Shown: in pieces, positions 1 to 28,461 of the stretch
How the letters are laid out: each line of letters starts with the position of its first letter
How positions within the stretch are numbered: position 1 is the stretch's first letter
DNA from: a virus
DNA length: 28,461 nucleotides
Reading direction: 5' to 3' (one strand)
Virus record (IMG/VR): IMGVR_UViG_3300006789_000113
Location: 1 to 28,461 of that record
Translations under genes and position numbers: made by a program
The notes under the pieces: generated by a model
What the model saw: the letters and a program-made list of their open reading frames with translations, nothing else
Told to the model about the DNA's origin: nothing
The model's database searches: none

Positions 1-770
1 ATCTTTAAATCATCAGAATTTCCAAAATAAGCTTGAACACTATCTTTATGTCTTGTTGCTTTATCAAATACTGTTCTTACTATACTACCATCTAATGTCA
101 TATAGGTAACAGTTCCACCACTACCATCGTCAGTTTGTAAGAGAATATCTTTGTCTTCTATATCATTTCTTATTATTAGATTTCCAGTTCCCTCTTGTCT
201 TATATAAGAATTGTTACCATCGTGATATATTCTCATATCATCACTTGTTCCAAATTTTAGAGCAACACTATCTTGGAACTCCATATTTTGGTCAATTTTA
301 ATTCTTGTGCTACTACCATCTAATGTTAAGTAAGTAGCATTACCACCACTACCATCATCGGCTCTAAATATAATATCCCCATCATTTGTTTGGTTCTGAA
401 TATAGAAATCACCAGTATTGTTACTGATATATCCATTTGTGCTGTGTTCTACGTGTAAAGCGTCTGATGCAAACACTAATCGTTGTCCAGAGTTAGGTAG
501 TTTTAAGTAACTTCCATCAAAAGTAAGATTAGATTCTCCACTAATAGTAGTACTACCACTTGCAGTTAGCACGTTGTTATTAGTCATTCCAGTAACGCTT
601 GTGATCGTACCAGAACTACCACTAACTTCACGCATAGTTCCGTTATCATTAATCCATAACGTATTATTTGTGTAATCCCAAGCTAGTTCATAAGGCCAAA
701 CACCGTTTGACCCATCGGAACCTGCTACGGGTGTACCATCACCACGTTTTATTTTTAAACCATTAGCCAT
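1..770 (-). CDS. Tail-fibre-like repeat protein, C-terminus cut by window edge
   Basis: The frame starts at an ATG at 770 (MANGLKIKRGDG) and runs leftward without a stop to base 1, so at least 256 residues are seen and the C-terminus is missing. It contains two tandem copies of a roughly 85-residue unit. Each unit has an Asp-Asp-Gly-Ser-Gly-Gly element followed by TYLTLDGS or TYMTLDGS, then a segment like ALKFGTSDDMRIYHDG. Such beta-rich repeats with Phe-Gly-x-Ser-Asp-Asp and Tyr-His-Asp-Gly are typical of fibre or appendage proteins in marine tailed phages. It begins 2 nt after the preceding fibre gene ends and shares its MAN start, so both probably belong to one tail-fibre operon. Receptor binding at the virion surface is inferred; no receptor-binding tip is visible. 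Confidence 0.7.
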   Translation of the reverse strand, partial: MANGLKIKRGDGTPVAGSDGSNGVWPYELAWDYTNNTLWINDNGTMREVSGSSGTITSVTGMTNNNVLTASGSTTISGESNLTFDGSYLKLPNSGQRLVFASDALHVEHSTNGYISNNTGDFYIQNQTNDGDIIFRADDGSGGNATYLTLDGSSTRIKIDQNMEFQDSVALKFGTSDDMRIYHDGNNSYIRQEGTGNLIIRNDIEDKDILLQTDDGSGGTVTYMTLDGSIVRTVFDKATRHKDSVQAYFGNSDDLK

Positions 771-772
771 TA

Positions 773-1588
773 TTAGTTAGCGTATGTGCCTAAATCCCAA
801 GCAACATTTGTAAGAGTAGAATTATCTATATTAGCTACTAAAGCACCTTTTGTAAATCCAGTCATATTACCTGTACTAGATGCAGTAGCAGTAGTAGTAC
901 CTAAAGTAAACTTGTCTGCACTTTCATCCCAAAAGAATGTTGCATTATTACCTGTAGAACCACGTTCTATAATAATACCGCAATCATGTGCATTACTTCC
1001 TGCTCCACTATTTAATTCCATTAATGGATCACTTACTGTGGTATTAGTACTGTTTACTGTAGTTGTTGTACCACTTACTGTAAGACTACCACTAACTGTT
1101 AAATCTTGTGCAATAGTAATACTATTAGCCAATTTAGCTCCAGTAACTGCATCGTTTGCAATATGTGCTGTATCAATAGAACCATTTACATACTGGTCAC
1201 TATCTACTGAATTAGCTGACATGTGTGCTAAATCTATAGCTCCTGCTGCTATTTGATCACTGTCTGCTGCATCGTCTGCTAACTTAGCATTTGTAACTGC
1301 ATTAGCAGCTAATTCTTCTGTTGCTACTCCAAGATCTTTAATCTGTACTGCACCGCTATTAACTACAAAATTATTTGTAGAAAATGATGCCTTACCTTTA
1401 ACAGTTGATGTTGCGACAGGAGTACTAACTTCTAAATCTGTTACCGTTACCGTACTACTTCCTGTTTGTTTTCCAATATATAGTTTACCGCTTGCATTGT
1501 CATAAGCTAGCTCACCGTACAATAACGAAGCTGGAGCTCCTGCACTGGCACCATATAAACTTTTTTTAATCTGTAATGTATTTGCCAT
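773..1588 (-). CDS. Tail-fibre protein with hexapeptide-like repeats
   Basis: This is a 271-residue protein, probably a structural fibre subunit. Residues about 85-160 hold short degenerate repeats such as AANAVTNAKLADDAA, SANSVDSDQYVNGSID and ANDAVTGAKLANS. These resemble the left-handed helical repeats common in marine phage fibres. Residues about 165-190 are rich in Ser, Thr and Val (SGSLTVSGTTTTVNSTN), and residues about 205-235 include IIIERGSTGNNATFFWDES, a segment often seen in such fibres. The start is supported by a GAGGAG ribosome binding site just upstream. The N-terminus (GASAGAPASLLYGELAYD) resembles the anchoring region of other repeat fibres. The exact place in the virion cannot be told from sequence. 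Confidence 0.75.
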   Translation of the reverse strand: MANTLQIKKSLYGASAGAPASLLYGELAYDNASGKLYIGKQTGSSTVTVTDLEVSTPVATSTVKGKASFSTNNFVVNSGAVQIKDLGVATEELAANAVTNAKLADDAADSDQIAAGAIDLAHMSANSVDSDQYVNGSIDTAHIANDAVTGAKLANSITIAQDLTVSGSLTVSGTTTTVNSTNTTVSDPLMELNSGAGSNAHDCGIIIERGSTGNNATFFWDESADKFTLGTTTATASSTGNMTGFTKGALVANIDNSTLTNVAWDLGTYAN

Positions 1589-1599
1589 TTATTTCTCCT

Positions 1600-1854
1600 C
1601 TATGGTTGATAGCTACCGCCATCTATTGTTTCAGTGTCTAGTACAACTCCACTAGCTACACTTATTGTTGTTTGTCCACCAGACTCTGAAGTCTGTATTC
1701 CTGTACCCGCTTGTATATCTGATGAAAAATTATCTGCTTCAGTTATAATTACATCTGAAGTACCGTTATCTATTTTTAATTTATTTCCATCGTAAAAAAC
1801 TAATTTTTTATATACATCTTTAATTTTGTTTGGTCCTGTTAATGTTCCACCCAT
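1600..1854 (-). CDS. Small fibre-associated protein
   Basis: This 84-residue protein is of uncertain function. It begins with MGGTLTGPNKIKDVYKKLVFYDGNKLKID and ends with a Ser/Thr/Gly-rich beta-prone part containing IQAGTGIQTSESGGQTTISV, a style seen in phage fibre and baseplate-appendage proteins. Its ATG overlaps the stop of the upstream gene (TAATG), indicating translational coupling. Position between two likely virion genes and the fibre gene makes a short structural role likely, but no named family is recognised. Confidence 0.6.
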   Translation of the reverse strand: MGGTLTGPNKIKDVYKKLVFYDGNKLKIDNGTSDVIITEADNFSSDIQAGTGIQTSESGGQTTISVASGVVLDTETIDGGSYQP

Positions 1855-2150
1855 TATGTTGTCACTCCTATATCTTCATATGTTGGTTCAATTACATCTA
1901 CTACATCGCTATAACTAGCATCGCCAGGTATAGAAACATTGTTAAAAGAATATACATTTCTTGTTACATCTGTATAAATACTACTACTTGGATCTGTTAT
2001 ATTTATTAAGGTAACATCTAATGGTATTGATGTGTCTACAAAATTACCATCAGTGTTATCATTAAAGTGTTGTATTAAAGAATCAAACGATACATTAATA
2101 TCACTAAACGCAGCTAAGCCAAAGTTTCCTTTTTTCCAAGTATTAGCCAT
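1854..2150 (-). CDS. Unknown late protein, probably virion-associated
   Basis: This 98-residue protein starts MANTWKKGNFGLAAFSDINVSFDSL. The rest is beta-prone and acidic, with no Cys and no membrane segment. It is joined by TAATG overlaps to the genes on both sides, so it is translated as part of a chain of small late genes leading into the fibre genes. The MAN start is shared with the two fibre proteins downstream. No family is recognised; an adaptor or short fibre role is inferred from position only. Confidence 0.55.
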   Translation of the reverse strand: MANTWKKGNFGLAAFSDINVSFDSLIQHFNDNTDGNFVDTSIPLDVTLINITDPSSSIYTDVTRNVYSFNNVSIPGDASYSDVVDVIEPTYEDIGVTT

Positions 2151-2281
2151 TATTTTTTCCTATTAACAATTTTTTTTATTTTACCATTAACAGTTCTTGC
2201 GAATGTATGTGTTTTAGTCTTACGTATAAATGTACCAAAGTGACGTTTACCTCCCCACATCCAGCTTACTTTCTTAGCCAT
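2150..2281 (-). CDS. 43-aa highly basic late protein
   Basis: This small open frame reads MAKKVSWMWGGKRHF and ends GKIKKIVNRKK. About a third of its residues are Lys, Arg or His, and it has no Cys or membrane segment. It begins 11 nt after the stop of the 95-residue basic protein upstream, shares its MAKKV start, and its TAA overlaps the ATG of the next gene. This fit into an otherwise gapless chain supports it as a real gene. It may bind nucleic acid or neutralise packaged DNA, but that is only inferred from charge. Confidence 0.6.
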   Translation of the reverse strand: MAKKVSWMWGGKRHFGTFIRKTKTHTFARTVNGKIKKIVNRKK

Positions 2282-2292
2282 ACCTTATCCTC

Positions 2293-2580
2293 CTACCATT
2301 TAACTTTGTTAGCCCAGTATGCTGCAGAACATTTACCCTTAGCTATGTTCTTTGCATGTCTTGCTTTAAAACTTTTACGTCTCGCCTTAGACTTAGCATC
2401 TGTTTTTTTACCAGCAGTGCTAACTCCTTGTTGCCCAAATCTAATTACTTTACCATTAGGGCATCCAGCACCTTTAGCTACAACTACATGTGACTTAGTC
2501 TTATGATTAGGAGTTCTTTTAGGTTTGTTATAACCGCTTACCCCCACTCTTTTTAATCTTGAATCTACTTTTTTAGCCAC
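2293..2580 (-). CDS. Small basic phage protein (DUF6321-like)
   Basis: This 95-residue, Lys/Arg-rich protein reads KRVGVSGYNKPKRTPNHKTK near the start and ends with KARRKSFKARHAKNIAKGK, then SAAYWANKVKW. I recognise this pattern (GVSGYNKPKRTP, then VIRFGQQGV, then ARRKSFKARHAKNI) as a small conserved protein of many marine tailed phages, matching what I recall of DUF6321. Its role is not established. The strong positive charge and the place among head-neck genes suggest a DNA-contacting virion or head-filling role, which is inference. Confidence 0.75.
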   Translation of the reverse strand: MAKKVDSRLKRVGVSGYNKPKRTPNHKTKSHVVVAKGAGCPNGKVIRFGQQGVSTAGKKTDAKSKARRKSFKARHAKNIAKGKCSAAYWANKVKW

Positions 2581-2582
2581 AG

Positions 2583-2993
2583 TTAATAACTAGTTGGTTT
2601 AATTGTTCTCATTCCAGACACTCTACCTCTATTAGTAAACGCCTTTCCTTCTTTAATTCCTTTTTCAAATTTACGTTCAAAGTATGGTGCCATCTGTATC
2701 ATATCAGGTTTTGTTTCATAACCTAACTGAATAGCTTTGTCTACTAAATATTGATGAAACTGTGTAGGCAATTCACTTTGTTCTGTCATAGCACTAGTAT
2801 CTGCATCGAGTGTATTAAAATGATCTGCTTTCTTATGATAAAATAATGTAATAGTAAGTGCTTTATCTACTGAAACAAATCTATTTTTTACACTTCTTAA
2901 AGGGTCGTATAAAGCAATACCGATTGAGTCACGTTCAAACCAATACACATGTTGTTTTGTAGTTCTTGTAAATACTCTATTGTAATTTGGCAT
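2583..2993 (-). CDS. Neck/tail-type structural protein of unknown family
   Basis: This 136-residue protein has a mixed alpha/beta composition. It begins MPNYNRVFTRTTKQHVYWFERDSIGIALYDP and ends with basic GRVSGMRTIKPTSY. Its ATG overlaps the stop of the preceding gene (TAATG). It sits between an adaptor-like gene and the small basic proteins, where phages of this layout keep head-to-tail connector or tail-tube components. No diagnostic motif was found, so the call rests on position. Confidence 0.5.
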   Translation of the reverse strand: MPNYNRVFTRTTKQHVYWFERDSIGIALYDPLRSVKNRFVSVDKALTITLFYHKKADHFNTLDADTSAMTEQSELPTQFHQYLVDKAIQLGYETKPDMIQMAPYFERKFEKGIKEGKAFTNRGRVSGMRTIKPTSY

Positions 2994-3271
2994 TATGTTA
3001 AATCCCTATATTCTGGTCTACCCATTAATCTTTTAATATCTTTTACATTACCTTCTTCATCTTGTAAGTCTACTGATTTAACTTCTAATATAGACTCTTT
3101 TAACCCGTAATATCTTTGATTAGCAACAGTATTGAACTGCGTAGCTTCATCTAATATTAAAGTTCTAGAGCAAAACTCGTCAGATGCTTCGTTTAATAAA
3201 TGTACAATTTCATTTGTACCAAGATCTGGGTGATGCCTTTTAACCATATCAACCATTTGTTGTAGCTTCAT
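2993..3271 (-). CDS. Small head-tail adaptor-like protein
   Basis: This 92-residue protein begins MKLQQMVDMVKRHHPDLGTNEIVHLLNEASDEFCSR. It is a helical N-terminal part of the kind seen in phage adaptor proteins, where helices pack against the portal. It is followed by a beta-prone stretch, QFNTVANQRYYGLKESILEV. The NQRYYGLKESILEVKSV element resembles a common adaptor phrase in which residues described as reaching a beta sandwich follow. It overlaps the end of the 363-residue gene by 23 nt and the start of the next by a TAATG. Head completion is inferred. Confidence 0.5.
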   Translation of the reverse strand: MKLQQMVDMVKRHHPDLGTNEIVHLLNEASDEFCSRTLILDEATQFNTVANQRYYGLKESILEVKSVDLQDEEGNVKDIKRLMGRPEYRDLT

Positions 3272-4340
3272 CTTGCACTCCTTGAATTTGTGGTGGCATA
3301 TATTGTGTTATAAATGTTAATAAATCATTTATTACTAACTGATATTGTTGAACATACCAATTATAATCTTGTACTACTTCTTGTACTGCTAATTGATATG
3401 TTTGCATTTCTTCGTTAACTTGCTGTCCATAAGACTCTATTTGAGATTGATAATTTTGCACTTCTAATGCTTCTTTTTGAGAACTAATTTCAGCTTGTTG
3501 AATTTTTTGTTGAAGATCTGTTTGATAAATTTGCAACTCTTTATTAAACTCATTAACTTCATCTTGTATGTCATTAGAATGTTTTTGCAAAGCTTGATTA
3601 TGTTTTGTTAGTGCTATGTTTGCTAACTCTACATCTTCATTTGTTAAATAATCATCTACTCCTAAAGCCCCTGGTCCTGTATAATCAACTGTTAATGTTG
3701 TTTTTCCATATGATGGAGCAGTGCCTAAACTACCAACAGTAGTTGTCCCTACAGTGATAGCACTAGGAGGACTTACATCACCTGGAGTTAAAGCTCTTAA
3801 CGTTGCATTTCTATTTACCATAAATAATCTCAATAATTCTTTTGATGCGTATAATACTACACCCCTATTTAACTCAGAAGGAAAATTAGATATAGTGCTT
3901 TCTCCATGTGCTACACTTAAATCTGGTGTTATATGTTTAACATCAGCTGTTTGATTAGCTGTAGGTTCTGGTATAACACTTAAAACATTATTAGCTACAT
4001 AGTACTTAGGGTCTAATTTACTTGTATAATATATACTATTTACATCTTCGTATTGTCCTGCTTTAAATTCTGGCACCTCTAAACATTGCCTAGATTGACC
4101 ACTAGAATCAGCATCTTTCCTAGTAACGCTGACTATATCTAAAACATTAGACATTGGTAACTGTGGAGATACATTATTTAATGTAGTAGATTGAGTTAAT
4201 CTATTTCTCCATTGAGGAAAAGTCATTAATGCTTTTGTAATAAACTTTACACCTTCAACTAAATATAAATTAGTTTGAGTTGTTAAGTCAGGAGTATCTA
4301 TGTCTCCTACTATAGCTTCTATTTCTGTTTTAAAACTCAT
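3249..4340 (-). CDS. Adaptor-like protein with C-terminal Gln-rich coiled coil
   Basis: This is a 363-residue protein with two parts. Residues 1-185 look like a podovirus adaptor or tail-tubular-A type fold: helices (EGVKFITKALMTFPQWRN), then beta segments containing PMSNVLDIVSVTRKD and SIYYTSKLDPKYYVANNVLSVIPEP, then a helix LYASKELLRLFMVNRNATL. Residues about 235-350 form a long Gln/Glu-rich coiled coil (NKELQIYQTDLQQKIQQAEI and more). The gene follows a small basic protein directly and overlaps the next gene. A role joining portal and tail is likely; the long coiled coil suggests reach into the tail or a fibre-attachment site. Confidence 0.6.
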   Translation of the reverse strand: MSFKTEIEAIVGDIDTPDLTTQTNLYLVEGVKFITKALMTFPQWRNRLTQSTTLNNVSPQLPMSNVLDIVSVTRKDADSSGQSRQCLEVPEFKAGQYEDVNSIYYTSKLDPKYYVANNVLSVIPEPTANQTADVKHITPDLSVAHGESTISNFPSELNRGVVLYASKELLRLFMVNRNATLRALTPGDVSPPSAITVGTTTVGSLGTAPSYGKTTLTVDYTGPGALGVDDYLTNEDVELANIALTKHNQALQKHSNDIQDEVNEFNKELQIYQTDLQQKIQQAEISSQKEALEVQNYQSQIESYGQQVNEEMQTYQLAVQEVVQDYNWYVQQYQLVINDLLTFITQYMPPQIQGVQDEATTNG

Positions 4341-4628
4341 CTATTTCATCCCTATTTTTTTAAGTACATCTTTCATTAATTCACCTCTTAAATTATGTGT
4401 ACCTGCAGCTGCTTTTTTAGCTCTTCTTAATTGTCTTGCCTCTAATAATTTTTCAACTCTTTTGCTTTGTGCAAATTTTTGTGCAGCTTTAAATCCTTTA
4501 TAAACTACCTTTGGTCCTCTTATACCTGGTAAAGCAAGCGTAGCTACTTGTGCTACACCTTTAACTACTTTAAAAGTTACATCCACACCTTTTTTAAAAT
4601 TTCTTCTAGTTCTATTGCCTTTTACCAT
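4341..4628 (-). CDS. Small basic helical protein after capsid gene
   Basis: This 95-residue protein is very rich in Lys and Arg (MVKGNRTRRNFKKGVDVTFKV; then RVEKLLEARQLRRAKKAAAG). A weakly hydrophobic central part (AQVATLALPGI) sits between basic helices. It is the first gene after the capsid hairpin, with an AAGGAG ribosome binding site close to its ATG. No family is recognised. A head-interior, DNA-contacting or ejection role is possible but unsupported beyond charge and position. Confidence 0.6.
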   Translation of the reverse strand: MVKGNRTRRNFKKGVDVTFKVVKGVAQVATLALPGIRGPKVVYKGFKAAQKFAQSKRVEKLLEARQLRRAKKAAAGTHNLRGELMKDVLKKIGMK

Positions 4629-4643
4629 AGTTCTCCTTAAAGC

Positions 4644-4667
4644 GGGGGAGTATATTGCAACTCCCCC
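4644..4667 (-). terminator. GC-rich hairpin after capsid gene
   Basis: GGGGGAGT and ACTCCCCC form a perfect 8-bp stem around an 8-nt loop. It lies 8 nt past the capsid stop codon in the direction of transcription and just before the next gene. On the minus strand only a short T run (GCTTTA) follows. It therefore looks like a partial terminator or 3' stabiliser that keeps capsid mRNA in excess over downstream genes. Confidence 0.7.
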
Positions 4668-4674
4668 AAGTTAC

Positions 4675-6105
4675 TTAACTAAACTGTAACACGGTGTGTG
4701 TTTCAGGAAGTTGAATTTCTAGACCTGCTTCTGTAAGAATCATGTCTTTTCTTCCATCTACATCACGTGCTTGAACATTAGTAATAATTTGTGTATCTCT
4801 TGATACGCCATTACCAACTAACGGTCTATATGCTACGTTATTTAGATCAATCATTATAGCGGTGTTCTCGTGAGCACCTCTAAATAATGGTTCCATTACA
4901 AGGTTTAAATTACCATATAATGTAGATATTCTAGTTACTAGGTGTCCGAAAGAACCTTGTACGTTTTGAATATCCATTCCACTACCAACCTGACTGTTTA
5001 ACGCCATAGTATTACCTAAGAAAGAAGTTCCGCCTAACTTATTAAAGTAAGACATAACTTTTCTTGAACATAGTACTAGTTTCTCTCCACTGTTTCCAGA
5101 TTCTGGTGAGAACACGTCTTCCATTGCGTCAATGAAGTGATCGTAGTTAGCTGAAGAGTATTGGAAAGTTTTTACTTTACCATATGCTTCAGTATAAGGT
5201 ACGATACCCCAGGTTCTACGTACTGGACCTGTTGAAGTGCTTTCGTCAGCAATTCCAACTCCGAATAACATAGCGTGCTCAAGATCCATCTTATGTTCCA
5301 TAAGTTTTTCTTGATATATTCTCATGTATTCGTTATTTACTCCACGATATCTAGTAGCTAAAGCTGTACCAGAGAATAGAGGTACTGAAGTTTTAAAAAT
5401 TTGACAGTATCCTTCTCTGTTGTAGAACTCATCGCTCCATGATTCTGGGTCTTCTGATCCTTCAGCAAATGCTGAACCAACTACGTGTCCTTCCATATCT
5501 GCGTCAAAGCGTAACTTTGAAGCTGATGCTGGTGTTTGGAACCCTTTAGTTGCTGCGTCTGCACCGTCAGCTGATCTTGTTGCAACTAACTTAAGTTTTA
5601 AGAAAGTCATTACAAGTCTTGCTGCTGCTGCATCTGACGATAAATCAGGTGCTGCTGTAATTTTGTAGTATGCTATTGCATCTACGTCTGAACCATCACT
5701 ACCGTCAGCGTCATATTGACATTGAACAGCAATAATTTGGTTCTCTAACAAAAAGTTAGGTTGTTGATCTGCCACTTCTCTACCGAATTTATCATAGCCA
5801 CAATCAACATCAAAGTTCTTACCAGATACAATATTGAATCCAGTACCGCCTCCGCCGTAAGCATCAGATACTACTGCTGCTTGCAATGCGAAGTTACGTC
5901 TTTGATATTGGTGTCTTTGTTCTAAGAATTTAAATACAGGGTCATCTGTAGGAATCTTAGCGACATTTGATAAATATGTGAAGAAAGGCGATTGTGCGGG
6001 AGCTAATTCAGCTACTCTTTCACCAAAGTTGAAAATTCGTCTATCAACATTGATGGAAGTACCTTGAACAGTCTCTCCTGGTGTCAAGCTATATATATTT
6101 GACAT
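4675..6105 (-). CDS. Major capsid protein (HK97-fold type)
   Basis: This 476-residue protein is the shell subunit. It follows the scaffold gene and is followed by a strong hairpin, the usual place of a capsid gene. The sequence shows no signal peptide, few Cys residues and a balanced alpha/beta composition. The start MSNIYSLTPGETVQGTSINV is followed by NFGERVAELAPAQSPFFTYLS, which resembles the N-terminal arm of marine phage capsids. Residues about 210-250 (DPESWSDEFYNREGYCQIFK) and 257-290 (RGVNNEYMRIYQEKLMEHK) fit the spine helix region, and the C-terminus MILTEAGLEIQLPETH fits the last beta strand. The start has a strong AAGGAG site. The HK97 fold is inferred from position, size and pattern. 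Confidence 0.85.
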   Translation of the reverse strand: MSNIYSLTPGETVQGTSINVDRRIFNFGERVAELAPAQSPFFTYLSNVAKIPTDDPVFKFLEQRHQYQRRNFALQAAVVSDAYGGGGTGFNIVSGKNFDVDCGYDKFGREVADQQPNFLLENQIIAVQCQYDADGSDGSDVDAIAYYKITAAPDLSSDAAAARLVMTFLKLKLVATRSADGADAATKGFQTPASASKLRFDADMEGHVVGSAFAEGSEDPESWSDEFYNREGYCQIFKTSVPLFSGTALATRYRGVNNEYMRIYQEKLMEHKMDLEHAMLFGVGIADESTSTGPVRRTWGIVPYTEAYGKVKTFQYSSANYDHFIDAMEDVFSPESGNSGEKLVLCSRKVMSYFNKLGGTSFLGNTMALNSQVGSGMDIQNVQGSFGHLVTRISTLYGNLNLVMEPLFRGAHENTAIMIDLNNVAYRPLVGNGVSRDTQIITNVQARDVDGRKDMILTEAGLEIQLPETHTVLQFS

Positions 6106-6120
6106 AGTTCATCTCCTTCG

Positions 6121-7011
6121 TTAATTGAATGGATTTTTTTTCCTATGATTCGTAATCATAGAATCCATCATTTGATCTTCCACGTTTTTTGATGACTGCA
6201 CATTAGCACCTGGTTGTACACCTATAGGCGTAGGTATACTAAGCTTCTGTTGTCTTTGTGTCATTAATGCCTGTTTTTGTCGAGCCTCTTGTGTCACTTG
6301 CTTTATTTGAGTGACTTCGTTATTTTGCATGCTCATTTTATGTAACCTCACTAAGTTCTCCAAAGATAAAGAATCTGGACGACTCATCTTATCAATAAAA
6401 TCATTAGCTTGCTGAGGCGTATATTCATATCTAGACTGTAAATCTGAAATTACTTTCTGATTACGTTGAAACTGCTGTTGTTCAGCTACCTGTTTCTCTA
6501 GTTGATTACTACGCTTAGCATCTAAATCAGTCATATAATTAGCTAAGTTGTCTATGTACTGCTCCTGTTTACTCAGGAATTTACCCGAGTCACTATCAGG
6601 GTCAGCTAGTGCTTCAGAATGATCATACCCAGCAGGCTTGCGAGGTTTAACAGGTTTTTCTATAGTAACTGTTTCCTTAGCAACTGGTTCTTCTGCGGTA
6701 GGTTGTTTTGATTTCATAAGTTCTGTAACTTGTGATTTCAGTAAATCTACTTCAGCTGAACGTTTATCAGCTTGACTTTGCCAATACTGATAGCTGTTTG
6801 TATCATTCTTTGGATCAGATGTTTCTAAAACTTCATTCTGTTCACCTTGCTCATTTATCATTGGTACTGGTTCAGTTCTTGCAACAAACTGATCAGTTTT
6901 GTCTTCACCAAAGACTTGTGCAAAGATGTCATCCTGTGAGGTAGTTTCAGTTGCAGTCTGACTTTCTACCTGTTGCTCTTCTACATTGTCCATTTTTTTC
7001 TCTTCTTGCAT
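6121..7011 (-). CDS. Capsid scaffolding protein
   Basis: This 296-residue protein is very rich in Gln, Glu and Lys and lacks hydrophobic core patterns, as expected for a scaffold that fills the procapsid and is then removed. The acidic N-terminus (MDNVEEQQVESQ) is followed by coiled-coil stretches at about 75-95 (WQSQADKRSAEVDLLKSQV) and 150-190 (ANYMTDLDAKRSNQLEKQ). The C-terminus is basic (MITNHRKKNPFN), a feature of scaffolds that dock on the capsid through a positive C-terminal helix. It lies between portal and capsid genes, 17 nt after the portal, with an AAAGGAG site upstream. No protease domain is visible. Confidence 0.8.
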   Translation of the reverse strand: MQEEKKMDNVEEQQVESQTATETTSQDDIFAQVFGEDKTDQFVARTEPVPMINEQGEQNEVLETSDPKNDTNSYQYWQSQADKRSAEVDLLKSQVTELMKSKQPTAEEPVAKETVTIEKPVKPRKPAGYDHSEALADPDSDSGKFLSKQEQYIDNLANYMTDLDAKRSNQLEKQVAEQQQFQRNQKVISDLQSRYEYTPQQANDFIDKMSRPDSLSLENLVRLHKMSMQNNEVTQIKQVTQEARQKQALMTQRQQKLSIPTPIGVQPGANVQSSKNVEDQMMDSMITNHRKKNPFN

Positions 7012-7027
7012 TATATTTATCTCCTTT

Positions 7028-9367
7028 CTAACTCTCCATGTCCTGTTCTGTATCTAGCATAGGAGTTATGTCAAACATATTCTCTTCTTCTAGCTCTTCC
7101 ATTGCAGGTGTGACGGAGTTCATCAGATTTGATTTTGCATCGTTAAGTCTAGCTTTATACAAGCTAGCCGCCATATCAGCTCTGTTAGATACTTTATCTA
7201 ACTCTCCACTGAATTTTTCTACTTCTAAACGCTTCTTAGCGTGAATCTCTTCACGTGAAGCAGTTTGTAGGTCTCCCTTGACCTTCTTTAATTCTTCTGA
7301 TAGCATTTGTATAGTCTGTTGCATTTGTTGCATTTGACCAGAGCGTTCCATAACTCCTTCGATATCTACCAATTCTGTCTTTTTTAATACTTCTGTTTGG
7401 TCTATTAAGCCCATTTGGAACATTTGCATGTAAGTATTTAATAAAGCCATTCTATTTGTTGGTAATGTAGATCCAGATACTACCACTAAGTCATATCGAC
7501 CTACGCCAACATCATGAAATTTTTGTACAACCCCATCTTCCATTTCCTTGTAGAAGTTTATTGCCTCTTCTTTTTCTAGTCCGTTAGGTTGTAATAGTCT
7601 AATTACCTTCTCTTCTGTGTATAGTTGTTGTATTAATGGTATTGCAACCTTACCAACTTGATTTAAAAAGTTTTCTATGTCATCTCTTCTAGATTTAATT
7701 CTACGCTGGCCAAACTCATCTACAACTAATGTACCACGATAAGTAGACGGTGCACTTGCTCCACTACCCTGCATAAGCTCAAAAATACCAAAGCCGTATT
7801 CTAAATCATATTTAGCATCAGCTTCATTCTTATACAACTCATTTGGTAACGGCACTGGGCCAGCAACAATGGGTGCACCCAATTCAGCATCAAATTCAAT
7901 TACACTAGTACCAGCTTTACTCCACTCCTCTTCAATCTGTCTTAAATCTGCAGACCCCCTAGGAATTAAAAGTTTTACATTAGTACTTGTACTTGCATGT
8001 GCTATAATTAATGAACGTATTTTGTTTATATACTCTTGTAAAGGTCTATATAGTCTTACATCGGATTCTGGATAAGGATTACGATGATGTACATTCATTA
8101 ATGTAACTATAGGGTAATCTTCTGAAGGCAGCATTCTTTTGTATAATAAGTGATCTCCAACAGTAACAATCATTTCTATACAAGGTTTTTGTATTTCATT
8201 ACAGGTTATTTCACCCATACCTTTTAATTCTTCTAAACTTACTGGTATTAAAGTAGTCGTACTACCTGGTATAGCATCTTCATCTTCTGGTCCATTAACT
8301 CTTACAGGGGGTGCTGGAACTGGATTACCCATTTCATCCATCTGAGGATCGGGTATTTGATAGTGAAAAGTTCCACCAGTCTCTATTATAATATCTACTA
8401 AACTTGAAACAGCTTCAGGTTCAAAGATAATTATTTCTTCCCCAGTAATCTTTCTTATTTTAATGTAGCTTTTAGCAATGTATTGTTCAAACTCATCTAC
8501 GTCAAATAAAAATTCTCTTTGAGAGAAGGGTTCGTATACATTATAGTAATATGCTGTTGTTCTAGTATATCTTTCAGTATATCTTCTCTTTGTATGCATA
8601 CGAGTCTCATCTGTTCCAGAAAACATTTGACCTTCTGTTGCTGCTAAATCGGTAACAGGATAGTCATCTTGATTGTCATCTGGGTTAGATTGTTCTATTA
8701 TATCCATATATTCTGGATATACAAGCTCTGCATACTCGTCTGTCATGTATTTACATACTAGAATATGTGCAGCATCTCTAGCATAAACATCCTTTGAGTT
8801 AGGATCAATGTAAACATCTAAAGGATTTAATGCTTTAATACACACTTCTCCCTTCCCTAAGTCTGCTTGAGGGTCTTGATATACCTGCATAACACCCATA
8901 CCACCTACATAGTAGTCATCAATAATTCTTTTTAATTCTTCGTCACCACTAGAATGCTGCCATATATATTGAAATAAATCTGAAAATACTTTTGCTGTCT
9001 TTCTATCTGAATCTTCTCTAGCTGTAGTTCTAAATTGTGGTGAGTTATATGTAAGTAAAGACTTTGCTGTTTCTACGATAGGGTGAATACGATTTACTAC
9101 TATAGGTGCTTGACCACGAGACTCTAATACTTCTTGTTCTTCGTTAGTCCATTGAGCCCCCGCTCTAAATTCTACTGCTTCTTGAAATTTTTGTGCCCAT
9201 AATTCTCTTGAGCTTTTGTATTCTGTATATATTTCTTGCGTTAATTGTACTTCTTCGGGTGTTTCGTATGAATCTATAGATCCGCTCTCAAAATCAAAAA
9301 CTACTTTGTTATCTTTCTGGCTTTGAGTCCTTGTTGCTGCTGTCTTTTTCTGTATGTTCCTTGGCAA
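7028..9367 (-). CDS. Portal protein (P22-like, long)
   Basis: This is a 779-residue protein forming the DNA entry ring of the head. The N-terminal part shows the P22-portal pattern: ELWAQKFQEAVEFRAGAQW and APIVVNRIHPIVETAKSLLT, then QYIWQHSSGDEELKRIIDD and YYVGGMGVMQVYQDP, then ALNPLDVYIDPNSKD. Residues about 430-470 hold YPIVTLMNVHHRNPYPESD. The C-terminal 150 residues are helical and charged (MLSEELKKVKGDLQTASREE), consistent with a barrel or crown. The start is unusual: the first codon is TTG, with GAGG placed 6-7 nt upstream and no good ATG nearby, so TTG is preferred. A 50-residue frame overlaps the start by 59 nt. Confidence 0.9.
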   Translation of the reverse strand: MPRNIQKKTAATRTQSQKDNKVVFDFESGSIDSYETPEEVQLTQEIYTEYKSSRELWAQKFQEAVEFRAGAQWTNEEQEVLESRGQAPIVVNRIHPIVETAKSLLTYNSPQFRTTAREDSDRKTAKVFSDLFQYIWQHSSGDEELKRIIDDYYVGGMGVMQVYQDPQADLGKGEVCIKALNPLDVYIDPNSKDVYARDAAHILVCKYMTDEYAELVYPEYMDIIEQSNPDDNQDDYPVTDLAATEGQMFSGTDETRMHTKRRYTERYTRTTAYYYNVYEPFSQREFLFDVDEFEQYIAKSYIKIRKITGEEIIIFEPEAVSSLVDIIIETGGTFHYQIPDPQMDEMGNPVPAPPVRVNGPEDEDAIPGSTTTLIPVSLEELKGMGEITCNEIQKPCIEMIVTVGDHLLYKRMLPSEDYPIVTLMNVHHRNPYPESDVRLYRPLQEYINKIRSLIIAHASTSTNVKLLIPRGSADLRQIEEEWSKAGTSVIEFDAELGAPIVAGPVPLPNELYKNEADAKYDLEYGFGIFELMQGSGASAPSTYRGTLVVDEFGQRRIKSRRDDIENFLNQVGKVAIPLIQQLYTEEKVIRLLQPNGLEKEEAINFYKEMEDGVVQKFHDVGVGRYDLVVVSGSTLPTNRMALLNTYMQMFQMGLIDQTEVLKKTELVDIEGVMERSGQMQQMQQTIQMLSEELKKVKGDLQTASREEIHAKKRLEVEKFSGELDKVSNRADMAASLYKARLNDAKSNLMNSVTPAMEELEEENMFDITPMLDTEQDMES

Positions 9368-9461
9368 GCTTAACCTCTACGTATCCCTTCGGTATCTTTA
9401 TTTTTAAATCAGACAAGATCTTAGTTATGTCTAATTTGTACTTATCTATTTTATCGCTCAT
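9309..9461 (-). CDS. 50-aa protein overlapping portal start
   Basis: This frame reads MSDKIDKYKLDITKILSDLK and continues IKIPKGYVEVKLAKE before a polar tail. It begins at an ATG at 9461 and overlaps the first 59 nt of the portal in another frame, filling part of the 145-nt gap after the terminase gene. No strong ribosome binding site is visible. Its regular alternation of charged and hydrophobic residues looks protein-like. It may serve to couple translation into the TTG start of the portal. No family is recognised. Confidence 0.45.
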   Translation of the reverse strand: MSDKIDKYKLDITKILSDLKIKIPKGYVEVKLAKEHTEKDSSNKDSKPER

Positions 9462-9512
9462 AGAATTTTACTACGTAATTTAAGTGCTAATGTAAAGTTT
9501 GTCAAGTCTTTT

Positions 9513-10994
9513 TTATAGTAATTTCCAACTTTTTCTTTGAGGCATACTATAATCTTCCTCTTCGTAAACGGTTATTGCATCATGTACTGGCCTATAACAG
9601 TTTTTATTTGCATAGAAAAATCCATCTAACAAATCGTCATGCTTACCACGTGGATATAATAACAGCTCATCTTCTAATGCTTGCATGTTTTTCTGTATAA
9701 ATATCTTACCATTAGCAAATAATGGTTGTAAACTTTCCAATCTGTAGGATTTTCTAGTTCTAGGATTCTCTTTTATTTCTAATCCTGGTATAAACATACC
9801 TAACTGTTCTGCTTGTTCTTTGATATATTGACGTAACATTTCCTGATAACCAACAGATTCTATCCTAGTCTTAGTACTTTTTAAGTTTTTAAAATTTTGT
9901 ATGATAGCATCAGCTAAATCTAAAGGTGTTGCTCGTTTTCTATAATACGGTAGTATCCAACGATTATGATCACTATCAATAGCAATATTAAATATAACAC
10001 TATAGTCTGCTCCTTTTTTTGTACTAGATGCGGGATCGACTCCTGTAAAGATGTTTACAGGTCTAATCTCTTCCACTTCCTCACCATTAATGTTCGTCAG
10101 TACGAGATTCGACAATCCCTGTTCATCTCTGTCGATATATCCATCATAGTAGTTAATATCTTCAGCACGAAACAAATTATCTTCATCACCAACAATTTGG
10201 CAAAGATATTCTCTGTAAAATACCGATAATCTATTTATACTATCTAATTCATCTTTCTTTTGCTTTAACTTATCTACGGGCCATACTTCTGGCCATAGTG
10301 CTACATTGTTTTCAAGGTCAGGACTAAACTGTAAGTTTCTCCAACCTTTCATATCTTTTAACGTTTCAACCATACATCGCTCATGCTGCGGAGTACCAAT
10401 GACACAGATTCTACCACGGAGCGGGTCAAGGGATGGAACACCAGATTGCAGCAACCAACGTAGATTATATTCCATCGCTTCTGCAGTTTTCGTGTTAACC
10501 TCGTCTTCAGGATCATCCAGTACCAATAACGTCGGTCTTTGATTCCCATGTTTAATCCCCCTTATCTGTTGCCCTGTACCTTTACATATAATAATACTAC
10601 CATCTTTTAGTTCAATCTCTGTATTAGTCCACTTCCTGGCGGAGTTCTGTCCCCAATATCCAAAAAAATATCTAAACTCTTGTGAATAGTCTAACACGTC
10701 TTTTATAGTACCAAGAAGCTTTGTAGCATGAGATTGTGTTCTAGATACTAATACAATTACTTTCGTACCCTTATCCATCATTAAATGCCACAAAGGATAA
10801 ACGCCAGCAACAATCGATGACTTAGCATGACCACGTGGTGCTATAATATTTATCTGTTTATGCTCAGAACTTAACTCTTGTACAATATCGTAATGAAATC
10901 CTGGAGAGTTCTCACTAAACATGTTAGGCATTACCATCCTACCAAACAAAAGCATGTCTTGTTGCATCTCTAATAATACTTTTTTCTTATCCAT
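9513..10994 (-). CDS. terL: Terminase large subunit
   Basis: This 493-residue protein is the packaging motor: an ATPase that pumps DNA into the procapsid and a nuclease that cuts it. The Walker A motif is APRGHAKSS at 52-60 and the Walker B motif is LLVLDDPED at 156-164. The motor's coupling motif is probably RICVIGTP near 195-202. The RNase-H-like nuclease starts at FTGVDPASSTKKGADYSV, giving Asp320 and Asp330, and its last acidic residues lie in RGKHDDLLDGF near the C-terminus. Length and motif spacing are normal. A 39-residue gene ends inside its first codons, and the small subunit lies just upstream. Confidence 0.95.
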   Translation of the reverse strand: MDKKKVLLEMQQDMLLFGRMVMPNMFSENSPGFHYDIVQELSSEHKQINIIAPRGHAKSSIVAGVYPLWHLMMDKGTKVIVLVSRTQSHATKLLGTIKDVLDYSQEFRYFFGYWGQNSARKWTNTEIELKDGSIIICKGTGQQIRGIKHGNQRPTLLVLDDPEDEVNTKTAEAMEYNLRWLLQSGVPSLDPLRGRICVIGTPQHERCMVETLKDMKGWRNLQFSPDLENNVALWPEVWPVDKLKQKKDELDSINRLSVFYREYLCQIVGDEDNLFRAEDINYYDGYIDRDEQGLSNLVLTNINGEEVEEIRPVNIFTGVDPASSTKKGADYSVIFNIAIDSDHNRWILPYYRKRATPLDLADAIIQNFKNLKSTKTRIESVGYQEMLRQYIKEQAEQLGMFIPGLEIKENPRTRKSYRLESLQPLFANGKIFIQKNMQALEDELLLYPRGKHDDLLDGFFYANKNCYRPVHDAITVYEEEDYSMPQRKSWKLL

Positions 10995-11106
10995 TTGACT
11001 CTTCTATTGTAATAATTAATCTAAAATCTTCTGCAACTGCTTTTAATACAGCTATAAATTCTTTTACATCAATCTCTGTTCCTTTAATCTTTATCGTTTT
11101 CTTCAT
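10987..11106 (-). CDS. 39-aa protein between terminase subunits
   Basis: This open frame reads MKKTIKIKGTEIDVKEFIAV and then LKAVAEDFRLIITIEESNG. It starts inside the last 23 nt of the small-subunit gene and ends 8 nt into the large-subunit gene, so it bridges the gap exactly and is probably translated by coupling. The predicted beta-alpha-beta pattern is compact. No family is recognised. Confidence 0.5.
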   Translation of the reverse strand: MKKTIKIKGTEIDVKEFIAVLKAVAEDFRLIITIEESNG

Positions 11107-11857
11107 CTAGCTGTCTCGTTTGTGTGGCTTTTAGTTTTTTAGTTTGTTTATCGTATGTGTCAGCTATCTGATGTGTTATATCCATCTCTAAAGACTCTGT
11201 AACCTGCTTGTTTTTAGGTTGCATGTCTAAAAATACTGACAATTCTTTTGCAGCACGTATCATATTAGCAGGATCTTCCTTAACTTTAGCTACATCTACT
11301 GCATCTTTCATAACATCTAGTACATAACCTTCATCAATTTCTTTATCTACCAGTATTTCTTTTAGCTTATCTGCCATAATCTTCTTTACCTCTTTAGTTT
11401 TTAACAACTTACGCACTGCAACAGCAGGATTTTTCTGATCAGGTCTGTATATTGTCCCTATTTTATCTAAATCTGGCTTTATACCTGATACTTTGTAGGC
11501 TAAAAACGCATCTATTGCTAAATCTGCCCTAGATTTGTTAGCTTCTATGTCTGAATAGCTCCTTGTAGACACACTACTGTAGTTTTTACTGTAGTAATGT
11601 GGTTCAAACTCTAGCTTCGCAGTCTTTTTAGCCCATTGCCTACCATATGGAAACACCATTTCAATGCTTGTGCCGTAAATGTTACGCTGAATACACTCAG
11701 CCACATAACCGTCGTCACTAATCCCCCAATCACCAGGGTTACATTTGTTCCACTTTTTGTATTTCTTACCAGTTTTTTCAAATTCTTTAACGGGATATAC
11801 TTCATAATCAGTGGATTCAAAGTTATTTATCTTCAGTCTTCTCGTTATCTTTATCAT
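11084..11857 (-). CDS. Terminase small subunit-like protein
   Basis: This 257-residue protein is probably the DNA-recognition subunit of the packaging enzyme. The middle and C-terminal parts fit small-terminase organisation: a helical segment with RADLAIDAFLAYKVSGIKP, then AVAVRKLLKTKEVKKIMADK, then EIDEGYVLDVMKDAVDVAK, then a helix AAKELSVFLDMQPKNKQVTE. The last resembles the common small-terminase ending in which a conserved helix is followed by a Gly/Met-rich turn and an acidic tail. The N-terminal 90 residues (NPGDWGISDDGYVAECIQRN) are an extra domain not usual for the family. It lies immediately upstream of the large subunit. Confidence 0.65.
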   Translation of the reverse strand: MIKITRRLKINNFESTDYEVYPVKEFEKTGKKYKKWNKCNPGDWGISDDGYVAECIQRNIYGTSIEMVFPYGRQWAKKTAKLEFEPHYYSKNYSSVSTRSYSDIEANKSRADLAIDAFLAYKVSGIKPDLDKIGTIYRPDQKNPAVAVRKLLKTKEVKKIMADKLKEILVDKEIDEGYVLDVMKDAVDVAKVKEDPANMIRAAKELSVFLDMQPKNKQVTESLEMDITHQIADTYDKQTKKLKATQTRQLDEENDKD

Positions 11858-12044
11858 CTATAGGATATTTTTTTTCTAAAAATTTTATGAAGTCTTCTTT
11901 GTCTCCATGCATGTCCATATATTCATCTAGGGCCTTATCCCCGTTGAAAACCTGCATCTTTAGTCCTTCTATCTGCATCATTATTGCCCCTATCATACTT
12001 GATAGCTCTTTTACTGTTGGCTTCTTTTTTTTCTTTTGTATCAT
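11823..12044 (-). CDS. Small helical late protein
   Basis: This 73-residue protein begins MIQKKKKKPTVKELSSMIG and continues AIMMQIEGLKMQVFNGDKAL, a probable helical hairpin or short coiled coil, ending in a charged tail (KDNEKTEDK). It overlaps the small terminase gene by 35 nt, so it is the first or second gene of the late operon, close to a probable leftward promoter. No family is recognised; a terminase partner is possible by position. Confidence 0.55.
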   Translation of the reverse strand: MIQKKKKKPTVKELSSMIGAIMMQIEGLKMQVFNGDKALDEYMDMHGDKEDFIKFLEKKYPIDDKDNEKTEDK

Positions 12045-12051
12045 ATTTTAC

Positions 12052-12080
12052 TTGACATCCTCTTTTTTTAGTAGTATACT
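12052..12080 (+). promoter_or_regulatory. Near-consensus sigma70 promoter, rightward
   Basis: TTGACA at 12052-12057 is a perfect -35 box. After exactly 17 nt comes TATACT at 12075-12080, a good -10 box. A transcript from here would run rightward into the early region at 12489, passing antisense over the 70-residue leftward gene at 12124-12336. No better promoter is visible between 12337 and 12488. Confidence 0.6.
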
Positions 12081-12120
12081 ATAAGTAATACTTAACACAT
12101 GTGTCAGTATACTATAAGTA
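12073..12120. repeat. Two 15-nt direct repeats around a palindrome (operator-like)
   Basis: AGTATACTATAAGTA occurs at 12073-12087 and again at 12106-12120, 33 nt apart, about three helical turns. The part AGTATACT is itself palindromic. Between them lies the palindrome ACACATGTGT at 12095-12104. The first repeat covers the -10 box of the rightward promoter and possible boxes of a leftward promoter, so the set looks like a regulator binding region. Confidence 0.55.
12078..12107 (-). promoter_or_regulatory. Possible leftward late promoter
   Basis: On the minus strand, CTGACA (plus positions 12102-12107) is separated by 18 nt from TATAGT (12078-12083). Each box matches five of six consensus bases. 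It would start a transcript about 27 nt before the ATG at 12044 and so serve the terminase-capsid operon. It overlaps the rightward promoter, so the two would compete or share control. Confidence 0.4.
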
Positions 12121-12123
12121 TCA

Positions 12124-12336
12124 TTAATTTTTTTCTATATAAAATTCAACTCCCATTTCTAAAGCATCATGAACAAAATCAATCTCAGCCTGTGCTAAGT
12201 GCATACTCTTAACATGAATATGATCTTCGTTACCAGGTTCAAAGGGGTATTCTACCCATTCTTTAGAAATTTTATCAAATTTTTGTAGCTTTCCACTCAT
12301 AACCATTTCAAATAACATTTTTCTAGGAATCTTCAT
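12124..12336 (-). CDS. 70-aa unknown protein
   Basis: This small protein begins MKIPRKMLFEMVMSGKLQKF and continues with EWVEYPFEPGNEDHIHVKSM and an acidic helical end. It has no Cys and no membrane segment. It lies between the promoter/repeat cluster and the divergent gap, and points leftward. A regulator of the early-late switch is possible because of its position, but no DNA-binding motif is seen and no family is recognised. Confidence 0.55.
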   Translation of the reverse strand: MKIPRKMLFEMVMSGKLQKFDKISKEWVEYPFEPGNEDHIHVKSMHLAQAEIDFVHDALEMGVEFYIEKN

Positions 12337-12488
12337 AATTCAAAATATACAACCCATTTTTAAAAAATGCAACTAGAATGTATGGTTGTCTTATATATAA
12401 GGATAGCCCCTAGCCGTTGGCTTGGCTAATATCAACATTTGGTTGAAAATTAGTAAATTAAACAAGTTAATTAGTAAAGGAGATTATA
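12337..12488. promoter_or_regulatory. Divergent intergenic region with leader hairpins
   Basis: This 152-nt gap separates leftward and rightward genes. It holds an AT-rich first half (TTATATATAA at 12391-12400), then a nested hairpin: TAGCC (12404-12408) with GGCTA (12424-12428) around AGCC/GGCT. A second small hairpin follows, with TCAAC near 12432 pairing with GTTGA. An AAAGGAG ribosome binding site lies just before 12489. The hairpins would lie in the 5' leader of the first early gene. No clear -35/-10 pair was found here for the plus strand. Confidence 0.4.
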
Positions 12489-12788
12489 ATGGATAATCTA
12501 AGAAGTGAGTATTTAGGAATAGAAGTTAAGAGTGTAGATGATAATGGTAACGATAGCTGGAGTAGTCCAGAAGTAATACCAGCTGGTAGTCTTACTGGAG
12601 GTAATGCATTCATTGTTACATCAGGTCCAATTGAATTATGTAGTCAAGCAGATCAGGACGAGTTCTCAGCATTCTTTGCAGAGGGAGTTACTTGCGGTTT
12701 AAGTAAGAAAATAGGTAGTCGTTATAAGACTGCTATTAGAGGTGGAGGCTCATCAGCTAAGAAAGTTAACAGACCTAAAGCTGCTTAA
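12489..12788 (+). CDS. Unknown first early protein
   Basis: This 99-residue protein opens the rightward block. It begins MDNLRSEYLGIEVKSVDDNG, has two Cys (ELCSQAD and VTCGLSKK), and ends with basic RYKTAIRGGGSSAKKVNRPK. Its ribosome binding site (AAAGGAG) is strong and a hairpin follows it, so it may be made in large amounts early in infection. The internal Arg-Gly-Gly-Gly is unlike a modifier tail because 14 residues follow. No family is recognised. Confidence 0.65.
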   Translation: MDNLRSEYLGIEVKSVDDNGNDSWSSPEVIPAGSLTGGNAFIVTSGPIELCSQADQDEFSAFFAEGVTCGLSKKIGSRYKTAIRGGGSSAKKVNRPKAA

Positions 12789-12794
12789 CTATAG

Positions 12795-12818
12795 TAGGGA
12801 AGTGTAATAGCTTCCCTA
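12795..12818 (+). terminator. Intergenic hairpin after first early gene
   Basis: TAGGGAAG (12795-12802) pairs perfectly with CTTCCCTA (12811-12818) around an 8-nt loop. No T run follows, so it is a weak terminator, mRNA 3' stabiliser or processing site. It would let the first gene be expressed above the following ones. Confidence 0.55.
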
Positions 12819-12863
12819 TCTATCATTTAATACCCTACAATAGTCGTGAAGGAGGAAATACAT

Positions 12864-13070
12864 ATGACTAATAGAAAACATAAAGCTGAGCAGCTTATCT
12901 TACTATTTGACTATCATTTTGATAACAGAACAGTCAATCATTACAAAGTACAAGACAAGCTCAGTAAGTTAGACAATAAACAGTTACTTCATCTAATCAG
13001 TCTAATAGATGAGAATAAAGTAATCATGGCGTACAGACAGATGTTAGCTATGATAAATAAAGTTAATTAA
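12864..13070 (+). CDS. 68-aa unknown early protein
   Basis: The protein begins MTNRKHKAEQLILLFDYHFDN. The start at 12864 is chosen because AGGAGG lies 8 nt upstream; the in-frame GTG at 12846 would put that site inside the gene. It is helical and charged (LSKLDNKQLLHLISLIDENK) with no membrane segment. The phrase CCCTACAATA occurs just upstream and again just upstream of the next gene. No family is recognised. Confidence 0.6.
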   Translation: MTNRKHKAEQLILLFDYHFDNRTVNHYKVQDKLSKLDNKQLLHLISLIDENKVIMAYRQMLAMINKVN

Positions 13071-13101
13071 TTCCCTACAATAAGGGAGGAAGAGAGTACC
13101 A

Positions 13102-13380
13102 ATGGTATACATACAGATTATACTAGCTACTATGCTTATACTAGCATTAGTAATCATGATGATGCAAGTCACCAACATACTTAATCAATACAGAAAGACA
13201 GTACAGCAAAACTATATGCTTCAGGTGGAAGTCAATAGACTTAAAGCCAAAGAGAAAGAAGCAGCTATGATGCTAGCTAAGTTACAAGAAGATAGTAAGT
13301 TTATACATCAGTCTGACAAATCTATAAATAGATTAGAGACAGAATACCTAAGCAAAAACTTGTTTGAGCTAGTAGAGTGA
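13102..13380 (+). CDS. Single-pass membrane protein with coiled coil
   Basis: This 92-residue protein begins with a membrane segment at about residues 2-23 (MVYIQIILATMLILALVIMM). A charged helix follows (NYMLQVEVNRLKAKEKEAAM), probably a coiled coil in the cytoplasm. It has a strong GGGAGGA site. Its layout recalls small phage membrane proteins such as spanin or superinfection-type proteins, but there is no lysis gene nearby and no lipobox. Function is unknown. Confidence 0.6.
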   Translation: MVYIQIILATMLILALVIMMMQVTNILNQYRKTVQQNYMLQVEVNRLKAKEKEAAMMLAKLQEDSKFIHQSDKSINRLETEYLSKNLFELVE

Positions 13381-13589
13381 GCAAGAAAAATAAAGTTCCA
13401 GACATCATCAAGACAGAAATTGATGGTGTGTGGAATGGAGGAACAACTACAGGTACATATAAAGACAGATCTGTAGACAAAAAGACCATCAAGAAACTAA
13501 TTCATAAACAGTTAGATCAAAAGAATGAACAAGAGAATGATGACTACATGGAAGATTTACTTCTAGATGCTAGTCAGCTTTATAAATAG
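13377..13589 (+). CDS. 70-aa unknown protein, GTG start
   Basis: The start is a GTG overlapping the stop of the membrane protein gene (GTGA), so translation is coupled. The sequence is polar and charged: MSKKNKVPDIIKTEIDGVWN, then TIKKLIHKQLDQKNEQENDD. No Cys, membrane segment or family is recognised. A structured stretch of about 200 nt follows directly after its stop. Confidence 0.5.
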   Translation: MSKKNKVPDIIKTEIDGVWNGGTTTGTYKDRSVDKKTIKKLIHKQLDQKNEQENDDYMEDLLLDASQLYK

Positions 13590-13603
13590 TTTCGGTGGCT
13601 GAA
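13590..13603 (+). repeat. 14-nt inverted repeat, left copy
   Basis: TTTCGGTGGCTGAA follows the stop codon at 13587-13589 directly. It matches the reverse complement of 23281-23294 over 14 of 14 bases; the match ends on both sides. It can fold as TTCGG-TGG-CTGAA with one G-U pair. Both copies lie outside genes and bracket a 9.7-kb segment. Confidence 0.5.
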
Positions 13604-13798
13604 AGTAGGTTAGCCGTAAAGGTTTCATAGTAGATAAATTACATGATTAACTAACCTGCTATCACAATTCAATATTAAGCAGCAATACTATAGAGTTTTA
13701 AGCTTAGCGGCTTTCCACAATTCTCAGACGTGAGTGTAAGTGTCCGTAAGGGATATCTAAGTATTGCTGTTTATAACATAAAAAGAGGTATAGAACAG
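13590..13798 (+). ncRNA. Structured intergenic stretch, possible small RNA or leader
   Basis: There is no convincing gene here. Two long pairings are visible: AGTAGGTTAG (13604-13613) with CTAACCTGCT (13651-13660), one G-U pair; and CAGCAATACT (13680-13689) with AGTATTGCTG (13760-13769), perfect over 10 bp with about 70 nt enclosed. The palindrome TAAGCTTA lies between. The stretch opens with TTTCGGTGGCTGAA, whose exact reverse complement occurs at 23281-23294. The second helix ends about 30 nt before the next start codon, so it could be a control leader of the operon that contains the ubiquitin-like cassette. Confidence 0.35.
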
Positions 13799-14212
13799 AT
13801 GAAAGTTAATATCAGAGAAGCACTATATCAATACAATGAAGACTATGATTTGTTTCGTAATTCAACAAAATACAAGTTAAAAGATTTGTTTGCTAATCAC
13901 GACATAATAGATTTTATAATTGATATAAGAGATATCGTTCACATAGAAATGGAGTATATGCGATACCATCACAATAGATTGTGGTGTTATTTTGGTACGC
14001 CAACATCTGAAGAAGAAAGAGTAGATATGAGAATGAGAGGCGAACATGTAGAGTTACATAAAACTATATGGCCTATGTTTAGAGTAAATGTAAATGTATT
14101 TAGGAAAGCATTGCAATACGAGATAGATAATATACCGTATGAAGTATTCCTAAGTTTGAAAACAAAATATGTTCATGTTAAGTTAAGGAGGACTGATGAC
14201 AGAAAGAGTTAG
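13799..14212 (+). CDS. Unknown early protein opening the Ubl operon
   Basis: This 137-residue protein begins MKVNIREALYQYNEDYDLFR. The start at 13799 is preferred because AGAGGT lies 9 nt upstream; a GTG at 13730 is possible but lies inside the structured stretch and has no such site. The protein is rich in aromatic and charged residues, with IVHIEMEYMRYHHNRLWCYF and a segment IDNIPYEVFLSLKTKYVHVK. It overlaps the next gene by 17 nt, making it the first member of a seven-gene operon with the ubiquitin-like cassette. No family is recognised. Confidence 0.6.
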   Translation: MKVNIREALYQYNEDYDLFRNSTKYKLKDLFANHDIIDFIIDIRDIVHIEMEYMRYHHNRLWCYFGTPTSEEERVDMRMRGEHVELHKTIWPMFRVNVNVFRKALQYEIDNIPYEVFLSLKTKYVHVKLRRTDDRKS

Positions 14213-14399
14213 AGAAATTAAAAAATATCCATCTAAGTATTTTCCATATGAAAATAAAAGAAAGTTATTACATGCTTATATGTACAAGAAATATGGAAAT
14301 GGATGGGCTTGGTTCCAAGGAATAAGTCAAGGTAGAAGCAGAGGATCTAGTACATACAGAACGCCATGGCTAGATAAATTTAGGAGGACAGAGAAATGA
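14196..14399 (+). CDS. 67-aa basic unknown protein
   Basis: The protein begins MTERVREIKKYPSKYFPYEN and has aromatic, basic and Gly/Ser-rich parts (KYGNGWAWFQGISQGRSRGS). It is preceded by AAGGAGG within the previous gene and its stop overlaps the next start (ATGA). It is probably soluble and may bind nucleic acid. No family is recognised. Confidence 0.55.
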   Translation: MTERVREIKKYPSKYFPYENKRKLLHAYMYKKYGNGWAWFQGISQGRSRGSSTYRTPWLDKFRRTEK

Positions 14400-14812
14400 A
14401 TAACAATGAATACATTATGAGCGAATTTATTAATAGTTTATGTTTTGCTTCAGAGCAATTAATAGCTGAAAATAACTTAACATTAGATGAAAGAGTAATT
14501 ATCGTAAATAATATGCAGTCTATGTTACAAAAAAGATTGGAGAAAGGTGCTAAAGAATATGGCACACAAGTACCAATACTTACAGAAGAATGTCTCAAAG
14601 TCGATAGAGATAATCTTATGGAAGGAATAGAAGAATGTGTAGATGGTTTAGTTTATACGATAGCTGAAAGAATAAGAGCTACCGATACAAAAAATAAAGA
14701 ATACCATACATACATTAACAGATCAATAAGTAATTTGTGTTATTCTTTGCTTAACTTAGGTCAAGCAAGAGAGTTACAACGCAAGTTAAAATACGAAAAG
14801 AAAGAGGCGTAA
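14396..14812 (+). CDS. MazG-like all-alpha protein (candidate NTP pyrophosphohydrolase)
   Basis: This 138-residue helical protein shows a pattern used by small phage MazG/dUTPase-like proteins. It has RLEKGAKEYGTQVPI near residues 47-61, then NLMEGIEECVDGLVYTIAER at 73-92. The latter gives Glu76, Glu79, Glu80 and Asp83, matching ExxE and ExxD metal-binding positions. Such enzymes hydrolyse nucleoside triphosphates to monophosphates and pyrophosphate. The second half is a further long helix (YHTYINRSISNLCYSLL). It overlaps the gene before by ATGA and ends 2 nt before the ubiquitin-like modifier. The family call is from motif only; it could instead be a divergent unrelated helical protein. Confidence 0.5.
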   Translation: MNNNEYIMSEFINSLCFASEQLIAENNLTLDERVIIVNNMQSMLQKRLEKGAKEYGTQVPILTEECLKVDRDNLMEGIEECVDGLVYTIAERIRATDTKNKEYHTYINRSISNLCYSLLNLGQARELQRKLKYEKKEA

Positions 14813-14814
14813 AA

Positions 14815-15117
14815 ATGAGTGAGACTCAATCAACACCATTCAGTGGTGTAAAATACAAAGTGAATACAGAACAATGGATTACAGATATGAATGTACCAGC
14901 TCATGTTACAACAGTAGCAGAGTTTATTACATATTTGCAAACAGCAGATAGTAATTCATTTAGTTTAATTGGAGACGATAGTACAGTAAATGTAAATGTT
15001 AATCCAGTAAACAGGCAAGAAAGCTTAGGTCCTATTAGACCTGGAGCTGGAGATACAGATCCTGATGGTCAACTATGTTTTGTTGCTTTCAATAGAAACA
15101 GTAAACGTGGTGGATAA
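14815..15117 (+). CDS. Ubiquitin-like modifier ending in Gly-Gly
   Basis: This 100-residue protein is likely a beta-grasp modifier that is attached to targets through its C-terminus. Its last strand and tail, LCFVAFNRNSKRGG (87-100), mirror the final strand and Arg-Gly-Gly tail of ubiquitin, and the stop comes right after the second Gly. An N-terminal strand pair (GVKYKVNTEQWITDMNVP) is followed by a helix (VTTVAEFITYLQTAD at about 31-45), the beta-beta-alpha order of the fold. A Gly/Pro-rich loop (GPIRPGAGDTDPDG) precedes the last strand and is longer than in ubiquitin. The genes for E2-like, JAMM and E1-like proteins follow in order. No protease is needed to expose the Gly-Gly. Overall sequence identity to known modifiers is not evident, so the fold is inferred. 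Confidence 0.72.
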   Translation: MSETQSTPFSGVKYKVNTEQWITDMNVPAHVTTVAEFITYLQTADSNSFSLIGDDSTVNVNVNPVNRQESLGPIRPGAGDTDPDGQLCFVAFNRNSKRGG

Positions 15118-15132
15118 TAGTAAATAATAACC

Positions 15133-15157
15133 GAAGGGTAGCAATTAGCTGCCCTTC
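15133..15157 (+). terminator. Hairpin between modifier and E2-like genes
   Basis: GAAGGGTAGC (15133-15142) pairs with GCTGCCCTTC (15148-15157) around AATTA, with a single U-G pair. It fills most of the 57-nt gap. No T run follows. It may act as a partial terminator or 3' stabiliser, keeping the small modifier in excess over its enzymes. Confidence 0.6.
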
Positions 15158-15174
15158 ACAACTTGGAGTAAAAT

Positions 15175-16983
15175 ATGTGGATAAAAGAAAGTTGGAATGA
15201 TTTATCAATTGATTTAGATAATCTTTCACAAGAAATGATAATAGGGCCATCTAATCAAGTGGCTAAAGCTATTAAAAATGTTAACAGAAGGTTTATAACT
15301 GATACTTATGTTAACGGAAACAGAAGTATGTTAGAACCTATTAAACCTTTAGGTTTTACAAGAACATATAGATGGCAACCAGGATACAAAGAAATTGTAA
15401 AAGAAGTATTAATTACAAGACTTCATCAATACAACAAAACTGGTAGCTTAGAAACTATGTTTAACAGAGATGAGCATATGTCTTGGAATAAAAAGAATTT
15501 TAAAAGAGCGTTAATTAATATAGAAAATCAATTAAAAGTTCTTAGAAATCAAGGCATTACAACAGATAGAGATCTTGAAGTTGCTAAAGAAACTATAAAT
15601 AATACTTTTAGTTTATTTAAAGAAAAAGTAAATGAAGCAAAGTTAATATTTGATTTAGTACCTAACTTAGAGCATGAATTTTATTTTGAATATCAAACAT
15701 TCGATAGGTTAACAGATGAATCATTAACATCATCACAAAAAGATATGTTAAAGTTTCTAACAGGTAATGTATGTTTAAATTTAAAATACAAAAATCCTAA
15801 AATAACAGTAGTGAATGTAGATAAGCCTGATATAGAAGCTTATGGTGTAGTAAATTTAGAAGATGATTTATATTTATCTTTCAATATACCATTGTATCTT
15901 TTGTTTCAAGAGTTACAAGTTAAAAGCTTTGATCAGTTAAATCATAATACATTATATTCAGGTAGTAAATATAACATAGAAAATGAAATAGATAGATATC
16001 TAATATCTAATGGTTTGTCTACTAACAGACAACATTTTAGATTTGCTAATCATATTTCATCACATTACTCAGAAAGCAATAATATTAAACATCCATTTGT
16101 AAGTGGCAACAATGGTGCAGAAACATTAAGAATGTTTGATCTTGAGCTCAATGGGAAAAATGTATGTTATGGTAATATGGATAATGAAATAAAAGATGCC
16201 TTTACAAGATTAGATTTTGTAGATTTAGTAAGATTATTAGATCAATGGCAAACTTATTGCATAACAACTACTAATCCATTAAACAATATTAGTTATAGTT
16301 TAACTACATTACCAGCAGATCAATGGGATGAAAGAATCTTAATAGATTCAGGTCAGATGTTAATTAAAACTATGCATGAAAATGTATTATCTATGCATGG
16401 TGTATCTAATGTTCATAAGCCAGGACCTTATGCTACTGATAGTAGTTGGAGACATCAAAGCATGTCTAATGCTGTATTTGTAAAAGAGCTAGGTTATAAG
16501 TGGGATGATGATAGTGAAGTGTATACATTTGGCTGGGAATTTACAGACAAGAATTGGATACCTTCTATTATGCAGCTTAGAGATGTTTGTGATCCTGACT
16601 TAACTATAGATACAGTAGAGCCATTTCATGTAGAACAATTACAAAACTATTTGTTTGACAGTATACAAGCATCTGTAGATATGTTAGATACAGATAAATG
16701 TCTTACTAGAAACTATGGTTTATATAATGACATGGTTAGAGTGTTAAATACAGTATATGGTGAAGATAGTCCTTACAAAATGAAAGGATTATTTAAAGTA
16801 GAAGAAACTGTAGAACAAAGCAATGATTCAACTTTAGATGAAGTTATAGACAATCTAAATGAACCATTTGTTTATGCAGAAGAATCTGACTTACCATTTG
16901 GAACAGATAATGAAACAATAACAGTTCAATCAGCATCAGAAATAATGACTGCTATGGAACAACAATTAATGGAAAGAGGTTAA
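15175..16983 (+). CDS. Large protein with E2-like (ubiquitin-conjugating) region
   Basis: This is a 602-residue protein with no overall match that I recognise. Residues about 300-375 carry the E2 active-site layout. His306-Pro307-Phe-Val stands for the HPN element. NVCYGN at 329-334 supplies a candidate catalytic Cys331. A helix (DFVDLVRLLDQWQTYC) follows, then TTTNPLNN at 364-371, like the PNxxxPL element after the E2 cysteine. Beta-prone segments precede it (GNVCLNLKYKNPKITVVNV, DLYLSFNIPLYL). The spacing from His to Cys is longer than in eukaryotic E2s. Residues 1-190 are mostly helical and residues 380-540 are Trp/Asp-rich (ELGYKWDDDSEVYTFGWEF); the tail is acidic. The flanks may choose substrates. 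It starts after a GGAG site and ends 1 nt before the JAMM gene. If correct, it takes the modifier from the E1-like enzyme and passes it to a target. Confidence 0.62.
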   Translation: MWIKESWNDLSIDLDNLSQEMIIGPSNQVAKAIKNVNRRFITDTYVNGNRSMLEPIKPLGFTRTYRWQPGYKEIVKEVLITRLHQYNKTGSLETMFNRDEHMSWNKKNFKRALINIENQLKVLRNQGITTDRDLEVAKETINNTFSLFKEKVNEAKLIFDLVPNLEHEFYFEYQTFDRLTDESLTSSQKDMLKFLTGNVCLNLKYKNPKITVVNVDKPDIEAYGVVNLEDDLYLSFNIPLYLLFQELQVKSFDQLNHNTLYSGSKYNIENEIDRYLISNGLSTNRQHFRFANHISSHYSESNNIKHPFVSGNNGAETLRMFDLELNGKNVCYGNMDNEIKDAFTRLDFVDLVRLLDQWQTYCITTTNPLNNISYSLTTLPADQWDERILIDSGQMLIKTMHENVLSMHGVSNVHKPGPYATDSSWRHQSMSNAVFVKELGYKWDDDSEVYTFGWEFTDKNWIPSIMQLRDVCDPDLTIDTVEPFHVEQLQNYLFDSIQASVDMLDTDKCLTRNYGLYNDMVRVLNTVYGEDSPYKMKGLFKVEETVEQSNDSTLDEVIDNLNEPFVYAEESDLPFGTDNETITVQSASEIMTAMEQQLMERG

Positions 16984-16984
16984 A

Positions 16985-17854
16985 ATGAGTAAATTCATAA
17001 TGTCTAATGAAGATTGGACAACATTACAACACTATGCTAGACATGCTTGGGATGAATATCAAAGTGAAATAGGTGGATATATGGTTGTTAAGTATATAAA
17101 TAATCAATTTGTATTCACTGAACCTGTAATACTAGAGCAAGAAATTACAGCTGGTAATACAGATATAACTAAAGAAGCAATGGGTAAGTACTTTACTGAA
17201 ACAGAAATTAAACATGGTAAAGAACCTTATTGGCTATGCTGGTGGCATAGTCATCATACTATGGGTGTATTTTGGTCAGCTACAGATACTACTGCTATTG
17301 AACAAGATCAACATACTGACTATGACTTTTCATTAGTTATAAACCTAAAAGAAGAACAGATACTACGCATAAGTGACTGGAAAACAGGTACGCAAGTTGA
17401 TACAGTAGTAGAAATAGAAAGTAAAACTGTAGAAATGCCTAAGTATATTAGTGACAATGTGGCAGAGTTATGTACAAAACCATCATCAGTTATAAAAACT
17501 AGTGTAGGTTGGGGTAGTAATTGGGATACAAGTCGTAAAATAACTAAGAATCAAGTTCAGTTGTGGGCAGATAAAGAAGACGAAGAAAAAGTACAACTTG
17601 AAGCAGAAATAGATGATATCTTACAAGATTATACTATGGATGATGATTACAGCATGTGTCGTAAACGATTAGGTAATTTAAATAGAAAGCTCGGTGCAAA
17701 GAAGAGTGAGTTAAGAGTAGGTGTTCTTGACAAGGTTATGTTAGATTCAGTAATTAATATAGTATTAGCTGATTCATACATATACAGCAAAGGAACAAAC
17801 TTTGACATAAATACCATGGTAGAACAAACAACATGGGAAGGGAGTTTTAAATGA
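16985..17854 (+). CDS. JAMM/MPN metalloprotease (deconjugase candidate)
   Basis: This 289-residue protein has a complete JAMM zinc site: Glu28 in SEIGGYMVV, then WWHSHHTMGVFWSATD at 86-101, giving His88, His90, Ser98 and Asp101 with the exact H-x-H-x7-S-x2-D spacing. The family cleaves isopeptide or peptide bonds after ubiquitin-like modifiers. The catalytic domain fills about residues 1-145. The rest is an acidic helical extension (EDEEKVQLEAEIDDILQDY) of unknown role. Because the modifier already ends in Gly-Gly, removal of modifier from targets is more likely than maturation. It overlaps the E1-like gene by ATGA. Acting against a related host system is an alternative. Confidence 0.88.
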   Translation: MSKFIMSNEDWTTLQHYARHAWDEYQSEIGGYMVVKYINNQFVFTEPVILEQEITAGNTDITKEAMGKYFTETEIKHGKEPYWLCWWHSHHTMGVFWSATDTTAIEQDQHTDYDFSLVINLKEEQILRISDWKTGTQVDTVVEIESKTVEMPKYISDNVAELCTKPSSVIKTSVGWGSNWDTSRKITKNQVQLWADKEDEEKVQLEAEIDDILQDYTMDDDYSMCRKRLGNLNRKLGAKKSELRVGVLDKVMLDSVINIVLADSYIYSKGTNFDINTMVEQTTWEGSFK

Positions 17855-18501
17855 ATGAAAGATACTCAGGAATAATAAATAGTTTCGATGAGTATGCATA
17901 TCATTTCTTAGGTTGCGGTGCTATAGGTAGTGCCGCAGCTGTAACATTAGTAAAGATGGGTGCAAGTCGTATCTATCTTTATGATATGGATATAGTAGAA
18001 AGTCCTAACATAGGAGTTTCAATATATGATAGAAATGATTTAAATAAATCCAAAGTAGATGCATTAAAAGATAGATTGATTGCTATTAATCCTTCAATAG
18101 ATGTAGAGTGTTATAATCAAAGGTTTGAAAGATATCAACCAGAAGATAAAAACATAGTCATACTAGGATTTGACTCAATGAAAGATAGATTAGAAGCAGT
18201 TCAAAATATAATCAAAGATAAAAAACCAGACGTTCTTATAGACGGAAGAATGGGTGCTGAACATTATCAACAGTATACTTTGAAACAACCTACTCTATCA
18301 CAATACAAATCACATTGGTATAGCGATGATGAAGGTGATGATGATCCTTGCAATGCCAGAGCTACTAGTTACTGTAGTAATATGACAGGTAGTTTTATAT
18401 GTAATAATATAAAACAGATTATTAAAGAAGAACCTTACTTGAAAGAATTTTCTTTTAATTTTCAAACAATGTCATTAAACTCTACAGGATTTGTAAGTTA
18501 A
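17851..18501 (+). CDS. E1-like adenylating enzyme (ThiF/MoeB/UBA fold)
   Basis: This 216-residue protein is a short Rossmann-type activating enzyme. The nucleotide loop is LGCGAIGSAAA at 20-30. IYLYDMDIVESPNIG at 41-55 supplies Asp45 and Asp47 of the ribose-binding strand, and Lys66/Lys68 in DLNKSKVDAL match the conserved lysine. GFDSMKDR at 106-113 gives the conserved Asp108. A Cys-rich part follows: DDPCNARATSYCSNMTGS, with Cys167, Cys175 and Cys184 as candidates for the thioester. The usual Asn-Leu-x-Arg arginine is not present at its normal place (Asn53-Ile-Gly-Val). The protein is shorter than MoeB or eukaryotic E1 and has no Cys or ubiquitin-fold domain. It would adenylate the modifier's last Gly. 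It is the last gene of the cassette and is followed by a strong hairpin. Confidence 0.85.
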   Translation: MNERYSGIINSFDEYAYHFLGCGAIGSAAAVTLVKMGASRIYLYDMDIVESPNIGVSIYDRNDLNKSKVDALKDRLIAINPSIDVECYNQRFERYQPEDKNIVILGFDSMKDRLEAVQNIIKDKKPDVLIDGRMGAEHYQQYTLKQPTLSQYKSHWYSDDEGDDDPCNARATSYCSNMTGSFICNNIKQIIKEEPYLKEFSFNFQTMSLNSTGFVS

Positions 18502-18508
18502 ATAAATA

Positions 18509-18574
18509 AACTAACATGCGGGTTATTATACCTCATCTATATCCACTACTTACAAGTAGACCCGCATATTAGTT
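18509..18574 (+). terminator. Long hairpin closing the Ubl operon
   Basis: AACTAACATGCGGGT (18509-18523) pairs with ACCCGCATATTAGTT (18560-18574) over 14 of 15 positions, with one C-A mismatch. Inside, CTACT (18546-18550) pairs with AGTAG (18555-18559) around TACA. The element begins 7 nt after the E1-like stop. There is no T run, so termination is not certain; RNA processing or 3' protection is equally possible. It separates the cassette from the replication operon. Confidence 0.65.
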
Positions 18575-18575
18575 G

Positions 18576-18604
18576 TTGATTTATATACAATTTATTTGTA
18601 TATT
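18576..18604 (+). promoter_or_regulatory. Promoter of replication/recombination operon
   Basis: TTGATT at 18576-18581 is followed after 17 nt by TATATT at 18599-18604, which matches five of six -10 bases. It lies directly after the operon-closing hairpin and about 50 nt before the first gene of the replication block. Confidence 0.45.
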
Positions 18605-18627
18605 ACAGGGCTCAATAAGAGCATAAT

Positions 18628-18657
18628 ATGAACATGAAACGAAAGGGAACTAAATGA
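18628..18657 (+). CDS. Nine-codon upstream frame (possible leader)
   Basis: The frame MNMKRKGTK ends in TGA, which overlaps the ATG of the next gene (ATGA). The ribosome binding site of that gene (AAAGGGA) lies inside it. It could couple translation, but a frame this short may be chance. Confidence 0.2.
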   Translation: MNMKRKGTK

Positions 18658-19229
18658 AGTTCAAAGGTAAAGAATATACAGAAGTAAAAGATCGTGTAGA
18701 GGCATTCTTATCAGAATATCCTACTTCTACAATAGAAAGTCATCTTGTATCAGTAAACAATATTACAGACACACCATCAGGTGAAAGATGTAATGAATAC
18801 TTAATCAAGTCAACTGTATATCCTGACAAAGAAAACAATCCTGACATGTATTATACTGGTTACGCAGCTGAACGTGACAATACAGGATTTGTTAATAAAA
18901 CATCAGCATTAGAAAACTGTGAAACATCTGCAGTTGGTAGAGCATTAGCATTTGCTGGATTTGGTGGAGGTTATTCAATAGCTTCTAAAGATGAAGTAGA
19001 TAATGCTAAAGCAGCACAAGCAAAATCTCATGTTAAAGTAAAAGATCTAACAGGTCTTGATGCGTTAGCAAGTAAAGCTAAAGATATTATAGGTAATGAA
19101 AGTTATCTTAAATACCTAAAGCAAAGAGAAGATGGGTATTTTGATACACTAATAAGAGTTAATACTTGCAGAGATTACTTTCAAAATCAAATAGAGGAAG
19201 GAAGTAAAAATGTCAAAGAAACTGCCTAG
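18654..19229 (+). CDS. Recombination protein, single-strand-annealing (ERF/DUF1071-like) candidate
   Basis: This 191-residue protein carries ENCETSAVGRALAFAGFG at 87-104, a sequence phrase typical of phage ERF-type and related annealing proteins. It begins KFKGKEYTEVKDRVEAFLSE and has a beta-rich middle (TIESHLVSVNNITDT). The remainder (KSHVKVKDLTGLDALASKAK) is helical and is probably oligomerisation or tail. Such proteins pair complementary single strands during phage recombination and concatemer formation. An SSB-like protein follows two genes later, the usual partner. The exact subfamily (ERF, DUF1071 or other) is uncertain. It has an AAAGGGA ribosome binding site. Confidence 0.7.
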   Translation: MKFKGKEYTEVKDRVEAFLSEYPTSTIESHLVSVNNITDTPSGERCNEYLIKSTVYPDKENNPDMYYTGYAAERDNTGFVNKTSALENCETSAVGRALAFAGFGGGYSIASKDEVDNAKAAQAKSHVKVKDLTGLDALASKAKDIIGNESYLKYLKQREDGYFDTLIRVNTCRDYFQNQIEEGSKNVKETA

Positions 19230-19473
19230 TGAGCACAGAATATCAGACATGAATGAAGGAGACATTCAATATATTAGTAATGACCATGGTGATTATTTAC
19301 TTGTAAGAGTAGCATATAACGAAGGTCAGTATGGATATAACTACATTGATACAGATCAAACAACAAAATCATTAGAAGAGTTTATGGAAAATCATAATGA
19401 TTCAATGCAAGATGCTATCAGTGAAAAAAACCAAGACTATATTAATGATAATCGTACAGGAATGGAGGCGTAA
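19210..19473 (+). CDS. Acidic small protein of replication block
   Basis: This 87-residue protein begins MSKKLPSEHRISDMNEGDIQ and is strongly acidic (SLEEFMENHNDSMQDAISEK). Its first half may form a small beta barrel (GDYLLVRVAYNEGQYGYNYI). It overlaps the annealing protein by 20 nt, with GGAAGG upstream, and its stop overlaps the SSB-like start (TAATG). A partner of the annealing or SSB-like protein is plausible; no family is recognised. Confidence 0.55.
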   Translation: MSKKLPSEHRISDMNEGDIQYISNDHGDYLLVRVAYNEGQYGYNYIDTDQTTKSLEEFMENHNDSMQDAISEKNQDYINDNRTGMEA

Positions 19474-20012
19474 TGGCTATTAATGGTACAAAACATAGTA
19501 ATTCTAGTTCAACAATGAGAAATTATTTCGTTAATGATACTACTATTACAGATGTTCAAGTAATGGATTCACAATACACAGATATGAGTTTAAAAGTACA
19601 GCTAACAGATGTTGGTAATGGATATACTTATACTAGTTTTGTAAATCAAAACTTTGATAAAGATACAAATGGCGTAGTAACAGGATTGTCTTATCCAGAT
19701 GATTTAAATACGTTGTTTGTAGCTGCAAAGTGTGATCTAAATGTTAGTGACTCAGGTATCTTAGATACTAAATCACTAGAATCTTTAATGGGTAAGAATG
19801 TTTGTTGTATAACATACAAATCTTCAGGTAAATACAAGCGTAATACTTGGGGTGTATTGTCTAGTCCAGAAGGTAAAGAGCAATTAGAGTCACGTTTTAA
19901 TCAACAGATATCTAAAGGCTATCCAAAAGACTTCGATAAAGGAAGTAATGAGGAAGATCCTATTGTTCAACAAGTCAAAGAGAAGTTTGATGGTCAAGAG
20001 GTACCATTTTAA
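19473..20012 (+). CDS. Single-stranded-DNA-binding-like protein (OB-fold candidate)
   Basis: This 179-residue protein begins MAINGTKHSNSSSTMRNYFV and has beta strands suited to an OB or related barrel (TDMSLKVQLTDVGNGYTYTS, VCCITYKSSGKYKRNTWGVL). Its acidic end GSNEEDPIVQQVKEKFDGQE closes with VPF, similar to the acid tip ending in IPF of bacterial SSB. Such tails recruit replication partners. It lies between annealing and primase-helicase genes. It could also be a DUF669-type phage protein; both are thought to bind single strands. Confidence 0.6.
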   Translation: MAINGTKHSNSSSTMRNYFVNDTTITDVQVMDSQYTDMSLKVQLTDVGNGYTYTSFVNQNFDKDTNGVVTGLSYPDDLNTLFVAAKCDLNVSDSGILDTKSLESLMGKNVCCITYKSSGKYKRNTWGVLSSPEGKEQLESRFNQQISKGYPKDFDKGSNEEDPIVQQVKEKFDGQEVPF

Positions 20013-20266
20013 TGACAGCTCAAGACATCGTAATTGCTTGGATTAAAAGTATAAAAGCTAAAAGTCCTATGTTTTATAGTTACGATTTGGAAAGCAGCTT
20101 ACCATTGTATGGTAGGCTTGCTCACCAAAAATTACACACTGCAAGTACTTATGCTAGGGCATTTAGAAAGATACGTGAAAGTAATTCTTTAAAAGCACAC
20201 GGCATAAGTTTAGAAGAAATTGAACATACGAATAGGAAAGTAAAAGGATGGAAAATAACAAAGTAG
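20012..20266 (+). CDS. 84-aa basic protein, winged-helix-like
   Basis: The protein begins MTAQDIVIAWIKSIKAKSPM and is helical and basic (LHTASTYARAFRKIRESNSL). The pattern helix, helix, recognition helix, ending with a short strand pair (NRKVKGWKITK) fits a winged-helix DNA binder. It overlaps its neighbours on both sides (TAATG and 19 nt), so it is coupled to the SSB-like and primase-helicase genes and may help load them on DNA. The fold is inferred. Confidence 0.5.
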   Translation: MTAQDIVIAWIKSIKAKSPMFYSYDLESSLPLYGRLAHQKLHTASTYARAFRKIRESNSLKAHGISLEEIEHTNRKVKGWKITK

Positions 20267-22041
20267 TAGAGGTAGTTCAAGACGGTTTATCAAATAGAAA
20301 TACAATAATACCATTTGATGATTATCTTGAATTAGAAAAAAAGAATGCTTTTAATAAAGAAATGTATAAGTCATATTATATGTTTGATGATACGTTTACA
20401 ACACATGTCATAACTAATAAAAGTGTTAAAGGATATAACGGTTTAGTGTATCCTAATAGAATAATTATAGATGTGGATAAAGGAGATATTGATGGAGAAA
20501 ATCTACAAAATTATCTTAGACATGTTTGTAATGAGTTGTTTGATTTTGGTATTGATAGCAACCACGTTAATGTTTGGTTTAGTGGTAGCGGTTATCATGT
20601 CGAGTTACTTAACATTTTTGGGTTTCAACCTAATAAAAACTTACATGTTAAAGTTAAAGCAACTCTAAGTGAACATTTTAGTTTTGGTGATAACATATAT
20701 GATAAAACTAGAATCATAAGATCTAATTGGTCGTTAAATAAAAAGACTAATTTGTATAAAGTGTGGATACCTTTAGAAGATATCTGGACTATATCATATG
20801 ATGAAGTTTGTAAGATAGCTAAATCAAAGCAATCTTATAATCAATATGTTAAAACAAAACCAAACTTCTATGCAACATTAAACTCACAAGACGTTATAAT
20901 AGATCCATATTTACAATCATCTATTATATCAAGTCTTAACAATACAGCTAGTCTCACACCAACTAGAAGCGGTGAAACTAATTCAGTAGTTACATGTGTT
21001 CAGCATATATTTAATGAAGGACCTAGTCAAGGTTCAAGAAATAAAAACATGATGCGTATGATAAGTTCTTGGAAAAGAGCTGGAATACCATTCATAGTTA
21101 CATTAAACGGTATGATTAAATGGGCACAAAATGAATTAAATACATCAGAAATCGAAAGAACTGTTATGAATGTATACGACAATCAATATATATATGGTTG
21201 TGACGATGCAATTTTAATGGAATATTGCGATCCAAAATGTATACACTTTAAACGTAAAGATTATGTACTTGATATTAGAGATGTAGATTCATTAGAAGAT
21301 ACATTTACAGAGTACATTATGAAAGACTTTACAGAGCGTAGTGTAAACATTAATGATGTATTTCCAGGTGGACCTGATTACTTGTTTAAACCTGGAGAAC
21401 TAGTTGTCTTTAGTGGTGATACTGGTATGGGTAAGACTGCTTTTGTACAAAACTTAGTAACACAGTCAAAGAAAGATACTTTGTTTCTATCATTAGAAAT
21501 GAATGAAATATTAATTTGGAGACGATTTGTTCAGATAGCTAAAGGACAAACAGCTGAGTGGGTACAAAATCAATACAAAAGCAATCCAGATTTTAGTGCT
21601 AAAGACATGTTAGATCATATTAAAATTATGGTTATAGCACCAGAGATTGAAGCTGTTAAGAAAGTAGTAGCACAGTATCAACCTAACATACTTGTTGTAG
21701 ATACAACAGACGAAATGCAAGTAGATAGATTTGATGGTGAAATACAAAAACAAAATGTAGTTATAGATGCTTTAAAACAAATAGCACAACGTAACAACAC
21801 TTTAATATTTGCTGTTCATCATTTGAATAAAGCTAGTGCAGCACAAGGTACTGTAGGGTTGCATTCATTAAAAGGTTCGTCTAATGTAGTACAAAAAGCT
21901 GATAAAGTTATTGTACTTAAAGGAAATCGTAACGAAGTTTATAGAACTATTCAGTCAGAAAAATCAAGAGACGATGGTAAGCTAGAATTTGTTACAGAAT
22001 TTCAACCTGAAACAATGACATTTAAACGAATAGAAATATAA
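20248..22041 (+). CDS. Primase-helicase: archaeo-eukaryotic primase fused to RecA/DnaB-type helicase
   Basis: This 597-residue protein has two catalytic parts. The N-terminal archaeo-eukaryotic primase shows IIIDVD at 72-77 (Asp75, Asp77), then WFSGSGYHVEL with His117, then KTRIIRSNWSLNKKTN at 153-168, the three usual primase motifs. Cys250, Cys318, Cys327 and Cys331 with His333 (YCDPKCIHF) look like a metal site, as in PriCT or PriL-type domains. The helicase has Walker A GDTGMGKT at 390-397, Walker B ILVVDTTDE at 481-489 and a motif with HHLNK at 524-528. One chain would both prime and unwind DNA. No polymerase gene is seen in the window, so a host polymerase or one outside the window would extend the primers. 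Confidence 0.85.
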   Translation: MENNKVVEVVQDGLSNRNTIIPFDDYLELEKKNAFNKEMYKSYYMFDDTFTTHVITNKSVKGYNGLVYPNRIIIDVDKGDIDGENLQNYLRHVCNELFDFGIDSNHVNVWFSGSGYHVELLNIFGFQPNKNLHVKVKATLSEHFSFGDNIYDKTRIIRSNWSLNKKTNLYKVWIPLEDIWTISYDEVCKIAKSKQSYNQYVKTKPNFYATLNSQDVIIDPYLQSSIISSLNNTASLTPTRSGETNSVVTCVQHIFNEGPSQGSRNKNMMRMISSWKRAGIPFIVTLNGMIKWAQNELNTSEIERTVMNVYDNQYIYGCDDAILMEYCDPKCIHFKRKDYVLDIRDVDSLEDTFTEYIMKDFTERSVNINDVFPGGPDYLFKPGELVVFSGDTGMGKTAFVQNLVTQSKKDTLFLSLEMNEILIWRRFVQIAKGQTAEWVQNQYKSNPDFSAKDMLDHIKIMVIAPEIEAVKKVVAQYQPNILVVDTTDEMQVDRFDGEIQKQNVVIDALKQIAQRNNTLIFAVHHLNKASAAQGTVGLHSLKGSSNVVQKADKVIVLKGNRNEVYRTIQSEKSRDDGKLEFVTEFQPETMTFKRIEI

Positions 22042-22051
22042 AGGAGAGGTT

Positions 22052-22261
22052 ATGTTTAAAGTAATTAGAAGTAAAAGTGATAAGAATGTTTATCAAACAA
22101 AAATAAGATGCTTTAGTGTGTTTGATATTGGTTGGTATGTTACCAAACAATTAGGTAAGCATCGTGGTATTTTTATGGGTATAGATAATAAACAAATACA
22201 TTTAACATTTAGAAGTTGGAATACTACTTTAGTTAATGATGGTAAAGTTTATGACGCATAA
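22052..22261 (+). CDS. 69-aa unknown protein
   Basis: The protein begins MFKVIRSKSDKNVYQTKIRC and is basic, with a Trp-rich middle (FDIGWYVTKQLGKHRGIFM) and a beta-prone end. It has an AAGGAGAGG site and starts 10 nt after the primase-helicase. The resolvase start lies within its last codons. No family is recognised. Confidence 0.55.
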   Translation: MFKVIRSKSDKNVYQTKIRCFSVFDIGWYVTKQLGKHRGIFMGIDNKQIHLTFRSWNTTLVNDGKVYDA

Positions 22262-22586
22262 AAATAAAATACGTGGTAATAACCTTGAAAGAGAATGTGT
22301 TAACATTGCTAAAGAGGAAGGGCTCTCTGCTGAGAGAGCCTATGCCTCCAATGGTAAAGCATTAGGTAAATCTGAACAAGTTGATTGTTTAGTTGAAGGA
22401 TATGCAGTCCAAGCTAAAATGAAAAAAAAGATTGCACAATGGTTATATCCTAAACATCACGCAGATGATGTAGACTTAGTTGTTACACGTATGGATCGCA
22501 AAGAAGCACTAGCTGTAATACCATATAAAGAATGGATTAGATTAATTAAAATAGAAAAGGAGATGAAATCTAATGAAGATGGATAA
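22251..22586 (+). CDS. Hjc-like Holliday-junction resolvase/nuclease
   Basis: This 111-residue protein has a restriction-endonuclease-like core. RGNNLERECVNIAKEEG holds Glu13 or Glu15, GKSEQVDCLVEGYAVQAK gives Asp45 and Gln54-x-Lys56, and a segment DDVDLVVTRMDRKEALAVIP follows. This fits archaeal Hjc and its phage relatives, which cut four-way junctions as dimers. Start 22251 is chosen over an in-frame ATG at 22236 because it better fits the family's length. It would resolve recombination intermediates made by the annealing protein before packaging. Confidence 0.7.
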   Translation: MTHKNKIRGNNLERECVNIAKEEGLSAERAYASNGKALGKSEQVDCLVEGYAVQAKMKKKIAQWLYPKHHADDVDLVVTRMDRKEALAVIPYKEWIRLIKIEKEMKSNEDG

Positions 22587-22743
22587 AAGAGAAATACAAG
22601 CTATCATGTCACTAGCTAAAAAAATATTACAAGAACAAGATAAACAAGACATAGAAGTAATTAGAAAATCAGAAGATCAACATGACATGACCGATTATTC
22701 TTTTGATGTTGTTAATGATAAAGAATGTGAGGTATCTAAATGA
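22573..22743 (+). CDS. 56-aa acidic unknown protein
   Basis: The frame reads MKMDKREIQAIMSLAKKILQ, then EQDKQDIEVIRKSEDQ, ending CEVSK. GGAG lies about 10 nt upstream. It overlaps the resolvase end by 14 nt and its TGA overlaps the next ATG (ATGA). Mostly helical and charged; no family is recognised. Confidence 0.55.
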   Translation: MKMDKREIQAIMSLAKKILQEQDKQDIEVIRKSEDQHDMTDYSFDVVNDKECEVSK

Positions 22744-22925
22744 GCCAATATATAGGAGTTGAAGATCAAGTACAATTTGTATTAGAGTTTTATAATCCTG
22801 CAGAAGTATTACTATTAAAGTCTGCTTTAGTTAATTATAAGAAAGCACCTTTTGTAAGTAAGATAGAACACGTAGTGTTAGCAGAGTTGTTAGATCGTGT
22901 AAACGAGCTAGAGGAGACTTTATAA
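22740..22925 (+). CDS. 61-aa helical unknown protein
   Basis: The protein reads MSQYIGVEDQVQFVLEFYNP and then AEVLLLKSALVNYKKAPF, a helical sequence without Cys. It is coupled by ATGA to the gene before and by TAATG to the one after. No family is recognised. Confidence 0.5.
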   Translation: MSQYIGVEDQVQFVLEFYNPAEVLLLKSALVNYKKAPFVSKIEHVVLAELLDRVNELEETL

Positions 22926-23074
22926 TGGAATGTACTATATGCACAAACGGTAGTCCAGCATCAGAACCAGTAGAAACAGAAACAGAAGGTATGTATATAG
23001 CTTTATGTACTGGTTGTAAAGACTGGGGAGAGTTTACTACTGAAGAATATCGAGAAAAAGAAGAGTCTAATTAG
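22925..23074 (+). CDS. 49-aa zinc-ribbon-like protein
   Basis: The frame begins MECTICTNGSPASEPVETET and has two Cys pairs, Cys3-x2-Cys6 and Cys28-x2-Cys31 (LCTGCKDWG), the spacing of a small zinc ribbon. The tail is acidic. It is the last gene of the rightward block and is coupled by TAATG. Such mini-zinc proteins may bind nucleic acid or a polymerase; the target is unknown. Confidence 0.6.
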   Translation: MECTICTNGSPASEPVETETEGMYIALCTGCKDWGEFTTEEYREKEESN

Positions 23075-23080
23075 AATTAT

Positions 23081-23114
23081 AGGGCAGATGTTTCGTTAAC
23101 TTGTCATCTGTCCT
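23081..23114 (+). terminator. Hairpin after last rightward gene
   Basis: AGGGCAGATG (23081-23090) pairs with CATCTGTCCT (23105-23114), 10 bp with one G-U pair that favours RNA from the plus strand. The loop has 14 nt. It follows the last stop codon by 6 nt. No T run follows, as with the other hairpins in this block. Confidence 0.6.
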
Positions 23115-23118
23115 GACA

Positions 23119-23259
23119 ATTATTCCCTCTCTATAATGCGACTTAAAAGGAGTCGAGTGGTTAATTCCACATTGCCCAAGGTTAATGGTTATCACCTAAA
23201 AGAGCAACATGCAGTACTTAATTTGGTTGGCGTTAAATTAAGAACGGAGAGGGAATAAT
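23119..23259 (+). ncRNA. Candidate multi-stem structured RNA
   Basis: ATTATTCCCTCTC (23119-23131) pairs perfectly over 13 bp with GAGAGGGAATAAT (23247-23259). The enclosed 115 nt contain further perfect stems in a row: CGACT/AGTCG (23139-23143 with 23151-23155), GTGG/CCAC (23157-23160 with 23167-23170), TTGC/GCAA (23172-23175 with 23204-23207) and CTTAATTT/AAATTAAG (from about 23217 to 23242). The result is a multi-branched junction closed by a long helix, unlike a simple terminator. It lies between convergent genes with no protein frame. It may be a phage small RNA, a processed RNA or a DNA structure used in replication or packaging. No known RNA family is recognised. Confidence 0.45.
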
Positions 23260-23280
23260 AAAGAGGAGGCGAGGTAAAAA

Positions 23281-23294
23281 TTCAGCCACCGAAA
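23281..23294 (-). terminator. Hairpin/T-run after giant gene; right copy of 14-nt inverted repeat
   Basis: On the minus strand this reads TTTCGGTGGCTGAA followed by TTTTTACC, 8 nt after the giant gene ends. The hairpin TTCGG-TGG-CTGAA with a T5 run resembles a weak intrinsic terminator for leftward transcription. The same 14 nt occur on the plus strand at 13590-13603. Confidence 0.4.
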
Positions 23295-23302
23295 AAAAGA
23301 TA

Positions 23303-26300
23303 TTAGTCCTCAAATAAAGAATAGTCTGCTTCCATATCTACTAGTTCCTGTTCTTCTATCTTACTTCTACGAGCTTCGTGTATCTGATGTAAAGGTAATC
23401 CAGTTAAATAATCTGGAGCCATAGCAGGACTATTGTACGTTCTTTTTACATCTCTAAATAATCTACCATAAGGAAAGTAACTATATAGAGTGTAATCAGT
23501 AAAGGTTTGAAAGTCTTGATTTAGTATAGCGGTTATAGGTTGCATTACAAAACGTCCAATAGGAGGTGTTACAATTTGTAATGGAGCTAATGCTGGGTGA
23601 GGGTAAGAACTAAAGAAAGCACGGTCACGTTCTTTTTTGTCACCAAATAATAAAGCAGCTGTATCTTGCATCCAAGACATAGGTGGTGATAAAGCGTATT
23701 CAAATATACTAGCTATAAATATATTAGCTAATGCTAAGGACATTAAATCCATAGTAAATTGTCTTTGAAACTTTTTATTAGCTAATACATCTCTATTCCA
23801 TTCTGATTGTCTAGCACCTTTATATAATTTTAGACGTCTACCTACACTGTTCCATGCATAAGGTTGGAATCTAGTAAGTACACGACCCAAAGAAGTGTTA
23901 GCAAAGTTAGGTCTAAATGTAGCTTGATACATAAACTGTGAAGACTCAACACCTTTCAATGCATAATTAATTAGAACAGGACTATCAAATGGTACTTGTT
24001 CTTTAATAGGTCCTAATACATTATCTCTCATATTAATATAGTTAGCTAAGAATGCATTACCACGTAGCTTACGCTCTGACCATTTCATAGGTAATGCACC
24101 AAACTCTACAATAGGTACATCAACCTTTAAGTCTCTTGCTACTTCTCTTAAAGTTTTCTTTTCTATCTGTTCACTAGTAGCCTTAGTTAGTATTTGTCCT
24201 TCTTTATAGCTTTTATTCATACGAGAAATAAATTCTTCCCAGAACTTACGAACACCAGCTTTACCAAAGTTTCTATCTAAAGATACCATGTCTAAAAACA
24301 TCTGATCATACACACCTAATGATTCTAACCAAGCATCTATATCTTGTCTAGATTCAAAACCTCTTTTCTTTTTTGCACCAGTAGTTGCATCTACAAAAGT
24401 AAATTCAGCATTCATAGATTGCATCATAGATAATACATCTTTAGTACTATTGGCTTTTCTAAAAGCACTCCAGCCTGTGTCAGCAATAGTATTAACAGTA
24501 CCACCATATACATTAGTAATAGCTGTTTTAGGGTGAGATAACAACGACAGTAATTCAAACCTACCTTCTAAGTCACTAAGCCCTCTTATTCTAGATAACA
24601 CAGCATTACGTCTATCTGCTTCACCAGCACCTGTATTAGGATCTACACTAGGTAGGTCACCAAAAAGTTTACCACCAAATAATTTATTAATTCCTCCAAA
24701 GAATTTTACTGCAGACTCATCACTAGTAACATGATAAAGAGATCCATACTTACCTGTTACATTAACATCTTGTGCTAATTTTTTAGCTCTAGTCATACGT
24801 AAATTATTAACTTCTTTCTTAGCTACTTCAATATTGTTGTTAGCTCTCATTAATATATTTTCTTTTTCAGCACCATTAACACGTATAGCTATTTCAAAAT
24901 CTAATATTTTTTCTTTATCCGCTACGCTTAAAAGCATTTTCTTTCTAGATAGTTTGTTTTTTATGTAACGTTTATACAAAGCTTGATCTTTCTTTTCAAT
25001 ACCATGAATGTTTAATGCTCTGTAATTAGACATACCTATCATATTAGTAAAGGCGTCTCTCATAAATCTTGACCAATTTTCTGCAAACTTTTCTTTCTTA
25101 TTAACTTTGTCAAAGTTTCTTAACAATAGTTCTGAACTAAAACCAGCTAAGTTTGTTAAATGTGCTTTAACTAATTGTTGTTTATATCTTTTAATAATAT
25201 CTAAATCTTTTTTATAAAAAGGAATAAACGCATCGCTTCTATTTTTAAACATAGATGCTGTATATTCACCAACATATCCTTTGTAATTACTTCTTGTAAA
25301 CAAATCTCTTACTTGAGCTTCCGATTCTAACGATCCATTAGTAGCATTGTTCTCAGCATTTCTTTCAAACCTAGCAAGTAACGTAGATTTATAAACACGT
25401 ATAGCTTCTTGCTTTGTCATCTCTTTATATTCAACAGCCATACGTAAATCTAATGGCAACATTTTATGATTACCTGGTTTACTAACTTCTTTAATTTTTC
25501 TTTCTACTTGTTTTTTCATAAACTTTTGTATCTCAGGTATGTTAGCAGCTACATCATAGTGCCCCATACGAGGCATATATCCCCTATACACGTCACCAAC
25601 AATGTGTTTAGCATAGGAAGCCTTACCCATCTCTCTTTTAATAAAGGATTCAACGATTTCTTTTTGTTTAAGATTTAAAGGTCTATCTAAATCTATTTTA
25701 GGATAAGCCATTTCTATTCTATCTCTTATTTGCATATGGTATTTAATGAAAAAGAAATCATTTACACTGAAGAAATCTTGAAAAATAGTTCTATCTGGTG
25801 CTGCTTCTAAGTCAAACTTTTTAAACATAAGACTTACTATTTCTTTTCTAATAAGACCAAATGAATTTAAAAACATTTTTTCCATGTTAGATGTTGCTTC
25901 AACTCCAGTCATCTCACCACTGTCTACCATTTTTTCAATTTCTGTTTTACTTTTACCTTCAAATAATCTATCTTGTTTTGTATTTTTATACAAATCTAAT
26001 TTTACTTTTTGTTTAGATAGATAAGCTCTAATCTTTTTATGATTACTCTTTATATATGATTGATTAATTTGTCCTAAATCTTTTTCAAATTTACTAGCTA
26101 ATCTTTTAGCATATGTAAAAGCGTCTATCATTTCAGATTTACCTTCAGTAGCCCATGGAAATTTTATACCTTTTAACTTAGTTATAGCATTTGTTGAGTC
26201 ATTATAAGCTGCTTTAATTCTTTTTTTAGCTTCAACAGATCTTTCATTAGAAGGGTATTGTCCGTTTTGATATTCATTGACATTCCAAGCATGCTCTACT

Positions 26301-28461
26301 AATAAATCTTTATGTCTCTGTAAGTTAGCATTATCTATACCTAAAAAATTATAGTATCCATTATGCTGTGCTTCAATACCAGAAGACATTAGTTTTTGTA
26401 ACGTATCAAACTTATCTATTCTTTTTCTACCATATTCTAAAGTGCTAGTTGGTACAATAATATTCATAGTCCTAGGTTTTTGTTGACCAAATTTATCTAT
26501 AACAGGTACTGCAGCTTTAATATACTCTAACTCTTCAAAAGTTTCTAGCTTCTCACTAATTTTTTTATAGTTTAGCATCTGATCTATCCAACCAGGCTTA
26601 ACAATTATTTTACCAGTAGTTTTATCTATAATACTTTTAGCACTAAATCTTTCTTCTAATGCATTGTTTAACATTTTTAAGTCTTGAGGTGTTAACGTGT
26701 TTAATCTTCTACCAATACCTTCTAATCTAAACGTTAAATCAATAAAAAATTCTTCAAATCTAGATATAGAAGAAGGGTTTTTAGAAATAATATTTCTAGT
26801 TCTTTCTATTTCTATATCAGCTTCATCTGTTACAAGTTCATTAGGTTTCAATTTCTTTTTCAACCAATCAAACTGTGGTAATATTTCATTCATAATATCA
26901 TTAGTAGTCTGCACTTTATCTTCTACGGTTTGTGTATCTTTTTTAAATCTATTGTTAATATTATTTGGATATTGCTTGTTATATCTTTCTTGTGCGTCTG
27001 CACTTATTTGTTGCTGATCTGAAAGTTTAGGTCTTTTAATTTGACCTTCTGAAGTATCATAAGTTCTACTATTACTAGTATCATAATTATCTGGTAACTC
27101 TTCTGCTACATCAAAAGGTATTTCTTCTTCTAAGAATTTTTTAAGATTAATTTTTTCTTCTGGCATTTTAATTTGTTGAGTTATGTTTTCAGTAATCTCT
27201 TGCAACATTTTATATTGGTCTTTAAAGAATGTTTTTCTATTAGATTCTTTTATTGCTATAGATTTGTATGCAAAATTTAAAGTTGGTCTAAGTTTATTAT
27301 ATATTGCAGCCTTTGTTTTCATGTAACGAGCAAGCTCTACGCTCTCTCCAGAGTTATTACCTAGTTCTACTAAACGTTGTACTTGTCTTCTAATTTTTTT
27401 GTTGACAATAGCTAAATCTTCTTCTGCTCTTTTTAATAAATCTGATGATGTAGATCTGAAATCTCTACTGAGTAACCAACTATCTATTAAAGTTTCTATT
27501 TGTTCGTAGGTCTCTGGCTTGTATGCATTTTTATATTTATCTTTAAGTCTCATAATAATATTGTTCATATCTTTTACTGTTACAACTCTTTCTCCTTGCA
27601 TGTTACCTATGCCACGTAACTGTACTTCAGAGTGCCAATAACCTTTTATATTATATGTTGTATCCATAACATTCTTAACAATCTTTTCTGCTGTTTCACT
27701 TCCTAATCCAGTACTTGCTGCTTCTCTTATAAACTCTTTGCTCTTACCCATACTATAGAATATACCTTGATAGTCCATTAGTTTTTCATGCATATGATAA
27801 GGCTCAGCATCTGTTAATCTTTTTAAATCTTTATCTAATTCAATATGAGTAGTCCAATAATCTTGCATACCAAACCTTTTAAACATTTTGTCACCTTTAA
27901 TCAGTTCTCTTAGTTTAGATATATGAAGTCTTACAACACCTAAATCATCTATGTTAGATATTTCTAAATTCTTTCTAGCTGCTTCATTAAAATAAAACTT
28001 ATAAGGATCTACAAAAAAGTCAGGAGTTTCTCTTACTGCTTTAGCAATGTTAGAATAAAACGGTATGTCATTTCCTAGTTTATTTAAATATGATTCAGCT
28101 AAATAATCACTTCGTTCTATACGTTTAATAGCATCACCATTCATCTTATAAAAATCGTTATGCACACTTTCAATTAATCTTAAAGAATGTAAATGATCTG
28201 TATCTTTAAAATAATTACGCTTATCTTTTACATTGTAAGATTGTTTACCCCACGATATATTAGATTTACCACTTACAGAATCTACAGTAAAATAAGTATC
28301 CCATACTTTGTTTATAATTTTATTATAAAATTCTATTTTAGTAAAGTTTGCAGAGTCAGCCATAAGATTTACAACGTTAACACTATCTAACTGTAATTGT
28401 TTTGCCATTTCAGTAGATGAAAGCTTACCCTTTCTACCTGGTAATGTATCCTTTAATCTTA
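23303..28461 (-). CDS. Giant virion-type protein (ejection/internal protein candidate), N-terminus beyond window
   Basis: The frame has no stop up to the right edge, so more than 1700 residues are present and the true start is outside. An ATG at 28408 exists but has no ribosome binding site, and the frame upstream continues as RLKDTLPGRKGKLSSTEM. The protein is long, Lys-rich and mostly helical, with many coiled-coil stretches and no lysozyme or protease motif that I can see. Near the C-terminus are LGRVLTRFQPYAWNSVGRRL, a hydrophobic helix (MSLALANIFIASIFEYAL) and TGLPLHQIHEARRSKIEEQ. This ending resembles very large phage internal virion or polyvalent proteins (LPD38-type), which enter the host with the DNA. 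It is transcribed leftward, like the late genes, and stands apart from them across the early region. Confidence 0.65.
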   Translation of the reverse strand, partial: RLKDTLPGRKGKLSSTEMAKQLQLDSVNVVNLMADSANFTKIEFYNKIINKVWDTYFTVDSVSGKSNISWGKQSYNVKDKRNYFKDTDHLHSLRLIESVHNDFYKMNGDAIKRIERSDYLAESYLNKLGNDIPFYSNIAKAVRETPDFFVDPYKFYFNEAARKNLEISNIDDLGVVRLHISKLRELIKGDKMFKRFGMQDYWTTHIELDKDLKRLTDAEPYHMHEKLMDYQGIFYSMGKSKEFIREAASTGLGSETAEKIVKNVMDTTYNIKGYWHSEVQLRGIGNMQGERVVTVKDMNNIIMRLKDKYKNAYKPETYEQIETLIDSWLLSRDFRSTSSDLLKRAEEDLAIVNKKIRRQVQRLVELGNNSGESVELARYMKTKAAIYNKLRPTLNFAYKSIAIKESNRKTFFKDQYKMLQEITENITQQIKMPEEKINLKKFLEEEIPFDVAEELPDNYDTSNSRTYDTSEGQIKRPKLSDQQQISADAQERYNKQYPNNINNRFKKDTQTVEDKVQTTNDIMNEILPQFDWLKKKLKPNELVTDEADIEIERTRNIISKNPSSISRFEEFFIDLTFRLEGIGRRLNTLTPQDLKMLNNALEERFSAKSIIDKTTGKIIVKPGWIDQMLNYKKISEKLETFEELEYIKAAVPVIDKFGQQKPRTMNIIVPTSTLEYGRKRIDKFDTLQKLMSSGIEAQHNGYYNFLGIDNANLQRHKDLLVEHAWNVNEYQNGQYPSNERSVEAKKRIKAAYNDSTNAITKLKGIKFPWATEGKSEMIDAFTYAKRLASKFEKDLGQINQSYIKSNHKKIRAYLSKQKVKLDLYKNTKQDRLFEGKSKTEIEKMVDSGEMTGVEATSNMEKMFLNSFGLIRKEIVSLMFKKFDLEAAPDRTIFQDFFSVNDFFFIKYHMQIRDRIEMAYPKIDLDRPLNLKQKEIVESFIKREMGKASYAKHIVGDVYRGYMPRMGHYDVAANIPEIQKFMKKQVERKIKEVSKPGNHKMLPLDLRMAVEYKEMTKQEAIRVYKSTLLARFERNAENNATNGSLESEAQVRDLFTRSNYKGYVGEYTASMFKNRSDAFIPFYKKDLDIIKRYKQQLVKAHLTNLAGFSSELLLRNFDKVNKKEKFAENWSRFMRDAFTNMIGMSNYRALNIHGIEKKDQALYKRYIKNKLSRKKMLLSVADKEKILDFEIAIRVNGAEKENILMRANNNIEVAKKEVNNLRMTRAKKLAQDVNVTGKYGSLYHVTSDESAVKFFGGINKLFGGKLFGDLPSVDPNTGAGEADRRNAVLSRIRGLSDLEGRFELLSLLSHPKTAITNVYGGTVNTIADTGWSAFRKANSTKDVLSMMQSMNAEFTFVDATTGAKKKRGFESRQDIDAWLESLGVYDQMFLDMVSLDRNFGKAGVRKFWEEFISRMNKSYKEGQILTKATSEQIEKKTLREVARDLKVDVPIVEFGALPMKWSERKLRGNAFLANYINMRDNVLGPIKEQVPFDSPVLINYALKGVESSQFMYQATFRPNFANTSLGRVLTRFQPYAWNSVGRRLKLYKGARQSEWNRDVLANKKFQRQFTMDLMSLALANIFIASIFEYALSPPMSWMQDTAALLFGDKKERDRAFFSSYPHPALAPLQIVTPPIGRFVMQPITAILNQDFQTFTDYTLYSYFPYGRLFRDVKRTYNSPAMAPDYLTGLPLHQIHEARRSKIEEQELVDMEADYSLFED

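Follow-up and report, generated by a model that had tools for sequence, protein, structure and literature searches.

Four adjacent genes on a viral contig probably encode a phage-owned pathway for the reversible conjugation of a ubiquitin-like (Ubl) modifier, in which a JAMM/MPN+ metallopeptidase would cut after the Gly-Gly of the modifier, thereby freeing it from conjugates and trimming C-terminal tails where these are present. The window, by which we mean the whole stretch of DNA that was analysed, is a contig of 28,461 bases that is recorded as a virus, and its minus strand carries open reading frames (ORFs) that we read as large terminase-like, portal-like and capsid-like. On the plus strand, the operon begins with the Ubl ORF (14815-15117, 100 aa), the ATG of which is preceded by AGAGG, and continues with a gene for an E2-like protein with an invariant cysteine (15175-16983, 602 aa), a JAMM gene that lies two genes downstream of the modifier (16985-17854, 289 aa), and a gene for an E1/ThiF-like activating enzyme (17851-18501, 216 aa).

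Successive scans of viral contigs returned 13 close operons and then 314 stretches encoding relatives of the E1; 80 loci were kept, and from these 52 distinct complete modifiers and operons were extracted. The order Ubl-E2-JAMM-E1 is constant across the 13 close loci and about 40 more distant viral ones. Downstream of the operon in the window is a gene for a DnaB-type primase/helicase (20248-22041), and the operon sits within the replication gene region of the phage; the pathway may have a role in replication or in host take-over. A tail-assembly function for the JAMM, of the kind known as lambda TAPI-JAB, was rejected in view of the E1 and E2-like genes and the replication-gene neighbours.

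Between the Ubl and E2-like genes lies an RNA hairpin of 10 pairs (15133-15157, plus strand), which is kept in 12 of 12 aligned loci, with 95% of cells paired as compared with 48-64% when the pairing is slid, and two of its pairs show changes on both sides. As no T run follows downstream, the hairpin is not a simple intrinsic terminator; it may set the ratio of Ubl to enzymes via mRNA processing or partial termination. Two other features were noted upstream of the operon. An alpha-helical protein with EExxD-like motifs (14396-14812), found directly 5' of the Ubl gene in the close loci, has a weak match to phrog_7609 (E 4e-4) and is MazG-like by eye only. At 12489-12819, an ORF of 99 aa has an RGGG within it, close to the C-terminus, and after the ORF comes a hairpin that resembles a terminator (12794-12819); the counterparts of the ORF at other loci show no sequence conservation.

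The modifier and the transfer enzymes

The modifier ends in ...CFVAFNRNSKRGG (Lys-Arg-Gly-Gly), with Gly99-Gly100 encoded at 15109-15114 and the stop codon at 15115-15117 backed by two more in-frame stops (TAA TAG TAA). The observation with which this work began, a stop placed directly after Gly-Gly, is thus borne out in the window. The Gly-Gly did not arise by chance, as both glycines belong to the only 10 columns that are invariant among 13 close homologues, which share 23-83% identity with the window Ubl. When that Ubl was scanned with Pfam, PHROGs, NCBIfam and PADLOC, nothing usable emerged. An AlphaFold2 model built from the 13 homologues (pLDDT 81.8, pTM 0.71) supports the ubiquitin-like character that had been assigned to the modifier from its letters: in Foldseek it matched ubiquitin, NEDD8, MoaD, FAT10 and LC3 chains (best E 7e-3), and in VIA-align it reached Z 8.3 to MoaD (1nvi_D; rmsd 2.5, 71 aligned), Z 7.2 to SAMP1 and Z 7.1 to Urm1. 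At the level of the family, Pfam ThiS is matched by 11 of 28 aligned members (best E 1.9e-5), and the best PDB matches of the family profile are to MoaD. The wider family also includes compact homologues of 65-80 residues, the profile of which finds window-type Ubls (L018, E 2.7e-4; L021, E 1.2e-3; L001, 0.04) and so ties the two groups together. The model and these matches support a predicted beta-grasp fold of the MoaD/ThiS/ubiquitin type for the window Ubl.

The likeness of the last residues to those of ubiquitin is more limited than it had appeared. Gly-Gly is present in all 52 distinct homologues, but the KRGG end is restricted to the window, L001 and L003, and the family consensus, K-[TV]-Gly-Gly, is by its residues nearer to MoaD than to the LRLRGG of ubiquitin. 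Similarly, the Gly/Pro loop ahead of the last strand, which had been called unusual, is indeed an insertion, but it is the property of a subclade and is missing in the compact homologues.

The activating enzyme matches ThiF in Pfam (E 6.6e-20) and has the marks of a Rossmann-type adenylation domain, namely the G-x-G-x-x-G motif and the Asp and Arg residues. R4, the stretch G21-C-G-A-I-G-S27 (GCGAIGS), D45/D47 and D108 are invariant in 52 of 52 sequences, as are Cys167 (18349-18351) and Cys175 (18373-18375), the former of which aligns with an invariant cysteine of the crAss homologues described below; either cysteine may be the catalytic one for thioester transfer. Its PDB matches are UBA6, UBA5, MccB, MoeB and ThiF, the first two being the best.

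The 602-aa product of the second gene has a catalytic-type cysteine following an HP motif, as is found in E2 (UBC-like) enzymes. This candidate catalytic residue, Cys331 (codon 16165-16167), and Pro368 are present in 50 of 50 homologues, and Pro307 of the HP motif in 49 of the 50. The window reads HPF..VCYGN where the family has HP[FY]..[VI]C[LFY][GD]; compact relatives read HPYI...YGTVCLD, and L119 has HPYIASGRYNTERYGTVCLD, the E2 signature. Profiles of known E2 and Prok-E2 families did not place the protein among them: its Pfam matches include no E2 model, scans of the window protein with PHROGs, NCBIfam and PADLOC yielded nothing usable, and profile searches of the PDB with 13 and with 17 sequences returned no match. 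Foldseek likewise found no match for its structural model (pLDDT 75.6). When the model was compared with 174 chains in VIA-align, residues ~142-378 weakly matched UBC/RWD chains (Z 3.0-4.1), among them Ube2e2 (Z 3.7, 122/143 residues) and the E2 of an E1-E2-ubiquitin complex (Z 3.0); other weak matches were CENP-P, a SEA subunit and THO, which we take to be RWD proteins. It is on the motif, the gene order and these weak fold matches that we regard the protein as an E2-like carrier, and this is the least certain part of our reading.

The four genes might be suspected of encoding a sulfur or amino-acid carrier pathway, either of the MoaD/ThiS type with a ThiF-like enzyme or akin to CysO/Mec+, a mycobacterial pair that serves as an analogue of the carrier type. 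The cargo of the modifier would then be a thiocarboxylate or an amino acid, with release of the product falling to the JAMM. A modifier that is closest to MoaD by both fold and family profile, and an E1 that is short and ThiF-like, are in keeping with such a pathway. However, every complete locus encodes a large protein in which an E2-type cysteine is invariant, neighbours of the rhodanese, cysteine synthase, MoaE or ThiG kind are not seen in the window, and the E1 finds its best structural counterparts in UBA6 and UBA5; we therefore expect the likelihood of a carrier function to be low.

Variable modifier ends and a constant JAMM

The sequence-only reading held that the gene encodes the modifier in its mature form, such that no tail must be removed. 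This is true of the window and of 20 other distinct homologues (21 of 52 in all), in which the stop codon comes straight after Gly-Gly. As a rule for the family it fails: the other 31 carry a tail of 1-60 residues past Gly-Gly, and in place of the strict ends that might have been expected, alignment of the homologues shows a constant Gly-Gly followed by variable ends, the very outcome that the sequence-only reading had named as counting against it. The single-residue tails are Y, Q, K and C, and those of two or three residues are IV, EK, CLN, NLN, DLN, DVE, DAR, DNA, DQS, KGK, DKE, TNI, EAK and KTI (L064, for example, ends KTGG-DNA, with the tail Asp-Asn-Ala); longer tails have 5-11 residues, 31 residues (L128) or 60 residues (L115 and L127). 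The 60-residue extension past KTGG is conserved between the two modifiers that have it (L115:674-1111 and L127:2075-2512), and it resembles a small domain more than it does a random tail.

The E1+JAMM tree requires a minimum of 10 changes between the tailed and tail-less states, of which 9 are forced by well-supported branches, and the tree of the 13 close operons requires 3. Even close relatives differ, as is seen for L015 (KGG-stop), L014 (KGG-Y) and L017 (KGG-DVE). In some modifiers the tail-less state may be recent, as these adjoin tailed ones on the tree. Six loci (L097, L104, L107, L108, L119 and L120) make up a deep clade that is tail-less throughout, has long internal branches and has kept its JAMM. 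With 31 of the 52 modifiers tailed, about 10 changes of state and the closest relatives differing, comparison of the homologues makes it very probable that the JAMM family, taken as a whole, matures precursors.

The JAMM itself passes the Pfam cut-off for Prok-JAB (E 1.2e-6), and its best sequence match in the PDB is a Caldiarchaeum Rpn11-like protein. Its zinc motif consists of Glu28 and His88-Ser-His90-x7-Ser98-x2-Asp101 (17246-17287), and Glu28, His88, His90, Ser98 and Asp101 are intact in 52 of 52 JAMMs. Furthermore, a JAMM with an intact motif stands directly before the E1 in 68 of the 68 E1 loci in which 1,200 bases or more are available upstream of that gene. Pairwise dN/dS in the catalytic domain, which is a rough measure at dS > 1, is 0.05-0.15 for tail-less pairs and 0.03-0.23 for tailed pairs; for the whole JAMM, the window compared with L001/L003 gives about 0.22. 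As tail-less lineages keep both the catalytic residues and the same low dN/dS, the JAMM has a selected role that is independent of the tail. Judged from these codon comparisons, the pattern shows a selected function beyond maturation, with the proviso that purifying selection indicates that the enzyme is needed and not which bond it cuts. From what is known of the JAMM family, this tail-independent role is most likely the removal of the modifier from conjugates. The suggestion that the JAMM is not needed for maturation can as such be retained for the window and its tail-less relatives and not for the family, while the suggestion that it is probably a deconjugase is now better supported by the motif, the retention at every locus and the dN/dS values, though not as its sole role, trimming being added to it.

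Several JAMM relatives have been characterised. CsRpn11 acts on conjugates, and it also takes nine residues off the archaeal ubiquitin precursor by a cut that falls exactly behind Gly-Gly (PMC6043591). HvJAMM1 takes SAMP1 off lysine conjugates and cleaves linear SAMP1-MoaE as well, behind the terminal glycine (PMC4443979). In CBASS, conjugates of the CD-NTase are the substrate of Cap3, a JAB isopeptidase (PMC10097602), and the JAB of the Bil operon processes the BilA precursor, exposing a C-terminal glycine (PMC11354881). That characterised relatives work on protein conjugates bears upon a second alternative, in which conjugation does occur and the JAMM acts mainly on modifier bound to the E2 or E1, or on stray adducts with small nucleophiles, as a means of proofreading and recycling rather than of release from targets. 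Such an activity would account for the strict retention of the JAMM irrespective of the tail and does not require a specific target, and the large extra domains of the E2-like protein could themselves be modified; set against the known substrates of the relatives, we nevertheless hold it to be improbable. Last, it is very unlikely that the JAMM is a precursor trimmer only, dispensable and not yet lost where modifiers have recently been truncated: the 31 tailed homologues and the frequent changes of state, even among L014, L015 and L017, would suit this, but the wholly tail-less clade with its long internal branches, the lack of any locus without a JAMM among the 68, a core that is equally constrained in tail-less and tailed pairs, and the value of about 0.22 for the whole window JAMM argue against it.

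The proposed pathway and its distribution

In the reversible conjugation pathway that we favour, the E1 would activate the modifier and transfer it to the E2-like protein, after which it would be conjugated to proteins. The JAMM would act as a general Gly-Gly hydrolase that cuts directly after Gly-Gly, and its isopeptidase action would remove conjugates in all of the phages. As the modifier of the window phage is encoded in mature form, conjugates can be the only substrates of its JAMM, which would accordingly serve deconjugation and recycling of the modifier; in the tailed relatives, the same JAMM most likely trims the precursor too. We would put at about an even chance the broader proposition that a large group of uncultivated phages runs a complete and reversible Ubl system of its own out of the replication gene region, tagging phage or host proteins during infection. 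Whether the tag is made mature or as a precursor would then be free to evolve, as trimming and deconjugation are both the work of one JAMM. The natural mix of tailed and tail-less modifiers makes the question of whether the JAMM is a maturase, a deconjugase or both testable by comparison. In the case of the window, trypsin should leave at the KRGG end the same Gly-Gly remnant on lysine as it does with ubiquitin, and existing remnant antibodies could therefore find the targets.

With regard to distribution, the E1 was matched by the 314 viral stretches and had no match in plasmids, and the window JAMM and E2-like protein had no match in the phage-record collection. Among 84,980 species genomes of bacteria and archaea, two scans with a few peptide patterns found, at that sensitivity, no relatives of the JAMM or E1. 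The apparently complete Ubl pathway is as such apparently confined to phages at the sensitivity used. A literature search, with most subscription literature lying outside it, found no paper describing this phage system.

More distant relatives are found in crAss-like phages and in Flavobacterium phage Fpv3, in which the E1 and JAMM are homologous to those of the window (profile probability 99.9 and 96.6). The order there, gp79 to gp76, is (Ubl?)-(HSH..C[LT]G protein)-JAMM-ThiF, and in crAss-like records the cluster is flanked by a DNA primase and a uracil-DNA glycosylase. The first protein, gp79, has an N-terminal domain running to a conserved KS-Gly and then about 110-220 aa more, and gp78 carries the motif HSH...C[LT]G. 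Profile comparison detected no homology of the window Ubl with gp79 or of the E2-like protein with gp78 (the comparison of A14 with A10 gave a short helix match only); from position and motif, we infer that gp79 and gp78 are the Ubl and E2 equivalents. In uncultured phage cr106_1 (L041:3199-4402), an HNH endonuclease gene splits the crAss gp79-like gene, and the N-terminal Ubl-like ORF ends KKIKSGKF. Another, more distant viral contig (L039:6642-9418) has the same gene order, a MoaD-like Ubl that ends QAG-stop, with a single glycine, and an E2-like protein that is unfused and contains RPHWSVYEGGKICQGEW; profile comparison found no link of the L039 proteins to the window Ubl or E2.

Comparison with known systems

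In bacteria, Ubl conjugation has been described chiefly for defence operons (CBASS, Bil); here an apparently full pathway is owned by phages. The Bil system (BilABCD) resembles the phage system in that a Ubl, an E2, an E1 and a JAB protease are encoded in one operon. However, BilA contains two Ubl domains in tandem, and the E1 of that system, BilD, is long, has two lobes and includes a Cys domain, whereas the phage modifier has one Ubl domain and the 216-aa E1 is too short for a two-lobed BilD, and as such the phage system does not belong to Bil; PADLOC returned generic JAB and E1-E2 models for the window proteins and no Bil model among the matches listed. Furthermore, Bil is an anti-phage defence, and the phage system is carried by a phage, outside a defence island.

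The CsUb-CsRpn11 pair of Caldiarchaeum provides the best PDB match of the JAMM, and CsRpn11 both processes the precursor and deconjugates. CsUb, though, is an archaeal ubiquitin with a nine-residue tail, and the phage Ubl, E2 and E1 are unrelated to that system in detail. In Haloferax, SAMP1 and HvJAMM1 likewise combine a MoaD-like modifier ending in Gly-Gly with a JAMM that frees it from lysines; unlike the phage system, the pair as described (PMC4443979) operates without an E2.

Close in composition, too, are the bacterial E1-E2-JAB-Ubl operons of types 6a-6e (Iyer, Burroughs and Aravind 2006, PMC1779556). Type 6d in particular is like the phage system in its separate small Ubl with a conserved C-terminal glycine, its E2-like protein with a conserved cysteine, its JAB and its rhodanese-less E1 (PMC1779556). 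It has in addition an alpha-helical protein and a JAB-N domain, neither of which was identified in the phage system. The latter differs further from these bacterial operons in being phage-encoded, in its location in a replication gene region, in its order of Ubl-E2-JAMM-E1 and in its E2-like proteins, which have 430-840 aa in the phage family and no Prok-E2 match in Pfam. With these differences, the phage pathway is a variant of the known bacterial Ubl-E2-JAB-E1 operon type (PMC1779556).
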